Source of the DNA: Streptomyces iakyrus
GTDB lineage: Bacteria > Actinomycetota > Actinomycetes > Streptomycetales > Streptomycetaceae
Reading direction: 5' to 3'
Length of the DNA: 64,000 nt
NCBI RefSeq assembly: GCF_000717055.1
Contig: NZ_JNXI01000003.1
Location: 248,001-312,000, forward strand
The notes beneath the pieces are model-generated. The model made no database searches and was not told the origin of the DNA. It saw nothing but the letters and a program-made list of their open reading frames with translations. Below, piece after piece: positions 1 to 64,000 of the stretch. The first letter of the stretch is position 1; the number at the start of each line of letters is the position of its first letter. Both the position numbers and the translations under genes were made by a program.

Positions 1-185
1 TCGGGACCGGCCGCGTCGGTGTAGGTGCGCAGTTCCTTGACCGCGACCTCACGGCCGAGGACCTCGTCGACGGCCTTCCAGACGACGCCCATGCCGCCGC
101 GCCCCAGCGCCGCCGTGACGCGATAGCGGCCGGCCAGCAGCCGTCCGGCTCCGTCCGCCTGCCCGTGCTCCCCCGTTGACACCAC
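1..185 (-). CDS. Serine/threonine protein kinase, N-terminal part (runs off the left edge)
   Basis: Only the first ~61 codons are present. Read leftward, the protein has a glycine-rich nucleotide loop ([13 protein letters not shown], about residues 28-40) followed by VAVKEL, whose Lys is the conserved ATP-anchoring lysine of Hanks-type (PknB-like) kinases. This is the standard start of an actinobacterial Ser/Thr kinase that transfers phosphate from ATP to protein Ser/Thr. Two adjacent in-frame GTG codons (185 and 182) could start it, and neither has a strong ribosome site. The catalytic loop, activation segment and any membrane or PASTA region lie outside the window, so its class cannot be assigned. 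Confidence 0.85.
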
Positions 186-338
186 TGCCCCGTTCCCTGT
201 GACCCCGCCCGGATGCGCCGACGGCCGGCACCGCCAGTGCAGGCGTACAGACTACGGGGCGGCGGTGGCGGCGACGGCCGGCCGGTGACGGCTGTGACAG
301 GGCCGGTACGCGCCGGCCGGTCCGTCGTGCGGACGGTG

Positions 339-1640
339 TCAGGCGGACGCCGTCAGGTCACCGCGCCGGGGCGCCGCGAAGGACTCCAGGTCCGCCCGGG
401 TCAGGCCGGCCAGGCGGGCGACCTCGCCGTTGTCCAGGGCGCCGCAGTCCAGGCCGCGCAGCAGGTAGCCGCTGAGGGCCTTGGCGGTGGCGGGTTCGTC
501 CATGACGTCGCCGCCGGTGCGATTGGCGTAGCGGGACAGGCGGGTGGCGGCCTGCTCGAAGCCCTCGCGGTAGAAGGCGAAGACGGCCGCGTAGCGGGTG
601 GGGATGTGGCCGGGGTGCATGTCCCAGCCCTGGTAGTAGGCGCGGGCCAGGGCGCGGCGGGTGAGGCCGTAGTGCAGGCGCCAGGCGTCGTGGACCTTGG
701 CGGTCGGGCCGACCGGCAGGACGTTCGTCGAGCCGTCCGAGACGCGTACGCCGGTGCCTGCCGCCGCGACCTGCATGACAGCCTTGGCGTGGTCCGCCGC
801 GGGGTGGTCACTGGCCTGGTGGGCGGCGGAGACGCCGAGGCAGGCGCTGTAGTCGAAGGTGCCGTAGTGCAGGCCGGTGGCGCGGCCCTCGGCGGCCTGG
901 ATCATGCGGGCGACGGTGGCGGTTCCGTCGGCGGCGAGGACGGACTGGCTGGTCTCGATCTGGATCTCGAAGCCGATCCGGCCGGGTTCGAGGCCGTGGG
1001 TCTTCTCGAAGGCGTCCAGCAGCCGTGCCATGGCGGTGACCTGCTCGGCGTAGGTCACCTTGGGCAGGGTGAGCACGAGCCCGCCGGGCAGGCCGCCGGC
1101 CTCCATCAGGCCGGTGAGGAAGATGTCGAGGGTGCGGATGCCCCGGGCACGGACGGGCGCTTCCATGCACTTCATGCGGATGCCCATGTACGGGGCGGCG
1201 GTGCCGTCCGCAAAGGCCTCGGCGACGATCCGGGCGGCGCGGGCGGCGGCCTCGTCCTCCTCGGCGTCGGGGCGGTTGCCGTAGCCGTCCTCGAAGTCGA
1301 CGCGCAGGTCCTCGATCGGCTCGCGCTCCAGCTTGGCGCGCACGCGCGCGTGGACGGGCTCGGCGAGTTCCCCGGAGAGGCCGAGGACGGCGGCGAACGT
1401 CGCGGCATCGGGGGCGTGTTCGTCGAGGGCCGCGAGGGCGCGGTCACCCCAGGAGCGGACGGTGTCGGCGGCGAAGGCGTCGCCGGGTACGTAGACGGTG
1501 TGGACGGGCTGGCGGGTGCCGGGGTCTCCGGGGTAGCGGCGCTCCAGCTCGGCGTCGACCGGCGCGAGGGAGGCGCTGATCTCCTCGCTGACGGCGCCCG
1601 CGAGGCTGGTCGTCACCTTCTCCTGCTGGCCCTGACCCAT
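339..1640 (-). CDS. DUF6986 / HpcH-HpaI aldolase-like protein
   Basis: A 433-aa cytosolic protein that I recognise as the DUF6986 family, distantly related to the citrate-lyase beta / HpcH-HpaI class II aldolases. Those are TIM-barrel enzymes that make or break C-C bonds using a divalent metal. DFEDGYG (115-121) and the GFEIQIETSQS stretch (about 231-241) resemble the metal- and oxoacid-binding strands of that superfamily. The ATG at 1640 has AGGAGGG nine bases upstream. From memory, Streptomyces homologues often lie near malate synthase or allantoin genes, which would fit C2/C4 acid metabolism, but no such neighbour is visible here. A perfect 15-bp palindrome lies just upstream and is probably its operator. 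The exact reaction is unknown. Confidence 0.8.
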   Translation of the reverse strand: MGQGQQEKVTTSLAGAVSEEISASLAPVDAELERRYPGDPGTRQPVHTVYVPGDAFAADTVRSWGDRALAALDEHAPDAATFAAVLGLSGELAEPVHARVRAKLEREPIEDLRVDFEDGYGNRPDAEEDEAAARAARIVAEAFADGTAAPYMGIRMKCMEAPVRARGIRTLDIFLTGLMEAGGLPGGLVLTLPKVTYAEQVTAMARLLDAFEKTHGLEPGRIGFEIQIETSQSVLAADGTATVARMIQAAEGRATGLHYGTFDYSACLGVSAAHQASDHPAADHAKAVMQVAAAGTGVRVSDGSTNVLPVGPTAKVHDAWRLHYGLTRRALARAYYQGWDMHPGHIPTRYAAVFAFYREGFEQAATRLSRYANRTGGDVMDEPATAKALSGYLLRGLDCGALDNGEVARLAGLTRADLESFAAPRRGDLTASA

Positions 1641-1657
1641 TCCGAGACCCTCCTATT

Positions 1658-1672
1658 TTCCGCTGTACGGAA
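1658..1672. promoter_or_regulatory. Palindrome TTCCG-N5-CGGAA upstream of the DUF6986 gene
   Basis: TTCCGCTGTACGGAA has perfect 5-bp arms and a 5-base spacer, 18 bases upstream of the ATG at 1640. Size and position suit a repressor operator. IclR-family regulators of glyoxylate/allantoin genes use short palindromes of this general kind, but naming the regulator is a guess. Confidence 0.5.
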
Positions 1673-1833
1673 TCAACAATCCGTAGAGCGAAGTTATCGG
1701 CCGACCTTCGCCCTGGTCAACACCGTCGGCAGTGGGATTCCGCATCCTTCACCCATGATCACTGCCGACCCGCCCCCATCTTCCGTATCAAGAGGGCAAG
1801 CTTCATCCTGACGTGCAAGGGGAGGGAGACCAC

Positions 1834-2739
1834 GTGCCCAACGAGGTCGGAGTGACGCGCCGCCACGGGCTCAAGGCAGCGGCGGCGGCCGCCATCGCGG
1901 GACCGCTGCTCACCACCGCGGGCCCCACACCGCCCGCTTCCGCCGGTGAGCACCCGGGTGCCCTGAACGTCATGACGTTCAACGTCCGCTTCGGGACCGT
2001 CGTCGACCGGACACCGCGCTGGGACGTGCGCCGACCGGTGATGCGAGACCTGCTGCGGCGCGAGCTGCCGCACCTCATCGGCACTCAGGAAGGGCTCTAC
2101 CGGCAGGTGCGCGCGATCGAGAAGGATCTCGGCGGGCACCACGACTGGATCGGCGTCGGACGCGGCGGCGGCAGCAAGGACGAGTTCATGGCGGTCTTCT
2201 ACGACACGCGCAGACTCGCCCCGGTCGAGTTCGATCACTTCTGGCTCTCCGACACCCCGTACGCGATCGCCTCGAACACCTGGGGCGCGGACTGGCTGCG
2301 CATGGTGACCTGGGTCCGCTTCGCGGATCTCGCCGACGGGGGGCGGGAGTTCTACGTCCTCAACACCCACCTGGACAGCGTCAGCCAGTACGCCCGGGAA
2401 CGCTCGGCGGGGCTCATCGGCGAGACGATCGCCGGGTGGGACAGGGGGTTGCCGGTCATCGTCACCGGCGACTTCAACGCGGCCGCCCACGACAACCGGG
2501 TGTACGACCTCATGCTGGACATCGGGCTGGTGGACGCCTGGGACGCGGCGGCCTCGCGGGGTCCGGCGTACGGGACGCACCACGGCTACCGGAGGCTCAA
2601 GCCCGGCGGGCGCCGCATCGACTGGATCCTCACCACGCCCGGGGTGACCACGCACTGGGCCGGGATGAACACCTTCAGCAGGGACGGGACGTATCCGAGC
2701 GACCACCTGCCGGTGCAGGCCTCGATGACCCTGGGATGA
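1834..2739 (+). CDS. Tat-exported endonuclease/exonuclease/phosphatase (EEP) family hydrolase
   Basis: 301 aa from GTG 1834, chosen because GGAGGGAG sits six bases before it; GTG 1813 is in frame but has no such site. The N-terminus has twin arginines (TRRHGLK) before an alanine-rich hydrophobic stretch, a Tat-type signal, so it probably acts outside the membrane. The EEP fold is clear: MTFNVRFG (47-54), a metal-binding Glu in GTQEG (about 87), GDFNAAAHDN, and the C-terminal catalytic SDHLPV. EEP enzymes cleave phosphodiester or phosphomonoester bonds with Mg2+. Substrates range from DNA to sphingomyelin and inositol phosphates, and sequence alone does not decide. It stands alone and converges on etfA across a shared terminator. 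Confidence 0.85.
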   Translation: MPNEVGVTRRHGLKAAAAAAIAGPLLTTAGPTPPASAGEHPGALNVMTFNVRFGTVVDRTPRWDVRRPVMRDLLRRELPHLIGTQEGLYRQVRAIEKDLGGHHDWIGVGRGGGSKDEFMAVFYDTRRLAPVEFDHFWLSDTPYAIASNTWGADWLRMVTWVRFADLADGGREFYVLNTHLDSVSQYARERSAGLIGETIAGWDRGLPVIVTGDFNAAAHDNRVYDLMLDIGLVDAWDAAASRGPAYGTHHGYRRLKPGGRRIDWILTTPGVTTHWAGMNTFSRDGTYPSDHLPVQASMTLG

Positions 2740-2743
2740 GAAG

Positions 2744-2780
2744 AGGCCCCCGAGACCGTTCGCGCGGTCACGGGGGCCTT
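2744..2780. terminator. Bidirectional hairpin terminator
   Basis: AGGCCCCCG (2744-2752) pairs perfectly with CGGGGGCCT (2771-2779), with a further inner stem between. It lies between the stop codons of the convergent EEP hydrolase and etfA genes and probably ends both transcripts. Confidence 0.75.
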
Positions 2781-2796
2781 CCACAGCCGGAATCGA

Positions 2797-3759
2797 TCAG
2801 CCCTTGCGGGTCTTGATCTCCTCGGTCAGGGCCGGGACGACGTCGAAGAGGTCGCCGACGACGCCGTAGTCGACGAGGTCGAAGATCGGGGCCTCGGCGT
2901 CCTTGTTGATCGCCACGATCGTCTTCGAGGTCTGCATACCGGCGCGGTGCTGGATGGCGCCGGAGATGCCGTTGGCGATGTACAGCTGCGGCGAGACGGA
3001 CTTGCCGGTCTGGCCGACCTGGTTGGTGTGCGGGTACCAGCCGGCGTCGACCGCGGCACGCGAGGCGCCGACGGCGGCACCGAGCGAGTCGGCGAGCGCC
3101 TCGATGATCGCGAAGTTCTCCGCGCCGTTGACGCCACGGCCACCGGAGACCACGATCGCGGCCTCGGTCAGCTCCGGACGGCCCGTCGACTCGCGCGGCG
3201 TGCGGCCGGTGACCTTGGTGCCGGTGGCCTGCGCGGAGAAGGTCACCGACAGGGCCTCGACCGCACCGGCGGCCGGGGCGGCCTCGACGGCGGCGCTGTT
3301 GGGCTTGACCGTGATGACGGGGGTGCCCTTGGAGACGCGGGACTTGGTGGTGAAGGACGCGGCGAACACCGACTGCGTGGCCACGGGGCCCTCGTCGCCG
3401 GCTTCCAGGTCGACGGCGTCGGTGATGATGCCGGAGCCCAGACGCAGCGCCAGCCGGGCGGCGATCTCCTTGCCCTCGGCGGAGGACGGCACCAGCACGG
3501 CGGCCGGGGACACCGCCTCGTGCGCGGCCTGGAGGGCGTCGACCTTCGGTACGACCAGGTAGTCGGCGTACTCGGCGGCCTCGTGCGTGAGGACCTTGAC
3601 GGCGCCGTGCTCGGCGAGGGCGGCGGCGGTGTCGCCGGCGCCGTTGCCCAGCGCGACGGCGACCGGCTCGCCGATGCGGCGGGCGAGGGTCAGCAGCTCC
3701 AGGGTGGGCTTGCGGACGGCACCGTCCACGTGGTCGACGTAGACGAGAACTTCAGCCAT
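2797..3759 (-). CDS. etfA: Electron transfer flavoprotein, alpha subunit
   Basis: 320 aa, the normal length for EtfA. The N-terminal domain starts [13 protein letters not shown]. The C-terminal FAD domain has the family signatures [12 protein letters not shown] (about 204-215), a [11 protein letters not shown] segment, and [20 protein letters not shown] followed by GAIQHRAGM, which bind FAD. EtfA and EtfB form a heterodimer that takes electrons from acyl-CoA and other dehydrogenases and passes them to ETF-quinone oxidoreductase. It lies 52 bases downstream of etfB on the same strand, so the two are one transcript. Confidence 0.96.
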
Positions 3760-3811
3760 GGGACTTCTTCTCTCCTGCTTGCGAAAGATGAGGGGCGGTC
3801 AGCGAAGGGGC

Positions 3812-4600
3812 TCAGATGAACTTCTGGCCCGCGAGGAACTCAGCGAGCTGCTTGCCGCCCTCGCCCTCGTCCTTGACGATCGTGCCCGCGGTACGGGCCG
3901 GACGCTCGGCAGCGCCGTCGACCGTGGTGTAGGCGCCCTCCAGGCCGACCTCCTCGGCGTCGATGTCGAGGTCGGACAGGTCCCAGGACTCCACCGGCTT
4001 CTTCTTGGCGGCCATGATGCCCTTGAAGGACGGGTAACGGGCCTCGCCCGACTGGTCGGTCACGGACACGACCGCCGGGAGGGAGGCCTCAAGGTTCTCG
4101 GAGGCGGCGTCGCCGTCGCGGCGGCCCTTGACCGTGCCGTCCTCGACGGAGACCTCGGAGAGCAGGGTGACCTGCGGGACGCCCAGGCGCTCGGCGAGCA
4201 GGGCGGGCACGACGCCCATGGTGCCGTCGGTGGAGGCCATGCCGGAGATGACGAGGTCGTAGCCGGCCTTCTCGATCGCCTTGGCCAGGACCAGGGAGGT
4301 ACCGATGGCGTCGGTGCCGTGGATGTCGTCGTCCTCGACGTGGATCGCCTTGTCCGCGCCCATGGACAGCGCCTTGCGCAGGGCGTCCTTGGCGTCCTCG
4401 GGGCCCACCGTCAGGACGGTGATCTCCACGTCGTCGTCGGAGTTCTCGGAGATCTGCAGCGCCTGCTCGACCGCGTACTCGTCGAGCTCGGAGAGCAGAC
4501 CGTCCACGTCGTCCCGGTCGACGGTCAGGTCATCGGCGAAGTGCCGGTCGCCAGTGGCGTCGGGCACGTACTTCACAGTGACAACGATCCTCAAGCTCAC
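3812..4600 (-). CDS. etfB: Electron transfer flavoprotein, beta subunit
   Basis: 262 aa, typical for EtfB. The GTG start at 4600 has GGAGAG seven bases upstream. It opens MSLRIVVTVKYVPD, with the beta-family body including the AMP-binding region (VISGMASTDGTMGVVPALLAE). EtfB binds AMP and completes the FAD site with EtfA. It is the first gene of the etfBA operon and is preceded by an unusually strong hairpin and a TetR-like half-palindrome, suggesting controlled expression, probably with fatty-acid or amino-acid oxidation. Confidence 0.96.
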   Translation of the reverse strand: MSLRIVVTVKYVPDATGDRHFADDLTVDRDDVDGLLSELDEYAVEQALQISENSDDDVEITVLTVGPEDAKDALRKALSMGADKAIHVEDDDIHGTDAIGTSLVLAKAIEKAGYDLVISGMASTDGTMGVVPALLAERLGVPQVTLLSEVSVEDGTVKGRRDGDAASENLEASLPAVVSVTDQSGEARYPSFKGIMAAKKKPVESWDLSDLDIDAEEVGLEGAYTTVDGAAERPARTAGTIVKDEGEGGKQLAEFLAGQKFI

Positions 4601-4629
4601 GCCGGCTCTCCTACTGCATCGTCATTTCC

Positions 4630-4653
4630 ATGCTGCCTACTTGCAGGCAGCAT
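4630..4653. promoter_or_regulatory. Perfect inverted repeat in the etfB leader
   Basis: ATGCTGCCT-ACTTGC-AGGCAGCAT has 9-bp arms with no mismatch and a 6-base loop, 30 bases upstream of the etfB start. It could fold in the mRNA leader or be a dimeric repressor site. There is no T-run after it, so it does not look like a terminator. Confidence 0.5.
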
Positions 4654-4708
4654 AGGCGCCTCTAGCGTCCGATCCCGGTCGGGGCGAACCCACGCCCCGA
4701 GCGAAATA

Positions 4709-4721
4709 TTACTCGTCAGTA
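4709..4721. promoter_or_regulatory. TACT-N4-AGTA operator-like site upstream of etfBA
   Basis: TTACTCGTCAGTA contains the symmetric TACT/AGTA pair common in TetR-family operators that control lipid oxidation genes. It lies about 110 bases upstream of etfB in a relatively AT-rich patch. The arms are short, so chance is possible. Confidence 0.3.
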
Positions 4722-4820
4722 CACCCAGTTCGTTCCCGCTAAGCAAGCGCTTTGAACTGTGACCTTCGCAACGCAGCGTAACCGGAACTCGACGGTCACG
4801 CAGCCCGGGGGATGCCCCGC

Positions 4821-5312
4821 TCAGTCGCCCAGGCGCTGGAAACGCCCCTGGTGGTAGAGGAGCGGACGGCCGGTGCCCGAGGGGTCGCCGTCCACGACCT
4901 CGGCGAGCACGATCCGGTGGTCCCCGGCGGGCACGCGCGCGACGACCCGGCCCACCAGCCAGGCGAGCACACCGTCGAGGACGGGAACGCCCTCGGGGCC
5001 CTCCCGCCAGGCGGTGGGCGGGCCGAAGCGGTCGGCGCCGCTGCGCGCGAAGGTGGCGGCCAGCTCCTGCTGGTGCTCACCGAGGATGTGGACACCGACG
5101 TGGTCCGCCGCCGCGATCGCGGGCCAGCTGGAGGCCCCGGTGCCGACCCCGAAGGACAGCAGGGGCGGTTCGGCGGAGACGGATGTCAGGGAGGTCGCGG
5201 TGAAGCCCACCGGGCCCGCCTCGCCCCGAGCGGTGACGACGGCGACTCCTGCCGCGTGCCGCCGGAAGACCGAGCGCAGGAGGTCGGGCGTGGCGAGGAG
5301 GTCCGCAGGCAT
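4821..5312 (-). CDS. Flavin reductase family protein
   Basis: 163 aa from ATG 5312. It is a flavin-reductase-like FMN-binding split barrel: an N-terminal LLRSVFRRHAAGVAVVTA, then GFTATSLTSVSAEPPLLSFGV (the conserved flavin-binding stretch, about 37-57), a central VHILGEHQQELAATFA, and a C-terminal HRIVLAEVVDG with LLYHQGRF. Such proteins reduce FMN/FAD with NAD(P)H, either to feed two-component monooxygenases or as stand-alone oxidoreductases. No monooxygenase partner is adjacent. The start lacks a convincing ribosome site. Confidence 0.9.
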   Translation of the reverse strand: MPADLLATPDLLRSVFRRHAAGVAVVTARGEAGPVGFTATSLTSVSAEPPLLSFGVGTGASSWPAIAAADHVGVHILGEHQQELAATFARSGADRFGPPTAWREGPEGVPVLDGVLAWLVGRVVARVPAGDHRIVLAEVVDGDPSGTGRPLLYHQGRFQRLGD

Positions 5313-5395
5313 GCGGTCAGGCTGACGATAACTGGTACGCGCAGTCAAGTTCGTTCCGTGATGTGGGAGATGACTCACGGACGGCGTCACGCCCC

Positions 5396-5809
5396 TCACA
5401 CCGCCTCCCCCAGCGCGGCGATCACGTCGGCCTTGCGCGGCTGCCCGGTGGCCCGCCGCACCACCCGGCCGTCGGCGTCCAGGACCAGCACGGTGGGGGT
5501 CTTGAGGATGCCCAGCCGTCGTACGAGGTCGAGGTGGGCCTCGGCATCGATCTCTACGTGGGTCACACCCGGGACCAGGCCGGCGACCTCGCCGAGGACC
5601 CGCCGGGTCGCCCGGCAGGGCGCGCAGAACGCACTGGAGAACTGCACGAGCGTGGACCGCTCGCCGAGCTCCGCACCCAGGTCCGACGCATCGAGCCGCT
5701 TGCCGTCGTCGCGCCCGCGCACCCGTACTCTCCCGCTCCGCCGCCGCTGCAGCACTCCGTAGGCGCTCGCCGCCGCGAGCACCACCACGCACACCACCAG
5801 TCCGGTCAT
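5396..5809 (-). CDS. Membrane-anchored thioredoxin-fold protein
   Basis: 137 aa. An N-terminal hydrophobic segment (about 4-20) anchors it and is followed by a basic stretch, so the thioredoxin domain should face outward. The redox motif is CAPC (62-65, in FSSAFCAPCRATR), with the cis-proline loop LKTPTVLV near residue 107. It would reduce or exchange disulfides of extracytoplasmic proteins. It is divergent from a DUF4395 membrane protein (5888-6304), a common actinobacterial pairing, and the two probably act together in membrane thiol-redox chemistry. Confidence 0.88.
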   Translation of the reverse strand: MTGLVVCVVVLAAASAYGVLQRRRSGRVRVRGRDDGKRLDASDLGAELGERSTLVQFSSAFCAPCRATRRVLGEVAGLVPGVTHVEIDAEAHLDLVRRLGILKTPTVLVLDADGRVVRRATGQPRKADVIAALGEAV

Positions 5810-5887
5810 CACCTTCTGCAAGCGTTCACGAGACCGCAAAGATTCCCGGCCCCGCCACCCTGCCTCTGTGCGGAATGCTTGATTCCC

Positions 5888-6304
5888 ATGGACATCGATG
5901 TGAGGGGGCCGCGTTTCGGCGCGGCCGTCACGGCCGCCGTCCTGGCGGTCGTTCTGGTCACCGGGAGCACCTGGCTGCTGGCCTGGCAGACGCTGGCGTT
6001 CCTGCTCGGCGCGGCGGGCGGGGTCGGACGCTCCCCGTACGGCCTGCTGTTCGCCAAGGCCGTTCGGTCGCGGCTGGGGCCGCCGACGGAGTTCGAAGCG
6101 CCCGAACCGCCGCGTTTCGCCCAGGTGGTCGGGCTGCTTTTCGCCGGACTCGGGCTCGTCGGCTACACCCTGGGTCCCGGCTGGCTCGGCCTCGCGGCGA
6201 CCGGCGCCGCGCTCGCCGCGGCCTTCCTCAATGCTGCGTTCGGGTACTGCCTGGGCTGCGAGTTGTACCTGCTCGTGCGGCGGGTGGCGGTCCGCGCGGA
6301 GTAA
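5888..6304 (+). CDS. DUF4395 membrane protein
   Basis: 138 aa with about four predicted membrane segments: two near residues 10-45 and two near 80-125. The C-terminal CLGCELY carries the paired cysteines that mark DUF4395. The family is found beside thioredoxins and is thought to be a membrane partner in thiol redox, though its biochemical role is not established. It is divergent from the thioredoxin gene with a 78-bp gap that must hold both promoters. Start ATG 5888 has only a weak ribosome site. Confidence 0.88.
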   Translation: MDIDVRGPRFGAAVTAAVLAVVLVTGSTWLLAWQTLAFLLGAAGGVGRSPYGLLFAKAVRSRLGPPTEFEAPEPPRFAQVVGLLFAGLGLVGYTLGPGWLGLAATGAALAAAFLNAAFGYCLGCELYLLVRRVAVRAE

Positions 6305-6419
6305 TGGGCGCGCAAAAGCACGAGGTGGGGACCTGCGGGTGACGTGACGAGAATCTCTCGGACTACGGGCACGAGGACTGGCTACCCGGCCGTTCTTCGG
6401 GCACGATCTGCGCATGCCG

Positions 6420-6440
6420 TAAACCTACGGCTGCGTAACT
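6420..6440. promoter_or_regulatory. Candidate TetR-type operator upstream of plsC-like gene
   Basis: Within this stretch TACG-GCTG-CGTA (6426-6437) is symmetric. Its flanks (AACC and AACTT) are only partly symmetric. It lies 50-70 bases before the acyltransferase start and resembles operators of lipid-gene regulators, but the match is weak. Confidence 0.25.
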
Positions 6441-6489
6441 TCCACTGGGAATCCCTTCCCAGGCAGAGCAGGAGGGGTCCGACCCGCCC

Positions 6490-7218
6490 ATGGCAGAGCT
6501 CGTCTACCGTCCCGTCGTCGGTTTCGCCCGCACGCTGTTCAAGGTGTGGGACCTCAAGATCGACCTCCAGGGTTCGGAGAACATCCCGCGCTCGGGCGGC
6601 GCCGTGCTGGTGAGCAACCACATCAGCTACCTGGACTTCGTCTTCGACGGCCTGGCGGCACTGCCGCAGAAACGTCTCGTGCGTTTCATGGCGAAGGAGT
6701 CCGTCTTCCGGCACCGGATCTCCGGTCCGCTGATGCGCGGCATGAAGCACATCCCCGTGGACCGCAAGCAGGGCGAGGCAGCCTACGCGCACGCCCTGGA
6801 CTCGCTGCGGTCGGGCGAGATCGTCGGGGTCTTCCCGGAGGCGACGATCTCGCAGTCGTTCACGCTGAAGAGCTTCAAGTCGGGCGCCGCGCGCCTGGCC
6901 CAGGAGGCCGGCGTCCCGCTGATCCCGATGGCGGTGTGGGGCACGCAGCGGCTGTGGACGAAGGGCCAGCCGCGCAACTTCAAGCGCAGCCACATCCCCA
7001 TCACCATTCGGGTGGGCGAGGCGATCGAGGCCTCCCGCGACAAGTACGCGGGCGCCATCACGCGCCAGCTGCGGGAGCGCGTCCAGGAGCTCCTGGAGGC
7101 CGCCCAGCGCGCCTACCCCGTCCGCCCGAAGGGCCCGGACGACACCTGGTGGATGCCGGCCCACCTCGGCGGCACGGCGCCCACGCCGGAGCAGGTGCGG
7201 GCGGCCGAGGCACATTGA
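6490..7218 (+). CDS. 1-acyl-sn-glycerol-3-phosphate acyltransferase (PlsC family)
   Basis: 242 aa. The acyltransferase block I motif H-X4-D is HISYLD (44-49). Block III is FPEATIS (115-121), a variant of the usual FPEGTRS seen in many actinobacterial members, and VPLIPMAVWG supplies block IV. The enzyme acylates lysophosphatidic acid to phosphatidic acid at the inner face of the membrane, feeding phospholipid and triacylglycerol synthesis. A GGAGG lies 12 bases from ATG 6490, rather far. It is transcribed alone and is flanked by DUF4395 and the convergent B3/B4 gene. Confidence 0.9.
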   Translation: MAELVYRPVVGFARTLFKVWDLKIDLQGSENIPRSGGAVLVSNHISYLDFVFDGLAALPQKRLVRFMAKESVFRHRISGPLMRGMKHIPVDRKQGEAAYAHALDSLRSGEIVGVFPEATISQSFTLKSFKSGAARLAQEAGVPLIPMAVWGTQRLWTKGQPRNFKRSHIPITIRVGEAIEASRDKYAGAITRQLRERVQELLEAAQRAYPVRPKGPDDTWWMPAHLGGTAPTPEQVRAAEAH

Positions 7219-7236
7219 CGCCCGCCCGGCCGGGGC

Positions 7237-7938
7237 TCAGACAAAGGACTCCGGAGCGCGGACGGCGATGTCCGCTCCCGGGCTGAACTTCGCCAGCAGC
7301 TCGGCGAGTTCCTCGGCGGCCGCCATCACCTCGGCCACCGGCATCGGCGCCAGGCTCTCCAGCAGGAAGATGCCGGACGTCGTCCGCTCGGTGAGCCGGG
7401 TGCGCGGGCCCTGGCGCCAGTTCCAGCGGCGGCAGGTCACGCCCGCGTCGTCGCGCCACACGACCTCGCCCGTGTCGGGGTGCTCGACGGTCTCCTCGCC
7501 CCCGGCGACGGTCACGAAGTCCTCCTCCCCCGTAGCGCGGATCAGCCGCATGCCTCCCTCGATCCGGTCGATGTCCTCGCCGCCGACGGGGATCAGATGG
7601 GCGACGGAGACGGCGTTGTAGAGGTCCACCAGCAGGTTGATGCGGGGCAGCCCGGCGTCCGAGAGGGCCCGCTTGGCCAGCGCCTCCGCGGAGTTGCGGG
7701 TGCGGGACGGCTTCGAGCCGAACGCCGTGTAGGTCTCGCGCCAGGCGGCCATGTGCGGGTCCTCGTGCGGGGCTCGGCCGTCCAGTCGCACGGCGAGCCG
7801 GCGCGCCGCGTCGTCCAGCAGGGCCGAACCGGCCTCACTGCTCGGGCCGTTGACCAGGCCGTGGGCCTCGATCGCGACGTGCGTGAAACCGGGGGCGAGG
7901 GCGCGTACGTCGTCGGACACGGTCAGGGTGAGGGTCAT
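7237..7938 (-). CDS. Stand-alone B3/B4 domain protein
   Basis: 233 aa forming one B3/B4 domain, the fold of the editing domain in the phenylalanyl-tRNA synthetase beta chain. Visible features are FGSKPSRTRNSAEAL (about 73-87), a LPRINLLVDLYNAVSVAHLIPVG-type core, and a C-terminal RRWNWRQGPRTRLTE. Stand-alone versions may remove wrong amino acids from tRNA or bind amino-acid-like ligands; few have been studied. It is the last gene of a leftward set, 12 bases after the transglutaminase-like gene. Neighbouring genes act on amino acids or peptide bonds, which fits an amino-acid quality-control or modification role, but this is inference. Confidence 0.85.
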   Translation of the reverse strand: MTLTLTVSDDVRALAPGFTHVAIEAHGLVNGPSSEAGSALLDDAARRLAVRLDGRAPHEDPHMAAWRETYTAFGSKPSRTRNSAEALAKRALSDAGLPRINLLVDLYNAVSVAHLIPVGGEDIDRIEGGMRLIRATGEEDFVTVAGGEETVEHPDTGEVVWRDDAGVTCRRWNWRQGPRTRLTERTTSGIFLLESLAPMPVAEVMAAAEELAELLAKFSPGADIAVRAPESFV

Positions 7939-7950
7939 GGTCGCCTTGCC

Positions 7951-8522
7951 TCAGAGTGCGGTGGGGAGCGTCTGCCACAGGTGTGGCCGGTCGCGCGCCG
8001 CCGTCAGCGTGTCGAGCACGACCGGATGCGGTGCAGCATACAAGACTGGATAGTCCAGTTCATTGGACGCCGGGTCGGGCACGAAGGCCAGCTGCTCACC
8101 GTCGAGGCGGAACCGGGCGTCGACACCCGGCTTGTTGCCCCGGGGTCCTGCCGGTGCCACGCGCCGTTGAACCGCACGGCGACCAGCCCGTGCACCACGT
8201 CGAACTTCTGGTAGCAGAGCGCGGTCGGGATGTCCTCGGCCCGGAGCAGGGCGGCCAGCGCGTGGGCCTTGGCGTAGCAGATGCCGGTGCGCTGCTCCAG
8301 GACGTCGGAGGCGCGCCAGGTGACGCGGAGATCGCCGGAGTCCTGCGAGTGCGGGATGGTGTCGCGAACGAACTCGAATGCCGCCCGCGCATACTCATAC
8401 GAGTCGGCCACCCCGTCGACGAGCTTGGCCGCCGTTTCCCGCACCAGCGGATGGTGGTGGTCGATCGCCTCGTCGGCGGCCAGATAGGCGGAGAGGTCGG
8501 GCGTCTGCTGGATCAGCTGCAT
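7951..8522 (-). pseudogene. Transglutaminase-like protein, single-base frameshift
   Basis: The reading frame from ATG 8522 encodes a transglutaminase-like (papain-fold) protein with the triad Cys in RTGICYAKAH, His in DVVHGLVAV and Asp in WHRQDP. Right after that Asp the frame breaks at CCCCGGGG (8138-8145, plus-strand reading). The family continuation (RGNKPGVDARFRLDGEQLAF, then a tail ending at 7951) lies in another frame. Restoring one C/G base would give a normal ~190-aa protein. The break is either a sequencing slip in the C/G run or a real, recent mutation. Relatives act as cysteine peptidases or amidases. It sits between the threonine-aldolase-like and B3/B4 genes. Confidence 0.8.
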
Positions 8523-8527
8523 GACGA

Positions 8528-8574
8528 CAGAGCGTAAGGAGGGATCACTCCCACGTCAATCAATTTACGCTCTG
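8528..8574. promoter_or_regulatory. Widely spaced perfect inverted repeat CAGAGCGTAA...TTACGCTCTG
   Basis: Ten-base arms at 8528-8537 and 8565-8574 match perfectly and are separated by 27 bases. They fill the gap between the threonine-aldolase-like stop and the transglutaminase-like start. The arms face the same side of the helix (centres 37 bp apart, about 3.5 turns), and the spacer contains an AT-rich tract that could hold a minus-strand promoter. It is likely an operator for an internal promoter serving the last two genes. Confidence 0.5.
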
Positions 8575-8590
8575 CCGTATATCTATGCAG

Positions 8591-9661
8591 CTAGCGCGCC
8601 ATCTCCTCCTTCAGCGCCGCCAGGAAGGCGTCCACGTCGTCCTCGGTCGTGTCGAAGGCGCACATCCAGCGGACGTCGCCCGCGGCCTCGTCCCAGAAGT
8701 AGAAGCGGAACCGCTTCTGGAGGCGCTCGCTCACGTCGTGGGGCAGGCGGGCGAAGACCGCGTTGGCCTGCACCGGGTAGAGGATCTCCACACCGTGCAC
8801 GGCCCGCACGCCCTCGGCGAGCCGCTGGGCCATCTCGTTGGCGTGCCCGGCGTTGCGCAGCCACAGGTCCCGGGCGAGCAGGGCCTCCAGCTGCACCGAC
8901 ACGAAGCGCATCTTGGAGGCGAGCTGCATGGACAGCTTGCGCAGGTGCTTCATGTGGCTGACCGCGTCCTGGTTGATGACCACGACGGCCTCACCGAACA
9001 GGGCGCCGTTCTTCGTGCCGCCCAGGGAGAGGATGTCGACACCGGCGGCGTTGGTCAGCGTCCGCATCGGGACGTTCAACGTGGCGGCGGCATTGGCGAG
9101 ACGCGAGCCGTCCAGGTGCACCTTCATGCCGTGCGCGTGGGCGTGCTCGCAGATGGCCCGGATCTCGTCCGGCGTGTAGACCGTGCCCAGCTCGGTGGCC
9201 TGGGCGATGGAGACGACCTGCGGCATCGCCCGGTGCTCGTCGTCCCAGCCGTACGCCTGCCGGTCGATCAGCTCGGGCGTGAGCTTGCCGTCCGGCGCCG
9301 GAACGGTCAGCAGCTTCAGACCGCCGACCCGCTCCGGGGCGCCGCACTCGTCGACGTTGATGTGCGCGGTCTCCGCGCAGATCACCGCTCCCCAGCGGTC
9401 GGTGACCGCCTGGAGCGCGACGACGTTCGCGCCGGTGCCGTTGAAGACCGGGAACGCCTCGGCCGTGGGTCCGAAGTGGCTGCGGATCACCTGCTGGAGG
9501 TTGCCGGTGTAGGCGTCCTCGCCGTACGCGACCTGGTGCCCGCCGTTGGCCAGGGCCAGGGCGGCGAGCACCTCCGGGTGGGCCCCGGCGTAGTTGTCGC
9601 TGGCGAAACCGCGGACCTCGGGGTCGTGATGACGACGGGCGTCGGTCTTCGGCGGGTTCAC
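8591..9661 (-). CDS. Low-specificity L-threonine aldolase / beta-eliminating lyase family
   Basis: 356 aa, a fold-type I PLP enzyme of the threonine aldolase family. GFASDNYAGAHPEVL opens the domain, TGANVVALQ lies in the cofactor region, VHLDGSRLANA contains the Asp that contacts the PLP ring, and LSLGGTKNGALFGE contains the Schiff-base Lys. Members cleave L-threonine or L-allo-threonine and other beta-hydroxy amino acids to glycine plus aldehyde. GTG 9661 overlaps the upstream SDR stop as GTGA, so translation is coupled. The neighbours suggest a specialised beta-hydroxy amino acid as substrate rather than bulk threonine. Confidence 0.9.
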   Translation of the reverse strand: MNPPKTDARRHHDPEVRGFASDNYAGAHPEVLAALALANGGHQVAYGEDAYTGNLQQVIRSHFGPTAEAFPVFNGTGANVVALQAVTDRWGAVICAETAHINVDECGAPERVGGLKLLTVPAPDGKLTPELIDRQAYGWDDEHRAMPQVVSIAQATELGTVYTPDEIRAICEHAHAHGMKVHLDGSRLANAAATLNVPMRTLTNAAGVDILSLGGTKNGALFGEAVVVINQDAVSHMKHLRKLSMQLASKMRFVSVQLEALLARDLWLRNAGHANEMAQRLAEGVRAVHGVEILYPVQANAVFARLPHDVSERLQKRFRFYFWDEAAGDVRWMCAFDTTEDDVDAFLAALKEEMAR

Positions 9662-10404
9662 GGCTTCTCGGTGAGCCACAGACGGTTTCCGTTCACTTCG
9701 GCGGCGGGCTTCTCCCAGACCGTGGTGATGGCCTCGGCCAGGTCCTTGACGTCGGTGAAGCCCGCGAACTTCGCGTTGGGCCGGTCGGCGCGCATCGCGT
9801 CGTGGACCAGCGCCTTCACCACCAGGATCGCAGCAGCCGACGTCGGCCCCCCGGAGCCCCCGGCCTTGCGGAAGTAGTCCGCCATGGCCAGCGTCCACGC
9901 CTCGGCCGCCGCCTTGCCGGCCGCGTAGGCGGCGTTGCCCGCGGTGGGCTTGGTGGCGCCGGCGGCGCTGATCAGCACGTACCGGCCGCGGTCGCTGCGC
10001 TGCAGCGCCTCGTGGAACGCGAGGGAGGTGTGCTGCACGGTGCGGACCAGCAGCATCTCCAGGAAGTCCCAGTCGTCGAGGCTGGTCCGGGTGAAGGTCT
10101 CGCTGCCGCGCCAGCCGCCGACGAGGTGGACCAGGCCGTCGACGCGTCCGAAGTCCTTCTCGATGCGGGTGGCCCAGTCGCGGGTGGCCCCGAGATCCAG
10201 CAGGTCGACCGTGTCACCGGTGACGGTGGCGCCGCCGGACGCGAAGCTCGCCGCGTCCACCGCCTCCGCCAGCCGCTCCGGGTCGTTGTCCGACCCGATG
10301 ACCGTCGCACCCGCCTCGGCCAGCCTGAGCAGTGCGGCCCGGCCGGCGGGCCCGCCCGCTCCGGCCACCGCGATCACCGCACCGCTGAGCGCCCCGTTCC
10401 CCAT
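9658..10404 (-). CDS. Short-chain dehydrogenase/reductase (SDR)
   Basis: 248 aa from ATG 10404, chosen because a perfect AGGAGG lies eight bases upstream. A GTG at 10449 overlaps the DUF6421 stop (GTGA) and would add 15 residues. The Rossmann loop reads AVAGAGGPAGRAA, NAG-like VHLVGG follows, and the catalytic set is Ser in VLISAAG with YAAGK. SDRs oxidise or reduce alcohol/ketone groups with NAD(P)H. It is translationally coupled to the threonine-aldolase-like gene, so the pair may interconvert a beta-keto or beta-hydroxy amino acid and then cleave it. The substrate is unknown. Confidence 0.88.
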   Translation of the reverse strand: MGNGALSGAVIAVAGAGGPAGRAALLRLAEAGATVIGSDNDPERLAEAVDAASFASGGATVTGDTVDLLDLGATRDWATRIEKDFGRVDGLVHLVGGWRGSETFTRTSLDDWDFLEMLLVRTVQHTSLAFHEALQRSDRGRYVLISAAGATKPTAGNAAYAAGKAAAEAWTLAMADYFRKAGGSGGPTSAAAILVVKALVHDAMRADRPNAKFAGFTDVKDLAEAITTVWEKPAAEVNGNRLWLTEKP

Positions 10405-10445
10405 GATCTTCGCCTCCTGAGCAGTGTTCCCGGTACGCCGATCGC

Positions 10446-11843
10446 TCACGCGGCGATCCGCTCGGCGCCGTCCGCCGTGATGCCCTTGGTGGAGGCGATC
10501 ACGTTCTTCAGCTTCTTGGACAGTGCCTCATAGAACATGCTCAGCGGAAACTCGTCCGGAAGCACGTCATCGACGAGTTTGCGCGGCGGCTGCGTCGTGT
10601 CCAGGGCGTCGGGGCCCTTGGCCCACTTGGAGCCCGGGTGCGGGGAGAGGTAGGTGGAGACCAGCTCGTAGCCGGCGAACCAGTGGACCAGCTTCGGGCG
10701 GTCGATGCCGTCGCGGTACAGGTCCTCGATCTCGGCGCACAGCTGGTTGGTGACCTGCGGGGCGCGCTCCCAGTCGATGGTGAGCTTGTTGTCGGTCCAG
10801 CGGACGACGTCGTGCTTGTGCAGGTACGCGAAGAGGAGCTGGCCGCCAAGACCGTCGTAGTTGCGCACCCGCTCGCCGGTGACCGGGAAGCGGAACATGC
10901 GGTCGAAGAGGACCGCGACCTGCACGTCACGGGCCTGCGGAACGCCTTCCCCGGCCAGCTTCACGGCCTCCTTGAAGGCGGTGAGGTCGCAGCGCAGCTC
11001 CTCCAGGCCGTACATCCAGAACGGCTGGCGCTGCTTGATCATGAACGGGTCGAAGGGCAGGTCGCCGTGGCTGTGGGTGCGGTCGTGGACCATGTCCCAC
11101 AGGACGAACGCCTCCTCGCAGCGCTTCTGGTCGTGCACCATGGCGGCGACGTCCTCGGGCAGCTCCAGGCCCAGGATGTCGACGGCGGCGTCGGTCACGC
11201 GGCGGAAGCGGGCGGCCTCCCGGTCGCAGAAGATGCCGCCCCAGGTGAACCGCTCCGGGGCCTCGCGCACGGCGATGGTCTCGGGGAACAGGACGGCCGA
11301 GTTGGTGTCGTAGCCGGAGGTGAAGTCCTCGAACGTGATGCCGCAGAACAGCGGGTTGTCGTAGCGGGTGCGCTCCAGCTCGGCCAGCCAGTCCGGCCAG
11401 ACCATGCGCAGCACGACCGCTTCGAGGTTGCGGTCCGGGTTGCCGTTCTGGGTGTACATCGGGAAGACGACAAGGTGCTGGAGGCCGTCCGCGCGGTTCG
11501 CGGCGGGCTGGAAGGCCAGCAGCGAGTCGAGGAAGTCGGGCACCTGGAAGCCGCTGTCGGCCCACCGGGTCAGGTCCTTGACCAGGGCCTCATGGTAGGC
11601 GCCGTCGTGCGGGAGCAGCGGGGAGAGCTCCAGGACGGCGTCGGCGACCTGGCGGACGGCGAGCTCGGCGTCGGCCGGGTCGGGCGCGCCCTCGGCGTCG
11701 AAGTCGATCGACCCGTCCTTGGACTGCCATGGCCGGATCCGCTCCACGGCATCCTTGAGCACGGGCCATGCCGGGTGCTCGACCACCCTGGCCACGGGAG
11801 GAAGACCTTCCTCCGAACCCACCTGCACAAGAATTTCCGTCAT
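10446..11843 (-). CDS. DUF6421 family protein
   Basis: 465 aa, with no signal peptide or membrane segment. I recognise it as DUF6421, a family of large soluble actinobacterial proteins without known function. It has a striking conserved-looking cluster HDRTHSHGD followed by PFMIKQRQPFWMYGLEELRCDL; the His, Asp and Glu spacing could bind a metal, so a hydrolase or metal-dependent role is possible. ATG 11843 is preceded by AGGTGGG. It is the first gene of the leftward cluster with SDR, threonine-aldolase-like, transglutaminase-like and B3/B4 genes, so it probably acts in the same pathway. Confidence 0.85.
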   Translation of the reverse strand: MTEILVQVGSEEGLPPVARVVEHPAWPVLKDAVERIRPWQSKDGSIDFDAEGAPDPADAELAVRQVADAVLELSPLLPHDGAYHEALVKDLTRWADSGFQVPDFLDSLLAFQPAANRADGLQHLVVFPMYTQNGNPDRNLEAVVLRMVWPDWLAELERTRYDNPLFCGITFEDFTSGYDTNSAVLFPETIAVREAPERFTWGGIFCDREAARFRRVTDAAVDILGLELPEDVAAMVHDQKRCEEAFVLWDMVHDRTHSHGDLPFDPFMIKQRQPFWMYGLEELRCDLTAFKEAVKLAGEGVPQARDVQVAVLFDRMFRFPVTGERVRNYDGLGGQLLFAYLHKHDVVRWTDNKLTIDWERAPQVTNQLCAEIEDLYRDGIDRPKLVHWFAGYELVSTYLSPHPGSKWAKGPDALDTTQPPRKLVDDVLPDEFPLSMFYEALSKKLKNVIASTKGITADGAERIAA

Positions 11844-11880
11844 GTCCCACCTTCCACGGGAGAATCTCACGTATGCAGAC

Positions 11881-11908
11881 CGTATACACACGAGGTTCCT
11901 CCCAGCAA
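11881..11908 (-). promoter_or_regulatory. Candidate promoter of the DUF6421 cluster
   Basis: On the minus strand TTGCTG (11908-11903) and TATACG (11886-11881) are separated by 16 bases, about 38 bases before the ATG at 11843. It is a reasonable sigma70-type (HrdB) match, judged by eye only. Confidence 0.35.
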
Positions 11909-12093
11909 GGGTGAACCCGGGAAATTATCCTGCCCGACCCTGCGCTTCACCGCACTTTTTCCTGCCGGTCACGCTTCTGCCCGGATGTGCGGCAACCATG
12001 CCCTCACTCTCTGCACAGGGCGGGTCCAGGCGATACGGTCAGGGGGGCCGTGCAGGCCCCCAGTGCCGCCTGTCGACGGAAGAGAGTCGCGTC

Positions 12094-12777
12094 TTGAACT
12101 TCCTCACCATCGGTCACCGCGGAGTCATGGGTGTGGAACCCGAGAACACCCTCCGGTCCTTCGTCGCCGCCCAGGAGGCGGGCCTGGACGCCATCGAGCT
12201 CGATCTGCACCTGAGCAAGGACGGCGCGCTCGTCGTCATGCACGACACGGATGTGGACCGCACGACCGACGGCACCGGCCCGATCGCCGAGAAGACCCTC
12301 GCCGAGCTGCGGGCCCTGGACGCGGGCCGGGGCGAACGGGTCCCGGTCTTCGAGGAGGTCCTGGAGGCCGTGCACTCGCCGCTCCAGGCGGAGATCAAGG
12401 ACGCGCAGGCGGCGCGCGCGCTGGCCGAGGTCATGAACGAGCGCGGGCTGGCGGGCCGCGTGGAGGTGTCCTCGTTCCACGACGAGGCGATCGCCGAGAT
12501 CAAGCCGCTGGTGCCTGGGGTGCGCACCGCGCTGATCGCCAGCCGCTACGGCACCGACATCGTGGACCGCGCCGTCCAGGCCGGCGCCGAGACCGTCTGC
12601 CTGAACATCCGCCGGCTGACCCTGGAGATCGTGGAGCGGGCTCGCAAGGCCGACCTCAGGGTCATCGGCTGGGTGGTGAACACGCAGGACCAGCTGCGGC
12701 TCGTCCGGGCCTTCGGTCTGGACGGCGCCACAACCGACCACCCGGAGATCAAGCGCACCGGCCGTTTCACGGCTTAG
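12094..12777 (+). CDS. Glycerophosphodiester phosphodiesterase (GDPD)
   Basis: 227 aa from TTG 12094, preceded by GGAAGAGAG. GDPD signatures are all near the N-terminus: GHRGVMGVEPENT (catalytic His and metal-binding Glu), ELDLHLSKDG (metal ligands Glu/Asp) and VMHDTDVDRTTDGTG. Such enzymes hydrolyse deacylated phospholipids (glycerophosphodiesters) to glycerol-3-phosphate and an alcohol, using a divalent cation. There is no signal peptide, so it acts in the cytosol. It ends three bases before the convergent GNAT gene. The upstream open stretch could extend the N-terminus, but homology begins at this point. Confidence 0.9.
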   Translation: MNFLTIGHRGVMGVEPENTLRSFVAAQEAGLDAIELDLHLSKDGALVVMHDTDVDRTTDGTGPIAEKTLAELRALDAGRGERVPVFEEVLEAVHSPLQAEIKDAQAARALAEVMNERGLAGRVEVSSFHDEAIAEIKPLVPGVRTALIASRYGTDIVDRAVQAGAETVCLNIRRLTLEIVERARKADLRVIGWVVNTQDQLRLVRAFGLDGATTDHPEIKRTGRFTA

Positions 12778-12780
12778 CCG

Positions 12781-13320
12781 CTAGTCGAGCTCCTTGACCA
12801 GCAGCTCGAACTGCAGGTCGTCGCGCTGCGGAACGCCGAAGCGCTCGTCGCCGTACGGGAACGGGGTCATCCGGCCCGTACGGCGGTAGCCGCGCCGCTC
12901 GTACCAGGCGATGAGGTCGTCGCGCACGGAGATCACGGTCATCTGCATCTCCCGCACGCCCCAGGTCTCACGGGCCTGCCGCTCCGCCTCCGCGATGATC
13001 ACCTTGCCGAGGCCCGCGCCCTGGAGCCGGGGGCTGACGGCGAACATCCCGAAGTAGGCGTGCTCGCCCTGGTGTTCCAGCTGGCAGCAGGCGACGATCC
13101 TGCCGTCCTTCTCCACCGTGAGGAGCCGGCTGTCGGGCGACTTGACGACCGCCAGCACGCCCTCGCGGTCGGTGCGCTGCCCTTCGAGGATGTCGGCCTC
13201 CGTGGTCCACCCGGCCCTGCTGTCGTCGCCCCGGTAGGCCGACTCGATCAGCGCCACCAGCTCGTCCACGTCGGCGTCGGTGGCGTGGCGGAAGGTCAGT
13301 GCGGTGGCGGCGGTCTCCAT
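12781..13320 (-). CDS. GNAT family N-acetyltransferase
   Basis: 179 aa. GNAT fold: FRHATDADVDELVALIESAYRGD at the N-terminus, then AYFGMFAVSPRLQGAGLGKVII with the acetyl-CoA loop (Q/R-x-x-G-x-G/A form, about 100-105), and LIAWYERRGYRRTGRM as motif B. It transfers acetyl from acetyl-CoA to an amine; the acceptor cannot be told from sequence. GGAGACG lies upstream of ATG 13320. Its 5' end faces a divergent VOC gene. Confidence 0.88.
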   Translation of the reverse strand: METAATALTFRHATDADVDELVALIESAYRGDDSRAGWTTEADILEGQRTDREGVLAVVKSPDSRLLTVEKDGRIVACCQLEHQGEHAYFGMFAVSPRLQGAGLGKVIIAEAERQARETWGVREMQMTVISVRDDLIAWYERRGYRRTGRMTPFPYGDERFGVPQRDDLQFELLVKELD

Positions 13321-13391
13321 GGGCGTACGTCTCCGTTGCGGCTGCGAGGCTGGGCAGGGATGAGCGTAACGCCACCACTAAGCTCCGCTGC

Positions 13392-13784
13392 ATGGTGCAT
13401 GTACTCAGCAGCCGGATCCTGCTCCGCCCCACCGACCCCGAGCGGTCGCGTGCCTTCTACGGCGAGCAGCTGGGCCTCGCCGTGTACCGCGAGTTCGGCA
13501 CGGGAGCCGAGCGGGGCACCGTCTTCTTCCTCGGCGGCGGTTTCCTGGAGGTTTCGGGGCGGTCCGAGACGCCCCCGGCGCCCGCCGTGCGGCTGTGGCT
13601 GCAGGTCGACGACGTGGCGGCGGCGCAGGAGGAGCTGCGGGCGAAGGGCGTGGAGATCGTGCGGCCGCCGGTGAAGGAACCCTGGGGTCTGGTCGAGATG
13701 TGGATCGCGGACCCCGACGGGACGCCGATCGTGCTGGTGGAGGTGCCGGCGGACCACCCGATCCGCTACCGGCCCGGCATCTGA
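13392..13784 (+). CDS. VOC (glyoxalase/bleomycin-resistance fold) protein
   Basis: 130 aa, one VOC domain: ILLRPTDPERSRAFYGEQLGL at the start, then VRLWLQVDDVAAAQEELRAKG, and WGLVEMWIADPDGTPIVLVEVP near the end, where the usual metal-ligand Glu positions lie. VOC proteins include lyases, dioxygenases and drug-binding proteins; nothing here picks one. Start ATG 13392 has a poor ribosome site. Its last 19 bases overlap the 3' end of the convergent GNAT gene at 13766. Confidence 0.85.
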   Translation: MVHVLSSRILLRPTDPERSRAFYGEQLGLAVYREFGTGAERGTVFFLGGGFLEVSGRSETPPAPAVRLWLQVDDVAAAQEELRAKGVEIVRPPVKEPWGLVEMWIADPDGTPIVLVEVPADHPIRYRPGI

Positions 13785-14701
13785 GCCCGGCCCGGGCGAT
13801 GCTCCCAGCCCCGCTCGGTGCGGGTGAGTTCGACAAAGCCCGCAGCGGTCAGGAGGGCGGTCGTGGCGCTGCCCTCGGCGGGTTCGTAGGCGACGAGCCG
13901 GTCCACGCCGCACAGCCGGAGCCAGTCCGCGGCCCGGGCGAGCAGCCAGTGCTCCAGGCCGGTGCCGTGCTCCGCCGGGTCGATATGCAAGTTGCCGATG
14001 TCGGCGAGGCCGGAGGCTCGCAGGTGGCGTTCCGGACGCGCCAGGGCGGTGTCGATCTCGACGAAGCCGAGCGCCTTTCCCCCGGCCCGGGCCGTGAAGC
14101 GGGTGCCGCACTCCCCCAGCGTGCGCTCGGCTGTGACACCAGGCCGGGGTTCGTGGGCCGGCAGGTCGGCCACCCGGGCGATCAGGATGACCTCGGTGTC
14201 TCCGGTGTGCCGGAACCCCGCGCGTTCGTAGAGGGCCCTGATGTGCGGCCAGTTGCGGGGCAGGCCGTAGACGAGCGGGGCGGGCAGTGCGCCGTCGGCG
14301 TACCGGACGCGGGCGTTCCAGCGGGTCAACTGTGCCAGGCACGCCCGCATCAGCAGGTGCGCCGCCAGCTCGGCGTCCGGCCGGAGGGGTGTCGCCGGGC
14401 GGTGGACGAACCAGTTGATCTCGGCGGCGTCCCGGTAGGTCTCCCCGACCTCGGCGTCGGCGCGGTAGCGCAGCAGGTGGGCCGCGGCGACGACGTGCCG
14501 GCGCTGCTCGGCTACGAGCGTCGTCCGCTCGGCCACCCACGGGTCGGTGATGAACTCGCCAGGCCGCCGCTCTAGATCTCCGAGAACGGTGTTCACGGAG
14601 ACGGAGACGCCGGGGACGACGGCCGCGACGTGCATGTTGACCAGGTCGGTCAGCTGGTCGCGGTCGGTCTTGCGGAAGGGACGCACCTCGGGCGCGGGCA
14701 T
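13766..14701 (-). CDS. GNAT family N-acetyltransferase (double-domain size)
   Basis: 311 aa from ATG 14701, which has GGAGG five bases upstream. There are two GNAT-like halves: an N-terminal domain with FRKTDRDQLTDLVNMHVAAV and IRALYERAGFRHTGDT (motif B), and a C-terminal half with IGNLHIDPAEHGTGLEHWLLARA (acetyl-CoA loop). The first half seems to have lost a clear acetyl-CoA loop, so only the second may be catalytic. The acceptor is unknown. The gene is convergent with the VOC gene and overlaps it. Confidence 0.85.
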   Translation of the reverse strand: MPAPEVRPFRKTDRDQLTDLVNMHVAAVVPGVSVSVNTVLGDLERRPGEFITDPWVAERTTLVAEQRRHVVAAAHLLRYRADAEVGETYRDAAEINWFVHRPATPLRPDAELAAHLLMRACLAQLTRWNARVRYADGALPAPLVYGLPRNWPHIRALYERAGFRHTGDTEVILIARVADLPAHEPRPGVTAERTLGECGTRFTARAGGKALGFVEIDTALARPERHLRASGLADIGNLHIDPAEHGTGLEHWLLARAADWLRLCGVDRLVAYEPAEGSATTALLTAAGFVELTRTERGWEHRPGRAQMPGR

Positions 14702-14886
14702 GGGTACCTCCGGGCAGGCTGAAGGAGTGGGAGGCCGCCACGCGGTGCGGTACGGGGCGAGGGTACGCCGCGGCCGCCGCGGCACACCACCGGGTTTCCC
14801 CGGATGGCAGGGAGTCCTGCGCGCGGCTTAGCGTGCTGGAGGGGGCCCTCGGGGGCGAGGTCCCCGCCGCTCGCGGAAGGAACGCC

Positions 14887-15648
14887 ATGAAGCTCGACGC
14901 ACCGGTGACCGGCGGTCCCTGCTGGACCGAGCTGGGGACCAGCGACCTGGACGCGGCCCGGCGGTTCTACACGCGGCTGTTCGGCTGGCGGCCGGAGACG
15001 GACGCGCGTCAGGAGGCCGGCGGCTACACCGTGGCGCATCTCGGGGACGCGGCCGTGGCCGCGCTCGCCCCGCTGTACCAGCCCTCGCAGCCGGTCGCGT
15101 GGAACGTGTCGTTCGCGGTGACCGACGCGGACGCCACCGTCCGTGCGGTGACGGAGGCGGGCGGGTCGGTGCTGTTCGGCCCGACGGACGTGTTCGACGT
15201 GGGGCGGTTCGCGGTGGCCGCGGACCCGGGCGGCGCGGTCTTCCAGCTGTGGCAGGCGGGAACCTTCCCGGGCGCCGGGCTGTTCAACGCGCCCGGTTCG
15301 CTGGGCTGGGTGGAGCTGATGACGCGGGACCCGGAGGGCGCCGTGTCCTTCTACACGCGGGTGTTCGGCTGGACGGTCGCCCCGTCGGACCGCTACACCC
15401 AGTGGGGCGTCGGCGGCGCGGACTTCGGCGGCATGGTGACGATGGACGAGAAGTTCCCGCCCGAGGTGCCGGCGCACTGGCTGCCGTACTTCGCCGTGGC
15501 CGACGTGGACGAGACGACCGCCGTCGTCCAGCAGCACGGCACGGTCCTGATGGTGCCCACCTCCGTGCCCGACGGGCCGCGCATCGCGGTGCTGCGGGAC
15601 CCGCAGGGGGCGGTGTTCGGCGTGTACCGGGCGGGCGACGAGGCCTGA
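14887..15648 (+). CDS. Tandem-domain VOC family protein
   Basis: 253 aa with two glyoxalase-fold repeats. The first runs from PCWTELGTSDLDAARRFYTRLFGW to FAVAADPGGAVFQLWQ, and the second from GWVELMTRDPEGAVSFYTRVFGW to IAVLRDPQGAVFGVYR. This arrangement, with FYTxLFGW at each repeat start, is typical of the Streptomyces VOC/hydroxylase-like proteins often annotated as glyoxalases. The enzyme activity is not established. GGAAGGA precedes ATG 14887. Confidence 0.9.
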   Translation: MKLDAPVTGGPCWTELGTSDLDAARRFYTRLFGWRPETDARQEAGGYTVAHLGDAAVAALAPLYQPSQPVAWNVSFAVTDADATVRAVTEAGGSVLFGPTDVFDVGRFAVAADPGGAVFQLWQAGTFPGAGLFNAPGSLGWVELMTRDPEGAVSFYTRVFGWTVAPSDRYTQWGVGGADFGGMVTMDEKFPPEVPAHWLPYFAVADVDETTAVVQQHGTVLMVPTSVPDGPRIAVLRDPQGAVFGVYRAGDEA

Positions 15649-15704
15649 GCCTGCGTCATGGTGCCTCGTTCCGGCGGCACCGCCACTGCCTGCCCCGGAG
15701 GCGG

Positions 15705-16379
15705 TCAGGCCCGCAGAACGCCGAGTCGCCCCTCCAGCTGGCTGAGCAACTCCCCCAGCAGGGCGGCGAGTTCACCCTGTTCGGGGCCGTCCACGCCGGA
15801 CAGCACGGCCGTCTCGTAGGCGAGCTGGACGGGCAGGATCGCGTCGACGAGGTCGCGTCCTGCGTCGGTGAGCCGGAGGTGGACGACCCTGCGGTCACGG
15901 GTGTCGCCCCGTCGTTCGACCAGACCCCGCTCGGTCAGTTGCTTCAGGCGTTTGGTGACGGCCGCTCCCGAGGAGAAGGTCTCCCTGGCCAGGTCCCCGG
16001 GCGTCAGTTCGTGCCCGGTACGCCGCAGCGCACCCAGCAGGTCGAACTCGGGCCGGCTGAGTCCGGCCCGGCGCAGCGGAGCGTCCTCGGCCTGCTGGAG
16101 CAGGGCGGCGCAGCGGTTGATCCGCCCGATGATCTCCATCGGCCCGGTGTCGAGCCCGGGGTGCACGGCCTGCCACTGCCGGACGACGGCGGCGACGGTG
16201 TCGCCCCGGCGCACGCCTCCCGGGAGATCCTCACCGGACGCGTCCTCGACCGCACCTCCGGCGGCCGTCGCCTTGTCGTCGGCCGCCCATCCCCGCGCCA
16301 CCGGCTCTGCCCCGGTCCCCGGCTGCGGGGCCTGTCCCGCGTCGCTCCCCGTGGGCGATGGTCCTTCGGTCGGCGTCAT
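15705..16379 (-). CDS. MarR family transcriptional regulator
   Basis: 224 aa. Residues ~1-60 are a disordered, acidic Pro/Gly/Ala-rich extension. The winged helix follows: LLQQAEDAPLRRAGLSRPEFDLLGALRR, a recognition region SSGAAVTKRLKQLTERGLV, and the wing with ERRGDTRDRRVVHLRLTDAG (the DxR signature). MarR dimers repress exporters and release DNA on binding phenolic ligands. ATG 16379 overlaps the upstream FUSC stop as ATGA, so exporter and regulator are made together. The palindrome at 18060-18079 is its likely operator. Confidence 0.9.
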   Translation of the reverse strand: MTPTEGPSPTGSDAGQAPQPGTGAEPVARGWAADDKATAAGGAVEDASGEDLPGGVRRGDTVAAVVRQWQAVHPGLDTGPMEIIGRINRCAALLQQAEDAPLRRAGLSRPEFDLLGALRRTGHELTPGDLARETFSSGAAVTKRLKQLTERGLVERRGDTRDRRVVHLRLTDAGRDLVDAILPVQLAYETAVLSGVDGPEQGELAALLGELLSQLEGRLGVLRA

Positions 16380-18040
16380 GGCCGTGCGTCCTCCGTTTCG
16401 GTGGCCGGGTCCCGGTCCGGGAGCAGTCCCTGGCGTCGGGCCGTAGCGGCGAGCGTACGGTGTCCGGACTGTTCGGCGAGCACGACCCGCTCCTGGGGCA
16501 GGGCCCGCTGCCACCATTCACCGGCGGCCGCGTCGGCCGCGGCGCGCAGCTCGGCCAGGGCGACGGCGAGGCCGCGGCGGGCGGATTCCAGGGCCGCGGT
16601 GCCGGGGTCCGGCCCGGCCAGGAGGCGGGCGGCGTGTTCGCGGGCCCGGTCGGCCGCGGTCAGCGCCCGTTCGACGCGGGCGCCCGCGCGCCGGTTGGTG
16701 ACGGCCAGGGCGGCGACGAACCCGACCAGCGCGCCGACGACGGTGTCCACGACCCGCTCCGTCATCAGCGCCCCGGGCTCCTGGTGCCCGGCGAACTCCG
16801 TGATGAGCAGGGCCATGGGCGTCACGCAGACGCTGCCGAGCCAGTAGTTGCGGCTGATCAGCACCTCCGCGCCGAAGCTGAACGCGAGACAGCACAGCAC
16901 GAGCGCCACCGGCCCCAGGTGCGCGAGCGGCACGACGGCCAGGAAGACGAGTACGCCGAGGACGTTGCCCACCACCCGCTGGACGGCCCGGCTCCAGGTC
17001 AGGGTGAGGTTCGCCTGGTAGAGCGAGGCGGCGGTGACCAGCGCCCAGTAGGGACGGCCGATCCCGAGGGCGAGCGAGACGTGGCCGGCGAGCGCGCAGC
17101 CGAGGGCGGTACGCACCGCGAGGGGGGCAAGCGGGCCGAGCCGCGCCCGCAGGGGCCGGGCGGCGTCCACTCCGAGCAGTTCGTCGGCGGCCGCGTCCGC
17201 CGGTCCGGCCTGCGGGACGGGGCCGGTGCCGCGCAGCGGCCCCGCCCACGCGCGCAGGCGCTGCGCGTCCGCCTCCGTCGGCGCCGCGAGGGCGACCTCG
17301 GCGCGCGCGACGAGCCGTTCGAGGGCACGCCTGGTCCGGGACGGGGCGCTGGTGGACAGCAGCGACTGCCAGGCGGCCTGTACCGCGGCGTACCCGGCGG
17401 CGCGGGCCCGGGCATGCCCCTCGCCCGTGCCGCCGGTGTCCGCGTATGCGGCGGCGGCCTTCAGGGCGGCGGCGGTGGCACGGCGTTCCGGTCCGTGCGG
17501 CCGGACGAGCGCGGGCGCCATGCAGACCAGCCAGGCCCAGGCCCCCGTCGCGGCGGTCAGGGCCAGATGTCCGGGCACCTGGCCGAGGGTCTGCGGGGCG
17601 AACAGGGAGGCGGAGCTGACGAAGGTGAGGACGACGTTGCCCGGCGGGCCGACGCGGGTGGCGTCGCACAGCACCTTCTGCGCGGCGGCCAGCAGCGCGC
17701 CGACGGTGACCAGGACGGCGGCGCTGCCGGTGAGCGAGGCCGCGACCAGGGCCACGGCGACCCCGCCGAGCATGCCCAGCACCACCCACGCGAGGACGCC
17801 GGCCCGGGCGGCGTACGGACGGTTGTGGGCGTACAGCGCGCACAGGGATCCGGCCATCGCGTACATCACGAGGTCGGGCCGGCCGAGCGCCGACAGGGTG
17901 AGGGCGGGCGGAGCGGTCGCCGCGACGACACTCAGCGCGGGCTTGAACCAGATCTCCGAGGGCCTGCCGAGGCGCAGCACCCCCGCCAGCGGGAGGCGCC
18001 GGGCGGGTGGGGCGGCGGGGGTGGTTGTCGCACTGCTCAT
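16376..18040 (-). CDS. FUSC family aromatic acid exporter-like membrane protein
   Basis: 554 aa with two membrane bundles of about five to six helices each (about 35-165 and 325-445), separated and followed by long alanine/arginine-rich cytoplasmic segments. This is the fusaric acid resistance / aromatic acid exporter architecture. The second bundle contains GIGRPYWALVTAASLYQANLTLTWSRAVQRVVGN, split here by eye, which is typical of the FUSC core. It probably exports aromatic or weak acids by proton antiport. It is coupled to a MarR regulator downstream, whose ligand is presumably the exported compound. Start ATG 18040. Confidence 0.88.
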   Translation of the reverse strand: MSSATTTPAAPPARRLPLAGVLRLGRPSEIWFKPALSVVAATAPPALTLSALGRPDLVMYAMAGSLCALYAHNRPYAARAGVLAWVVLGMLGGVAVALVAASLTGSAAVLVTVGALLAAAQKVLCDATRVGPPGNVVLTFVSSASLFAPQTLGQVPGHLALTAATGAWAWLVCMAPALVRPHGPERRATAAALKAAAAYADTGGTGEGHARARAAGYAAVQAAWQSLLSTSAPSRTRRALERLVARAEVALAAPTEADAQRLRAWAGPLRGTGPVPQAGPADAAADELLGVDAARPLRARLGPLAPLAVRTALGCALAGHVSLALGIGRPYWALVTAASLYQANLTLTWSRAVQRVVGNVLGVLVFLAVVPLAHLGPVALVLCCLAFSFGAEVLISRNYWLGSVCVTPMALLITEFAGHQEPGALMTERVVDTVVGALVGFVAALAVTNRRAGARVERALTAADRAREHAARLLAGPDPGTAALESARRGLAVALAELRAAADAAAGEWWQRALPQERVVLAEQSGHRTLAATARRQGLLPDRDPATETEDARP

Positions 18041-18059
18041 GAGGCATAAGATTAACAGG

Positions 18060-18079
18060 TGTTTTATCGGTAAAAGACA
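18060..18079. promoter_or_regulatory. Candidate MarR operator of the FUSC-MarR operon
   Basis: TGTTTTATCGGTAAAAGACA is a near-palindrome (TTTTA/TAAAA core with a 4-base spacer) in an AT-rich patch 20-40 bases before the FUSC start. Size and position match MarR autoregulatory sites. Confidence 0.5.
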
Positions 18080-18190
18080 TCTCCTCACCTGGAGTGCTCC
18101 GTCGAATGCCCCCCGTGTACACCCTTGCGCTCGCGTGCGCGCCGCATGGCCCGGGCATCGAATGACCGACTGCCGAAGGGGGAGGTGCGC

Positions 18191-18739
18191 GTGCACGGAC
18201 CGGCTTCGTCCGGCTGGCTGCTGGTAGCGCTCTGCGCGGTGACCGGCGCCTACTGCCTGGCGCGGATGCGCAGCGGCGCCGAGGGGCAGCGCAGCGCCGC
18301 GGGCGGCGAGGCGCTCATGGGTTTCGGTATGGCCGCGATGGCCGTGCCGGCGGCGGTGTTCACCCCGCCTTCGTGGGCGTGGCCCGTCTACGCGGCGGTG
18401 TTCGGAGCGGCGGGCGTGCACGCGCTCTGGGCGGCACGGGCAGGCGCACACCATCTCCACCACCTGGTGGGGGCCGCGGCGATGGTCTACATGTCCCTCG
18501 TCATGGCCGGCTCACCCGCACACGCGCACGGCCGGGGCGGATCGGGGGTCCCGCTCCTGACGGGGGCGCTGCTGCTGTACTTCGCCGGTTACGTGCTGCT
18601 GACCGGCGTCCGCCTGGTGCCGGTCGCCGCCGTGGCCGGCGGCGGTGGTCCCGCCGGATGGGGCGACCGGCCGGAACTGGCCCGGGCCTGCCGGCTGTCC
18701 ATGGGGATCGCGATGGTGACCATGCTGCTGACGCTGTGA
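18191..18739 (+). CDS. DUF5134 membrane protein
   Basis: 182 aa from GTG 18191, with GGAGG upstream. About five hydrophobic segments are visible: residues 8-25, 42-60, 63-82, 92-108 and 117-145, plus a final one at 168-182. Several histidines lie around HHLHHLVGAAAM and AHAHGRGG, a feature of DUF5134. The function is not known. It is often next to M56 peptidases in Streptomyces, as here (98 bases before the next gene), and the His-rich loops suggest a metal-related role, but that is inference. Confidence 0.8.
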   Translation: MHGPASSGWLLVALCAVTGAYCLARMRSGAEGQRSAAGGEALMGFGMAAMAVPAAVFTPPSWAWPVYAAVFGAAGVHALWAARAGAHHLHHLVGAAAMVYMSLVMAGSPAHAHGRGGSGVPLLTGALLLYFAGYVLLTGVRLVPVAAVAGGGGPAGWGDRPELARACRLSMGIAMVTMLLTL

Positions 18740-18760
18740 GCGGGAGCGGCCCGGCACGCC

Positions 18761-18774
18761 CAACGGATCCGTTG
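18761..18774. promoter_or_regulatory. Perfect 14-bp palindrome CAACGGATCCGTTG
   Basis: This uninterrupted palindrome lies in the DUF5134-M56 gap, 63 bases before the peptidase start. M56 genes are classically controlled by BlaI-type repressors, but no BlaI gene is next to this one. The site is a candidate operator for an unlinked regulator. Confidence 0.4.
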
Positions 18775-18837
18775 CCTGCGTCACTTCGGCGGCACAAGTC
18801 GTACCCCGGAGCATGGCGGCCCTCATAGGCTGCCCTC

Positions 18838-19773
18838 ATGATGCTCACCGCCGCGCTGTTGCTGCTCGGCGCCCTGACCGCCGTGGCCGGCCCCCGGATG
18901 CTCGCCCGGGCGGACTGGCCGGACCGTGAGCCGGTGGTGGCGCTGTGGGTGTGGCAGTGCGTCGTGGCGACCGTCCTGGTGTGCTGCGCGCTGTCGATGA
19001 CGCTCAGCGCGGCCGCGGCCTGGCACGCGGTCGGCGGGCACCTCTTCGCGACGGCCCCGCGTGCGGTCGTCGAGGCCTACGTCCTCGGCACCGCCGGCCC
19101 CTGGGCGGCGACCACCGCCCTCGCGCTGGCCGGTGGCGGGCTGTGGAGCGCGGCGATGCTGCTCCGCGAGATCGGCCGGGCCCGCGCCGGACGTCGCCGC
19201 CGACGGGCCGACCTGCTGGTGCGGGCTCCGCTGCTGCCGGGCGAGGTGGCCGTCTCGGGCCGGCTCGTCGTCCTGGAGAGCGAGCGGCCCGACGCCTGGT
19301 GGCAGCCCGGCGCTCCCCCGCAACTGGTCGTCACCACGGCCGCGTTGCTCCGGCTGAAGGGCCGCCGGCTGGACGCCGTGCTCGCCCACGAGCAGGGCCA
19401 CGCCCGGGCCCGGCACGACTGGCTGCTGAACTGCTCCTCGGCCCTGGCCAGCGGGTTTCCCCAGCTTCCGGTGTTCGCCGCGTTCCGGGACGAGATGCAC
19501 CGTCTGGTCGAACTCGCCGCCGACGACACGGCATCGCGCCGCTTCGGCCGGCTGACCACCGCCCTGGCCCTGGTCGAACTGAACGAGCATCGCGGCGTGT
19601 TCGGGCCCTGCCCGACACCGCGGGCCCATGTCCCGGCCCGGGTGCACCGGTTGCTCACACCGCCGGACCGGCTGACCGCGGCCCGGCGCCTGCGGCTGAC
19701 GGCGACGGCCGCGCTGGTGCCGTTGGTGCCGGTGCTGGTGGCGTTCGTACCGGGGTTGCGGGCGCTGGGATGA
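18838..19773 (+). CDS. M56 family (BlaR1-like) membrane metallopeptidase
   Basis: 311 aa. Three N-terminal membrane segments (about 2-17, 35-60 and 80-108) precede a cytoplasmic peptidase domain and a final membrane helix near 287-306. The zinc motif is HEQGH (in LAHEQGHARARHD, about 182-186), with a third ligand likely in LVELAADDTA. M56 peptidases sense a signal and cleave a repressor or other protein at the membrane. Unlike BlaR1 there is no penicillin-binding sensor domain, and the usual BlaI repressor gene is missing nearby, so the target is unknown. Confidence 0.9.
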   Translation: MMLTAALLLLGALTAVAGPRMLARADWPDREPVVALWVWQCVVATVLVCCALSMTLSAAAAWHAVGGHLFATAPRAVVEAYVLGTAGPWAATTALALAGGGLWSAAMLLREIGRARAGRRRRRADLLVRAPLLPGEVAVSGRLVVLESERPDAWWQPGAPPQLVVTTAALLRLKGRRLDAVLAHEQGHARARHDWLLNCSSALASGFPQLPVFAAFRDEMHRLVELAADDTASRRFGRLTTALALVELNEHRGVFGPCPTPRAHVPARVHRLLTPPDRLTAARRLRLTATAALVPLVPVLVAFVPGLRALG

Positions 19774-19930
19774 CCGCCGGGGCCGCCGGGGTCCGGGCCG
19801 GGACCGGCATCGGACGAGGCATGCGCCCGGCCCGGATCCGGTGGCTCCCGATGGCCGAAGTGGGTTGCCCGAGGGCCGAAGATCGTCGCCTTACTGGATC
19901 CGGACCCCCCGGTTCGGCGAGGATCGCTGT

Positions 19931-20599
19931 ATGCACACCTCGTCCGTCGACTCCCCGCCCCGCCCGGAGCACCACACCGCCGCCCGCTTCGCCGGTGTCC
20001 TGGCCCTGTGCTCGGTACTGCTGCTGACCCTCGTCGCGGCCAGATGGAGCCCGTTGATCGGCGCGGACGGGGACATCGCCGGCACCACCCACCGCTGGGC
20101 GGTCGACGAACCGGTCCTCACCCAGACGTGCCGCATCCTCACGGACTGGGTGTGGGACCCGTGGACGATGCGACTGCTGTGCGCGGCTGTCGTCGTGTGG
20201 TTGGTGGTGCGGCGGGCGGCGCGCTGGACGGCGGTGTGGCTCGCGCTGGCCGTCGCTTTCGGCACCCTGCTCCAGCAGGGCATCAAGGCCGCCGTGGACC
20301 GCCCCCGCCCCGTGTGGCCCGACCCCGTCGACTCGGCGCACTACTCGGCGTTCCCGTCGGGGCACGCCATGACCGCCACGGTGGTGTGCGGCCTGCTGCT
20401 GTGGCTCCTGCACCGGCACGGCGTCGGCCGGGCCGTGTGGCGTACGGCCGTGGCCGTGGCCGCCGTCTCCGTGGTCGGGGTCGGGCTGACGCGGATCTGG
20501 CTCGGCGTCCACTGGCCGTCGGACGTGCTGGGCGGCTGGCTGCTGGGGACGACGGTGGTGGCCGCAGCGGTGTGGGTGCACCGCCTCAGGCAGCCCTGA
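19931..20599 (+). CDS. PAP2 family membrane phosphatase
   Basis: 222 aa with about five membrane helices. The three PAP2 signatures are present: KAAVDRPRP (motif C1, about 119-127), FPSGHAM (C2, catalytic His, about 143) and LTRIWLGVHWPSDVLGG (C3, about 185-200). These enzymes dephosphorylate lipid phosphates such as phosphatidic acid or undecaprenyl diphosphate with the active site outside. The substrate is not decided by sequence. ATG 19931 has no strong ribosome site. Confidence 0.9.
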   Translation: MHTSSVDSPPRPEHHTAARFAGVLALCSVLLLTLVAARWSPLIGADGDIAGTTHRWAVDEPVLTQTCRILTDWVWDPWTMRLLCAAVVVWLVVRRAARWTAVWLALAVAFGTLLQQGIKAAVDRPRPVWPDPVDSAHYSAFPSGHAMTATVVCGLLLWLLHRHGVGRAVWRTAVAVAAVSVVGVGLTRIWLGVHWPSDVLGGWLLGTTVVAAAVWVHRLRQP

Positions 20600-20812
20600 A
20601 CCCGGGGACGCCTCACCGCTCTCGGAGTGCGGCCCGACGCGCTCTCGCAGGACCGCAGCAGGGCGGCCGTAGGGCCTGCCGCAGGCAAGCAGCCCGAAGC
20701 CACCACCGGGTCCGACTGCTCGCCCGCCTCGGACGATCCCCCGTGTCGCCCGAGGCAGACGGCATCACCGGCCCAGACCTGACAGGGCCGTGGCCGGACG
20801 CTCTGAGTATAG

Positions 20813-20831
20813 TTGGCTGGCAGCCAGTCAA
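20813..20831. promoter_or_regulatory. Operator of the TetR gene
   Basis: TTGGCTGGC-A-GCCAGTCAA has 9-bp arms with one mismatch around a central A. It directly follows TATAGT (-10-like) and ends 15 bases before the TetR start codon, the classic place for autorepression. Confidence 0.65.
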
Positions 20832-20846
20832 CACAGGAGTTACAGC

Positions 20847-21533
20847 ATGTCTCCGCGTAGCGCCTCGGTCAATGAAGAGTTGCGGCGGCGCTCCCGGGAG
20901 CGGCTGTTGCAGGCCGCGGTCGAGCTGGTGGGCGAGCGCGGTTACGACGCGACGACCCTCGGCGACATCGCGGACCGGGCGGGTTCGGCCCGTGGTCTGG
21001 TGTCGTACTACTTCCCCGGCAAGCGCCAGCTGGTGCAGTCCGCGGTGCACCGGCTGATGCACCGCACGTTGGAGGAGGCGCTGGAGCGCGAGCCGCGCAC
21101 CGAGGACGGCCGGGAGCGGATGGCCCGGGCCATCGACGCGATCCTGGGCCTGGCCCGGGACCGGCCCGTGCTGATGCGCCAGCACATGGCGGGGATCCTG
21201 CAGGCCGAGGGCTTCATGCAGTGCCCGGAGCAGCGGCGGCTGGCGGAGCTGCTCCGGGACACCATGGCCCGGCACGGGTCGCCGGACGTCGACAGCGACT
21301 ACCCGATGCTGCGCGCCCTGCTGATGGGCTCCGTGTACGCGGCCCTGGTGCCGGGGGTGCCGATGCCGGTGCCGGTACTGCGGGCCGAGTTGTTCAAGCG
21401 CTACCGGCTCGACTGGGAGCTGGGCCTCCCGCCGGAGGCCGGAGCCTGCGGCGGGAGGGGCGACAAGGATCTGTCGCGGTTCTTCGCGACCGGGGCCGCA
21501 CTGGAGTGCGACCCGCGGGGTCAGTCGAAGTAG
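20847..21533 (+). CDS. TetR family transcriptional regulator
   Basis: 228 aa from ATG 20847, with AGGAG upstream. N-terminal HTH: RRRSRERLLQAAVELVGERGYDATTLGDIADRAG with SARGLVSYYFPGKRQLV (about 15-62), the standard TetR DNA-binding block. The C-terminal ligand domain has LARDRPVLMRQHMAGILQAEG and no clue to the ligand. The last ~25 residues are Gly/Arg-rich and unusual for the family, perhaps a recent 3' extension, and the gene overlaps the convergent LVIVD gene by 13 bases. It probably represses itself through the palindrome at 20813; other targets are not obvious. Confidence 0.92.
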   Translation: MSPRSASVNEELRRRSRERLLQAAVELVGERGYDATTLGDIADRAGSARGLVSYYFPGKRQLVQSAVHRLMHRTLEEALEREPRTEDGRERMARAIDAILGLARDRPVLMRQHMAGILQAEGFMQCPEQRRLAELLRDTMARHGSPDVDSDYPMLRALLMGSVYAALVPGVPMPVPVLRAELFKRYRLDWELGLPPEAGACGGRGDKDLSRFFATGAALECDPRGQSK

Positions 21534-23023
21534 TCGGGCTGGGTCTGGACGTTGAGCTCACGCTGGTGGACCCAGCGGGCCGGGTTCGTGCGCCGGTCGT
21601 CGATCTTCAGCACGTCGAAGCCCCGCGCGTACTCGTTCGAGTAGATGTAGCCGTTGTAGTAGTACGCCGACCATGAGCCGCCCGACTTGATCGTGTCGGT
21701 GGTCAGCGGGCCGCGGTCGAAGTAGGCGATCTCCTTCGGTCTGGCCGAGTCGGTGAAGTCCCAGACGGAGACACCGCCCTGATACCAGGCCTGGACCATG
21801 ATGTCCTTGCCCTTGACCGGGATCAGCGAGCCGTTGTGGGCGACGCAGTTCTCGGTGTCCGCCTGGTGGCGGGGGATCTTGAAGTAGCTGCGGAAGACGA
21901 GCTTGCGCTTGTCGCCCTTGCCGACCACGTCGTAGATGCCGTCGGCACCGCGGTCCGGGCCGATCTCCGCGTTACAGGTGGCCGCGCCGCCGCCGCCGAG
22001 CTCGTCGGTGAAGACGACCTTGTTCGCCTTCTGGTTGAAGGTCGCCGAGTGCCAGAACGCGAAGTTGACGTTGTCCTGGACGCGGTCGATGATCTTCGGG
22101 CGTTCCGGGTCCTTGATGGAGAACAGGATGCCGTCGCCCATGCAGGCGCCCGCCGCCAGGTCCTTCGACGGCAGCACGGTGATGTCGTGGCAGCCGGTGG
22201 TCTTGGAGACGCCCGGGTTGGTGGGTCCGCCCGGGTTGCCGCCGCCGTCCGGCCCCTCACCGGGGAACAGCACGGGGAAGCCCACGACCTTCGCCTTCTC
22301 GGGGGCGCTGCGCGGCACCTTGATGACGGAGATGCCGTCGTGCGGCGGCTGGCAGTCGGGGTAGGCGGCGTTCGGCGAGTACGAGGAGACGTACACGTAG
22401 ACGTTGCGGCGCTCGGGCACCAGCGTGTGGGTGTGCGAGCCGCAGGCGGTCTCGACGGCGGCGACGTACCTCGGGTTGCGCTTGTCGCTGATGTCGAAGA
22501 CCTTCATGCCCTCCCAGGAGGACTTCTCGGTCGCCGGCTGGGTGGTGCTGGAGCAACTGCTGTCGCTGCGCGAGGAGTCGGTGGACAGGAACAGCAGGTT
22601 GCCGGAGACGGAGATGTCGTTCTGCGAGCCGGGGCACAGCACCTGGGTGACGGTCTTCGGCACCCTGGGGTTGCTGATGTCGAAGATCGTGAAACCGTCG
22701 TAGTTGCCCGCGAACGCGTACCTGCCCTGGAAGGCGAGGTCCGAGTTCGTGCCCTGCAGCACGTCCTTGGGGACGTGGGCCAGGTGCTGGATGTTGTCGG
22801 AGTGGACGATCTCGTCCTGGCCGGGTATCTCGCCGCTCTGGATGGCCTCACGGACCTCGGCCTGAGCGCTCTTGGAAACCTTCTTCGGCACGGACGGCGC
22901 GTCCCCCGGGTCGGGGGTGGCCGCTGCCGGGGCCGCTGTGAGGAGCGCGGCCAGCAGCCCGCCGGCGGCGGCCACGACTCCCACGCGTCTGCGGCGTGTT
23001 CTGCGGTCGTTCAACAGGATCAC
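21521..23023 (-). CDS. Secreted LVIVD-repeat beta-propeller protein
   Basis: 500 aa from GTG 23023, with GGAGG six bases upstream. Signal peptide: an RRTRRRR cluster, a hydrophobic run to residue ~30, then AAPAAATP. The mature part carries repeated LVIVD-type motifs such as FTIFDISNPRVPK (about 113-125), MKVFDISDKRNPR and VSVWDFTDSARPK, which build a propeller. Multiple cysteines suggest disulfides outside the cell. The function is unknown. It is divergent from a DUF305 lipoprotein, a recurrent pairing in Streptomyces, implying that they work together at the cell surface. Confidence 0.88.
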   Translation of the reverse strand: MILLNDRRTRRRRVGVVAAAGGLLAALLTAAPAAATPDPGDAPSVPKKVSKSAQAEVREAIQSGEIPGQDEIVHSDNIQHLAHVPKDVLQGTNSDLAFQGRYAFAGNYDGFTIFDISNPRVPKTVTQVLCPGSQNDISVSGNLLFLSTDSSRSDSSCSSTTQPATEKSSWEGMKVFDISDKRNPRYVAAVETACGSHTHTLVPERRNVYVYVSSYSPNAAYPDCQPPHDGISVIKVPRSAPEKAKVVGFPVLFPGEGPDGGGNPGGPTNPGVSKTTGCHDITVLPSKDLAAGACMGDGILFSIKDPERPKIIDRVQDNVNFAFWHSATFNQKANKVVFTDELGGGGAATCNAEIGPDRGADGIYDVVGKGDKRKLVFRSYFKIPRHQADTENCVAHNGSLIPVKGKDIMVQAWYQGGVSVWDFTDSARPKEIAYFDRGPLTTDTIKSGGSWSAYYYNGYIYSNEYARGFDVLKIDDRRTNPARWVHQRELNVQTQPDYFD

Positions 23024-23213
23024 TGTTTTCCTCCCTGGTTCCGTTCACTGCGGAACGGTTCACGCACCACGCAGTATCGTCTTCGCCATGCACATACCAA
23101 CAGGGGGCAACAGAATCGCAATGAAGTTTCCCGATCAATGACCCGCGGAAGCGTGCCAGTACGTCGTCCGCAACACGAGGTGCGTCCCAACCCACCTGCC
23201 ACAGGAGGTCGTT

Positions 23214-23867
23214 GTGCTCTTCCGCCGTGCGTCCCGGGCGTCCGCCGTCACGACGGGGCTGGTCGCCCTGGCCGTGCTCGCGGTCGGGGGCTGTGACTCC
23301 GGTCCGGACCGCAAGCCGGCCGCGGCGGACGAACCCGCTGTGATCGCGCCGGGCGAGCCCGGGGAGGCGAACCGCACCCTGTCCGCCGAGGAGGCCGCCG
23401 GCCGGCGCTCGGAGAACGACTCCCCCAACTCGGCCGACGTCTCCTACGTCCGCATGATGATCGAGCACCACGCCCAGGCCCTGGTGATGACCGAACTCAC
23501 CCCGCGGCGTGCCGAGTCGAAGGACGTGAAGCGGATCGCCGAGCGCATTGCGGCCGGCCAGAAGCCCGAGATCGAGGCCATGAAGGGCTGGCTGAAGTCG
23601 TACGGCAAGCCGCTGAAGGCCGAGCGGCACGAGCACGCCACGATGCCCGGCATGGCGACGAAAACCCAGCTGGACAAGCTCCGCGCGGCCGACGGAAAGG
23701 CCTTCGACCGGCTCTTCCTCACCCTGATGACGACCCATCACCAGGGTGCGATCACCATGGCCACGGACGTGAAGGGGCAGGGCAACAACATCCGCGTCGA
23801 GGAGATGGCCGACGAGGTGATCGCGCAGCAGACGAGCGAGATCACACGGATGCGGAACATGCTCTGA
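23214..23867 (+). CDS. DUF305 lipoprotein
   Basis: 217 aa from GTG 23214, with GGAGG upstream. Lipobox LAVGGC (Cys ~27) follows a short signal peptide, so it is membrane-tethered outside. Two DUF305 repeats each have the paired-His motif: RMMIEHHAQALVM (about 81-93) and LMTTHHQGAITMA (about 173-185). These form a four-helix ferritin-like bundle that probably binds a metal, often copper. It is divergent from the LVIVD propeller gene and probably shares regulation with it. Confidence 0.92.
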   Translation: MLFRRASRASAVTTGLVALAVLAVGGCDSGPDRKPAAADEPAVIAPGEPGEANRTLSAEEAAGRRSENDSPNSADVSYVRMMIEHHAQALVMTELTPRRAESKDVKRIAERIAAGQKPEIEAMKGWLKSYGKPLKAERHEHATMPGMATKTQLDKLRAADGKAFDRLFLTLMTTHHQGAITMATDVKGQGNNIRVEEMADEVIAQQTSEITRMRNML

Positions 23868-23897
23868 GCACGCCCCGGGGCAGGACCGCCGCCGCGG

Positions 23898-24410
23898 TCA
23901 GCGGCGGGCGCGGCGCGGTGGCAGCAGGCCCGCGTCCCGGGCCTGGCCGATCAGCCTGAGGGAGGTACGGCGGCTCCGCCCGGTCGCACCCATCACGGCG
24001 AGGACCGGGTCGGCGCCTTCCCGCTGGGCCGCGCGGTACTCCTGCGCCACCAGCCGCCGCCCCTCCGCCCCCTGCGGCCAGGCCGGCCGGGCACGGCGCC
24101 GCTGCGTCCCGCAGCCGTCCGGCCCGGGCCCCGCACCGCACGCCTGCTCCACCGCCTCCTCGATCCAGTCGGCGAGCTCGGCCAGGTCGTCGAGGGACAG
24201 CGCCGGCTGAGCGCGCACCTCCTCGACGCAGACGCATCCGCCGCCCACGACGGCCAGCGCGTCGACCCGGGCGCCGTCCACGAAAGTCAGCTGGAACTCG
24301 AACCACCGCGTGGCGCCCCCGCTCTCCCGTACTTCCCATGCCGGGCGCACGGACACCGCACCGTCCGCCGGATGGCGATCAGAAAGATTCAGAAAGGATG
24401 CTTCCAGCAC
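23898..24410 (-). CDS. DUF6214 family protein
   Basis: About 170 aa from GTG 24410. Internal GTG codons about 20 residues in, near VSVRPAWEV where the conserved part begins, are possible starts. The sequence matches the Streptomyces DUF6214 family: WEVRESGGATRWFEFQLTFVDGA, VDALAVVGGG, a short acidic VEEVRAQPALSLDDLAELADWIE helix, then a C-terminal HTH-like helix pair with GATGRSRRTSLRLIGQARD. The C-terminal part could bind DNA, but the function is unknown. The gene stands alone. Confidence 0.7.
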   Translation of the reverse strand: MLEASFLNLSDRHPADGAVSVRPAWEVRESGGATRWFEFQLTFVDGARVDALAVVGGGCVCVEEVRAQPALSLDDLAELADWIEEAVEQACGAGPGPDGCGTQRRRARPAWPQGAEGRRLVAQEYRAAQREGADPVLAVMGATGRSRRTSLRLIGQARDAGLLPPRRARR

Positions 24411-24564
24411 GCACTGAACGTAACCGCATGATCACATTCCCTATAGATCGGACACGCGCCGCGAGTGGAGCACAGCACCCTGTCAGCGGAGCCCGGCCGG
24501 TGCGATGCTGGAGGCGTCAGCGCTCTCCTGAGATCCATCGGATCCCCGGGTAAGGAGTTCCGCC

Positions 24565-25932
24565 GTGCTGCGAGTCGCCGTCGTAGGCTCCGGGCCGAGC
24601 GGGTGCTACACCGCCCAGAGCCTCGTCCAGCTGGACCCCGAGGTGCGCGTCGACGTCCTGGACCGGCTGCCGTGCCCGTACGGTCTCGTCCGCTACGGCG
24701 TGGCACCCGATCACGAGAAGATCAAGTCGTTGCAGAACACCCTGCGGACGGTCCTGGAGCACGACCGGGTCCGGTTCCTCGGCGGCGTGCAGATCGGCCC
24801 CGGGGGTGTGCGGGTCGACCGGTTGCGGGAGCTCTTCCACGCGGTGGTCTACTGCGTGGGCGCCGCCACCGACCGGCGGCTGGGCATCCCCGGGGAGGAC
24901 CTGCCGGGAAGCTGGTCGGCGACGCAGTTCGTGTCCTGGTACAGCGCCCACCCGGACGCCGTGGACGCCGGATTCCTGCGGGACGCCCGGTCGGCCGTGG
25001 TCATCGGGGTGGGGAACGTCGCCGTGGACGTCACGCGGATGCTGGCCCGGGGACTGGCCGAGCTCACCCCGACCGACATGCCGCAGGCGGCCCTGACGGC
25101 CCTGGCCGAGAGCCGGGTGACCGAGATCCACATGGTGGGCCGGCGCGGTCCGTCCCAGGCCCGGTTCACCACCAAGGAGCTGCGCGAACTGGGCACCCTG
25201 CCGGAGACCGACGTGGTCGTGGACCCGGCGGAGCTGGCCCTGGACCCGGATTACACGGACCCCTCCGCGCTGCCCGCCCCGCAGCGCCGCAACGTGGAGG
25301 TCCTGCGCGGCTGGGCCGGGACACCCCCGACAGGCGCCCCGCGCCGCATCCGCCTCCGGTTCTTCCTCCGCCCGGCCGAACTGCTCGCCGAGCGGGGGCG
25401 CGTGGGCGCGGTGCGGTTCGAGCGGACGGCGCCGGACGGCCACGGCGGCGTGACGGGCACGGGCCGCCACGAGGTCGTCGAGGGACAGCTGGTCCTGCGC
25501 TCGGTGGGCTACCGCGGGGTCCCCCTGGAGGGCCTTCCGTTCGATCCGGCCACCGGCACCGTCCCGAACCGGTCCGGCCGTGTCCTGCGCGGGGGCGTCG
25601 TGACTCCGGGCGAGTACGTGGCGGGCTGGATCAAGCGGGGCCCCACGGGCGTCATCGGCACGAACCGCCCCTGCGCGAAGGAGACGGCCACGGCGCTCCT
25701 GGAGGACGCGCCGGCCCTCGCCCTGCGGGCCGTGCCCGACGACCCCCTCCCGGCCCTGCGCGCGGCGGGGACCGACCCGGTCGCCTGGCAGGGCTGGCAG
25801 TCGATCGAGCGGGCGGAGGCGGAACTGGGAGCCTCGCTGGGCCGCGGAGTGGTCAAACTCCCGGACTGGCAGTCGCTGTTGCAGGCCGCAACGGGCAAGG
25901 CTCCTTGGCCCCATGGAGATCTGGCCCCGTAG
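24565..25932 (+). CDS. Ferredoxin-NADP+ reductase (adrenodoxin-reductase type, FprA-like)
   Basis: 455 aa from GTG 24565, with AAGGAG upstream. FAD loop VAVVGSGPSGCYTAQSL (3-19), NADP loop VVIGVGNVAVDVTRMLA (about 152-168) and the late conserved block GWIKRGPTGVIGTNRPCAKE, which closes the FAD site. It moves electrons from NADPH to a ferredoxin, usually serving cytochrome P450s or other mono-oxygenases. No P450 or ferredoxin is adjacent. The C-terminal third is shorter and more Pro-rich than in mycobacterial FprA. It is monocistronic. Confidence 0.92.
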   Translation: MLRVAVVGSGPSGCYTAQSLVQLDPEVRVDVLDRLPCPYGLVRYGVAPDHEKIKSLQNTLRTVLEHDRVRFLGGVQIGPGGVRVDRLRELFHAVVYCVGAATDRRLGIPGEDLPGSWSATQFVSWYSAHPDAVDAGFLRDARSAVVIGVGNVAVDVTRMLARGLAELTPTDMPQAALTALAESRVTEIHMVGRRGPSQARFTTKELRELGTLPETDVVVDPAELALDPDYTDPSALPAPQRRNVEVLRGWAGTPPTGAPRRIRLRFFLRPAELLAERGRVGAVRFERTAPDGHGGVTGTGRHEVVEGQLVLRSVGYRGVPLEGLPFDPATGTVPNRSGRVLRGGVVTPGEYVAGWIKRGPTGVIGTNRPCAKETATALLEDAPALALRAVPDDPLPALRAAGTDPVAWQGWQSIERAEAELGASLGRGVVKLPDWQSLLQAATGKAPWPHGDLAP

Positions 25933-26025
25933 CCCCTTGCACGCTGGGCGCCGATCGGGGCGGGGATGTAACGCCGCGCCCGGCACAGCGCCAGAGCCAC
26001 GTGGGCCGCACGCCCCGCAGGCCTC

Positions 26026-26376
26026 TCAGTCGCCCAGACGGACGGCCTGCCGGTCTGCCGCGGCGAGCAGGGCACCCATGAACCCCGGGAACAGCTCGTC
26101 GAGCTCGTCCCGCCGCAGCCCGTTCATCTTGGCCGTCCCCCGGTACACCTGCCGGATCACCCCGCTCTCCCGGAGCACCCGGAAATGGTGGGTGGTGGTC
26201 GACTTGGTGACGGGCAGCTCGAAGTCCGAGCAGGACAACTCACCCCGCGCACCGGCCAGTTCCCGCACGATTCGCAGCCGCATCGGATCCGAGAGCGCGT
26301 GCAGCACCCCCTCCAGCCGGATCTCGTCACGCGCGGGATGCGGCAGGTCACGACTGCTGACGGCGGGCGACGACAC
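26026..26376 (-). CDS. ArsR family transcriptional regulator
   Basis: 116 aa from GTG 26376, with GGAG upstream. Winged HTH: LHALSDPMRLRIVRELA, then SCSDFELPVTKSTTTHHFRVLRESGVI as the recognition region (about 50-76). The Cys-x-Cys metal motif of true ArsR/SmtB is absent, so the signal is probably not a heavy metal. It is divergent from the old yellow enzyme gene across two identical-type operators, so it most likely controls that gene and itself. Related regulators respond to electrophiles or redox state. Confidence 0.9.
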   Translation of the reverse strand: MSSPAVSSRDLPHPARDEIRLEGVLHALSDPMRLRIVRELAGARGELSCSDFELPVTKSTTTHHFRVLRESGVIRQVYRGTAKMNGLRRDELDELFPGFMGALLAAADRQAVRLGD

Positions 26377-26407
26377 GGCGGCTCCACTTCCTCGGGAGCT
26401 CCCATGG

Positions 26408-26423
26408 TACGAGAACCCTCGTA
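26408..26423. promoter_or_regulatory. Operator 1 between ArsR and OYE genes
   Basis: TACGAG-AACC-CTCGTA has perfect 6-bp arms and a 4-base spacer. It has the same architecture as the site at 26442-26457, centre 34 bp away, and lies nearer the ArsR start. Confidence 0.7.
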
Positions 26424-26441
26424 GTTTGACATCTGCCGTAC

Positions 26442-26457
26442 TACGATGCCTATCGTA
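26442..26457. promoter_or_regulatory. Operator 2 between ArsR and OYE genes
   Basis: TACGAT-GCCT-ATCGTA has perfect 6-bp arms and a 4-base spacer, nearer the OYE start. The shared consensus TACGAN-N4-NTCGTA makes binding by the divergent ArsR protein very likely. Confidence 0.7.
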
Positions 26458-26494
26458 CGAGTCGACATCGGCCCCGTGACGAATGGAGTCCGCC

Positions 26495-27574
26495 GTGACC
26501 GCGCTCTTCGAGCCCTTCACCCTGCGCGAGCTGACGATCCCGAACCGCGTGTGGATGCCCCCGATGTGCCAGTACTCGGCGGCGCCGGAGGGCCAGGAGA
26601 CCGGGGCCCCCACCGACTGGCACTTCGCGCACTACGCCGCCCGCGCCACCGGCGGCACTGGCCTGATCATCGTCGAGGCGACCGCGGTGTCCCCGCAGGG
26701 CCGCATCTCCCCCTACGACCTCGGCATCTGGAACGACACGCAGGTCGAGGCGTTCCGTCGCATCACCCGTTTCCTCACCGCGCAGGGCACGGTGCCGGCG
26801 ATCCAGCTCGCCCACGCGGGCCGCAAGGCCTCCACGGACCGCCCCTGGAAGGGCGGCGCTCCGGTCGGTCCGGACGAGCACGGCTGGCAGCCCGTCGCCC
26901 CGAGCCCGCTCGCCTTCGACGACCGGCACCCGGTCCCGGACGAGCTGACCACCGGCCAGATCAAGGACGTGGTCGAGCAGTTCGCCGCCGCGGCCCGCCG
27001 CGCGCTCGCCGCCGGTTTCGAGATCGCCGAGATCCACGGCGCCCACGGCTACCTGATCAACGAGTTCCTCTCCCCGCACTCCAACCACCGCACCGACGCC
27101 TACGGCGGCTCGTACGAGAACCGCACCCGCTTCGCCCTCGAAGTCGTCGACGCCGTACGGGAGGTCTGGCCGGACGACAAGCCGCTGTTCTTCCGCGTCT
27201 CGGCGACCGAGTGGCTCGAGGACGGCGGCTGGACCGCGGACGACACGGTCCGTTTCGCCGCCGACCTGCGGGCCCACGGCATCGACCTGCTGGACGTCTC
27301 CACCGGCGGCAACGCCTCCGGCGTCCGCATCCCCACGGCCCCCGGCTACCAGGTGCCCTTCGCCGCCCGGGTGCGCAACGAGACGTCCCTTCCGGTCGCC
27401 GCCGTCGGACTCATCACCGACGTCGAGCAGGCCGAGAAAATCCTGGCCAACGGCGAGGCGGACGCGGTCCTGCTGGGCCGGGAGCTGCTGCGCAGCCCCT
27501 CGTGGGCGCGGCACGCGGCACGGGAACTCGGCGGTGAGGTGCGGGTGCCGGACCAGTACCACCGGTCGGTCTGA
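26495..27574 (+). CDS. Old yellow enzyme (NADH:flavin oxidoreductase, YqjM type)
   Basis: 359 aa from GTG 26495, which has GGAG six bases upstream; ATG 26483 is in frame but lacks one. It is a TIM barrel binding FMN. Visible are MPPMCQYSA with the YqjM-type redox Cys (near residue 25), QLAHAGRKAS, the substrate-binding H-x-x-H in HGAHGYLINEFLSPHSN, and VAAVGLI before the phosphate-binding end. It reduces activated C=C bonds of enones and other electrophiles with NAD(P)H. Its control by the divergent ArsR suggests induction by reactive electrophiles. Confidence 0.94.
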   Translation: MTALFEPFTLRELTIPNRVWMPPMCQYSAAPEGQETGAPTDWHFAHYAARATGGTGLIIVEATAVSPQGRISPYDLGIWNDTQVEAFRRITRFLTAQGTVPAIQLAHAGRKASTDRPWKGGAPVGPDEHGWQPVAPSPLAFDDRHPVPDELTTGQIKDVVEQFAAAARRALAAGFEIAEIHGAHGYLINEFLSPHSNHRTDAYGGSYENRTRFALEVVDAVREVWPDDKPLFFRVSATEWLEDGGWTADDTVRFAADLRAHGIDLLDVSTGGNASGVRIPTAPGYQVPFAARVRNETSLPVAAVGLITDVEQAEKILANGEADAVLLGRELLRSPSWARHAARELGGEVRVPDQYHRSV

Positions 27575-27595
27575 TCCGGCATCCCGTGAGGTACG

Positions 27596-28957
27596 TCAAC
27601 CGGCCGCGCACGCCGTTCCGTTGAGCGTGAACGCGGCCGGGGCGGCGCTGTTGCCGCCGTGACTCGCCTGGTAGCCGATGCTCACGCTCGCGCCCGGCGC
27701 GATGGTGCCGTTGTACGCGGCACTGGTGGCGGTGACCGCCCCGGACGACGGCGTGCACGTGGCGCCCCAGCCCCCCGTGACCGTCTGCCCCGCGGGCAGC
27801 GTGAAGCCGAGTCTCCAGCCGTCGACGGCCGTCGTGCCGGTGTTGGTGAGGGTCAGGGAGGCGGTCAGGCCGGTGTTCCAGGCGTTCACCGACGCCTTCA
27901 CCCTGCACGCGCCGGGCTGGGGCTGGGGAGCCGGGCCCGAGCCGTCCAGGCCGAAGAAGGTGAGCACGCGGGACGCCATGCCCTGGACGTAGAGGTTGTG
28001 GCCGACGCCCTGGAGGCTGACGGCCTCCACGGGGGCCCGGTCACCCGTGCCGCCGTAGCGGGTGCGGATCCAGCCGGTCTGGGGCGTGTCGGTGCCGGTG
28101 GGCGTCTGGCTCACGCCCTGCACGTTCGTCCACTGCTTGATCTGCTCCCCGAAGTTGGGGTAGCGCAGGACGTCGTCCTGGGTGCCGTGCCAGATCTGCA
28201 TCCGGGGCCGGGGGCCGGTGTAGCCGGGGTACGCGCCCCGGACCAGGTCGCCCCACTCCTTCGGGGTACGGGTGTTCGTGCCGCCCGAGCAGGCGCTGTT
28301 CCACTCGGAGCCGTCGGTCGTGGCGAAACAGCCGAACGGGACGCCCGAGAAGGCGGCGCCCGCCGCGAACACGTCCGGGTAGTCCCCGAGCAGGACGTTC
28401 GTCATCATCGCGCCGGAGGAGATGCCGGTGGCGAACACCCGGCCGGTGTCGGCGTCGTAGGTGCGGGTGACCCAGTCGATCATCGACTTGATGCCGACGG
28501 GGTCGCTGCCGCCGCCGCGGCGCAGGGCCTGAGGCGAGGAGACGTCGAAGCACTTGCTGCTGCGGGTGACGGACGGGTAGAGCACGATGAATCCGTACCG
28601 GTCGGCGAGCGTGTCGTACTCGGTGCCGTTGTACATGTCCGGGCCCGAGCCGGTGCACCAGTGCACGGCGACCACGACGGCCGGCTTCGGCGTGACGCTC
28701 TCCGGCACGTACAGGTACATGCGCAGGTTGCTGGGGTTGGTTCCGAAGTCCCTCACTTCGGTGAGTGTCGCGGCGGGCACGGCCGCGGAACGGACGGAGT
28801 CGCGGGCCGGCTCGCCGGCGACGGCCGCGGGCGCGGTGAGCGCGGTGGCCGTGAGCAGCGAGAGCAGCGCGGCGACGAGCCCGAGGAGTGCCGGCCACGG
28901 GCGTCTCCTCGTGGTGGGGCGGGCGGTGGCGGGCACGTCCGGGTTCCTTCGGTTCAT
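27596..28957 (-). CDS. Secreted PHB-depolymerase-family esterase with CBM2
   Basis: 453 aa. The basic N-terminus and long hydrophobic signal end near residue 47. The catalytic domain (about 65-340) is an alpha/beta hydrolase of the PHB-depolymerase/CE1-like family with the nucleophile elbow GISSGAMM and VAVHWCTGSG before it. The last ~100 residues (from ACRVKASVNAWNTGLTASLT) are a family 2 cellulose-binding module. It probably removes acetyl or feruloyl groups from hemicellulose while bound to cellulose. A CebR-like box 63 bp upstream supports plant-polysaccharide control. It is divergent from pectate lyase. Confidence 0.9.
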   Translation of the reverse strand: MNRRNPDVPATARPTTRRRPWPALLGLVAALLSLLTATALTAPAAVAGEPARDSVRSAAVPAATLTEVRDFGTNPSNLRMYLYVPESVTPKPAVVVAVHWCTGSGPDMYNGTEYDTLADRYGFIVLYPSVTRSSKCFDVSSPQALRRGGGSDPVGIKSMIDWVTRTYDADTGRVFATGISSGAMMTNVLLGDYPDVFAAGAAFSGVPFGCFATTDGSEWNSACSGGTNTRTPKEWGDLVRGAYPGYTGPRPRMQIWHGTQDDVLRYPNFGEQIKQWTNVQGVSQTPTGTDTPQTGWIRTRYGGTGDRAPVEAVSLQGVGHNLYVQGMASRVLTFFGLDGSGPAPQPQPGACRVKASVNAWNTGLTASLTLTNTGTTAVDGWRLGFTLPAGQTVTGGWGATCTPSSGAVTATSAAYNGTIAPGASVSIGYQASHGGNSAAPAAFTLNGTACAAG

Positions 28958-29019
28958 CGACTCGCCCTCTCATGAAGGGAAGCGGTCCGTTCGGCATGGT
29001 GACATGGACATGGCCCGCA

Positions 29020-29033
29020 TGGAAGCGCTCCCA
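29020..29033. promoter_or_regulatory. CebR-like operator TGGAAGCGCTCCCA
   Basis: It differs at one base from the 14-bp CebR/CelR palindrome TGGGAGCGCTCCCA that represses cellulase and cellobiose-uptake genes in Streptomyces until cellobiose is present. It is placed to control the esterase-CBM2 gene and possibly the lyase. Confidence 0.75.
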
Positions 29034-29083
29034 CACGGTCGGCGGCCTGACCGGGAGCGGCCGAAAGTGTTCTGCGCGAGGCG

Positions 29084-29112
29084 TTGACTAGAAAGCGCTT
29101 GCCCCCTACGTT
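29084..29112 (+). promoter_or_regulatory. Pectate lyase promoter with embedded LacI-type operator
   Basis: TTGACT (29084-29089) and TACGTT (29107-29112) are separated by an ideal 17-base spacer. That spacer contains GAAAGCGCTTGC (29091-29102), whose AAGCGCTT core is the centre of many LacI-family operators. A repressor bound there would block RNA polymerase directly. Confidence 0.65.
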
Positions 29113-29292
29113 CCGTTCAGCAGTGTGACCCGTCGGCGCAAACGGGGCACGTTCAGCGCACACATTCAGCAGATGCGTGAACGATGTTCATGCACATGGT
29201 CGACCGGGCTCTACGAAGACACCCCCCACGGGGCGCCCGGGCGCCGGAGGCCCCGAACCCCCATCCGCCCCCACGACAGAAGGAATCGGGAC

Positions 29293-30081
29293 ATGACTTC
29301 TGCGACACGTCCGCGCGCCCGCAGGCGCGCACTGACCGGCGCACTGGCCGCACTCGGCCTGTCGGTTGGCATGATCATGACCACCAACGCGCCCACCGCC
29401 AGTGCCGCGACCTGGCCGACCCCCAACGGCAGCCAGGGCACCTCGTCCACCATCTCCGTGTCCGGCACCAAGGACTACGGGATGAAGCGGTACTACGGCA
29501 CCGGCGAACTGGCCGGTGACGGTCAGGAGGAGGGTCAGGACCCGATCTTCAGGCTCGCGGACGGCGCGGTGCTGAAGAACGTCATCCTGGGCGCCCCCGC
29601 GGCCGACGGCATCCACTGCGAGGGCAGCTGCACGCTGCAGAACGTCTGGTGGGAGGACGTCGGCGAGGACGCCGCCACCTTCCGCGGCGGCAACGGCGCC
29701 ACCTACCAGGTGATCGGCGGCGGCGCGAAGAAGGCGGCCGACAAGGTCTTCCAGCACAACGGCGGCGGCACGCTGACCATCTCCAACTTCGCGGTGCAGG
29801 AGTTCAAGACGCTCTACCGCTCCTGCGGTGACTGCTCCACGCAGTACACGCGCAAGGTCAACCTCAACACCGTCGACGTGACCGGCACCGGCTCCACCGC
29901 GCGGCTCGTCGGCATCAACGTCAACCGCAACGACGTGGCGACCCTGCGGAACATCACGATCCGCAACGACTCCGGGCGCAAGGTCGTGCCCTGCCAGAAG
30001 TACAACAACAACACCGCCGTCGGCTCGGGACCCGACAGCAAGAACTGCCTCTACTCCACCTCGGACATCACCTACAGGTAG
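29293..30081 (+). CDS. Secreted pectate lyase, family PL3
   Basis: 262 aa. A basic start (TRPRARRR) and a hydrophobic stretch end near ASAATWP (~38). The mature domain matches PL3 pectate lyases: ISVSGTKDYGMKRYYG, EGQDPIFRLADGAVLKNVILG (the family block, about 78-98), ADGIHCEGSCTLQNVWWEDVGEDAATF, and C-terminal basic and cysteine residues. PL3 enzymes cut polygalacturonate by Ca2+-assisted beta-elimination. AAGGAA precedes ATG 29293. It is probably induced by plant sugars through the upstream operators. Confidence 0.94.
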   Translation: MTSATRPRARRRALTGALAALGLSVGMIMTTNAPTASAATWPTPNGSQGTSSTISVSGTKDYGMKRYYGTGELAGDGQEEGQDPIFRLADGAVLKNVILGAPAADGIHCEGSCTLQNVWWEDVGEDAATFRGGNGATYQVIGGGAKKAADKVFQHNGGGTLTISNFAVQEFKTLYRSCGDCSTQYTRKVNLNTVDVTGTGSTARLVGINVNRNDVATLRNITIRNDSGRKVVPCQKYNNNTAVGSGPDSKNCLYSTSDITYR

Positions 30082-30113
30082 TCCCGGGCGGTTTCTTCCC
30101 CCCACGGTGAAGC

Positions 30114-30153
30114 CGGCCGTGCGGAGTGTCCCGGCGGGCGCTGCGCACGGCCG
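30114..30153. terminator. Shared hairpin terminator, pectate lyase / PaaX
   Basis: CGGCCGTGCG (30114-30123) pairs perfectly with CGCACGGCCG (30144-30153) between two convergent stop codons. There is no T-run, as is common in Streptomyces. Confidence 0.6.
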
Positions 30154-30159
30154 TTCGCG

Positions 30160-30918
30160 TCAGGTGCCGTGCACCCGCGCGCGTACCTCCCCGATCAGAT
30201 CCCGCTGGTAGTCGGTGTAGGCGGCGCGCAGTTCGGCGCCGGGCCAGCCGGCGGGCAGGAGCCCGGGCGGCAGCACGGGGTCGGCGAGCAGGTGCCGTAC
30301 GACGGCGGCGAAGGCGGTCAGGCGGCCGGCCGGGCCGGTCTCGCCGGCGATGTGCGCGAGCAGGGTTCGCGCCGTGGCGGACCAGTCCTGGAGCGGCCAC
30401 AGCGTTTCCGCCAGTTCGCCCGGGGGCCGGGCGGGGCGGGCCGTGTAGTGCTGCACCACCCGGTCCAGGTCGCCGGGGAGGGCACGGGTCAGGTTGGCCG
30501 GCCGCAGCCAGACGCCCTCGCGGAGTTCGGCGAGCCGGAGGGCGGTCAGCCTCGTGCGCAGCTCGGCGCGTTCGGCGGGGCCGCGTCCCGTCGCGGTGAT
30601 CACGGCCATCTCCCAGTCGCCCTTCCACGCGCGCGTGCGCGGGTGCACGGCGTCGTCCTGGCGGCGCTGGCGGTCCAGCAGCCGGTCGCTGAGGCGGTAG
30701 CCGCCGTCCGTACGCCGCAGGTCTCCGGCGGCCACCATCCGGCTGAGCGCGGCCCGCAGGGTCGAGCCGCCGACGTCGAATCCCTCCACGAGCCGCGCCA
30801 GTTCCCTGGCCGGCAGCTCGGGGGGATGTGCCCCGAGCAGCAGGCTCAGCACGACCGACCGCGCGGACAGCGGCCGCAGATCGAGGGCGCCGGGCCGCGC
30901 CGGGACGTTCATCGGCAT
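30160..30918 (-). CDS. PaaX-family transcriptional regulator
   Basis: 252 aa from ATG 30918 (in-frame alternatives at 30924 GTG and 30912 ATG). PaaX-type N-terminal winged helix: LSLLLGAHPPELPARELARL, then STLRAALSRMVAAGDLRR (about 52-69). The middle and C-terminal domains have GDWEMAVITATGRGPAERAELR and a long helical tail, as in the phenylacetyl-CoA-responsive repressor. It is divergent from an AidB-like acyl-CoA dehydrogenase, which it most likely controls through the inverted repeat between them. Confidence 0.88.
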   Translation of the reverse strand: MPMNVPARPGALDLRPLSARSVVLSLLLGAHPPELPARELARLVEGFDVGGSTLRAALSRMVAAGDLRRTDGGYRLSDRLLDRQRRQDDAVHPRTRAWKGDWEMAVITATGRGPAERAELRTRLTALRLAELREGVWLRPANLTRALPGDLDRVVQHYTARPARPPGELAETLWPLQDWSATARTLLAHIAGETGPAGRLTAFAAVVRHLLADPVLPPGLLPAGWPGAELRAAYTDYQRDLIGEVRARVHGT

Positions 30919-30946
30919 GGTCACGTACTGTACGCGGCACCGTTCG

Positions 30947-30986
30947 GTGTTGCAGCATTGCTGCGACCGCAGCCATAGTGCAACAC
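30947..30986. promoter_or_regulatory. Spaced inverted repeat between PaaX and AidB-like genes
   Basis: GTGTTGCA (30947-30954) and TGCAACAC (30979-30986) are perfect 8-bp arms. Between them lie overlapping smaller symmetric elements (GCAGCA-T-TGCTGC and GCTGC-GACC-GCAGC). The right arm ends eight bases before the dehydrogenase start, so binding would block both genes. Confidence 0.55.
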
Positions 30987-30993
30987 TCGTGGC

Positions 30994-32661
30994 ATGGTCT
31001 CCACACCGGACGGACATCAGGCGGGATCCGCCACGCACGACGTCACCAACCAGGCCCCGCCCCTCACCCCTTACGACGCCTCCGACGACACGGCGCTGCT
31101 GGAGGGGCTGCGGCGGGAGGGCGCCGGGTGGGCCGAGGAGGACCTGCGGCGTCTCGGCCGCCAGGCCGGCAGCACCCAGGTGCGGGAGTGGGCCGACCTT
31201 GCCAACCGGCACGAGCCGGAGCTGCGCACCCACGACCGGTACGGCAACCGCGTCGACGAGGTCGAGTTCCACCCCAGCTGGCACCACCTGATGCGCACGG
31301 CGGTCGCGGAGGGCCTGGCCGCCTCGCCCTGGGCGGACGACCGGCCCGGCGCCCACGTCGCGAGGACCGCCGGCGGACTGGTCTGGGGCCACACCGAGGC
31401 GGGGCACGGCTGCCCCACGTCGATGACGTACGCCGCCGTCCCCGCGCTGCGCGCCCAGCCGGAGCTGGCGAAGCTCTACGAGCCGCTGCTGACCAGCCGG
31501 GAGTACGACCCGGTCCTGCGGGAGCCCACGGAGAAGCGGGGGCTGCTGGCGGGCATGGGGATGACGGAGAAGCAGGGCGGCTCCGACGTCCGGACGAACA
31601 CCACGACGGCCACGCCCACGGCCGAGCCCGGGGTGTACACGCTGCGCGGGCACAAGTGGTTCACCTCGGCGCCGATGTGCGACGTGTTCCTGGTCCTGGC
31701 GCAGGCTCCGGGCGGGCTGTCGTGCTTCCTGGTGCCGCGCGTGCTGCCCGACGGCACGCGCAACACCTTCCGCATCCAGCGGCTCAAGGACAAGCTGGGC
31801 AACCGGTCCAACGCCTCCTCCGAGCCCGAGTTCGACGGGACCGTGGCCTGGCTGGTCGGCCCCGAGGGGCAGGGCGTGAAGACCATCATCGAGATGGTCA
31901 ACTGCACCCGGCTGGACTGCGTGATGATGTCGGCGGCGCTGATGCGCACGACCCTCGTCGAGGCGGGGCACCATGCGCGCCACCGCAGCGCGTTCGGCGC
32001 ACGGCTCGTGGACCAGCCGCTGATGCGCAACGTTCTCGCCGATCTGGCGCTGGAGTCCGAGGCCGCCACGACGCTCACCCTGCGGCTGGCCGGAGCGGCC
32101 GACCGGGCGATCCGCGGGGACGAGGGTGAGGCCGCCTTCCGCCGGATCGCCACCGCCGTCGGCAAGTACTGGGTGACCAAGCGGGGCCCGGCGTTCACCG
32201 CGGAGGCCCTGGAATGCCTCGGCGGCAACGGCTACGTGGAGGACTCGGGCATGCCCCGGCACTACCGCGAGGCTCCCCTGCTGTCGATCTGGGAGGGGTC
32301 GGGGAACGTCAACGCCCTCGACGTGCTGCGGGCGCTGAGCCGCGAACCGGGCGCCGCCGAGGCCCTGTACGCCGAGCTCGATCTCGCCAAAGGAGCGGAC
32401 GCCCGGCTGGACGGGGCCGTGACGCGGCTCAGGGCGGGGCCGTCCGAGGCCTCGCAGACGACGGCACGCAGACTCGTGGAGCAGATGGCGCTGACGCTCC
32501 AGGCCTCCCTCCTCGTCCGGCAGGCCCCGCCGGCGGTGGCCGACGCGTTCTGCGCGACGCGGCTCGGGGGCGACTGGGGGCACGCGTTCGGGACGCTGCC
32601 CCGGACGGCGGGCCTGGACGCCATCGTGGAGCGGGCGCTGCCCGGCGGAGGGGCGGGCTGA
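30994..32661 (+). CDS. AidB-like acyl-CoA dehydrogenase family protein
   Basis: 555 aa, longer than normal acyl-CoA dehydrogenases and close to AidB. Flavin-site motifs are GMGMTEKQGGSDVR (about 187-200), HKWFTSAPMCDVFLVLAQ, RSAFGARLVDQPLMRNVLADL and the late AEALECLGGNGYVEDSGMPR. The N-terminal ~70 residues correspond to AidB's extra domain. AidB proteins bind FAD and DNA in the alkylation response. Control by a PaaX regulator instead suggests acyl-CoA or isovaleryl-type chemistry in Streptomyces. No ribosome site is visible, and the ATG is close to the operator, so the mRNA may be nearly leaderless. Confidence 0.9.
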   Translation: MVSTPDGHQAGSATHDVTNQAPPLTPYDASDDTALLEGLRREGAGWAEEDLRRLGRQAGSTQVREWADLANRHEPELRTHDRYGNRVDEVEFHPSWHHLMRTAVAEGLAASPWADDRPGAHVARTAGGLVWGHTEAGHGCPTSMTYAAVPALRAQPELAKLYEPLLTSREYDPVLREPTEKRGLLAGMGMTEKQGGSDVRTNTTTATPTAEPGVYTLRGHKWFTSAPMCDVFLVLAQAPGGLSCFLVPRVLPDGTRNTFRIQRLKDKLGNRSNASSEPEFDGTVAWLVGPEGQGVKTIIEMVNCTRLDCVMMSAALMRTTLVEAGHHARHRSAFGARLVDQPLMRNVLADLALESEAATTLTLRLAGAADRAIRGDEGEAAFRRIATAVGKYWVTKRGPAFTAEALECLGGNGYVEDSGMPRHYREAPLLSIWEGSGNVNALDVLRALSREPGAAEALYAELDLAKGADARLDGAVTRLRAGPSEASQTTARRLVEQMALTLQASLLVRQAPPAVADAFCATRLGGDWGHAFGTLPRTAGLDAIVERALPGGGAG

Positions 32662-32797
32662 CGGGGCAAGGCGCGCCGACTCGAACTCCAGCCATCGTGC
32701 GCACAGTTCGCGCACAGTCACCTCCCGGTTCCGCTTCGTTGTCAGTGCGTTGGTGCAGACTCCCCGTCAGATGGCACATCGTCTGGGGGAGGACAAG

Positions 32798-34813
32798 GTG
32801 TTCAGGGGGATCGACGAGGTCGACTGGGCCTCGCTGCGCCATGCGCACGGCAGTGCGGAGGACGTTCCCGGATTACTGCGGGGACTGGCCTCCGCCGACC
32901 CGGCCGAGCGGCAGACCGCGCTCGACGGGATGTACGGCGCCGTGCACCACCGGGGCGAGGTGTACGACTCGACGCTCGCCTGTGTTCCGATTCTCCTCGC
33001 GCTCGCCGTCCGCCCGGAGGTGCGGGACCGGGCGGGAATCGTGGAGCTCCTCGTCAGCATCGGCGACGAGGACGGCGCCCGCGGTGATCTCGCGGCCCGG
33101 GCCCGCGCGGTGCTGCGCGCGCGGGCCGGCGTCTTCGTCCGGCTCGCGGGAGACGCCGACCCGGGGGTGCGCCAGGCGGTTCCCGGGGCGCTGGTGCGGT
33201 TCCTCGACCCGCCGGCGCGGGTGCTCGCCCTGGTGCGGGAGCGGATCACCGTGGAGCGGGACGACAAGGTCCTGCTCGCCCTGACGGAAAGCCTCGGCCT
33301 GTTCGCGCGGCGGCACCGCCTGACCAGCGATGCCCACGCCGCCGAAGCGGCCCGCCTGCTGACCGAACTGACCAGGCCCCCCTGCGGCCCCGGGCTCCGG
33401 CTCGCCGCACTCGGCCAGCTCGCGGCGTGCGCCCCCGAGCTGCTCCCCGCCGATCTCGTACCGTCCGTCGTCCGGCTGCTCCGGGACAGATCCGCACAGC
33501 GGGGCTCTGCCGCGGGAGACGCGTACGAGGGTCCCGGTCCGGACACGCTGGCCGGCCGGCTGCTGCGGCTGCGCCCCTCGGACGAGGAAGGCTCCCGGCT
33601 GCTGCGGACCCTGCACTCCGCGCTCGGCAGCCGGGTGGCCGACCGCATCGCCCTGCTGTGCGGGCAGTTGACCAGTCCGGATCCCCTCGACCGGTGCAAC
33701 GGCGTGTGGATGACGGCCGGGCTGTTCCGCGAGTGGCGTGACGGCCACGCGGGGCCGGTCACCCTCATCGGCGGTCAACTGGGCGCGCAGGAGGTTCGGT
33801 TGCACGACGCGGCGGTCGCCGTCCTGGTGGAGCTCGGCGAGCTGGCCGCGCCCGCCGCCGACCAGCTGCACGCGCTGGTCACGTACCGTCCCGGGCTGCG
33901 CATACGACACCGGGAGCGGAGTGCTCCCGCCCTGGGCGGTCCGCTCAAGGCCCTGGCCGGGACGGGGGACGCGCGGGCCGCACCGGTGCTGGCCGAGGTG
34001 CTGGCGGGTCCGGTCGTACCGGACGACCTGGGGCTGGTGATACCCCACCTCGGCCGCGCGGCCCTGCCGCTCGCTCCGGCGCTGCGGCGGCGGCTCGCCC
34101 GCGTGCCGCTCGACGCGCCCGACCTCCACCAGCGGGCGCTTCCCCTGCTGTCGGCCGTCACCGCCCTGGGCGACGCCGAGTCCCTGCCCGCGGTCCTGCG
34201 TCTGCTGCGCGGTGTGCCCGACGGGCTGCGGCGACGCGATGCCGTCACGGAGGCCGCGGTCCGGGCCCTCGGCGTGTTCGGCAGCGGCGCGCGCGAGGCG
34301 ATACCGGATCTGTGCGGGCTGCTGGATACGGACTGCGCCGTCGCGGCGGCGGACGCGCTGTGGTCGGTCACGGGCGACGCGGATGCCGTACTGCCGGTGC
34401 TGCTGCGGGAGCTGACGGGCCCCGCGAGCGACCGGCGCCGTGCCGCGGCCGTACTGGGGCGGCTGGGCCCGGCGGCCCGGCCGGCCCTGCCCGGGCTGCG
34501 CGAAGCGGCCGGCTCCGGGGACGCGTGGGCGCGGGCCACGGCCGCGTGCGCGGTGTGGCGCACCACCGGGGAACCGGAAGGTTTCCTCGCCCTCCTCCGC
34601 TCCACGTGGGCGCGACACCCGCGCACCCGCAGAACGATCGCCGCGCACCTCTCGGCCATGGGACCGGCGGGAACTCCCCTGCACGACGTGCTCCGGGCGG
34701 AACTCGCCGATCTTCGGCGGCACCGCCCCGACTCCGGCGGCCAGGGCATCCGCGAGGACCTGGGGTTGCTGCGGGAGTGCCGGGAGGCGCTGGCCGGGCG
34801 GGCGCACCGGTAG
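32798..34813 (+). CDS. HEAT-repeat protein
   Basis: 671 aa from GTG 32798, which has GGGGGAGG five bases upstream; frame also stays open to TTG 32750. It is almost entirely alpha-helical repeats of the HEAT/PBS-lyase type, e.g. LVSIGDEDGARGDLAARARAVL, LAGDADPGVRQAVPGALVRFL and LGRLGPAARPALPGLREAAGSG, in at least ten units. Such solenoids bind proteins or nucleic acids; there is no catalytic domain. Members are common in Streptomyces and uncharacterised. It is monocistronic and ends nine bases before the convergent Rv1733c-like gene. Confidence 0.82.
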   Translation: MFRGIDEVDWASLRHAHGSAEDVPGLLRGLASADPAERQTALDGMYGAVHHRGEVYDSTLACVPILLALAVRPEVRDRAGIVELLVSIGDEDGARGDLAARARAVLRARAGVFVRLAGDADPGVRQAVPGALVRFLDPPARVLALVRERITVERDDKVLLALTESLGLFARRHRLTSDAHAAEAARLLTELTRPPCGPGLRLAALGQLAACAPELLPADLVPSVVRLLRDRSAQRGSAAGDAYEGPGPDTLAGRLLRLRPSDEEGSRLLRTLHSALGSRVADRIALLCGQLTSPDPLDRCNGVWMTAGLFREWRDGHAGPVTLIGGQLGAQEVRLHDAAVAVLVELGELAAPAADQLHALVTYRPGLRIRHRERSAPALGGPLKALAGTGDARAAPVLAEVLAGPVVPDDLGLVIPHLGRAALPLAPALRRRLARVPLDAPDLHQRALPLLSAVTALGDAESLPAVLRLLRGVPDGLRRRDAVTEAAVRALGVFGSGAREAIPDLCGLLDTDCAVAAADALWSVTGDADAVLPVLLRELTGPASDRRRAAAVLGRLGPAARPALPGLREAAGSGDAWARATAACAVWRTTGEPEGFLALLRSTWARHPRTRRTIAAHLSAMGPAGTPLHDVLRAELADLRRHRPDSGGQGIREDLGLLRECREALAGRAHR

Positions 34814-34822
34814 GGCCCCGCC

Positions 34823-35407
34823 TCACCCCGTCGTACGCCCCCACATCGGGCCGAAGCGGGCCCACTCCGCATCCCACTGGTCGATCCGGCGGCACTCCAG
34901 GCGGCTGCGCAGGGCACGGCCGGCGATCAGGGGCACGGCCGCGCCGCACAGGCCTGCCACGCCGCCGATCAGAAGCGCCCTCACACGGGCCTGGGACTCG
35001 GTGACGGGCCGGGTGACCTGGCGGCCCTCGGGGTCCGTCCACACGGTGACCGGGGCCCCGGCGGCGCTGCCCGCGGGGACCCTCAGCTGGCCGGAGTGCC
35101 GGGAGCCGTCCTCGGCGGTCCACCGTGCCGTCGCCCACACCTGCTCGGCGCGGGCGGCAGGGGCGTTCTCGGTGGCCGTCCCCGGAGCGCGCTCGGCGAG
35201 CCGGGCCACGAGGGGGCGCCACTCGACGCGTTCCCGGGCCAGTCCGTCCGCCACGGAACGGCTCACCGTCGTCCCGGCCAGCACCCCGGCGAGCACGGTG
35301 AGCGTCCACACGCCCAGGAGGACCCAGGCCTCCACCCTGTCGGCGCGGCGCTTGAGCGGATTGCGCCGCCAGCGCCACAGCCACACCCTCGGACCACGTA
35401 ACGCCAT
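34823..35407 (-). CDS. Rv1733c-like two-helix membrane protein
   Basis: 194 aa from ATG 35407, with GGAGGAGG upstream. N-terminal RVWLWRWRRNPLKRRADRVEAW leads into a membrane helix (about 27-46). An extracytoplasmic domain of ~90 residues with a TWTD/VWTDPEGRQV segment follows, then a second helix (about 145-165) and a short cytoplasmic tail. This is the Rv1733c family of actinobacterial membrane proteins, widespread in Streptomyces and of unknown function. In mycobacteria the founding member belongs to the dormancy response; no such link is seen here. Confidence 0.85.
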   Translation of the reverse strand: MALRGPRVWLWRWRRNPLKRRADRVEAWVLLGVWTLTVLAGVLAGTTVSRSVADGLARERVEWRPLVARLAERAPGTATENAPAARAEQVWATARWTAEDGSRHSGQLRVPAGSAAGAPVTVWTDPEGRQVTRPVTESQARVRALLIGGVAGLCGAAVPLIAGRALRSRLECRRIDQWDAEWARFGPMWGRTTG

Positions 35408-35689
35408 CGAAGGCCTCCTCCTCACGAGCCCACGACCATCTCGCCGCCCTCCCCATACGGACGGCGGCGCCTGGATGCTCACTGCACCTACCCGGCGTGA
35501 CGGTCCCCACGGCCCCCGCACTCGCCGGCGCCCTGGGGAACGGGCCCTGGCGACTGCCGCACACCTCTCCGCCGACACCCCGCTGACCTGCGGCGGAGCA
35601 CGGCCCGGGGGTGACTGTCAGTGGCCGGGTGCAGACTGGCCGATGTCCGGGACGAAGGCGTCGACGGAGACGCCGCGGAGGTGATCGGC

Positions 35690-36778
35690 ATGACCGAGGT
35701 ACTGCTCGCCGTGGGCACGCGCAAAGGCCTGTTCATCGGACGCCGGCGAGGGGGTGGCGGCTGGGAGTTCGACGAGAGCCCCTACTTCAACGCGCAGGCC
35801 GTGTACTCGGTCGCCATCGACACCCGGGCCGGGTCCCCGCGGCTACTGGTGGGCGGCGACAGCTCACACTGGGGCCCGTCCGTGTTCCACTCCGACGACC
35901 TGGGCCGCACCTGGACCGAACCGGCCACCCCGGCGGTCAAGTTCCCCCAGGACACCGGGGCGTCCCTGGAGCGGGTGTGGCAGCTGCACCCGGCCGCCGC
36001 CGAGCCGGACGTGGTGTACGCGGGGACGGAACCGGCCGCGCTGTACCGCTCGGAGGACCGCGGCGAGACGTTCGAGCTGGTCCGGCCCCTGTGGGAGCAC
36101 CCCACGCGGTCCAAGTGGGTGCCGGGCGGCGGCGGTGAGGGTCTGCACACCGTGCTCACCGACGCGCGCGACCCGCGGGCGGTGACGGTCGCCGTCTCGA
36201 CCGCCGGTGTGTTCCGCACGCAGGACGGCGGCGCGAGCTGGGCCCCCTCCAACTCGGGTGTCTCCGCGGTGTTCCTGCCCGACCCGAACCCGGAGTTCGG
36301 CCAGTGCGTGCACAAGGTCGCGCGGGACGCCGCCACCCCGGACCGGCTGTATCTGCAGAACCACTGGGGGGTGTACCGCAGCGACGACGCGGGCGCGCAC
36401 TGGACGGACATCGGCGAGGGCCTCCCGTCCACCTTCGGCTTCGCGGCGGTGGCGCACCCGCACAGGGGCGACACGGCGTACGTGTTCCCGATCAACGCCG
36501 ACGCCGACCGGGTCCCGGCCGACCACCGGTGCCGGGTCTACCGGACGGCGGACGCGGGCAAGAGCTGGGAGCCGCTCTCGGCGGGCCTGCCCCAGGAGGA
36601 CCACTACGGCACGGTGCTGCGCGACGCGATGTGCACGGACGACGCCGACCCAGCGGGCGTCTACTTCGGCAACCGCAACGGCGAGGTGTTCGCGTCGGCG
36701 GACGACGGTGACAGCTGGCGGCAGCTCGCCTCGCACCTGCCGGACGTGCTGTGCGTGCGGGCCGCGCTCGTCGGCTGA
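35690..36778 (+). CDS. BNR/Asp-box beta-propeller protein
   Basis: 362 aa from ATG 35690, with GGAGG eight bases upstream. It has at least six Asp-box turns of the S-x-D-x-G-x-x-W kind: [40 protein letters not shown] and SADDGDSW, spaced through the chain. This gives a six-or-more-bladed propeller like sialidases and photosystem assembly factors. There is no signal peptide, so it is cytosolic, and the sialidase catalytic Arg triad is not evident. Annotation as exo-alpha-sialidase would overreach. Substrate or partner is unknown. Confidence 0.85.
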
Positions 36779-36866
36779 GGCGCGGACACGGCAGGGGGGC
36801 GAAGGTGCGCACAGGCGTTGGCCACCGGTTGATCGCCGCTGCCCGTACGGCAGTAGGGTGACGCCC

Positions 36867-37544
36867 GTGGCACCACGACCCTTGCATGAAATCGTCGAAG
36901 CGGGCTGGGCGAAGGCCCTGGAACCGGTGGCTGAACGCGTCGCCGCGATGGGGGACTTCCTCCGCGCGGAGATCGCCGCGGGACGCACCTACCTCCCGGC
37001 CGGGCCGAACGTCCTGCGGGCCTTCCAGCAGCCCTTCGACGACGTGCGGGTCCTGATCGTCGGTCAGGACCCGTACCCCACTCCGGGGCACGCGGTGGGG
37101 CTGTCGTTCTCGGTCGCGCCCGAGGTGCGGCCGCTGCCCGGCAGCCTCATCAACATCTACCGCGAGCTGCACGCCGACCTGGGGCTCCCCCAGCCGTCCA
37201 ACGGTGACCTCACACCGTGGACGCAGCAGGGCGTGCTGCTGCTCAACAGGGCCCTGACCACCGCCCCGCGCAAGCCCGCCGCCCACCGCGGCAAGGGCTG
37301 GGAGGAGGTCACGGAGCAGGCCATCCGGGCCCTGGCGGCGCGTGGCAAGCCGCTGGTGTCCATCCTGTGGGGCCGTGACGCCCGCAATCTGCGTCCGCTC
37401 CTGGGCGACCTGCCCTCCGTCGAGTCCGCCCACCCCTCCCCCATGTCGGCCGACCGCGGCTTCTTCGGCTCCCGTCCGTTCAGCCGGGCCAACGACCTGC
37501 TGATCCGCCAGGGCGGCCAACCGGTGGACTGGCGTCTGCCGTGA
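36867..37544 (+). CDS. ung: Uracil-DNA glycosylase, family 1
   Basis: 225 aa from GTG 36867. The catalytic water-activating motif is GQDPYP (Asp68). PPxxLxN-like [19 protein letters not shown], and the His-containing HPSP (His ~189), followed by [11 protein letters not shown] (the leucine-loop region), complete the family 1 set. It removes uracil from DNA to start base-excision repair. Its TGA overlaps the GTG of the following gene, so the two are translationally coupled. Confidence 0.97.
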
Positions 37545-38527
37545 GCGGGGCGTCGGAGGAGTCCGGGTTCCTCGCCGTGGACTCCGGCGGCTCCGGGCTC
37601 CGGGCCGTGCTGGGGACCGCCGAGCGGGGACCGCTGGCCCGGCGGGCGTCCGGTGAGCCGGTCCGCACCGGTGACCGGGGCATCGATCCCGGGCACTTCA
37701 TGGCGCAACTCGTGCCGCTGGTGCGCGCCTTGACCGCCGATGCGGGAGCGGTGCCGTTGACCGCCGTCGCCGTCGGCGCGGCCGGGCTGGCCTCCCTGGG
37801 TGCCGGGCTGCGCGCCGAACTGCCCGGCGCACTGGCCCGGGAGTGGGGCGTGCGCAGGGTCGCCCTGGCCGCCGACGCCGTGACCGCCTACGTGGGCGCG
37901 CTCGGGCCGCGGCCCGGTGCCGTGATCGCCGGCGGCACGGGACTGATCGCCGTGGGCACCGACCTGACCGGCTGGCGGCGTGCGGACGGCTGGGGGCATC
38001 TGCTCGGCGACTGCGGGAGCGGCGCCTGGATCGGGCGGGCCGGTCTGGAGGCCGCGCTGCGCGCCCACGACGGGCGCGAGGGTGGCTCGGCCCCGCTGCT
38101 GGCCCGCGCCGAGGAGGTGTTCGGGCCCGTCGCCGGGCTGCCCTGCGCGCTGTATCCCCGCCCCGACCGGCCCGCCGTACTCGCCTCCTTCGCACCCGGC
38201 GTGGCCGCCTGCGCCGGCGAGGACCCCGTCGCCGCGGGCATCCTGCGGGAAGCGGCCCGGCACATGGCCGACTCCGCCGCGGCCGTGTGCCCCTCGGGCG
38301 GAGAGCCGCGTGTCGCCGTCACCGGAGGCCTGTTCAAACTGGGCGACCCGCTGCTCGGGCCGCTGGACGAGGAGCTGACGCGGCGGCTCCCTCGGGTTCG
38401 GCGGGTGCCGGCCGAGGGCGATCCGCTGCACGGCTCGGTGCGCATCGCGACGGACCTGAGCACGGGTTCGCTCACGCTGCCGGGTGACGGGACCCTGCTG
38501 TCCGTGACCACCCGGTCGGGTGATTGA
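37541..38527 (+). CDS. BadF/BadG-type ATPase, N-acetylglucosamine kinase-like
   Basis: 328 aa, starting at GTG 37541 inside the ung stop (GTGA). ASKHA fold: [15 protein letters not shown] (phosphate-1, about 11-25), [24 protein letters not shown] (about 127-138), [20 protein letters not shown] (a hallmark of GlcNAc-kinase-like BadF proteins) and VTGGLFKLG (adenosine loop). It probably phosphorylates an N-acetyl-hexosamine with ATP, feeding cell-wall recycling or chitin-derived GlcNAc use. A DasR-like box 3 kb away is consistent with, but does not prove, an amino-sugar theme. The coupling with ung is probably accidental. Confidence 0.88.
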
Positions 38528-38637
38528 TCCGATCACATCCCATCGGCATGTAACACATCAGACAAAACAGGATGGATACCGCTCACCTGCACCCTCCCCG
38601 AACAGGGGAACCCAAGAAGCCAGTAACATGCGGCGCC

Positions 38638-39561
38638 ATGAGTTCCCCCACTGGGCCCGCGGATGGCCTGCCCGTACGAATGCCGCGCCCCCGCCAGCCC
38701 GGACGGCACCGCCGTCCCGAGCCGCTGGTTGCTCCCGAGGGCGCGCCGGCGCTCGTCCTCGCCGTGCCGGGGACGCCCAGTAGCGCCACGCGCAGCCTCG
38801 CCGAAGAGGTCGTGAGCATCGCCCGCTCCGAGCTGCCCGGCCTCGACGCCCGCATCGGATACCTCGACGGGGACAACGCGGAGTTCCCCACGCTGCAGGC
38901 CGTGCTCGTGCACGCCGCCGAGGAGCGCACGGCCCGCTTCGAACAGGCCCGTGCCGCCGGCATGGACGTCAAGATGCCCGACGGCCCCGTCGCCGTCGTC
39001 GTCCCGCTGCTCGCCGGCCCGGACAGCGCACTGCTGCGCCAGGTCCGCCAGGCCCTCATGGAGAGCCGGGTCGCCGCCGAGCTGACCGACGTCCTCGGCC
39101 CGCACCCGCTGCTCGCCGAGGCGCTGCACGTGCGGCTGTCCGAGGCCGGTCTGGCCCGTGCGGACCGTGCACGGCTGTTCACCGTGGCGACCGCCGCGGA
39201 CGGCATCGTCCTGGCGTCCGTGGGCGGTGACGAGGCCGTGCAGGCGGCAGGGATCACGGGCATGCTGCTGGCCGCGCGCCTCGCCGTGCCGGTGATGGCC
39301 GCGGCCCTGGACCAGGAGGGCTCCATCGCGTCCGTCGCCGAGCAGCTGCGCTCCTCCGGCTCGCAGCAGTTGGCGCTCGCGCCGTATCTGATCGGCCCGG
39401 AGATCGAGCAGGGCCTGATCGAGGAGGCCGCGAAGGAGGCGGGCTGCTCCGCCGCCGAGTCGCTCGGCGCGTACCCGGCGATCGGCAAGCTCGCCCTGGC
39501 CAAGTACACGACGGCGCTGGGCATCGCGCCGCAGCAGGCGCAGAGCACGCCGGTGCGCTGA
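38638..39561 (+). CDS. Sirohydrochlorin-chelatase-fold (CbiX-like) protein lacking the usual histidines
   Basis: 307 aa. After a ~38-residue Pro/Arg-rich extension come two CbiX-like repeats: ALVLAVPGTPSSATRSLAEEVVSIA and ARLFTVATAADGIVLASVGGDEA. True sirohydrochlorin chelatases carry HGSR at the first strand end and a second metal His. Here the equivalent reads PGTPSS, and the second site has PLLAGPDS with no His. So although databases would call it a chelatase for siroheme or cobalamin, it may not insert metal and could be a binding or regulatory paralogue. A loose GlnR-like GTAAC-N6-GACAA lies at 38550-38565. Confidence 0.75.
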   Translation: MSSPTGPADGLPVRMPRPRQPGRHRRPEPLVAPEGAPALVLAVPGTPSSATRSLAEEVVSIARSELPGLDARIGYLDGDNAEFPTLQAVLVHAAEERTARFEQARAAGMDVKMPDGPVAVVVPLLAGPDSALLRQVRQALMESRVAAELTDVLGPHPLLAEALHVRLSEAGLARADRARLFTVATAADGIVLASVGGDEAVQAAGITGMLLAARLAVPVMAAALDQEGSIASVAEQLRSSGSQQLALAPYLIGPEIEQGLIEEAAKEAGCSAAESLGAYPAIGKLALAKYTTALGIAPQQAQSTPVR

Positions 39562-39586
39562 CGCGGGGCACCGCGCGCAACACGGT

Positions 39587-39617
39587 GAAGGCCCGCTCCG
39601 GTTCGGAGGGGGCCTTC
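39587..39617. terminator. Bidirectional hairpin terminator
   Basis: GAAGGCCC (39587-39594) pairs with GGGCCTTC (39610-39617), and an inner CTCCG/CGGAG stem lies between. It sits between the convergent chelatase-like and lactonase genes. Confidence 0.65.
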
Positions 39618-39659
39618 GCCGTCGGGGGCGGTTGTCCGGTGGGGTGGGGTGACTCCGGC

Positions 39660-40685
39660 TCAGGCGAGGGCCACGCAGGACGCCGCCGGCACCCTGATCG
39701 AGCCGCCTCGTCGCGGGACGCCCGTGAGCGGGTCGACCGCGAACCAGGTCACGTCGCCGGAGCGCTCGTTGGCGACGTAGAGGAAGCCGTCGCAGGCGGC
39801 CAGGGCGCGGGGCCAGTGGCCGCCGCAGTGCACCGTGGTGACGAGCCGCAGCTCGTCGCCCTGCACGGCGAGCACGGACAGGACGTCCTCGCCGCGGGTG
39901 GCGGTCCACACGAAGCGTCCGTCGGGCGAGGTGACGATGCCGGAGGGGTAGGCGTCGCGCGCCGGTGCGCCGGGCAGGACCGGGGTCTCGGACAGCGGCG
40001 TCAGGACGCCTTCCGCCGCGTCCCAGCGGCACACGGTCACGGAGGGGCTCAGTTCGTTGACGACGTAGGCGTACGCGCCGTCCGGGTGGAAGGCCAGGTG
40101 GCGCGGCCCCGAGCCGGGGCGCAGGGCGGTCTCCCGGTACAGGGCGAGAGCCCCGTCCACCAGCGTGCACACGCGCACCGAGTCCGTGCCGAGGTCCACG
40201 CTGACGGCCCACCGGCCGCTCGGGTCGGGCTGCACCTGGTGGGCGTGCGGCCCCTGCTGGCGGGGCGTGTGCGGCCCGGCACCGGTGTGCCGGAGCACGC
40301 CGGAAGCGGACCGCGCGAGGGTGCCGTCGGGGCGGACGGGGACCGCGGTGACACTGCCGGAGCCGTAGTTGGCGGTCAGGACGTGCCCCGCGAACAGGCT
40401 GAGGTGGGTCGGTCCGCTGCCGCCGACCGGCACGGGCCGCCCGGCCGGCTCGGGCTTGTCCCCGGACACCCGGTAGGCGGCCACCGTACCCTCGGCCGTC
40501 TCACTGACCGCGTACAGCGTCTCCCCGTCTCGGGCGAGGGCCAGGTAGGAGGGGTCCGGGACGGCTTGCACGCTGCTCAGCACGGTCAGCGCGCCGGTGC
40601 CGGGGTCGGCCTGCGCGGTCACGATCCCGGGGCCGCCGGCCGCCGTGAACGACCCGATGAACGCCCGTCGCCTGCCGTCCGCCAC
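39660..40685 (-). CDS. Lactonase family beta-propeller (6-phosphogluconolactonase-like)
   Basis: 341 aa from GTG 40685, with AGGGGACA upstream. It is a seven-bladed propeller of the YbhE/Pgl family: AFIGSFTAAGGPGIVTAQADPGTGAL at the start, repeated (D/P)-x-G-x-x-xY/V-x-x-N blades such as PDGAYAYVVNELSPSVTV and CDGFLYVANERSGDVTWF, and GTGAGPHTPRQQGPHAHQVQ-type central loop with His and Arg. Family members hydrolyse 6-phosphogluconolactone or similar lactones, though many are unproven. A GGTCTAGACC palindrome just upstream points to a GntR-family regulator, probably DasR. Confidence 0.88.
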   Translation of the reverse strand: MADGRRRAFIGSFTAAGGPGIVTAQADPGTGALTVLSSVQAVPDPSYLALARDGETLYAVSETAEGTVAAYRVSGDKPEPAGRPVPVGGSGPTHLSLFAGHVLTANYGSGSVTAVPVRPDGTLARSASGVLRHTGAGPHTPRQQGPHAHQVQPDPSGRWAVSVDLGTDSVRVCTLVDGALALYRETALRPGSGPRHLAFHPDGAYAYVVNELSPSVTVCRWDAAEGVLTPLSETPVLPGAPARDAYPSGIVTSPDGRFVWTATRGEDVLSVLAVQGDELRLVTTVHCGGHWPRALAACDGFLYVANERSGDVTWFAVDPLTGVPRRGGSIRVPAASCVALA

Positions 40686-40738
40686 CGCTGTCCCCTCTCG
40701 CCTGCGCCGTCCGGAAGAACCGCGCAGCCGATCATGCA

Positions 40739-40752
40739 AGGTCTAGACCAGG
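40739..40752. promoter_or_regulatory. DasR-responsive-element-like site upstream of the lactonase gene
   Basis: AGGTCTAGACCAGG contains the perfect 10-bp palindrome GGTCTAGACC (40740-40749), the core of the DasR element (ACTGGTCTAGACCA and variants). It lies 54 bp upstream of the lactonase start. GntR proteins of the same HutC subfamily could also bind. Confidence 0.6.
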
Positions 40753-40876
40753 CGGTCAAGGGGTGGTTCGGCCGGTCGGGCCCGGCCCGCCCGGGGGTAC
40801 GCGGGGCCCGGTCGGCGCGGCCCAGCCCCCCTGCTCCCGCAGCCGGGTCAGCTCCTCGGAGCCCTCAGTTACCCCG

Positions 40877-42349
40877 TCAAGCCCCCACCAGAGGCGAGCC
40901 CGAGGGCGTGCGCAGGGGGCGGGCCAGTTCGGTCAAGGCTCGTTCCAGGCCGTGCACGTGGGCCAGGGCGGGTCCCGCGTCAGGCAGTCCGTCCGTGTGG
41001 ACCGCGATGTCCCTGCCCTCGGTGAGGGCTTCGACGGCCGCCTCGACCCGGCGGCAGGCCGTGGCCAGGCGGGTGTCGTGGGAGGCCTCCGGGTCGGCGG
41101 CGACGGCGACCAGGCCGCGGATCTCCCGGGCGCAGTCGTCGAGGAGGTCCAGGACGTGCCGGGCCCGGCGCTTGCGGCCGAGCATCGGGTTCAGCGGGTG
41201 CACGAGCGGGGCGACGGAGAGCCGTACCCGGGCGAGGAGCTGCTCCAGCTCCGCCACCCGCGGGGCGGGGTCGGCGTCGGCCGCACCCGCGAGCCGGCGG
41301 GCGGTCTCGACGGCGCAGGCGTGCACACAACGCAGGGCCCGCCGGATCCAGGCGTCGGTGATGCTGTGGGTGGTGACGGGCAGGACGAGGATCACGGCGA
41401 GGGCGGCGCCGAGCGCCCCGACACCGGTCTCGGCGAGCCGCAGGGCGAGCAGGTCCGGGCCGAGCACGCCCAGGAGGCCGTAGAGCAGTCCGGCGAGGAG
41501 GGTGACCCAGAGCATCATCCACGTGTAGGACAGGGCGGCCGTGTAGAAGATGCCGAAGACGCAGACAGCGGCGAGGGCGGCCGTGACGGCGGGATCGCCG
41601 TGCACGGGCATGGCCACGAGCAGGCCGAGGCCGATGCCGATGACCGTGCCGAGCAGCCGCCGGAAGCCGCGGACCAGGGTCTCGCCGCGCGAGGTGGTGT
41701 TGACGAAGATCCACCAGGTAGCGCCGACAGCCCAGTACCAGCGCTGCCCGGACACCAGCTGGCCCACGACGAGGGCGAAGCCGGCTCCGGCGGTCGCCTG
41801 GACCGCCTGGCGGGTGGTGACCCGGGCCAGACCGGTGCCGCCCGGCGGCGCGGGCACGGCGGGCGGGGGCAGGCGCCGCTCGTAGCACCACAGGCCGAAG
41901 CGCACCGCTGCGGCGGCGAGGACGGACAGCAGGACCGCGGCGTACAGCTGGGGCAACTGGTCGGTGGTGGCGTGCAGGAACTGCGCCACGAAGAAGGTCA
42001 TGAACGCGAACACGCCGAGGCTGTGCCCGCGCGGACCCCAGCGCCGCGCGTACACGCCCGCGCCGACCACGGCGAGGAACGTGAGGTCCCGCGCCACCGG
42101 GTGGTCGTGCAGCTCGGCCGCGGCGGTGAGGACGGGCAGGCCGACGGCGGGCAGCAGCGCGGTCGTGACGGCCTGGCCGCGGACCGTCGCGTCGGTGACG
42201 GTGAACAGGGCGAGCAGGGCGGCGAGACCGCCGGTGACGGTACCCGTGAGGGAGTGCCCGGCGAGGCCGCACAGGGCCACCGCGAGCGCGATGCCGAGCA
42301 CGGCTCGCGCGGCGAACCGCAAACGCGTCCGCCCTGGATCCGGAGCCAT
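40877..42349 (-). CDS. FUSC family membrane protein (second in the window)
   Basis: 490 aa from ATG 42349 (GTG 42367 in frame is an alternative). Two bundles of membrane helices (about 15-150 and 190-330) carry FUSC features: GAGFALVVGQLVSGQRWYWAVGATWWIFVNTTSRGETLVRGFRRLLGT-like core, read here in part, and RYW/QRWYW. A ~170-residue soluble C-terminus follows. It probably exports an aromatic or weak acid. It shares only the fold with the FUSC at 16376. A divergent Lrp/AsnC gene upstream could regulate it. Confidence 0.86.
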   Translation of the reverse strand: MAPDPGRTRLRFAARAVLGIALAVALCGLAGHSLTGTVTGGLAALLALFTVTDATVRGQAVTTALLPAVGLPVLTAAAELHDHPVARDLTFLAVVGAGVYARRWGPRGHSLGVFAFMTFFVAQFLHATTDQLPQLYAAVLLSVLAAAAVRFGLWCYERRLPPPAVPAPPGGTGLARVTTRQAVQATAGAGFALVVGQLVSGQRWYWAVGATWWIFVNTTSRGETLVRGFRRLLGTVIGIGLGLLVAMPVHGDPAVTAALAAVCVFGIFYTAALSYTWMMLWVTLLAGLLYGLLGVLGPDLLALRLAETGVGALGAALAVILVLPVTTHSITDAWIRRALRCVHACAVETARRLAGAADADPAPRVAELEQLLARVRLSVAPLVHPLNPMLGRKRRARHVLDLLDDCAREIRGLVAVAADPEASHDTRLATACRRVEAAVEALTEGRDIAVHTDGLPDAGPALAHVHGLERALTELARPLRTPSGSPLVGA

Positions 42350-42565
42350 GAACACCCTCTTCAGCACCGCTTACCGCCCCTTTCGCACCACCGGCCATGA
42401 GTACGCATGAAAAAGGCGCCGCGGGATCCGCAGCGCCATCGACGCACCTATATCAGCACCCCGGGGGCCACTGGCTCAACCGGCTCCTTCTAGACTGGTC
42501 CATTGGTACAGGTGGAGCGGCCGGGAGGCGGCCGCGGCAGAGCCAACGGACGAGGAGGTCGCCCC

Positions 42566-43042
42566 ATGCCCGTGGACGAGCTCGACACCCGCATCCTGAG
42601 GCTGCTGCTGGAGCAGCCGCGCACGAGCGTGCGCGAGTACGCCCGGATCCTGGGCGTCGCCCGGGGCACGCTGCAGGCCCGGCTGGACCGGCTGGAGCGC
42701 GACGGCGTGATCACCGGCACGGCACCGGCCCTCTCCCCCGCCGCGCTCGGGCATCCGGTGCTGGCGTTCGTGCACATCGAGGTCACCCAGGGCCATCTCG
42801 ACGAGGTGGGCGACGCGCTGGCGGCCGTGCCGGAGATCGTCGAGGCGTTCTCGATCACGGGCGGCGGGGATCTGCTGGCCCGGGTGGTGGCGCGGGACAA
42901 CGCGCACCTGGAGGACGTCGTCCAGAAGCTGATCAGCATGCCCGGGGTGGTGCGCACCCGTACCGAGGTCGCGCTGCGCGAGCGCGTGTCCCACCGGATG
43001 CTGCCGCTGGTGGAGTCGATCGGGCGGTCGGTTCGCGGATGA
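42566..43042 (+). CDS. Lrp/AsnC family transcriptional regulator
   Basis: 158 aa from ATG 42566, with GGAGG upstream. The N-terminal HTH (LDTRILRLLLEQPRTSVREYARILGVARGTLQARLDRLERDGVI, read in parts) is AsnC-type. The C-terminal RAM ligand domain has VLAFVHIEVTQGHLDEVGDALAAVPEI and SITGGGDLLARVVARD, the effector-binding GxxD-like loop. It binds an amino acid and forms octameric rings that bend DNA. It is divergent from the FUSC gene and followed 20 bases later by the HAD gene; either could be its target. Confidence 0.92.
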   Translation: MPVDELDTRILRLLLEQPRTSVREYARILGVARGTLQARLDRLERDGVITGTAPALSPAALGHPVLAFVHIEVTQGHLDEVGDALAAVPEIVEAFSITGGGDLLARVVARDNAHLEDVVQKLISMPGVVRTRTEVALRERVSHRMLPLVESIGRSVRG

Positions 43043-43061
43043 TCTTTGAGAGCATGGCCCC

Positions 43062-43749
43062 ATGAGCAAGCTCCGCGGAATATCGGTCATCTTCGATCTC
43101 GACGGAACACTCGTGGACAGCGAGCCGAACTACTACGAGGCGGGCCGCCAGACGCTCGCCGCGTACGGCGTAGCGGACTTCACCTGGGCGGACCACGAGC
43201 GGTACGTCGGCATCAGTACGCAGGAGATGGTCGCCGACTGGAAAGGCCCGCTACGACCTGACCGCCTCGGTGGACGAACTGCTCGCCACCAAGAACCGCC
43301 GCTATCTGGAACTGGCCCGCAGCGCCACCAGTGCCTACCCCGAGATGCGCACGTTCGTCGAACTGCTGGCGGCCGAGGGCGTGCCCATGGCCGTGGCCTC
43401 GGGCTCGTCCCCGGAGGCCATCGCCGCGGTGCTGACCGGAACCGGACTGGACGCACAGCTGCACACCGTGGTCTCCGCCGACGAGGTCCCGCACGGAAAG
43501 CCGGCCCCCGACGTCTTCATGGAGGCGGCCCGCAGGCTCGGCGCGACCCCGTCCGACTGTGTCGTCCTGGAGGACGCCGCTCCGGGTGCCGCCGCCGCGC
43601 ACGCGGCCGGCATGCGGTGCATCGCGATCCCGTACGTGGCGGCCCAGGTGGACGCACCGGAGTTCACGACCGCCGGCCTGCTGCTGCGGGGCGGCCAGAA
43701 GGAGTTCACGGCACATGCGGCGTTCGACTGGCTGTGCCGGGCGGGGTAG
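43062..43749 (+). pseudogene. HAD-superfamily phosphatase (phosphoglycolate-phosphatase-like), frameshifted
   Basis: ATG 43062 begins a HAD hydrolase: FDLDGTLVDSEPNYYEAGRQ holds the nucleophile motif DxDGT (about 12-16). After VADWK the frame breaks at GGAAAGGCC (AAA 43242-43244). Removing one A joins smoothly to ARYDLTASVDELL, and then motif II (VASGSSPE), motif III Lys (HGKPAPDVFMEAARRLG) and motif IV (VLEDAAPGAAAA) follow in the other frame to the stop at 43749. As written the product would be truncated. It is a sequencing slip or a recent lesion, since the rest looks under selection. Intact relatives dephosphorylate small sugar phosphates. Confidence 0.82.
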
Positions 43750-43800
43750 CTCCGCGGGCAGCCGTACGACGCTCTCCCGCCGGGCTCGTCGAGACGCTGA

Positions 43801-44115
43801 CCAGCGGTTGCTCAATCACCCGAAACCGGCCGCACCCGGGCTGCGCTCCTCGAGGACCCGACGCACGCCTACTTCCGGCGCACGGAACCGAGGGTCGTGT
43901 TCGGCGGCCGGGACGCGGGCGTCGCCAATCCGGCGAAGTCCGGCGGCACCACGCTGCTGGACGAGATCTGGGAGGGGGCGCCCTTTTGGAACCAGGGGGC
44001 GCTGGTGGCGCGGGTGCGGACCACGGCGGACGCATGGGTGTCGGACGGGTTACTGAGCAGGGCGGACGCGGACAAGGTGGTGGCGACGGCGGAGGCGGCT
44101 TCGTACCGGCCCTGA
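43801..44115 (+). pseudogene. Gene remnant (C-terminal part of an unidentified protein)
   Basis: An open stretch of 104 codons with Streptomyces-like codon use but no proper start. It reads ...ALLEDPTHAYFRRTEPRVVFGG, then RDAGVANPAKSGGTTLLDEIW, and ends TADAWVSDGLLSRADADKVVATAEA-type helix. The ending recalls C-termini of alpha/beta-hydrolase-domain (PF20091-like) proteins, which I cannot confirm. It is closely followed by a strong terminator. The likely explanation is the 3' end of a gene whose 5' part was deleted, leaving its terminator. A short protein from GTG 43897 (72 aa) cannot be excluded. Confidence 0.4.
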
Positions 44116-44130
44116 GTGCCTGACGGGCCG

Positions 44131-44178
44131 GGCCGGGTGCGGCGTTCGAGCGGACGCCGCACCCGGCCGAACTTTTTT
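44131..44178 (+). terminator. Strong intrinsic terminator with T-run
   Basis: GCCGGGTGCGGCGT (44132-44145) and ACGCCGCACCCGGC (44154-44167) form a perfect 14-bp stem, followed by CGAAC and six Ts (44173-44178). It is the clearest rho-independent terminator in the window and follows the gene remnant. Confidence 0.9.
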
Positions 44179-44252
44179 GCGGCAGGGATGATTGTTTCGC
44201 CCCTGGCATCCGTACCTCTTGGTGTTGGGCCGTTCATATCCCAGGAGGCACG

Positions 44253-45017
44253 ATGCGCATCTCGCGCAGCACGGCAGGAACCGCGTTCGTGGGCGGCGCG
44301 TTGGTCCTTACGCTGACCGCGCTCGCCTACCCGAGCATGCTGGGCGTGGAGAACGCGGCTTCCGGCCAGGACCGCATCATCGCCAACACCCAGTGGGGTC
44401 CGCTGACCGAGGCGGACCGCGACTTCGTGGTGCGCGTACGCGCGGCCGGACTGTGGGAGTACCCGCTCGGACAGATGATCAAGGAGCGGAGCACGTCGCC
44501 GGAGATGCAGGAGGTCTCCAAGCATCTGCTCGTGGGCCACGGCCGGCTGGACGCGGGCTGCCGCAAAATCGCCACGGACCTGGGCATCACCCTGCCGAAC
44601 GAGGCGTCACCTCAGCAGCAGCAGTTCGTGGCGACGGCCGAGGGCAGCACGGGCAAGGAGTTCGAGTCCACGGCGGTGACGATCATGCGCGTCGCGCACG
44701 GAGGCATCTTCCCGACGATCGCCAAGATCCGGGCGACCACCCGGAACAGCCTCGTGCGGGAACTCGCCGACACGACCAACGACACCGTTCTCGACCACAT
44801 CACGGTCCTGGAGAAGACCGGCCTGATCAATCAGGAGCAGGTCAGCTTCCAGATCACCGCCCCGCCCAAGCTGCCCCAGGAGCAGACGACACCGCCGCCG
44901 CCGCAGCAGGGCGCGCCGGTCCGCGTGCTGCCCATCCCCGAAGAGCTGAAGGATTTCCAGACGGTCGCCCCCAATCCGTCCTACGGGGCGCCTGCGCCGT
45001 CTCCGTCGGCCGGCTGA
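44253..45017 (+). CDS. DUF4142 exported protein
   Basis: 254 aa. A signal peptide or anchor (hydrophobic 8-27) precedes the DUF4142 four-helix domain: LTEADRDFVVRVRAAGLWEYPLGQMI (about 51-76), then KHLLVGHGRLDAGCRKIATDLG with His residues, and a later VLDHITVLEKTGLI. The tail after ~215 is Pro/Gln-rich (TTPPPPQQG). DUF4142 proteins are ferritin-like, extracytoplasmic and linked to metal or stress functions without a defined activity. GGAGGC precedes ATG 44253. Confidence 0.88.
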   Translation: MRISRSTAGTAFVGGALVLTLTALAYPSMLGVENAASGQDRIIANTQWGPLTEADRDFVVRVRAAGLWEYPLGQMIKERSTSPEMQEVSKHLLVGHGRLDAGCRKIATDLGITLPNEASPQQQQFVATAEGSTGKEFESTAVTIMRVAHGGIFPTIAKIRATTRNSLVRELADTTNDTVLDHITVLEKTGLINQEQVSFQITAPPKLPQEQTTPPPPQQGAPVRVLPIPEELKDFQTVAPNPSYGAPAPSPSAG

Positions 45018-45036
45018 GCCAGGTACGACGTTCTGG

Positions 45037-45063
45037 GGGGGTCGCGGTTCGTTCGCGGCCCCC
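45037..45063. terminator. Shared hairpin terminator, DUF4142 / LysR-like
   Basis: GGGGGTCGCG (45037-45046) pairs with CGCGGCCCCC (45054-45063) with one G.T wobble, between convergent stop codons. Confidence 0.55.
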
Positions 45064-45067
45064 GGTC

Positions 45068-45850
45068 CTATGAACGGCGGCGGGGCTTGCCGCGGCGGTC
45101 GTTCTGGGGGGCGCCGCGCCCGCTCTTCCCGGTGCGCTTCGCCCCGGCGGACTTCCCGGCCGCCGATCTTCCGGGCGCCGGCTTCCGTCGGGCGCCGCCC
45201 CGGTCCGCGTTCGCGGACTCGCCCCGCGCCAGGGGCTGCTGACGGCCCCGGGTGCTGTTGACCGTGCGGCCGCGGACGATGCCGATGAAGTCCTCGACCT
45301 GGTCCGTCTTCGCGTCTTCGGGCCAGGCCAGGGCCACGCTCGACTCCGGGGCGTCCGTGAGGGGCCGGTGGGTGAGGTCCTTGCGGTGATGCAGGCGGGC
45401 GAGCGAGAGCGGGACGACGAGGACGCCGATACCCGCCGCGACGAGTTCGACGGCGTCGGCGGTGGTCGCGGGGCGCTCCAGGGCGGGCCTCCCGGGCAGG
45501 CTCTCCCAGTCGAGGACGTCGTCGAGGGGATGCAGCACGATGTCGTCGGCCAGGTCCTCCGGAGCCACCTCGTCGACGGCGGTGACCAGGTGGTCCTTGG
45601 GCACCACGACGACGGTCTGCTCGGTGTAGAGGGGGATCGCGCTGAAGACCGAGCGGTCCACGGGTGTCCGGACGAGACCCGCGTCGGCGTCCCCGCCCAG
45701 GAGTCGCTCGGCCGCGGCCCCGGCGGGCACCTGGGTGAGGGTCAGCGGGACACCGGGCTGCCGCTCGTTCCAGATGCGCACCCACTTGTCGGGCATCACC
45801 CCGGGAACGTAGGCGAGCCGGAACGAGGGGGTTGCATCCGAGCCTGTCAC
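45068..45850 (-). CDS. LysR-type substrate-binding domain protein without HTH
   Basis: 260 aa from GTG 45850. It begins directly in a LysR effector domain (SFRLAYVPGVMPDKWVRIW, TLTQVPAGAAAERLLGGDADAGLV, VVVVPKDHLVTAVDEV, GIGVLVVPLSLARLHH). There is no N-terminal HTH. Instead the last ~65 residues are very Lys/Arg/Gly-rich (RRKPAPGRSAAGKSAGAKR and similar), like an unstructured nucleic-acid-binding tail. It may sense a small molecule and act through the tail or a partner. It is divergent from a DUF5997 gene, a pairing conserved in actinomycetes, which hints at joint function. Confidence 0.85.
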   Translation of the reverse strand: MTGSDATPSFRLAYVPGVMPDKWVRIWNERQPGVPLTLTQVPAGAAAERLLGGDADAGLVRTPVDRSVFSAIPLYTEQTVVVVPKDHLVTAVDEVAPEDLADDIVLHPLDDVLDWESLPGRPALERPATTADAVELVAAGIGVLVVPLSLARLHHRKDLTHRPLTDAPESSVALAWPEDAKTDQVEDFIGIVRGRTVNSTRGRQQPLARGESANADRGGARRKPAPGRSAAGKSAGAKRTGKSGRGAPQNDRRGKPRRRS

Positions 45851-45908
45851 CTCGCCAGGTTACCGGCCGTGGTCAGGGGTCGTGCACGTGCTCGTTACCC
45901 TGGGATCC

Positions 45909-46292
45909 ATGACGTCGCACCAGAACACCCAGACGATGAAGCCCGCGACCGCGGCGAAGAAGCTGGGTGTGTACCTCGAGGCCACCCCCGCCGATTTCCG
46001 GGAGGGTGTCGTCTCGCGCGCCGAGCTGAACGAGCTCCAGGCGAACCCGCCGCAGTGGCTCCAGGAACTGCGGCGCAACGGCCCGCACCCCCGGCCGGTC
46101 GTCGCCGCGAAGCTCGGCGTCTCCATCGCGGGCCTCGCGCGCGCCGGCGTCACCGAGCCCCTCACCACCGAGCAGATCGAGGCCCTGAAGAAGGAAGGCC
46201 CCGAGTGGCTGGAGCGGGAACGCGCCACCCAGGCGGAGGTCCGCAAGGAGGCGGAGCGGATCAAGAAGAAGAACGCCGAGCGCCAGGCCTGA
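45909..46292 (+). CDS. DUF5997 family protein
   Basis: 127 aa. It matches the actinobacterial DUF5997 family: PATAAKKLGVYLEATPADF, VVSRAELNELQANPPQWL, AKLGVSIAGLARAGV and a Lys/Glu-rich coiled C-terminus (RKEAERIKKKNAERQ). There is no signal or membrane segment. KLGVSIAGLARAGV looks like an HTH, so it may bind DNA, perhaps supplying the DNA-binding part missing from its divergent LysR-like partner. That idea is inference. The start ATG 45909 has no clear ribosome site. Confidence 0.85.
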   Translation: MTSHQNTQTMKPATAAKKLGVYLEATPADFREGVVSRAELNELQANPPQWLQELRRNGPHPRPVVAAKLGVSIAGLARAGVTEPLTTEQIEALKKEGPEWLERERATQAEVRKEAERIKKKNAERQA

Positions 46293-46314
46293 CCTGAGTA
46301 CCCCTCCTTTTCGG

Positions 46315-46355
46315 ACGGCCCCCACCGGATGACCCGGTGGGGGCCGTCGCCTTTT
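46315..46355 (+). terminator. Intrinsic terminator after DUF5997
   Basis: ACGGCCCCCACCGG (46315-46328) and CCGGTGGGGGCCGT (46334-46347) form a perfect 14-bp stem, followed by CGCC and four Ts. Confidence 0.88.
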
Positions 46356-46399
46356 CCTCGGTGTTCCCGGGCCCCGTGTGGTGTCGGTGAAATCTTTAG

Positions 46400-46417
46400 G
46401 CCATGTCTTGACATGGC
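46400..46417. promoter_or_regulatory. Palindrome GCCATGTC-TT-GACATGGC over the sugar-acid operon -35
   Basis: Perfect 8-bp arms with a 2-base centre. The right half includes TTGACA, the -35 box (46408-46413), so a bound repressor would occlude RNA polymerase. Confidence 0.55.
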
Positions 46418-46437
46418 GTTGAAGCGATCCGTAGCTT
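46408..46437 (+). promoter_or_regulatory. Promoter of the glucarate operon
   Basis: TTGACA (46408-46413) and TAGCTT (46432-46437) with an 18-base spacer. Transcription would start near 46444, just before the second palindrome. Confidence 0.6.
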
Positions 46438-46452
46438 GGCCGATCATTTAGA

Positions 46453-46473
46453 TTCGTGAAGCGGGTTCACGAA
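46453..46473. promoter_or_regulatory. Palindrome TTCGTGAA-N5-TTCACGAA at the operon start
   Basis: Perfect 8-bp arms around GCGGG, placed at about +9 to +29 relative to the inferred start and 19 bases before the start codon. The geometry resembles GntR/FadR- or IclR-type operators; no regulator gene is adjacent. Confidence 0.65.
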
Positions 46474-46492
46474 TATGAACGGAGAACCATCC

Positions 46493-47845
46493 ATGCGGGA
46501 TCGCCGACGCTGTATCGCCATGCGGCTCCGCCGCGTGCACCGCCTGGCTGCCACCTTCGCCGTCTCGGGGCTCCTGTTCGGAACGGCCGCCTGCGGCCCC
46601 GGCGCCGGCAGCGCCCGGGCCGGTGACCCGAACACCCTGGAGGTGTGGACCCGGAGCGACCCGGAGTCCGCCCAGACCTATGACCGCGTGTTCGCCGCCT
46701 TCACGAAGAAGACCGGCATCAAGATCGACTACCAGCCGGTCATGAACTTCGACCAGCAGCTGCAGAGCCGCGCGTCCGTCAAGGACCTGCCGGACGTCAT
46801 GATCAACGACACGGCACTGATGGGCAGCTACCAGGCCCAGGGCCTGCTCAAGCCGATCACCCCGGCCTCGATTTCCGGACACGACGAGATCACCGCCAAG
46901 TCCTGGTCGTCCACGGTCGGCCTCGACGGCAGGCACTACGGCATCCCGTACTCCCGGCAGGCCATGACCCTGTTCGTCCGCAAGGACTGGCGCGAGAAGC
47001 TCGGCCTGCCGCAGCCGAAGACGTGGCAGGACACCCTCGCCCTCGCCAAGGCCTTCGCCACCCGCGACCCCGACGGGGACGGCAGGAAGAACACCTACGG
47101 CATGGTCGTCCCGGGCAGCGCACAGAACGGCTACGTCGCCTGGTGGGGCGCCAGCTTCCTGTGGCAGGGCGGTGTGCAGATCCTCCGGAAGGAGGGGCCG
47201 GGCTACCGGCCCGCCATGGACTCGGCGGCCGCCGTGCGCACCGTCACCTGGATGAAGAAGAACCTCTTCTGCGGCGACAACGGTGTCATCCAGCCCAGCG
47301 CCCTGACCTCCGTCACCGCGAACACCACCAACTTCCAGGACGGCAACGCCGGGATGTACCTCACCGGCCCGTACAACATCTCCACGTTCGACAAGGCGCT
47401 CGGCAAGGACAAGTACGAGGTGCTGCCGGCCCCATCGGGCCCGGCCGGCAACAACGACGTGCTGGCCGACGGCGAGAACATCTACTTCGGCGCCAGGACC
47501 GGCAAGGCGAAGCAGGAGCAGACGCTCGCCGCGTTCCTCGTCTCCCCCGAGGGCCAGGAACTCGCCATGACCGGCGACCACCAGCCCGTCGTACGCATCC
47601 CGGTCAACTCCACGCTCGACGCAGCAAAGGTGCGCCACGACCCCCGCTGGAGCGTGGTGCAGAAGGCGTACGAGACCGCCTCCGTGCAGTTCCCCAACGC
47701 TCCGGACTTCGCCCCGATCAAGCAGGACACCGCCGACGCGCTCAACGCGATCTTCACCTACTGCGGCAGCGACGTCGGCTCCGGCCTGAAGGAACTCAAC
47801 GACACCCTCGCCGGTGACCTCAAGGACCAGGACCTGTTGAAATGA
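46493..47845 (+). CDS. ABC sugar-acid transporter, solute-binding lipoprotein
   Basis: 450 aa from ATG 46493, with GGAGA upstream (ATG 46475 in frame lies at the operator edge and has no site). Arg-rich start, hydrophobic run and lipobox ending in Cys34 (FGTAAC). The mature part is a family 1 (MalE-like) extracellular binding protein: TLEVWTRSDPESAQTYDRVFAAFTKKTGI (in parts), GIPYSRQAMTLFVRKD, and GMYLTGPYNISTFDKALGKD. It captures substrate for the two permeases encoded next, whose genes overlap. Downstream catabolic genes make glucarate or a related hexarate the likely ligand. Confidence 0.92.
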   Translation: MRDRRRCIAMRLRRVHRLAATFAVSGLLFGTAACGPGAGSARAGDPNTLEVWTRSDPESAQTYDRVFAAFTKKTGIKIDYQPVMNFDQQLQSRASVKDLPDVMINDTALMGSYQAQGLLKPITPASISGHDEITAKSWSSTVGLDGRHYGIPYSRQAMTLFVRKDWREKLGLPQPKTWQDTLALAKAFATRDPDGDGRKNTYGMVVPGSAQNGYVAWWGASFLWQGGVQILRKEGPGYRPAMDSAAAVRTVTWMKKNLFCGDNGVIQPSALTSVTANTTNFQDGNAGMYLTGPYNISTFDKALGKDKYEVLPAPSGPAGNNDVLADGENIYFGARTGKAKQEQTLAAFLVSPEGQELAMTGDHQPVVRIPVNSTLDAAKVRHDPRWSVVQKAYETASVQFPNAPDFAPIKQDTADALNAIFTYCGSDVGSGLKELNDTLAGDLKDQDLLK

Positions 47846-48753
47846 CCGCGACCGTGACGACACCCGGGCCGCGCAGAGCCCGGATCATCAGCAAGAAGGC
47901 CGTACTGCCCTGGCTGTTCCTCGCCCCGGGGCTGCTGCTGGCCCTCGTCTTCAAGTTCCTGCCGATGGGCAAGGGCGTCTGGCTCAGCTTCTTCGACGTA
48001 CGGCCCTTCCTCGGTGACAAGTGGGTCGGCCTCGACAACTACACGCGGGTCCTGACCGACCACCGCTTCCAGGACGCCATCGGCCACACCCTGGTCCTCG
48101 GCATCGGCATGTCCCTCGGCGGGATCGTCGTCGGCTCCGCGCTTGCGCTGCTGCTGGAGGGCCAGGCCCGCTCCCTGAAGTTCGTCCGCACCGCCGTGTT
48201 CCTGCCCGTCGTCACCGCCACCGCGGTGGTCGGCGAGATGTGGCGGCTGATGTACTACCCGACCTCCGACGGCCTGATCAACAGCGGTCTGGGGCTCCTG
48301 GGGCTCGGACCCGTGCCCTACCTCGACAACCCCGACACCGCGCTGTGGGCGACGATGGCCATGGGCATCTGGATGCTCGCCCCGTACAACATGGTGATCA
48401 TCCTCGCCGGGCTGGCGGGCGTGGACCGGTCGCTGTACGAGGCCGCCGCGATGGACGGCGTCTCGCTGTGGCAGCGGCTGCGGCACATCACCCTGCCGGC
48501 GATCCGGCCCGCCCTGGGCATCGTCCTCACCCTCGCCGCCATCCGCGGACTGCGCGTCTTCACCGAGGTGTACGTCCTCACCGGCGGCGGCCCGGCCGGC
48601 TCCACCGACGTGTGGATGACCCGCGCCTACACCCTCGGCTTCACCCGCAACGACATCGGCGGCGCCTCCGCCGCCTCCGTGGTCCTGCTCTGCGTGACGC
48701 TGCTGCTCACCGTCACGGTCAACTACCTCCGCAAGAGGGGAGACGTGCGATGA
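47842..48753 (+). CDS. ABC transporter permease (MalF type)
   Basis: 303 aa, ATG overlapping the lipoprotein stop (ATGA). Six membrane helices. The EAA loop that docks the ATPase reads EAAAMDGVSLWQRLRHITLP (about 200-219), typical of carbohydrate family 1 (CUT1) importers. It pairs with the next permease. No ATPase gene is in the operon, so a shared MsiK-type ATPase elsewhere probably powers it. Confidence 0.93.
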   Translation: MTATVTTPGPRRARIISKKAVLPWLFLAPGLLLALVFKFLPMGKGVWLSFFDVRPFLGDKWVGLDNYTRVLTDHRFQDAIGHTLVLGIGMSLGGIVVGSALALLLEGQARSLKFVRTAVFLPVVTATAVVGEMWRLMYYPTSDGLINSGLGLLGLGPVPYLDNPDTALWATMAMGIWMLAPYNMVIILAGLAGVDRSLYEAAAMDGVSLWQRLRHITLPAIRPALGIVLTLAAIRGLRVFTEVYVLTGGGPAGSTDVWMTRAYTLGFTRNDIGGASAASVVLLCVTLLLTVTVNYLRKRGDVR

Positions 48754-49694
48754 GCGCCCCCGCCATCGACCCCGTCCGGACTCCGGTGAGCACCACTCCC
48801 GCGCGGAAGTCCGCCGGGCAGCGGCGCACCACCCCCGCCCGCTTCGACACCGCCCTCGGCTGGAGCGACCGGCCGGGCCCCGCCTGGGCCCTGCGCGTCC
48901 TGCTCTGTGTGCTCGCCCTGGGCGTCTTCGCGGCACCGTTCCTGACGATCTTCTCCGGCTCCTTCAGCGAGAAGGCCAGCGGTTCGACCCTGTCGTTCCT
49001 CCCCCACCACCCGACCCTGCTGAACTTCCAGGTGGCGGGCGAGCGCGGCATCTGGGACTACTTCGGCAACTCCCTGGTCATCGCGGGCGGCGGACTGCTG
49101 CTCCAGCTCGCCGTGTGCACGCTGGCCGCGTATGCCCTGGCCCGGCACAAGTTCCGCGGGCAGGCGCTGATCCTGACCCTGTTCATGCTGACGATGATGC
49201 TTCCGGAGGAGGTCATCGCCATCCCGCTGTCCCTGGTCCTCGGGCATGTGCCCGTGGTCGGCGTCGATCTGAAGGGCACCGTCTGGGGCGTGATCCTGCC
49301 GCTCGGCGCCTGGGGCTTCTCCGTGATGCTGCTGACGGAGTTCATGAAGGACATCCCCGCCGAGATCGAGGAGGCCGCCCGCATCGACGGCGTCGGCGAG
49401 CTGCGGATGCTGTGGCAGGTCATCCTGCCGCTGTGCAAGCCCGCGCTCGGTGTCGCCGGGGTGCTCGGCTTCATCATGATCTGGGACCAGTACCTGCTGC
49501 CCCTGATCGCCGCCAAGGACCCCACCGACTACACGGTCACCGTCGCCCTGTCCATCCTGCGCACCGACCCCGAGGTCGGCTCCGGGGTGGTGCTGGCCGG
49601 TGCGGTCATCGCCCTCGTCCCCAGCCTGATCGTCTATCTGCTCCTCCAGCGCTCGCTGGTCACCGGCATCGCCGCCGGTGCCACCAAGGGCTGA
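48750..49694 (+). CDS. ABC transporter permease (MalG type)
   Basis: 314 aa, starting at ATG 48750 inside the previous stop (ATGA). A ~45-residue Pro/Arg-rich cytoplasmic extension precedes six helices. The EAA loop is EEAARIDGVGELRMLWQVIL (about 205-224). It forms the CUT1 heterodimer with the upstream permease. Confidence 0.93.
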   Translation: MSAPAIDPVRTPVSTTPARKSAGQRRTTPARFDTALGWSDRPGPAWALRVLLCVLALGVFAAPFLTIFSGSFSEKASGSTLSFLPHHPTLLNFQVAGERGIWDYFGNSLVIAGGGLLLQLAVCTLAAYALARHKFRGQALILTLFMLTMMLPEEVIAIPLSLVLGHVPVVGVDLKGTVWGVILPLGAWGFSVMLLTEFMKDIPAEIEEAARIDGVGELRMLWQVILPLCKPALGVAGVLGFIMIWDQYLLPLIAAKDPTDYTVTVALSILRTDPEVGSGVVLAGAVIALVPSLIVYLLLQRSLVTGIAAGATKG

Positions 49695-49718
49695 CGACCC
49701 CCCACGTATGAGGGAGAC

Positions 49719-50627
49719 ATGAAGTTCCACGGAGTGCTGTTCTTCCCGGTCACGCCGTTCGCGGCGGACGGTTCACTGGACGAGGAGCGGCTGGCCCAGC
49801 ACATCGAGTCGGGGGTCGCCGCGGGCGCGGGAGGTGTGTTCGTCGCCTGCGGCACCGGTGAGTTCCACGCGTTGTCGGCCGAGGAGATCGAACGGGCCGC
49901 CCGGGTCGCCGTCGAGACCACGGCCGGACGCGTGCCGGTCCTCGCCGCGGCCGGCGGCCCCACACCGGTCGCCCGCGACCAGGCCGCCCGCGTCGAACGC
50001 GCCGGCGCCGACGGCATCCTGCTGCTGCCGCCCTACCTCGTCAGCGCCCCGCAGCAGGGCCTCGTGCGGTACGTCGAGGAGGTCACCACGGCCACGGACC
50101 TGCCCGTCGTCTTCTACCAGCGGGGCACCGCCCGGCTCACCGCTCGGACGGCCGCCGAGATCGCCGCCCTGCCCGGGGTCGTCGGCCTCAAGGACGGCAT
50201 CGGGGACATCGAACGGATGCACCGGATCGTCCGCGCGGTGCGTGCCGTGCGGGGCACGGAGGACTTCCAGTTCTTCAACGGCCTGCCCACCGCCGAGATG
50301 ACCGCGCCCGCCTACCGGGGCGTCGGCGTGGAGCTGTACTCCTCGGCCGTGTTCGCCTTCGCCCCGGAGATCGCCCTGGCCTTCCACCGGGCGCTCGCCG
50401 AGGACGACGACGCCCTGGTCTCCCGGCTCCTCGACGAGTTCTACGGCCCGCTGGTCGCCCTGCGCGACGAGGTCCCCGGGTACGCCGTGTCGCTCGTCAA
50501 GGCCGGGGTGACCCTGCGCGGCCTGGACGTCGGCGGCGTACGGGCGCCGCTGCTCGATCCGACACCGGAGCATCTCGCCCGGCTCTCGAAACTCCTCGAC
50601 CACGGACTGGAGGTGGCCGCCGCATGA
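49719..50627 (+). CDS. kdgD: 5-dehydro-4-deoxyglucarate dehydratase
   Basis: 302 aa of the DHDPS/NAL aldolase superfamily. FFPVTPFAADGSLDEERL opens the barrel, GTGEFHALSAEE replaces the usual GTTGE, VVFYQRGTARLT has the catalytic Tyr, and VVGLKDGIGDIERM has the Schiff-base Lys. GEF and YQR identify the KdgD branch, which dehydrates and decarboxylates 5-dehydro-4-deoxyglucarate to 2,5-dioxopentanoate. Its stop overlaps the glucarate dehydratase start (ATGA), and that enzyme makes its substrate. Confidence 0.93.
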   Translation: MKFHGVLFFPVTPFAADGSLDEERLAQHIESGVAAGAGGVFVACGTGEFHALSAEEIERAARVAVETTAGRVPVLAAAGGPTPVARDQAARVERAGADGILLLPPYLVSAPQQGLVRYVEEVTTATDLPVVFYQRGTARLTARTAAEIAALPGVVGLKDGIGDIERMHRIVRAVRAVRGTEDFQFFNGLPTAEMTAPAYRGVGVELYSSAVFAFAPEIALAFHRALAEDDDALVSRLLDEFYGPLVALRDEVPGYAVSLVKAGVTLRGLDVGGVRAPLLDPTPEHLARLSKLLDHGLEVAAA

Positions 50628-51874
50628 GCTCTACGCGCATCCGCGAGCTCATCGTCACCCCGATCGCCTTCGGCGACCCGCCGCTGCTCAACTCCAACGG
50701 CGTGCACGAGCCGCTCGCCCTGCGGATCATCCTCCAACTGGTCCTGGAGGACGGCACGGTGGGTCTCGGGGAGTCGCCGGGCGGGGCGGCGCGGCTGGAG
50801 CGGCTGCACGCCGCCGCGAAGGCCGTCGTCGGCATGGACGTCTTCGACACCACCGCCGTGTCCGCCGCGATCGACGCGGCGCTGCTGCCGGCCGTGCCGA
50901 GCTCCCACGAGCGCGGCTGGACCACCTCTGCGGTCGAGGTGGCCTGCCTGGACGCGCAGGGCAAGCTGCTCGGCCGTCCGGTCAGCGACCTGCTGGGCGG
51001 CAAGGTCAGGGACGCGGTGCCGTTCGCCGCGTACCTCTTCTACAAGTGGGCCGAGCACCCCGCGCTCGACGGCCGTGCGGCGATCGGCGACGACTGGGGC
51101 GAGGCCCTCGGCCCGGCCGGCATCGTCGAGCAGGCCCGGCTGATGCAGGAGCGGTACGGCTTCCGGTCGTTCAAACTCAAGGGCGGCGTCTTCCCGCCCG
51201 ACGAGGAGATCGCGGCGATGAGGGCTCTGGCGGACGCCTTCCCCGGGCAGCCGCTGCGGCTGGACCCGAACGTGGCGTGGACGGTCGGGACGTCGAAGTA
51301 CGTCGCCCGGGAACTCGAGGGTGTCCTGGAGTACTTGGAGGACCCCACCAAGGGCATCGAGGGCATGGCCCAGGTGGCGAAGGACTCCCCCATGCCGCTC
51401 GCGACCAACATGTGCGTGATCGCATGGGAGCATCTGAAACCGGCAGTGGAGCACAACGCCATCCAGGTACTGCTCACCGACCACCACTACTGGGGCGGGC
51501 TGCGCCGCACCCGTGAACTGGCCGCCGTGTGCGAGGCGTTCGGGCTCGCCCTGTCGATGCACTCCAACTCCCACCTGGGCATCAGCCTCGCCGCGATGAC
51601 CCATGTCGCCGCGGCCATCCCCAACCTCGACCACTCGTGCGACACGCACTACCCCTGGAACTCGGCGGACGACGTGATCGTCCCCGGCGTACTGGAGCTG
51701 TGCGACGGCGAGGTCAGGGTGCCCACCGGCCCGGGGCTGGGTGTCGAGCTCGACCACGACCGGCTGGAGCGACTGCACCGGAGGTACGTCGACTCCGGGA
51801 TGCGCAGCCGGGACGACACCGGCTACATGCGGCGGTTCCAGCCGGAGTACGAGCTGAAGCTCCCCCGCTGGTGA
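50624..51874 (+). CDS. gudD: Glucarate dehydratase (enolase superfamily)
   Basis: 416 aa. Enolase-superfamily marks: FKLKGG (catalytic K-x-K, near 184), LRLDPN (metal Asp), LEDPT (metal Glu), TNMCVIAWEH, DHHYWGG and SMHSNSHLGIS with the second catalytic His region, all in the glucarate-dehydratase spacing. It converts D-glucarate to 5-dehydro-4-deoxyglucarate for KdgD. It ends the five-gene uptake-and-catabolism operon. The 2,5-dioxopentanoate dehydrogenase needed to reach 2-oxoglutarate is not in the operon. Confidence 0.94.
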   Translation: MSSTRIRELIVTPIAFGDPPLLNSNGVHEPLALRIILQLVLEDGTVGLGESPGGAARLERLHAAAKAVVGMDVFDTTAVSAAIDAALLPAVPSSHERGWTTSAVEVACLDAQGKLLGRPVSDLLGGKVRDAVPFAAYLFYKWAEHPALDGRAAIGDDWGEALGPAGIVEQARLMQERYGFRSFKLKGGVFPPDEEIAAMRALADAFPGQPLRLDPNVAWTVGTSKYVARELEGVLEYLEDPTKGIEGMAQVAKDSPMPLATNMCVIAWEHLKPAVEHNAIQVLLTDHHYWGGLRRTRELAAVCEAFGLALSMHSNSHLGISLAAMTHVAAAIPNLDHSCDTHYPWNSADDVIVPGVLELCDGEVRVPTGPGLGVELDHDRLERLHRRYVDSGMRSRDDTGYMRRFQPEYELKLPRW

Positions 51875-51969
51875 CAGCCGTGGTGGCGGCAGACGGCGGC
51901 GGACACCGGCTGGTTGGCCTCCTTCAGCGCGCCGACGGAAGCACGAAGTTGATCGCGGCCTTACGGGAC

Positions 51970-51985
51970 GGCACCTACAGGTGCC
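51970..51985 (+). terminator. Possible terminator after the glucarate operon
   Basis: GGCACC-TACA-GGTGCC is a perfect short hairpin followed by CCCTTTC, 96 bases after the glucarate dehydratase stop. The stem is only six pairs, so its strength is doubtful. Confidence 0.4.
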
Positions 51986-52042
51986 CCCTTTCGACCGGGA
52001 CGTGCCCGACCCAAACGCCAGACCACGCCACCCCTTCCGGGC

Positions 52043-52058
52043 CGTAGAAATATCTACG
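52043..52058. promoter_or_regulatory. Palindrome CGTAGA-AATA-TCTACG
   Basis: Perfect 6-bp arms around an AT centre in an otherwise GC-rich gap, about 100 bases before the next gene. It looks like an operator overlapping a -10-like TAGAAATAT. Confidence 0.45.
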
Positions 52059-52156
52059 AGCATGGCTACGGCCGGGCGGCACGCGGAACCCGCGGGTCAC
52101 CGGCCCGTGTCCAGTGCGCGCCGGACCGCGGCGCCGCCGACTGTGCTGGGGTGGCC

Positions 52157-52645
52157 ATGCAGAGCGTCATGTGGAAGCAAGCCGTCGAGTGGCTCGCCGC
52201 GGCCGCCACGGACCCCCAGGAGTGCAAGCGGGAGTGGGACTACGGCGCGGGAACGGTGCTCGTGGAGGCCGGGCGGTACTGGGACGTGCTCAGCGTCCCC
52301 GACCGGCTCGGCCTCCTCGCGTTGGACATCCTGTGGCGCGATCCGCTGAAGGTGCCCGGCCCCACCCTGGTGGACTGCGCGGCCCGCAGAGTGGGGTTCT
52401 TCCTGCCGCCCGACCCGGTCAGCGAATGGGTCGGCTTCGGCGTGCGGCACGTCGGCCGGGGCTCCTGGGTCGCCGTGCCGCCGCCGTACCGGCCCGCCGG
52501 CCGTCTGGAGTGGCTCGTCCCGCCGGATGGAACCGGCGCGCTGCACACCCCGGGCACGCTCGAATCGGCGCTGCGGGAGGCCAGCGGAACCCTCGCGGTG
52601 CTGGCGCCGGTCAGCGCGGAGCCGGCGGTGCCGGACGGCTGGTGA
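52157..52645 (+). CDS. Streptomyces-specific protein, primase/polymerase-N-like
   Basis: 162 aa from ATG 52157 (GTG 52151 also in frame). It resembles a family of small Streptomyces proteins related to the N-terminal domain of bifunctional DNA primase/polymerases: MWKQAVEWLAAAATDPQECKREW, GRYWDVLSVPDRLGLLALDIL, VGFFLPPDP and WLVPPDGTGALHTPGTLESAL. It lacks the acidic catalytic triad I would expect, so it is probably not a polymerase. The role is unknown. The 3' end overlaps the convergent hypothetical gene by 35 bases. Confidence 0.7.
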   Translation: MQSVMWKQAVEWLAAAATDPQECKREWDYGAGTVLVEAGRYWDVLSVPDRLGLLALDILWRDPLKVPGPTLVDCAARRVGFFLPPDPVSEWVGFGVRHVGRGSWVAVPPPYRPAGRLEWLVPPDGTGALHTPGTLESALREASGTLAVLAPVSAEPAVPDGW

Positions 52646-53012
52646 GACGGGCTCCGGCAGAGAACCCCGCCGGCCCCGGGTGACGGCCGGAGGCAGGGCG
52701 GGTGCCACCGGGGGCGGCCCCTGCGGGGTTCCGGCCGGCAGGGGGGTGAGGAGCCGCGGGGACGACCGGGCCCATGTGCCGGCCGGCGGTCCACGAGGTG
52801 ACGGCGGTCCAGGTCTCGCTCTCGGCCGGCGCGGCGAAGGAGACCCACTGGCCGTCGCGGTGCTCCGGGACCGTGTGGCCGCGCGCCTCCCACTCGGCGA
52901 CCAGGGCCGCGTAGATCGGCGGATGTCCCGCGTATCCGGCGGTGAGTTCGGCGTACGAGCGGGGCGTGGCGTCGTTCCCGGGAAGGCGCCGCGCCGTCTC
53001 CGTGCTGTCCAT
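52611..53012 (-). CDS. Hypothetical protein
   Basis: 133 aa from ATG 53012. I do not recognise it. The first ~80 residues look folded (SYAELTAGYAGHPPIYAALV, EWEARGHTVPEHRDGQWVSF, WTAVTSWTAGRHMGP), and the rest is Pro/Gly/Ala-rich and low in complexity. The start has no ribosome site, and the 3' end runs 35 bases into the convergent gene, so it may end earlier in reality or not be expressed. Confidence 0.45.
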   Translation of the reverse strand: MDSTETARRLPGNDATPRSYAELTAGYAGHPPIYAALVAEWEARGHTVPEHRDGQWVSFAAPAESETWTAVTSWTAGRHMGPVVPAAPHPPAGRNPAGAAPGGTRPASGRHPGPAGFSAGARLTSRPAPPAPR

Positions 53013-53243
53013 GCCAGGGGAACGCGGCGCCGCACACCGGTGGTACGCGGACCGGACCCCGTCCGTCGGGTCGAGTGAACCCGTCACCCGGACGGCGGCA
53101 CCCGGGCACCGGACAAACATCCAGTCAGGCGGTCGCCCGTTCAGAACAGGTGACCCGGGTCCGGCGGAATTCTCGACCGGGGCGGGCGCATCCGGTAACA
53201 CTGACCTCACGCCGAGAAACCGGTACGACGGCAGGGAGAGGCC

Positions 53244-54467
53244 ATGTCACAGCGCCCTGACCTCAAGCAGCGCAGGGCCGTGCTGGAGCACGAGTGGTCC
53301 CGCTGGGTGCCGCGGCTGAGCGTCCCGGGCGCGCGGCCCGGCGGCACCGCCGCACTGCGCCACGAGGTGACCGAGTCCTGGGCGCGTTCGCTGGGCAGTG
53401 TGGACCCGGGCCGGGACAGCGCCCCGGTCACCGACGGCGGCCGGGTGCACCAGCGCTGGAGGTCCTCACCGCTGTACCGGCCGGTCTCCGCCCTCGCCGG
53501 GGAACTGCACAGCATCGCCGAGGACGCCGGGTTCGTCACCGCGGTCACCGACGAGGCCGGCACCATCCTGTGGACCTGCGGCGGCCCGACCATGCGCCGC
53601 CGTGCCGAGCAGGTCAACTTCGCGCCGGGCGGCCGCTGGGACGAGCAGGCCATGGGCACCAACGCGCTCTCCCTCGCCCTGCGCACCGGCCGCCCCAGCT
53701 CCGTCTTCTCGGCCGAGCACCTGGTGTCCGCCCTGCACGGCTGGGTCTGCTACTGCGCCCCCGTGCACGGCCGCGACGGCCGCGTCCTCGGCGTGCTGGA
53801 CCTGTCCACGACCTGGGACCGCTCGCACCCCCTGGCCATGTCCACCGTCCGCAGCCTGGTGTCGACGATCGAGGCCCGCCTGACCACGGAGGCGCCCCGC
53901 CCGGGCCGGCTGCGGCTCACGTGCCTGGGCTCCGAACAGGCCGTGCACGAGGGGCGGCCGCTCCCCCTGCGCCCCCGCCAGCTGGAGATCCTCACTCTCC
54001 TCGCCCTCGAACCCGAGGGCTTCTCACCGGAACGGCTGCGGGCGGCCCTGTACGGCGACCGGCCGGTCACGTCCTCCACCTTCAAGGCGGAGATCTCCCA
54101 CCTGCGCCGGGCGCTGGGCGGTGCGATATCACCCCGCCACTACGCCCTCACCGCGCCGGTGTCCTGCGACGCCTCCGATGTCCTGCGCGCGCTGGAGCAG
54201 GGTGACACGGACACTGCGCTGCGCCGCTGGGGCGGCCCCCTCCTGCCCCGCTCCGAGGCCCCCGGCATCGAGGAATGGCGCACGCGGCTCGAAGTCGCGG
54301 TACGCGAGGCCGTGCTGGCGAGCACGCGCCCGGAGCACGCCCTGCGCTACGGCGAACGGGCCCCGTACGACGCCGGGGTCCACGAGCACGCGCTGCGGCT
54401 GCTCGGCCCGGACGACACGCGCCGCGCGATCGCGAGGGGCCGGCTGACGGCGTCCCTGCGCGACTGA
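53244..54467 (+). CDS. GAF-domain transcriptional regulator with winged-helix C-terminus
   Basis: 407 aa from ATG 53244, with GGAGAGG upstream. N-terminal half: an AcoR-like sensor ([15 protein letters not shown], then a GAF domain from about 78 to 205 with [38 protein letters not shown] and [20 protein letters not shown]). C-terminal half: instead of the AAA+ and Fis domains of AcoR there is an OmpR/SARP-like winged helix ([38 protein letters not shown]) and a helical tail. It precedes the aldehyde dehydrogenase by 98 bases and very likely activates it on sensing an alcohol or aldehyde. Confidence 0.87.
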
Positions 54468-54565
54468 CGTCCGCGTCCCGCGGCGCCAACCTTGCGCCAA
54501 CCTCCCGGGAGCACAGTGAGGGACGTCGCAACGTCCCGCACCGCCCTTCACCGAGGAGAGCCGCC

Positions 54566-56083
54566 ATGGTGTACGCGCAGCCAGGAACCGAAGGCAGCAT
54601 CGTCACCTTCGCCCGCCGCTACGACAACTTCATCGACGGCGACTGGACCGCGCCCGTCGAGGGCCGCTACTTCGAGAACCCGACGCCCGTGACCGGCAAG
54701 GTCTTCTGCGAGGCCGCCCGTTCCACCGCGGCCGATGTCGACCTGGCCCTGGACGCCGCGCACCGGGCGGCCGACCGGTGGGGCCGCACGTCGACGACGG
54801 AACGCGCGAACATCCTGAACCGGATCGCGGACCGCATCGAGCAGAACCTGGAGAAGATCGCGGTAGCCGAGACGTGGGAGAACGGCAAGCCGGTCCGCGA
54901 GACCCTGGCCGCCGACATCCCGCTGGCCGTGGACCACTTCCGGTACTTCGCCGGAGTCGTCCGCGCGCAGGAGGGCAGCATCGCGGAGATCGACGCCGAC
55001 ACCGTCGCGTACCACTTCCACGAACCGCTGGGCGTGGTCGGTCAGATCATCCCGTGGAACTTCCCCGTTCTCATGGCCACGTGGAAGCTCGCCCCGGCGC
55101 TGGCCGCGGGCAACTGCGTCGTCATCAAACCGGCCGAGCAGACCCCGGTCAGCCTGCTCTACGTCATCGACCTGATCGCCGACCTGCTGCCGCCGGGCGT
55201 GGTCAACGTCGTCAACGGCTTCGGCGTGGAGGCGGGCAAGCCGCTGGCGTCCAGTCCGCGGGTGGCGAAGGTGGCATTCACCGGCGAGACCACCACCGGC
55301 CGCCTGATCATGCAGTACGCGAGCGAGAACATCATCCCCGTCACCCTGGAGCTGGGCGGCAAGAGCCCCAACATCTTCCTGCCCGACGTCATGGCGGCCG
55401 ACGACGACTTCCTGGACAAGGCGGTCGAGGGCTTCGTGATGTTCGCCCTCAACCAGGGCGAGGTCTGCACCTGCCCGTCCCGCGCGCTCATCCCCTCGTC
55501 GATCTACGACGACTTCATGGCCCGCTGCGTCGAACGCACCCGGGCCATCGTCGGCGGCGACCCGCTGGACCCGGCGACCATGATCGGCGCGCAGGCGAGC
55601 AACGACCAGTACGAGAAGATCCTCTCCTACCTCGACATCGGCAGGAAGGAGGGCGCGGAGCTCGTCACGGGCGGCAACCCCCGCGCGGTGCCCGGTCTGG
55701 AGGGCGGCTACTACATCGAGCCGACCATCTTCCGCGGCACCAACGACATGCGGATCTTCCAGGAGGAGATCTTCGGCCCGGTCGTCTCGGTCACGACGTA
55801 CGACTCGGTCGACGAGGCCCTGAAGATCGCCAACGACACGCTGTACGGCCTCGGCGCGGGCGTCTGGACCCGCGACGGCAATACGGCCTACCGCCTGGGC
55901 CGCGAGATCAAGGCGGGCCGGGTGTGGACCAACTGCTACCACGCGTACCCGGCGCACGCCGCGTTCGGCGGCTACAAGAAGTCGGGGATGGGGCGCGAGA
56001 CGCACAAGATGATGCTCGACCATTACCAGCAGACGAAGAATCTGCTGGTCTCGTACTCGGCGAAGAAGCTGGGCTTTTTCTGA
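54566..56083 (+). CDS. Acetaldehyde-type NAD+ aldehyde dehydrogenase (ExaC/AldB-like)
   Basis: 505 aa from ATG 54566, with GAGGAG upstream. It is a class of ALDH with a [20 protein letters not shown] start typical of ExaC/acetaldehyde dehydrogenase II. The catalytic residues are Glu262 (in [11 protein letters not shown]) and Cys301 (NQGEVCTC), with NAD-binding [12 protein letters not shown] and the FTGETTTG loop; the GEVCTC form with a second Cys is characteristic. It oxidises acetaldehyde or related aldehydes to acids. Regulation by the upstream GAF protein is likely. It is too far from, and unlike, the dioxopentanoate dehydrogenase needed by the glucarate operon. Confidence 0.93.
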
Positions 56084-56094
56084 CGCGCGCCGAC

Positions 56095-56127
56095 GGAGTG
56101 GAGCCGGATGATCCCGGCTCCACTCCA
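56095..56127. terminator. Bidirectional hairpin terminator
   Basis: GGAGTGGAGCCGG (56095-56107) and CCGGCTCCACTCC (56114-56126) form a perfect 13-bp stem with a 6-base loop between the convergent ALDH and feruloyl-esterase-like genes. Confidence 0.8.
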
Positions 56128-56143
56128 TGGTGCGGACGGTGTG

Positions 56144-57469
56144 TCACTGGAACTGTGCGAAGAACCTCCAGATCTCCGCCTTGGTCCAGGTGGTGACGCC
56201 GCTTTCGTTGGGCGAGCCGTCGACCGGGCCGGGTATGTGGCCTCCGTCGAACGCGGCCCACTGAACCGGGTATCCGGCACGGCAGCCCGAGTAGGTGGTC
56301 GTGATGTGCGTTCGGCTGCCCGGGGCGGGCTCGCGCGGGCTTTGGGCGGTGCAGCCGTTGTTGCTGACGAACTTGTCGCGCAGGGACCTTCCTTGCCCGA
56401 TGCCGAGGACGTTGTCGCTGATGCCGTGGATTCCGAAGTAGGCGATGGGCTGAGTGCCACCACTGCACCCGCTGATCTGAGCGCCGGAGATGACGGCGAC
56501 GGCCCTGAAGACGTTCGCCCGGCTGCACGCGAGTGCGTAGCTCATGCCGCCGCCCCAGCTGAATCCGGTGGCGAAACGCTGTGCCGGGTTGACACAGAGG
56601 CCGCCCTCGATGCGCCGGATCATGTCGTCGACGAAGGTGACGTCCTCACCGCCCGCATTGGCCCAGCCGTTGCCGAGGCCCTGGGGGGCGACGAGGATCG
56701 CGGTGTTGTTCGACTGTTCCTGCTGGCCGTAGTAGGACCAGGCGTTCCCGCTCGTGCCGCCCGAGGCGACGTCACCGGCGGTTCCGCCCCGCCAGTGGAA
56801 CGCGAAGACCAGCCGGTAGCGGTGGCTGCTGTCGTAGTTGGCGGGGACCCTGAGGATGAAGCTGCGGCTCTTGCCGCCGCTCTGGATCGTGTGCGTACCG
56901 CTCGTCAGAGTCGGGGCGCTGCCGCATCCGCCGCCACCGGACGACAGCTTGACCAACTGCCATTGCTGGTTGGCGCCGCCCCAGTCGGTGTACTGGACGA
57001 CGTTGCCGCCGTCGGCGGTGGAGGCGCCCTGCACCTCTACCGCCTTGCTGCTGGTGCGGTTGACCAGCCGGACGTGGCCTCCGTCGGAGTCGGCCAGGCG
57101 GAACTGCTGGTTGGCCCCGTTGTGGTCGGCCCACTGCTGGATCGCGGCACCGTCTGCGGTCGAGGCGCCGGCCACGTCGAGAACCTTGCCCGAATGCCGG
57201 GCCTTGAGGCGGTAGAAGCCACCGCCCGAGTCCACGAACTGCCACTGCTGGTTGGCTCCGTCGGTGCGCGCCCACTGGCTGACCCGCGCGCCGTCGGCGG
57301 TGGACGTGCCGGAGACGTCCAGCGCCTTGCCGCTGTTGCGATTGACGAGGACGTACCAGGCATTGGTGTCCACCGTCGCCGCCTGGGCGGGCGGCGGATC
57401 CACCGCGGTGAGCATGCCGATGGCGAGGGTCGCCGCCACCACGGCGGCAACCCGGGACCACCAGGTCAT
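56144..57469 (-). CDS. Secreted CBM13 + feruloyl/PHB-depolymerase-family esterase
   Basis: 441 aa from ATG 57469, with AAAGGGG upstream. Signal peptide to about AQAATVD (~30). Residues ~32-170 are a three-repeat ricin-type CBM13 lectin domain ([23 protein letters not shown] repeats, each ending QQW/QQF). Residues ~180-441 are an alpha/beta hydrolase of the feruloyl-esterase/PHB-depolymerase type with nucleophile elbow GFSWGGGMS, HWRGG oxyanion region and a C-terminal FDGGHIPG His. It should release ferulic or acetyl groups from xylan. It is 32 bases downstream of the xylanase on the same strand, one operon. Confidence 0.9.
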   Translation of the reverse strand: MTWWSRVAAVVAATLAIGMLTAVDPPPAQAATVDTNAWYVLVNRNSGKALDVSGTSTADGARVSQWARTDGANQQWQFVDSGGGFYRLKARHSGKVLDVAGASTADGAAIQQWADHNGANQQFRLADSDGGHVRLVNRTSSKAVEVQGASTADGGNVVQYTDWGGANQQWQLVKLSSGGGGCGSAPTLTSGTHTIQSGGKSRSFILRVPANYDSSHRYRLVFAFHWRGGTAGDVASGGTSGNAWSYYGQQEQSNNTAILVAPQGLGNGWANAGGEDVTFVDDMIRRIEGGLCVNPAQRFATGFSWGGGMSYALACSRANVFRAVAVISGAQISGCSGGTQPIAYFGIHGISDNVLGIGQGRSLRDKFVSNNGCTAQSPREPAPGSRTHITTTYSGCRAGYPVQWAAFDGGHIPGPVDGSPNESGVTTWTKAEIWRFFAQFQ

Positions 57470-57501
57470 CGATGTCCCCTTTCGTTGGCGGGCCGGCCTT
57501 G

Positions 57502-59109
<1,608 letters not shown>

Positions 59110-59130
59110 CTAGACACGGATGATTGAGGG

Positions 59131-59150
59131 ATTGACGATGCATCGTCAAT
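59131..59150. promoter_or_regulatory. Perfect 20-bp palindrome ATTGACGATGCATCGTCAAT
   Basis: Ten-base arms with no spacer or mismatch, in the middle of the divergent region. Each arm begins with TTGAC, so both directions may share a -35-like element and one dimeric regulator. Confidence 0.7.
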
Positions 59151-59325
59151 ACTCACGACGGAGGAAGTTTCGGTTTGCGGTCCGAAGATTTCGACATCCC
59201 GGCAAGCTCGCCGACCACCACATCTCCCACTCCGGCGGGCGCGATATGTGGCCAGATCAGCAACAGCCCTTGACCGGAAGGCTTCACATTCCTAGCTTGT
59301 GGCGTCGAAGCTTCCGGGAATTCCG

Positions 59326-59337
59326 CGAAATGTTTCG
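59326..59337. promoter_or_regulatory. Xylan-type operator CGAAATGTTTCG
   Basis: CGAAA-TG-TTTCG resembles the CGAAA-N-TTTCG palindrome reported, as I recall, upstream of S. lividans xylanase genes. It lies 74 bases before the GH62 start and probably mediates xylan induction. Confidence 0.55.
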
Positions 59338-59410
59338 AGCTTCCATGCCTCCTGGCAGTCCGCTCTGCGGTTCATCGGGCTCACCCCCACCCCCGAAGGA
59401 GTGCCCTCTG

Positions 59411-60886
59411 ATGTGGTTTCGCCACACGTCCCCGATCCGTCCAAGACGCTTACTCGCCGTCCTCGCGCCCTTGCTGCTCGTGGCCACCTTCCTCGGCGCC
59501 CAGCCCGCCGGCGCGGCGACCGTGGACCCCAGCGCCTCGTACGTGCTGGTCAACCGCAATAGCGGCAAGGCCCTGGACGTCTACAACATGGCGACCGGCG
59601 ACGGCGCCCGCATCACTCAGTGGACGAGGAACGACCAGGCCCAGCAGCAGTGGCAGTTCGTCGACTCCGGGGGCGGCTACTACCGCATCAAGTCCCGTCA
59701 CTCGGACAAGGTCCTGGACGTCCACAACTGGTCCACCGCGAACGGCGGCTCGATCGTCCAGTGGGCCGACCTGAACGCCACCAACCAGCAGTGGCGGCTG
59801 GCCGACAGCTCCGACGGCTACGTGAGGCTCATCTCGCGCCACAGCAACAAGGCCCTCGAAGTGCAGGGCGCCTCCACCGCCGACAGCGCGAACATCGTCC
59901 AGTACGACGACTGGGGCGGCACCAACCAGCAGTGGCAGCTCGTCAAGGTCGGCGCCGACAACCCCGGCCCGTGCGGTCTTCCGTCGACATACCGCTGGAC
60001 TTCGACGGGCGCGCTGGCGCAGCCCAAGCCGGGATGGGCCTCGCTCAAGGACTTCACCGTCGTCCCCTACAACGGCAAGCAGCTCGTCTATGCGACGACG
60101 CACGGCGCCGCGGGAACGGGAAGGGCCTGGGGCTCGATGAACTTCACCCCGTTCACCAACTGGTCGGAGATGGCCTCGGCCGGCCAGAACACGATGTCGA
60201 ATTCCACGGTCGCGCCCACGCTCTTCTACTTCGCGCCGAAGAACATCTGGGTGCTCGCCTACCAGTGGGGCAGGACCGCCTTCGTCTACCGGACGTCGAG
60301 CGACCCCACCAACCCGAATGGCTGGTCGTCCGAGCAGCCTCTCTTCTCCGGAAGCATCGCCGACTCCGGAACCGGACCCATCGACCAGACGCTCATCGCC
60401 GACGGGACGAACATGTACCTGTTCTTCGCCGGCGACAACGGCAAGATCTACCGGGCCAGTATGCCGATCGGGAACTTCCCGGGCAGCTTCGGCTCGACCT
60501 CGACCGTGATCATGAGTGACACGAAGGAGAACCTGTTCGAAGCCCCGCAGGTCTACAAGCTCCAGGGCCAGAACCGCTACCTCATGATCGTCGAGGCGAT
60601 CGGCTCGCAGGGCCGCTACTTCCGCTCGTTCACGGCCACCAGCCTGAACGGCTCGTGGACACCCCAGGCCGCGACCGAGAGCAATCCCTTCGCCGGCAAG
60701 GCCAACAGTGGCGCCACCTGGACCAACGACATCAGCCATGGCGAACTGATCCGCACCAGCGCCGATCAGACCATGACCGTCGATCCCTGCAATCTGCAGT
60801 TGCTCTACCAGGGGCGCAGCCCCAACTCCGGTGGTGAGTACGGCCTCTGGCCCTACCGTCCGGGTTTGCTGACACTGCGGCGCTGA
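59411..60886 (+). CDS. Secreted alpha-L-arabinofuranosidase, CBM13 + GH62
   Basis: 491 aa from ATG 59411, with AAGGAG upstream. Signal ends near AGAATVD (~36). Residues ~38-175 are a CBM13 with three repeats very like those of the esterase at 56144 (shared [17 protein letters not shown] and [20 protein letters not shown]). The GH62 domain follows (about 183-491) with LKDFTVV (base Asp), [11 protein letters not shown] (pKa Asp) and LFEAPQVYK (acid Glu). GH62 removes arabinose from arabinoxylan by inversion, opening the chain to the xylanase next door. Confidence 0.95.
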
Positions 60887-60923
60887 CGGCAGGACGCGTC
60901 TGCACGTCTTGTCCCAGCCCTGA

Positions 60924-60954
60924 CCGAGGGCCTCCCACACCTGGGGGCCCTCGG
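60924..60954 (+). terminator. Hairpin terminator after GH62
   Basis: CCGAGGGCC (60924-60932) pairs with GGCCCTCGG (60946-60954); the inner CCCA/TGGG extends the stem. There is no T-run. Confidence 0.65.
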
Positions 60955-61068
60955 TGCGTCCCCCGACCCGCAGCCCGAACGGCGTCCGACGCCCATGACG
61001 CCGGACCGGCTCGCCCCAGGCGACCGGATACAGTGCGCGGGAAGGCAGCCCAGTCACGGAGGAGCGGC

Positions 61069-62289
61069 GTGACCGACACGAACGACACCCGGCCGACAGA
61101 GGGTGAAACGAGAGCTCCGCGGCGGAGCCGGCTGCACCGCCTGATGCGCTGCCTCCCCCTGATCGCCCCCGTACTGCTGTGGACCGTGCCCTGCTGGGTG
61201 CTCCTGCACAGCGGTCAGCACTGGCCGCTACCGGTCACGCTGGTCGGCACCGCCCTGTTCGCCCTCGGCCTCGTCGGTATGCCGCTCGCGATGGCGCGCG
61301 GCCACGGCCGACGTCAGCAGGACCGGGCGGCGATCATCGGTGACATCCTCCTGGGCAGCAGCTGGGTCCTGTTCACCTGGTCCGTTCTGCTCGGCGTCCT
61401 GTTGCGGCTCGCCCTGACCGTAGGCGATGTCGGCGAGAGTCAGGACCGGGCCCGAGCCGTCACCTGGACTGTCCTCGCCGTGACCGCCGTACTGCTCGCC
61501 TGGGGGCACGCCGAGGCCCGCCGTGTGCCGCGCGTGCGCCGGCTCGACGTGCAACTGCCAAGACTGGGTGCCGGGTTGGACGGCTTGCGCGTCGTCCTCA
61601 TCACCGACACCCATTACGGCCCACTCGATCGCGCCCGCTGGTCGACACGGGTGTGCGAGACGGTGAACACCCTGGAAGCCGACCTGGTCTGCCACACCGG
61701 CGACATCGCGGACGGCACGGCCGAACGCCGTCGCGCCCAGGCCGCACCACTCGGAACCGTGCGGGCCACCCGGGCCCGGGTCTACGTCACGGGCAACCAC
61801 GAGTACTACAGCGAGGCCCAGGGCTGGATCGACCTGATGGACGAGTTGGGCTGGGAGCCGCTGCGCAACCGCCATCTGCTGCTCGACCGGGGAGGCGACA
61901 CCCTCGTGGTCGCCGGCGTGGATGACGTCACCGCCGCGTCCTCCGGCCTGGCGGGGCACCGCGCCGACCTGGCCCGCGCCTTGACCGGAGCCGACCCCCA
62001 CCTGCCCGTCCTGCTCCTGGCACACCAGCCCAAGTTCATCGACCGAGCAGCAGCCGCCGGCATCGACCTCCAACTCTCCGGCCACACCCACGGTGGCCAG
62101 ATCTGGCCCTTCCACCACCTGGTCCGCCTCGACCAGCCGGCCCTCGCCGGCCTCAGTCACCACGGCTCCCGCACCCTCCTCTACACCAGCCGCGGCACCG
62201 GCTTCTGGGGCCCGCCGTTCCGTCTCTTCGCCCCCAGCGAGATCACCCTGCTCGTACTCCGCTCCCCGCACCCGCCCACCTCGACCTAG
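61069..62289 (+). CDS. Membrane metallophosphoesterase (YkuE-like)
   Basis: 406 aa from GTG 61069, with GGAGGAG upstream. Four N-terminal membrane helices (about 27-45, 48-70, 85-110 and 125-145) precede a calcineurin-like phosphoesterase domain: VVLITDTHYGPL (metal Asp/His), CHTGDIADG, VTGNHEYYS (GNHE), LAHQPKF and LSGHTHGGQIWPF. It hydrolyses phosphoesters with two metals; the location suggests lipid-linked or surface substrates. There is no functional link to neighbours. Confidence 0.9.
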   Translation: MTDTNDTRPTEGETRAPRRSRLHRLMRCLPLIAPVLLWTVPCWVLLHSGQHWPLPVTLVGTALFALGLVGMPLAMARGHGRRQQDRAAIIGDILLGSSWVLFTWSVLLGVLLRLALTVGDVGESQDRARAVTWTVLAVTAVLLAWGHAEARRVPRVRRLDVQLPRLGAGLDGLRVVLITDTHYGPLDRARWSTRVCETVNTLEADLVCHTGDIADGTAERRRAQAAPLGTVRATRARVYVTGNHEYYSEAQGWIDLMDELGWEPLRNRHLLLDRGGDTLVVAGVDDVTAASSGLAGHRADLARALTGADPHLPVLLLAHQPKFIDRAAAAGIDLQLSGHTHGGQIWPFHHLVRLDQPALAGLSHHGSRTLLYTSRGTGFWGPPFRLFAPSEITLLVLRSPHPPTST

Positions 62290-62565
62290 CGGTTGACGCC
62301 TGCGCCGTGCGCAAGGCCCCGCCCGGCTCAGGAAAAGAACCCGGACCCGCGCCGGGCTGACGGTTGCGGCCCCGGTGCACAACCGCACCTGAAGGGGACG
62401 CCCGTTCGATGGACGTATTTCCGATCCGGCGGGAAGCGACGGAAGACGAGATGCGGATTCCCGTGATTCCCGGCCTCGATCTTCATTCATCTGCTTGGAT
62501 TCATTATCGGTTGGCGAGCGTGCAGGGGCCGCTCTGCGCTCACTCGGTTATGCAAGGAGCAGGAT

Positions 62566-63231
62566 TTGCCGCTACCTGTGATCGTCGGTGCCGTCGTGTT
62601 GTCGGGAGCGATCGGGACGGCTCTCACGGTCCGTCAGCTCAAACGCCCAGCGAAGATCATCCTGCTGGGTGAAGGCATGAGCGGCAAGACCACGCTGCTC
62701 AACACCTGGCAGGGCAAGTGGGACGAGCCGGTGCACCGGACCCATCCAGCGGGCGAGTTCATCGGAAAGATCCGACTGGACACAGGGAAGAAGGTTCTCT
62801 GGATCGACAAGCCGCTCACGTTCAGGAACGTCAGGGACTTCAGCGGGATGGACGAAATCCTGGACGCCTCGCGAGACGGCGTGGAAGCAGCCCAATACAT
62901 CCTCTACCTCATCAAGGCACCGCAGCTCGAAGCCGATGAGGAAAACCCCGGAGCGTCCGAGGCCTATGAGCGGCTCATCGCTGACGCCGCTCGCATCAAG
63001 AGATACAGCACGAAGATCAAAAAGGTCATCCTCGTGATCACCTTTACCGACAAGGACTCCCGATACGAACTCCTCGGCCAAGCCGCATATACGACTCGTG
63101 TACGCGGACAGCTCAGTGACCTCATCAGCCTGCTGAGCATGCGCAACAAGACCAAGGTGGTGGCCGGCAGCCTCGCCACACGTGAATCCGCCGAGCTCCT
63201 GGCGGGCGAAGTCATCCAGGCGATGCTATGA
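62566..63231 (+). CDS. Membrane-anchored Ras-like GTPase
   Basis: 221 aa from TTG 62566, with AAGGAG six bases upstream. An N-terminal helix (about 4-22) anchors the protein. The G domain then has G1 GEGMSGKT (35-42), a probable G3 DFSG (91-94) and G4 TDKD (161-164, in place of NKxD). The core is close to the small Ras/Arf-like GTPases found in bacterial signalling and conflict loci. It starts an operon: the next gene overlaps it by ATGA. Codon use is noticeably less GC-biased than in the rest of the window, suggesting transfer. It probably switches a partner encoded downstream. Confidence 0.85.
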   Translation: MPLPVIVGAVVLSGAIGTALTVRQLKRPAKIILLGEGMSGKTTLLNTWQGKWDEPVHRTHPAGEFIGKIRLDTGKKVLWIDKPLTFRNVRDFSGMDEILDASRDGVEAAQYILYLIKAPQLEADEENPGASEAYERLIADAARIKRYSTKIKKVILVITFTDKDSRYELLGQAAYTTRVRGQLSDLISLLSMRNKTKVVAGSLATRESAELLAGEVIQAML

Positions 63232-63731
63232 GTGTCCACCTGCAACTGGTGTACGCGGAGTACGAGAGCGGCGAGCCGCCCTTCGTCTGGCTCAAAGGAA
63301 CGCGCCGGCGGTCCGAGGAGAAGCGAACGGCGATCCGGTGGATCGGCAAGGTCTGCCGGCTGGGGCGGGAGCGCCGGGGCGAGCCCGGCCTGGTGGTCCG
63401 CCACCGGGAATGGCTGTTGATCCAGACAACAGTCGGACTGGGCCACGACGGCAACGGACCTCAGGGCGTCGTATGCATCGTCAAAGGCCCCGGCTCCGCG
63501 GTCGACTGGGAGTCAGCGGTCACAGAACGGATCACCGAGGTACTGCTCGACGGCAGGATCACTGTGGACCGTGAGGAGTTCCGCTCCGTTCTCGCATGGG
63601 CCGCCAGATCGAGGGTCGACGACACGAAGCAGGCTCTGAAGACCATGCTGGGGGGCCAATTGGAGGCCGCCAGGACCAGAATGACGCGAAGCGACAAGAA
63701 GACAGATGGGGAACATGCGGATTCCGTATGA
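63228..63731 (+). CDS. Uncharacterised protein coupled to the GTPase
   Basis: 167 aa, ATG overlapping the GTPase stop (ATGA). I do not recognise it. The N-terminus VHLQLVYAEYESGEPPFVWL is strand-rich, WLLIQTTVGLGHDGNGPQGVVCIV follows, and the C-terminus is helical and charged. By position it should be a regulator or effector of the GTPase, such as an activating protein. The strand-rich start vaguely recalls GAP1-N domains found beside bacterial GTPases, but I cannot confirm this. Confidence 0.75.
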   Translation: MSVHLQLVYAEYESGEPPFVWLKGTRRRSEEKRTAIRWIGKVCRLGRERRGEPGLVVRHREWLLIQTTVGLGHDGNGPQGVVCIVKGPGSAVDWESAVTERITEVLLDGRITVDREEFRSVLAWAARSRVDDTKQALKTMLGGQLEAARTRMTRSDKKTDGEHADSV

Positions 63732-64000
63732 ACTGGCCGATCGGCTGCTGACCGTATCGCTGGAGGATTTCGTTCGCATATCCGACGATGATCCGGAGCG
63801 GCTGCGCGATCATCGCATCACGATCGTGCCGGTTCCGCTGTTCGGTCGTTGGAGGCGCTTCCCCGAACTGCGGGAGACCGTACTGCACCCCGATCTGGCC
63901 TATGTGCGCGATCGCGACTCCGCCCACCGTTACGTGGCGGCGGACAACGCGATCCAGGGTACGGCGTTGCGGAAGTGCCGTCTCGCACTCAAGGTGTGCA
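63715..64000 (+). CDS. Uncharacterised protein, third gene of the GTPase operon (cut by the right edge)
   Basis: At least 95 residues, beginning at ATG 63715 (or 63706 in frame) inside the end of the previous gene. It opens MRIPYELADRLLTVSLEDF and continues with HRITIVPVPLFGRWRRFPEL, RETVLHPDLAYVRDRDSAH and YVAADNAIQGTALRKCRLAL. There is no known domain in the visible part. The overlap with the preceding gene shows that it belongs to the same transcript. The rest lies outside the window. Confidence 0.7.
   Translation, partial: MRIPYELADRLLTVSLEDFVRISDDDPERLRDHRITIVPVPLFGRWRRFPELRETVLHPDLAYVRDRDSAHRYVAADNAIQGTALRKCRLALKVC

Follow-up and report, generated by a model that had tools for sequence, protein, structure and literature searches.

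The right edge of the window, by which we mean the whole 64,000-nucleotide stretch of the Streptomyces iakyrus genome that was analysed, carries three overlapping genes for a small GTPase and two partner proteins, here called P2 and P3. The best explanation for these genes is a rare, self-contained three-gene cassette that encodes a GTPase switch and moves horizontally. No paper on such a GTPase/P2/P3 cassette was found in the literature searched.

Gene layout and borders of the cassette

All three genes are located on the forward strand. The GTPase gene (62566-63231) has a TTG start and encodes 221 amino acids, and its end overlaps by 4 nt, as ATGA, with the gene for the 167-aa P2 protein (63228-63731). 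The P2 and P3 genes overlap in turn by 26 nt. The window stops within the P3 gene and includes the first 98 of its 276 codons (63706-64000); 19 kb of the same contig were read to cover the end of the gene, which falls at about window position 64536 (L002:6707-7537 for the full gene). On recheck, the reading frames and overlaps were as described in a first-pass annotation made from the sequence alone. That annotation had taken them for the start of a longer system; the next gene downstream is a 1753-aa ORF on the minus strand that converges on the cassette (L002:7649-12910), and the three genes are thus the whole operon.

To define the borders, we compared 800 bp of upstream sequence pairwise among four Streptomyces copies. 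The similarity of the window copy to the copy in G229 extends over about 183 bp and then ends, while that to G260 and NBC_00620 ends after about 100 bp (from 62463) and 75 bp (from 62492), respectively. Together with the alignment, this delimits a leader kept with the cassette at 62383..62565 on the forward strand, in which a sigma-70-like match was sought and none found. The leader contains a Shine-Dalgarno sequence, AAGGAG (62554-62559, forward strand), six nt before the TTG, and since both elements are identical and equally spaced in all four copies, the TTG start proposed in the first-pass annotation is borne out. Downstream, the similarity among the Streptomyces copies ceases about 3 nt past the P3 stop.

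The upstream ORF that adjoins the cassette in the window (61033-62289), which we take to be of the metallophosphoesterase type, was placed outside the cassette because an NmrA-like gene precedes the cassette in G229 and because the ORF occurs in the loci of eight relatives where nothing else of the window genome is found within 1.5 kb on either side. Further to the left, three adjacent ORFs for secreted enzymes (56144-60886, on both strands) share similar repeated QW-rich segments, presumably ricin-type.

The dN/dS ratios for four pairs of copies were low for the GTPase (0.10-0.18) and P3 (0.12-0.15) and moderate for P2 (0.28-0.38). This indicates purifying selection and therefore three constrained, real genes.

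Base composition, distribution and distant relatives

The GC3 values of the GTPase, P2 and P3 genes are 0.784, 0.804 and 0.776, well under those of the other ORFs in the window. The mean was 0.910 (sd 0.045) for 57 ORFs obtained with a simple ORF caller, a set that includes the GTPase and P2 genes and in which the GTPase gene has the lowest value. The less GC-rich codon use remarked on in the annotation is thus real, and the copies in relatives also have a broadly low GC3, with a few exceptions among their neighbours.

The cassette is rarely encountered. Within the genus, 3 of 295 genomes have P3, one of them being the window's own; the other samples have it in 2 of 394 genomes of the class (the window's genome and G533), in 1 of 246 genomes of a phylum sample (the window's genome), and in 1 of 196 genomes of the order of G533 (G533 itself, G690 not being among the matches). 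The GTPase was matched at E <= 1e-8 in 1 of 394 genomes of the class, again the window's own. A search of 5.8 billion proteins yielded 19 GTPases, 9 P2s and 11 P3s, counts that include the window's own GTPase and P2 and its P3 only as a member of a 95% cluster. The named hosts were Streptomyces, Kitasatospora and Actinomadura, plus Sphaerisporangium for the GTPase. The GTPase and a partner carry neighbouring locus tags in Actinomadura meridiana (GCM10022254_60520/60510) and S. qaidamensis (A4E84_05470/05475).

A survey of gene neighbourhoods indicates that the cassette moves between genomic sites, in line with the annotation's suggestion of an uncharacterised, possibly horizontally acquired GTPase module. 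The outer neighbours L002_1, L002_2, L002_9 and L002_10 are common to G000 and G229, and G229 has a gene for a SUKH-1 protein at the site of the window genome's convergent 1753-aa ORF. The cassettes of G260 and NBC_00620 are located elsewhere in the chromosome, the latter beside TniQ and TniB genes. No other genome was listed as matching the deacetylase/permease pair downstream of the cassette as one stretch, and no locus could be identified as an empty site of the window copy; a clean empty site was obtained from the comparison of G533 with G757. Searches of plasmids (tblastn with the P3 proteins P0001 and P0041), phages (P0001) and viral contigs (P3) gave no match. Two loci in viral contigs were matched by the GTPase, one of which was rejected upon reading since the match covered just the P-loop stretch inside a larger ORF, presumably of the primase/helicase type.

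The class-wide search recovered a distant P3 relative in G533 (E 3.6e-5), from which a second one was reached in G690. Both genomes have the same gene order: a GTPase gene encoding an N-terminal hydrophobic stretch, a middle gene and a P3 gene. The GTPase and middle genes overlap by 4 nt, and the middle and P3 genes by 35 nt (G533) and 13 nt (G690). The homology of P3 between the distant and the Streptomyces copies is solid. The GTPases are of the same kind and strongly diverged (17-21% identity); a profile of the Streptomyces side matched the two distant proteins at only E 0.16 and 0.23. An independent profile test found no relation of the two middle genes to the Streptomyces P2; matches to them with the A7 HMM were set aside as circular because both genes are rows of A7. 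Four of the 6 genomes matched in the search that yielded G690 were likewise dropped (L017-L020), as only 53-72 residues aligned at sites that we take to be sugar-kinase (ROK)-type ORFs, which leaves 2 cassette carriers among 197 genomes of that family.

Predicted properties of the three proteins

Motifs and the profile matches of relatives identify the first protein, at the level of sequence, as a small GTPase of the Ras/Arf-like TRAFAC type. The window GTPase itself matched the Pfam families Arf, G-alpha and MMR_HSR1 weakly, every match being under the cut-off. The G533 GTPase (P0043) scored above the cut-offs for Arf, Ras and MMR_HSR1, the G690 GTPase (P0046) above that for MMR_HSR1, and another relative, P0020, equalled that for Arf. 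The G1, G3 and G4 motifs were found in 7/7 tabulated sequences. Two of the motifs named in the annotation, GEGMSGKT (G1) and DFSG (G3), stand, but G4 is better read as TFTD than as TDKD, since D162 falls in a column conserved in all seven aligned GTPases, where TFTD, TFAD, THTD or SHAD follows a hydrophobic strand. G4 has no usual N-K, and in G3 the residue after DxSG is M, L, R or D, so that the usual catalytic Gln is absent.

The hydrophobic N terminus noted in the annotation is present and is a predicted transmembrane anchor at residues 4-22 (62575..62631, forward strand). The Kyte-Doolittle maximum over 19 residues is 2.0 at this site, which is also the site of the maximum in the six other GTPases (1.8-2.3, alignment gaps within some of these windows being scored as zero).

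The annotation's view that the two partners lack a known family was upheld, as searches of P2 and P3 against Pfam, NCBIfam, PADLOC and PHROGs gave no family above the cut-off and only sub-threshold noise, such as DUF1707 for P2 (E 0.013) and unnamed PHROGs (0.003-0.07). P3 had no match of any kind in Pfam. The annotation had pointed to GAP1-N, EAD or effector folds; GAP1-N was not matched and neither an EAD nor a named effector domain was recognised in P2 or P3. With PADLOC-DB 2.0.0, no family was listed at E <= 1 for the window GTPase and P2, nor at E <= 0.1 for full-length P3 from all three lineages, for the fused protein P0035 and for the middle gene of G533. The middle gene of G690 gave one match at 0.01, and the distant GTPases gave weak, partial matches only (LeoA at E 1e-4 to 0.021, others from 1.6e-3).

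For P2 alone, an AlphaFold2 model was obtained with a pLDDT of 79 and a pTM of 0.71; the pLDDT of ten-residue blocks was 75-93 over residues 1-130. The first half of the model consists of strands 4-12 and 19-22, helix 29-45 and strands 47-51, 54-59 and 62-67, and the second half of strand 79-86 and helices 94-108 and 115-154, with short strands at 71-73 and 111-113. The longin core is built as strand-strand-helix-three strands-helix-helix, with no N-terminal helix and a second C-terminal helix. The predicted model of P2 has the longin topology, with longin and roadblock folds told apart as in PMC10933270, and comprises a longin-like domain at about residues 1-117 plus a long C-terminal helix. 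In a structural comparison with VIA-align, 1nrj_A was the top row. No longin family was matched by P2 in Pfam (E <= 1) or in a search of PDB sequences (E <= 10), and we therefore call it longin-like rather than longin; the P2 profile gave nothing convincing among PDB sequences, the best being a collagen VI chain (E 0.04). By its model, P2 looks like a longin-like, GTPase-regulating or GTPase-docking fold.

P2 and P3 occur as one protein in four sequences (P0033-P0036), and it is consequently very likely, from gene fusion, that the two act as one unit. The P3 portion of the modelled fusion was too weak for a fold search, and the P3 profile gave nothing convincing against PDB sequences.

Known systems and possible functions

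SR-beta is a membrane-anchored GTPase related to Arf. The cassette resembles the pair formed by SR-beta and the SRX domain of SR-alpha in that a membrane-anchored GTPase is combined with a longin domain, in the cassette by prediction, and in the N-terminal placement of the anchor, predicted from hydropathy in 7/7 cassette-type GTPases. It differs in that no SRP-type GTPase domain was found in P3 and in being a bacterial operon. The SRPRB profile, with a cut-off of 25 bits, gave 20.5 for P0046, 15.9 for P0043 and 12.7 for P0020, all below, and was unlisted for the window GTPase in Pfam at E <= 1.

In prokaryotic signalling, the known arrangement pairs a small GTPase with a protein of the roadblock/longin type (PMC4316618, PMC3521125). 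Like MglA-MglB and the conservons (Cvn A-D), the cassette combines a small GTPase of bacteria with a partner that belongs, for P2 by prediction, to the roadblock/longin superfold. In contrast to these, P2 has a predicted longin-type rather than roadblock topology (Robl_LC7 was unmatched), the GTPase carries a predicted membrane anchor of its own, and the three genes include no CvnA histidine kinase, CvnB roadblock protein or CvnC. The DO-GTPase/GAP1 conflict systems (PMC7159879) are similar in being mobile neighbourhoods in which a TRAFAC GTPase, anchored by a TM segment in some cases, is followed by a partner, and P0020 matched DO-GTPase2 under the cut-off (20.0 of 27 bits). The cassette, however, has a single GTPase, and GAP1, GASH and FNIII were unmatched in P2 and P3, near or distant. 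The Glu near G3, set against the Walker B Glu of the DO-GTPases at an approximate position, is present in the near family (DFSGMDE) and absent from G533 (DVSGDPS) and G690 (DSSGRIS).

The two distant copies both sit in BREX type 2 (Pgl)/MZA-like defence islands, and the cassette proteins match none of the PADLOC models of these islands convincingly. Because the SRPRB cut-off is not reached, the conservon and GAP1 partners are absent and no PADLOC model is convincing, we did not file the cassette under a known system. It would work in the manner of the SR-beta/SRX or MglA/MglB pairs. We rate it as a small-GTPase module of the prokaryotic kind whose partner is related at the level of the superfold, set apart by a predicted membrane anchor, a predicted longin-type topology and a new third protein.

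In the mechanism that we propose, a single N-terminal helix would anchor the GTPase in the cytoplasmic membrane with the G domain in the cytosol, and P2 would be its longin-like partner. Docking of P2, and with it the retention of P3 at the membrane, probably depends on which nucleotide the GTPase has bound, by analogy with SR-beta, which holds SR-alpha via the SRX longin domain. Since G3 lacks the catalytic Gln, GTP hydrolysis is probably slow or partner-assisted, perhaps by P2. We consider a membrane GTPase with longin-type docking of P2-P3 about evenly balanced between right and wrong.

Mobility, rarity and island context make defence the likeliest purpose, which is the role that the annotation had hinted at. 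The context of the two distant relatives favours this idea; the Streptomyces neighbours show no defence genes, and for this reason we hold a role in defence against phages or other elements, with P3 as output or sensor, at slightly under an even chance. The fuller version, in which an anchored Arf-like GTPase senses infection by way of its nucleotide state and, following SR-beta/longin logic, a longin adaptor brings P3 to the membrane as the effector, itself of a new family, is tentative and on the whole unlikely.

Two further observations were made in the islands. The nrdJ-side defence islands of G533, G757 and G715 each contain a recurring ORF of 78-84 aa (L012:8152-8388, L057:12086-12322 and L059:13175-13429), the G533 copy directly preceding the cassette. 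A protein of 447-477 aa that has an internal repeat with TITLxGLNR at its end (L012:10294-11637 and L057:12439-13872) adjoins Vsr in G533, where it matched nothing in PADLOC or NCBIfam.

A conservon- or MglA/MglB-like module for signalling, cell polarity or development would serve host physiology rather than conflict, and the published GTPase-partner arrangement speaks for it. We consider it improbable, as the operon lacks a histidine kinase, CvnC or any other signalling partner, and as the patchy presence, the low GC3 and the variety of chromosomal sites are more in keeping with a mobile accessory cassette than with core signalling.

That the cassette is not autonomous but tunes or tethers the neighbouring MZA/BREX-like island is less probable still. 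It would account for the location of both distant copies, one of which has a P3 stop that overlaps the pglZ stop by 4 nt, and for the co-occurrence by which 2/2 carriers fall among the 7/193 genomes with the ATPase, a count made in a newly drawn sample of that family, which need not equal the sample of 197. Against this, a sister island has no cassette, the A8, A9 and A7 profiles gave no match (E <= 0.01) in five further 19.9-kb island stretches, and the Streptomyces copies adjoin a SUKH-1 protein, signalling genes or a transposon, and in the window what we take to be secreted-enzyme genes. A selfish addiction cassette, in which the GTPase and P2 restrain a harmful P3, would suit the compact, mobile, tightly coupled genes and the P2-P3 fusions, but is very doubtful given that no toxin family was matched, that two P3s had no match among plasmids and one none among phages, that P3 evolves slowly, and that we know of no toxin-antitoxin-like pair resembling this three-gene GTPase form.

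Being small, with clean borders and an empty-site control, the cassette is directly testable. The pairing of a longin domain with a membrane GTPase is known above all from eukaryotes and Asgard archaea, with roadblock proteins as its presumed origin. If the proposed defence mechanism is true, this pairing also occurs in bacteria, as a mobile conflict cassette, and the known mobile or defence cassettes of bacteria would gain a small-GTPase switch. A bacterial longin-type partner would then bear on the origin of the eukaryotic GTPase/longin pairs, such as the SR receptor, TRAPP and Mon1-Ccz1.
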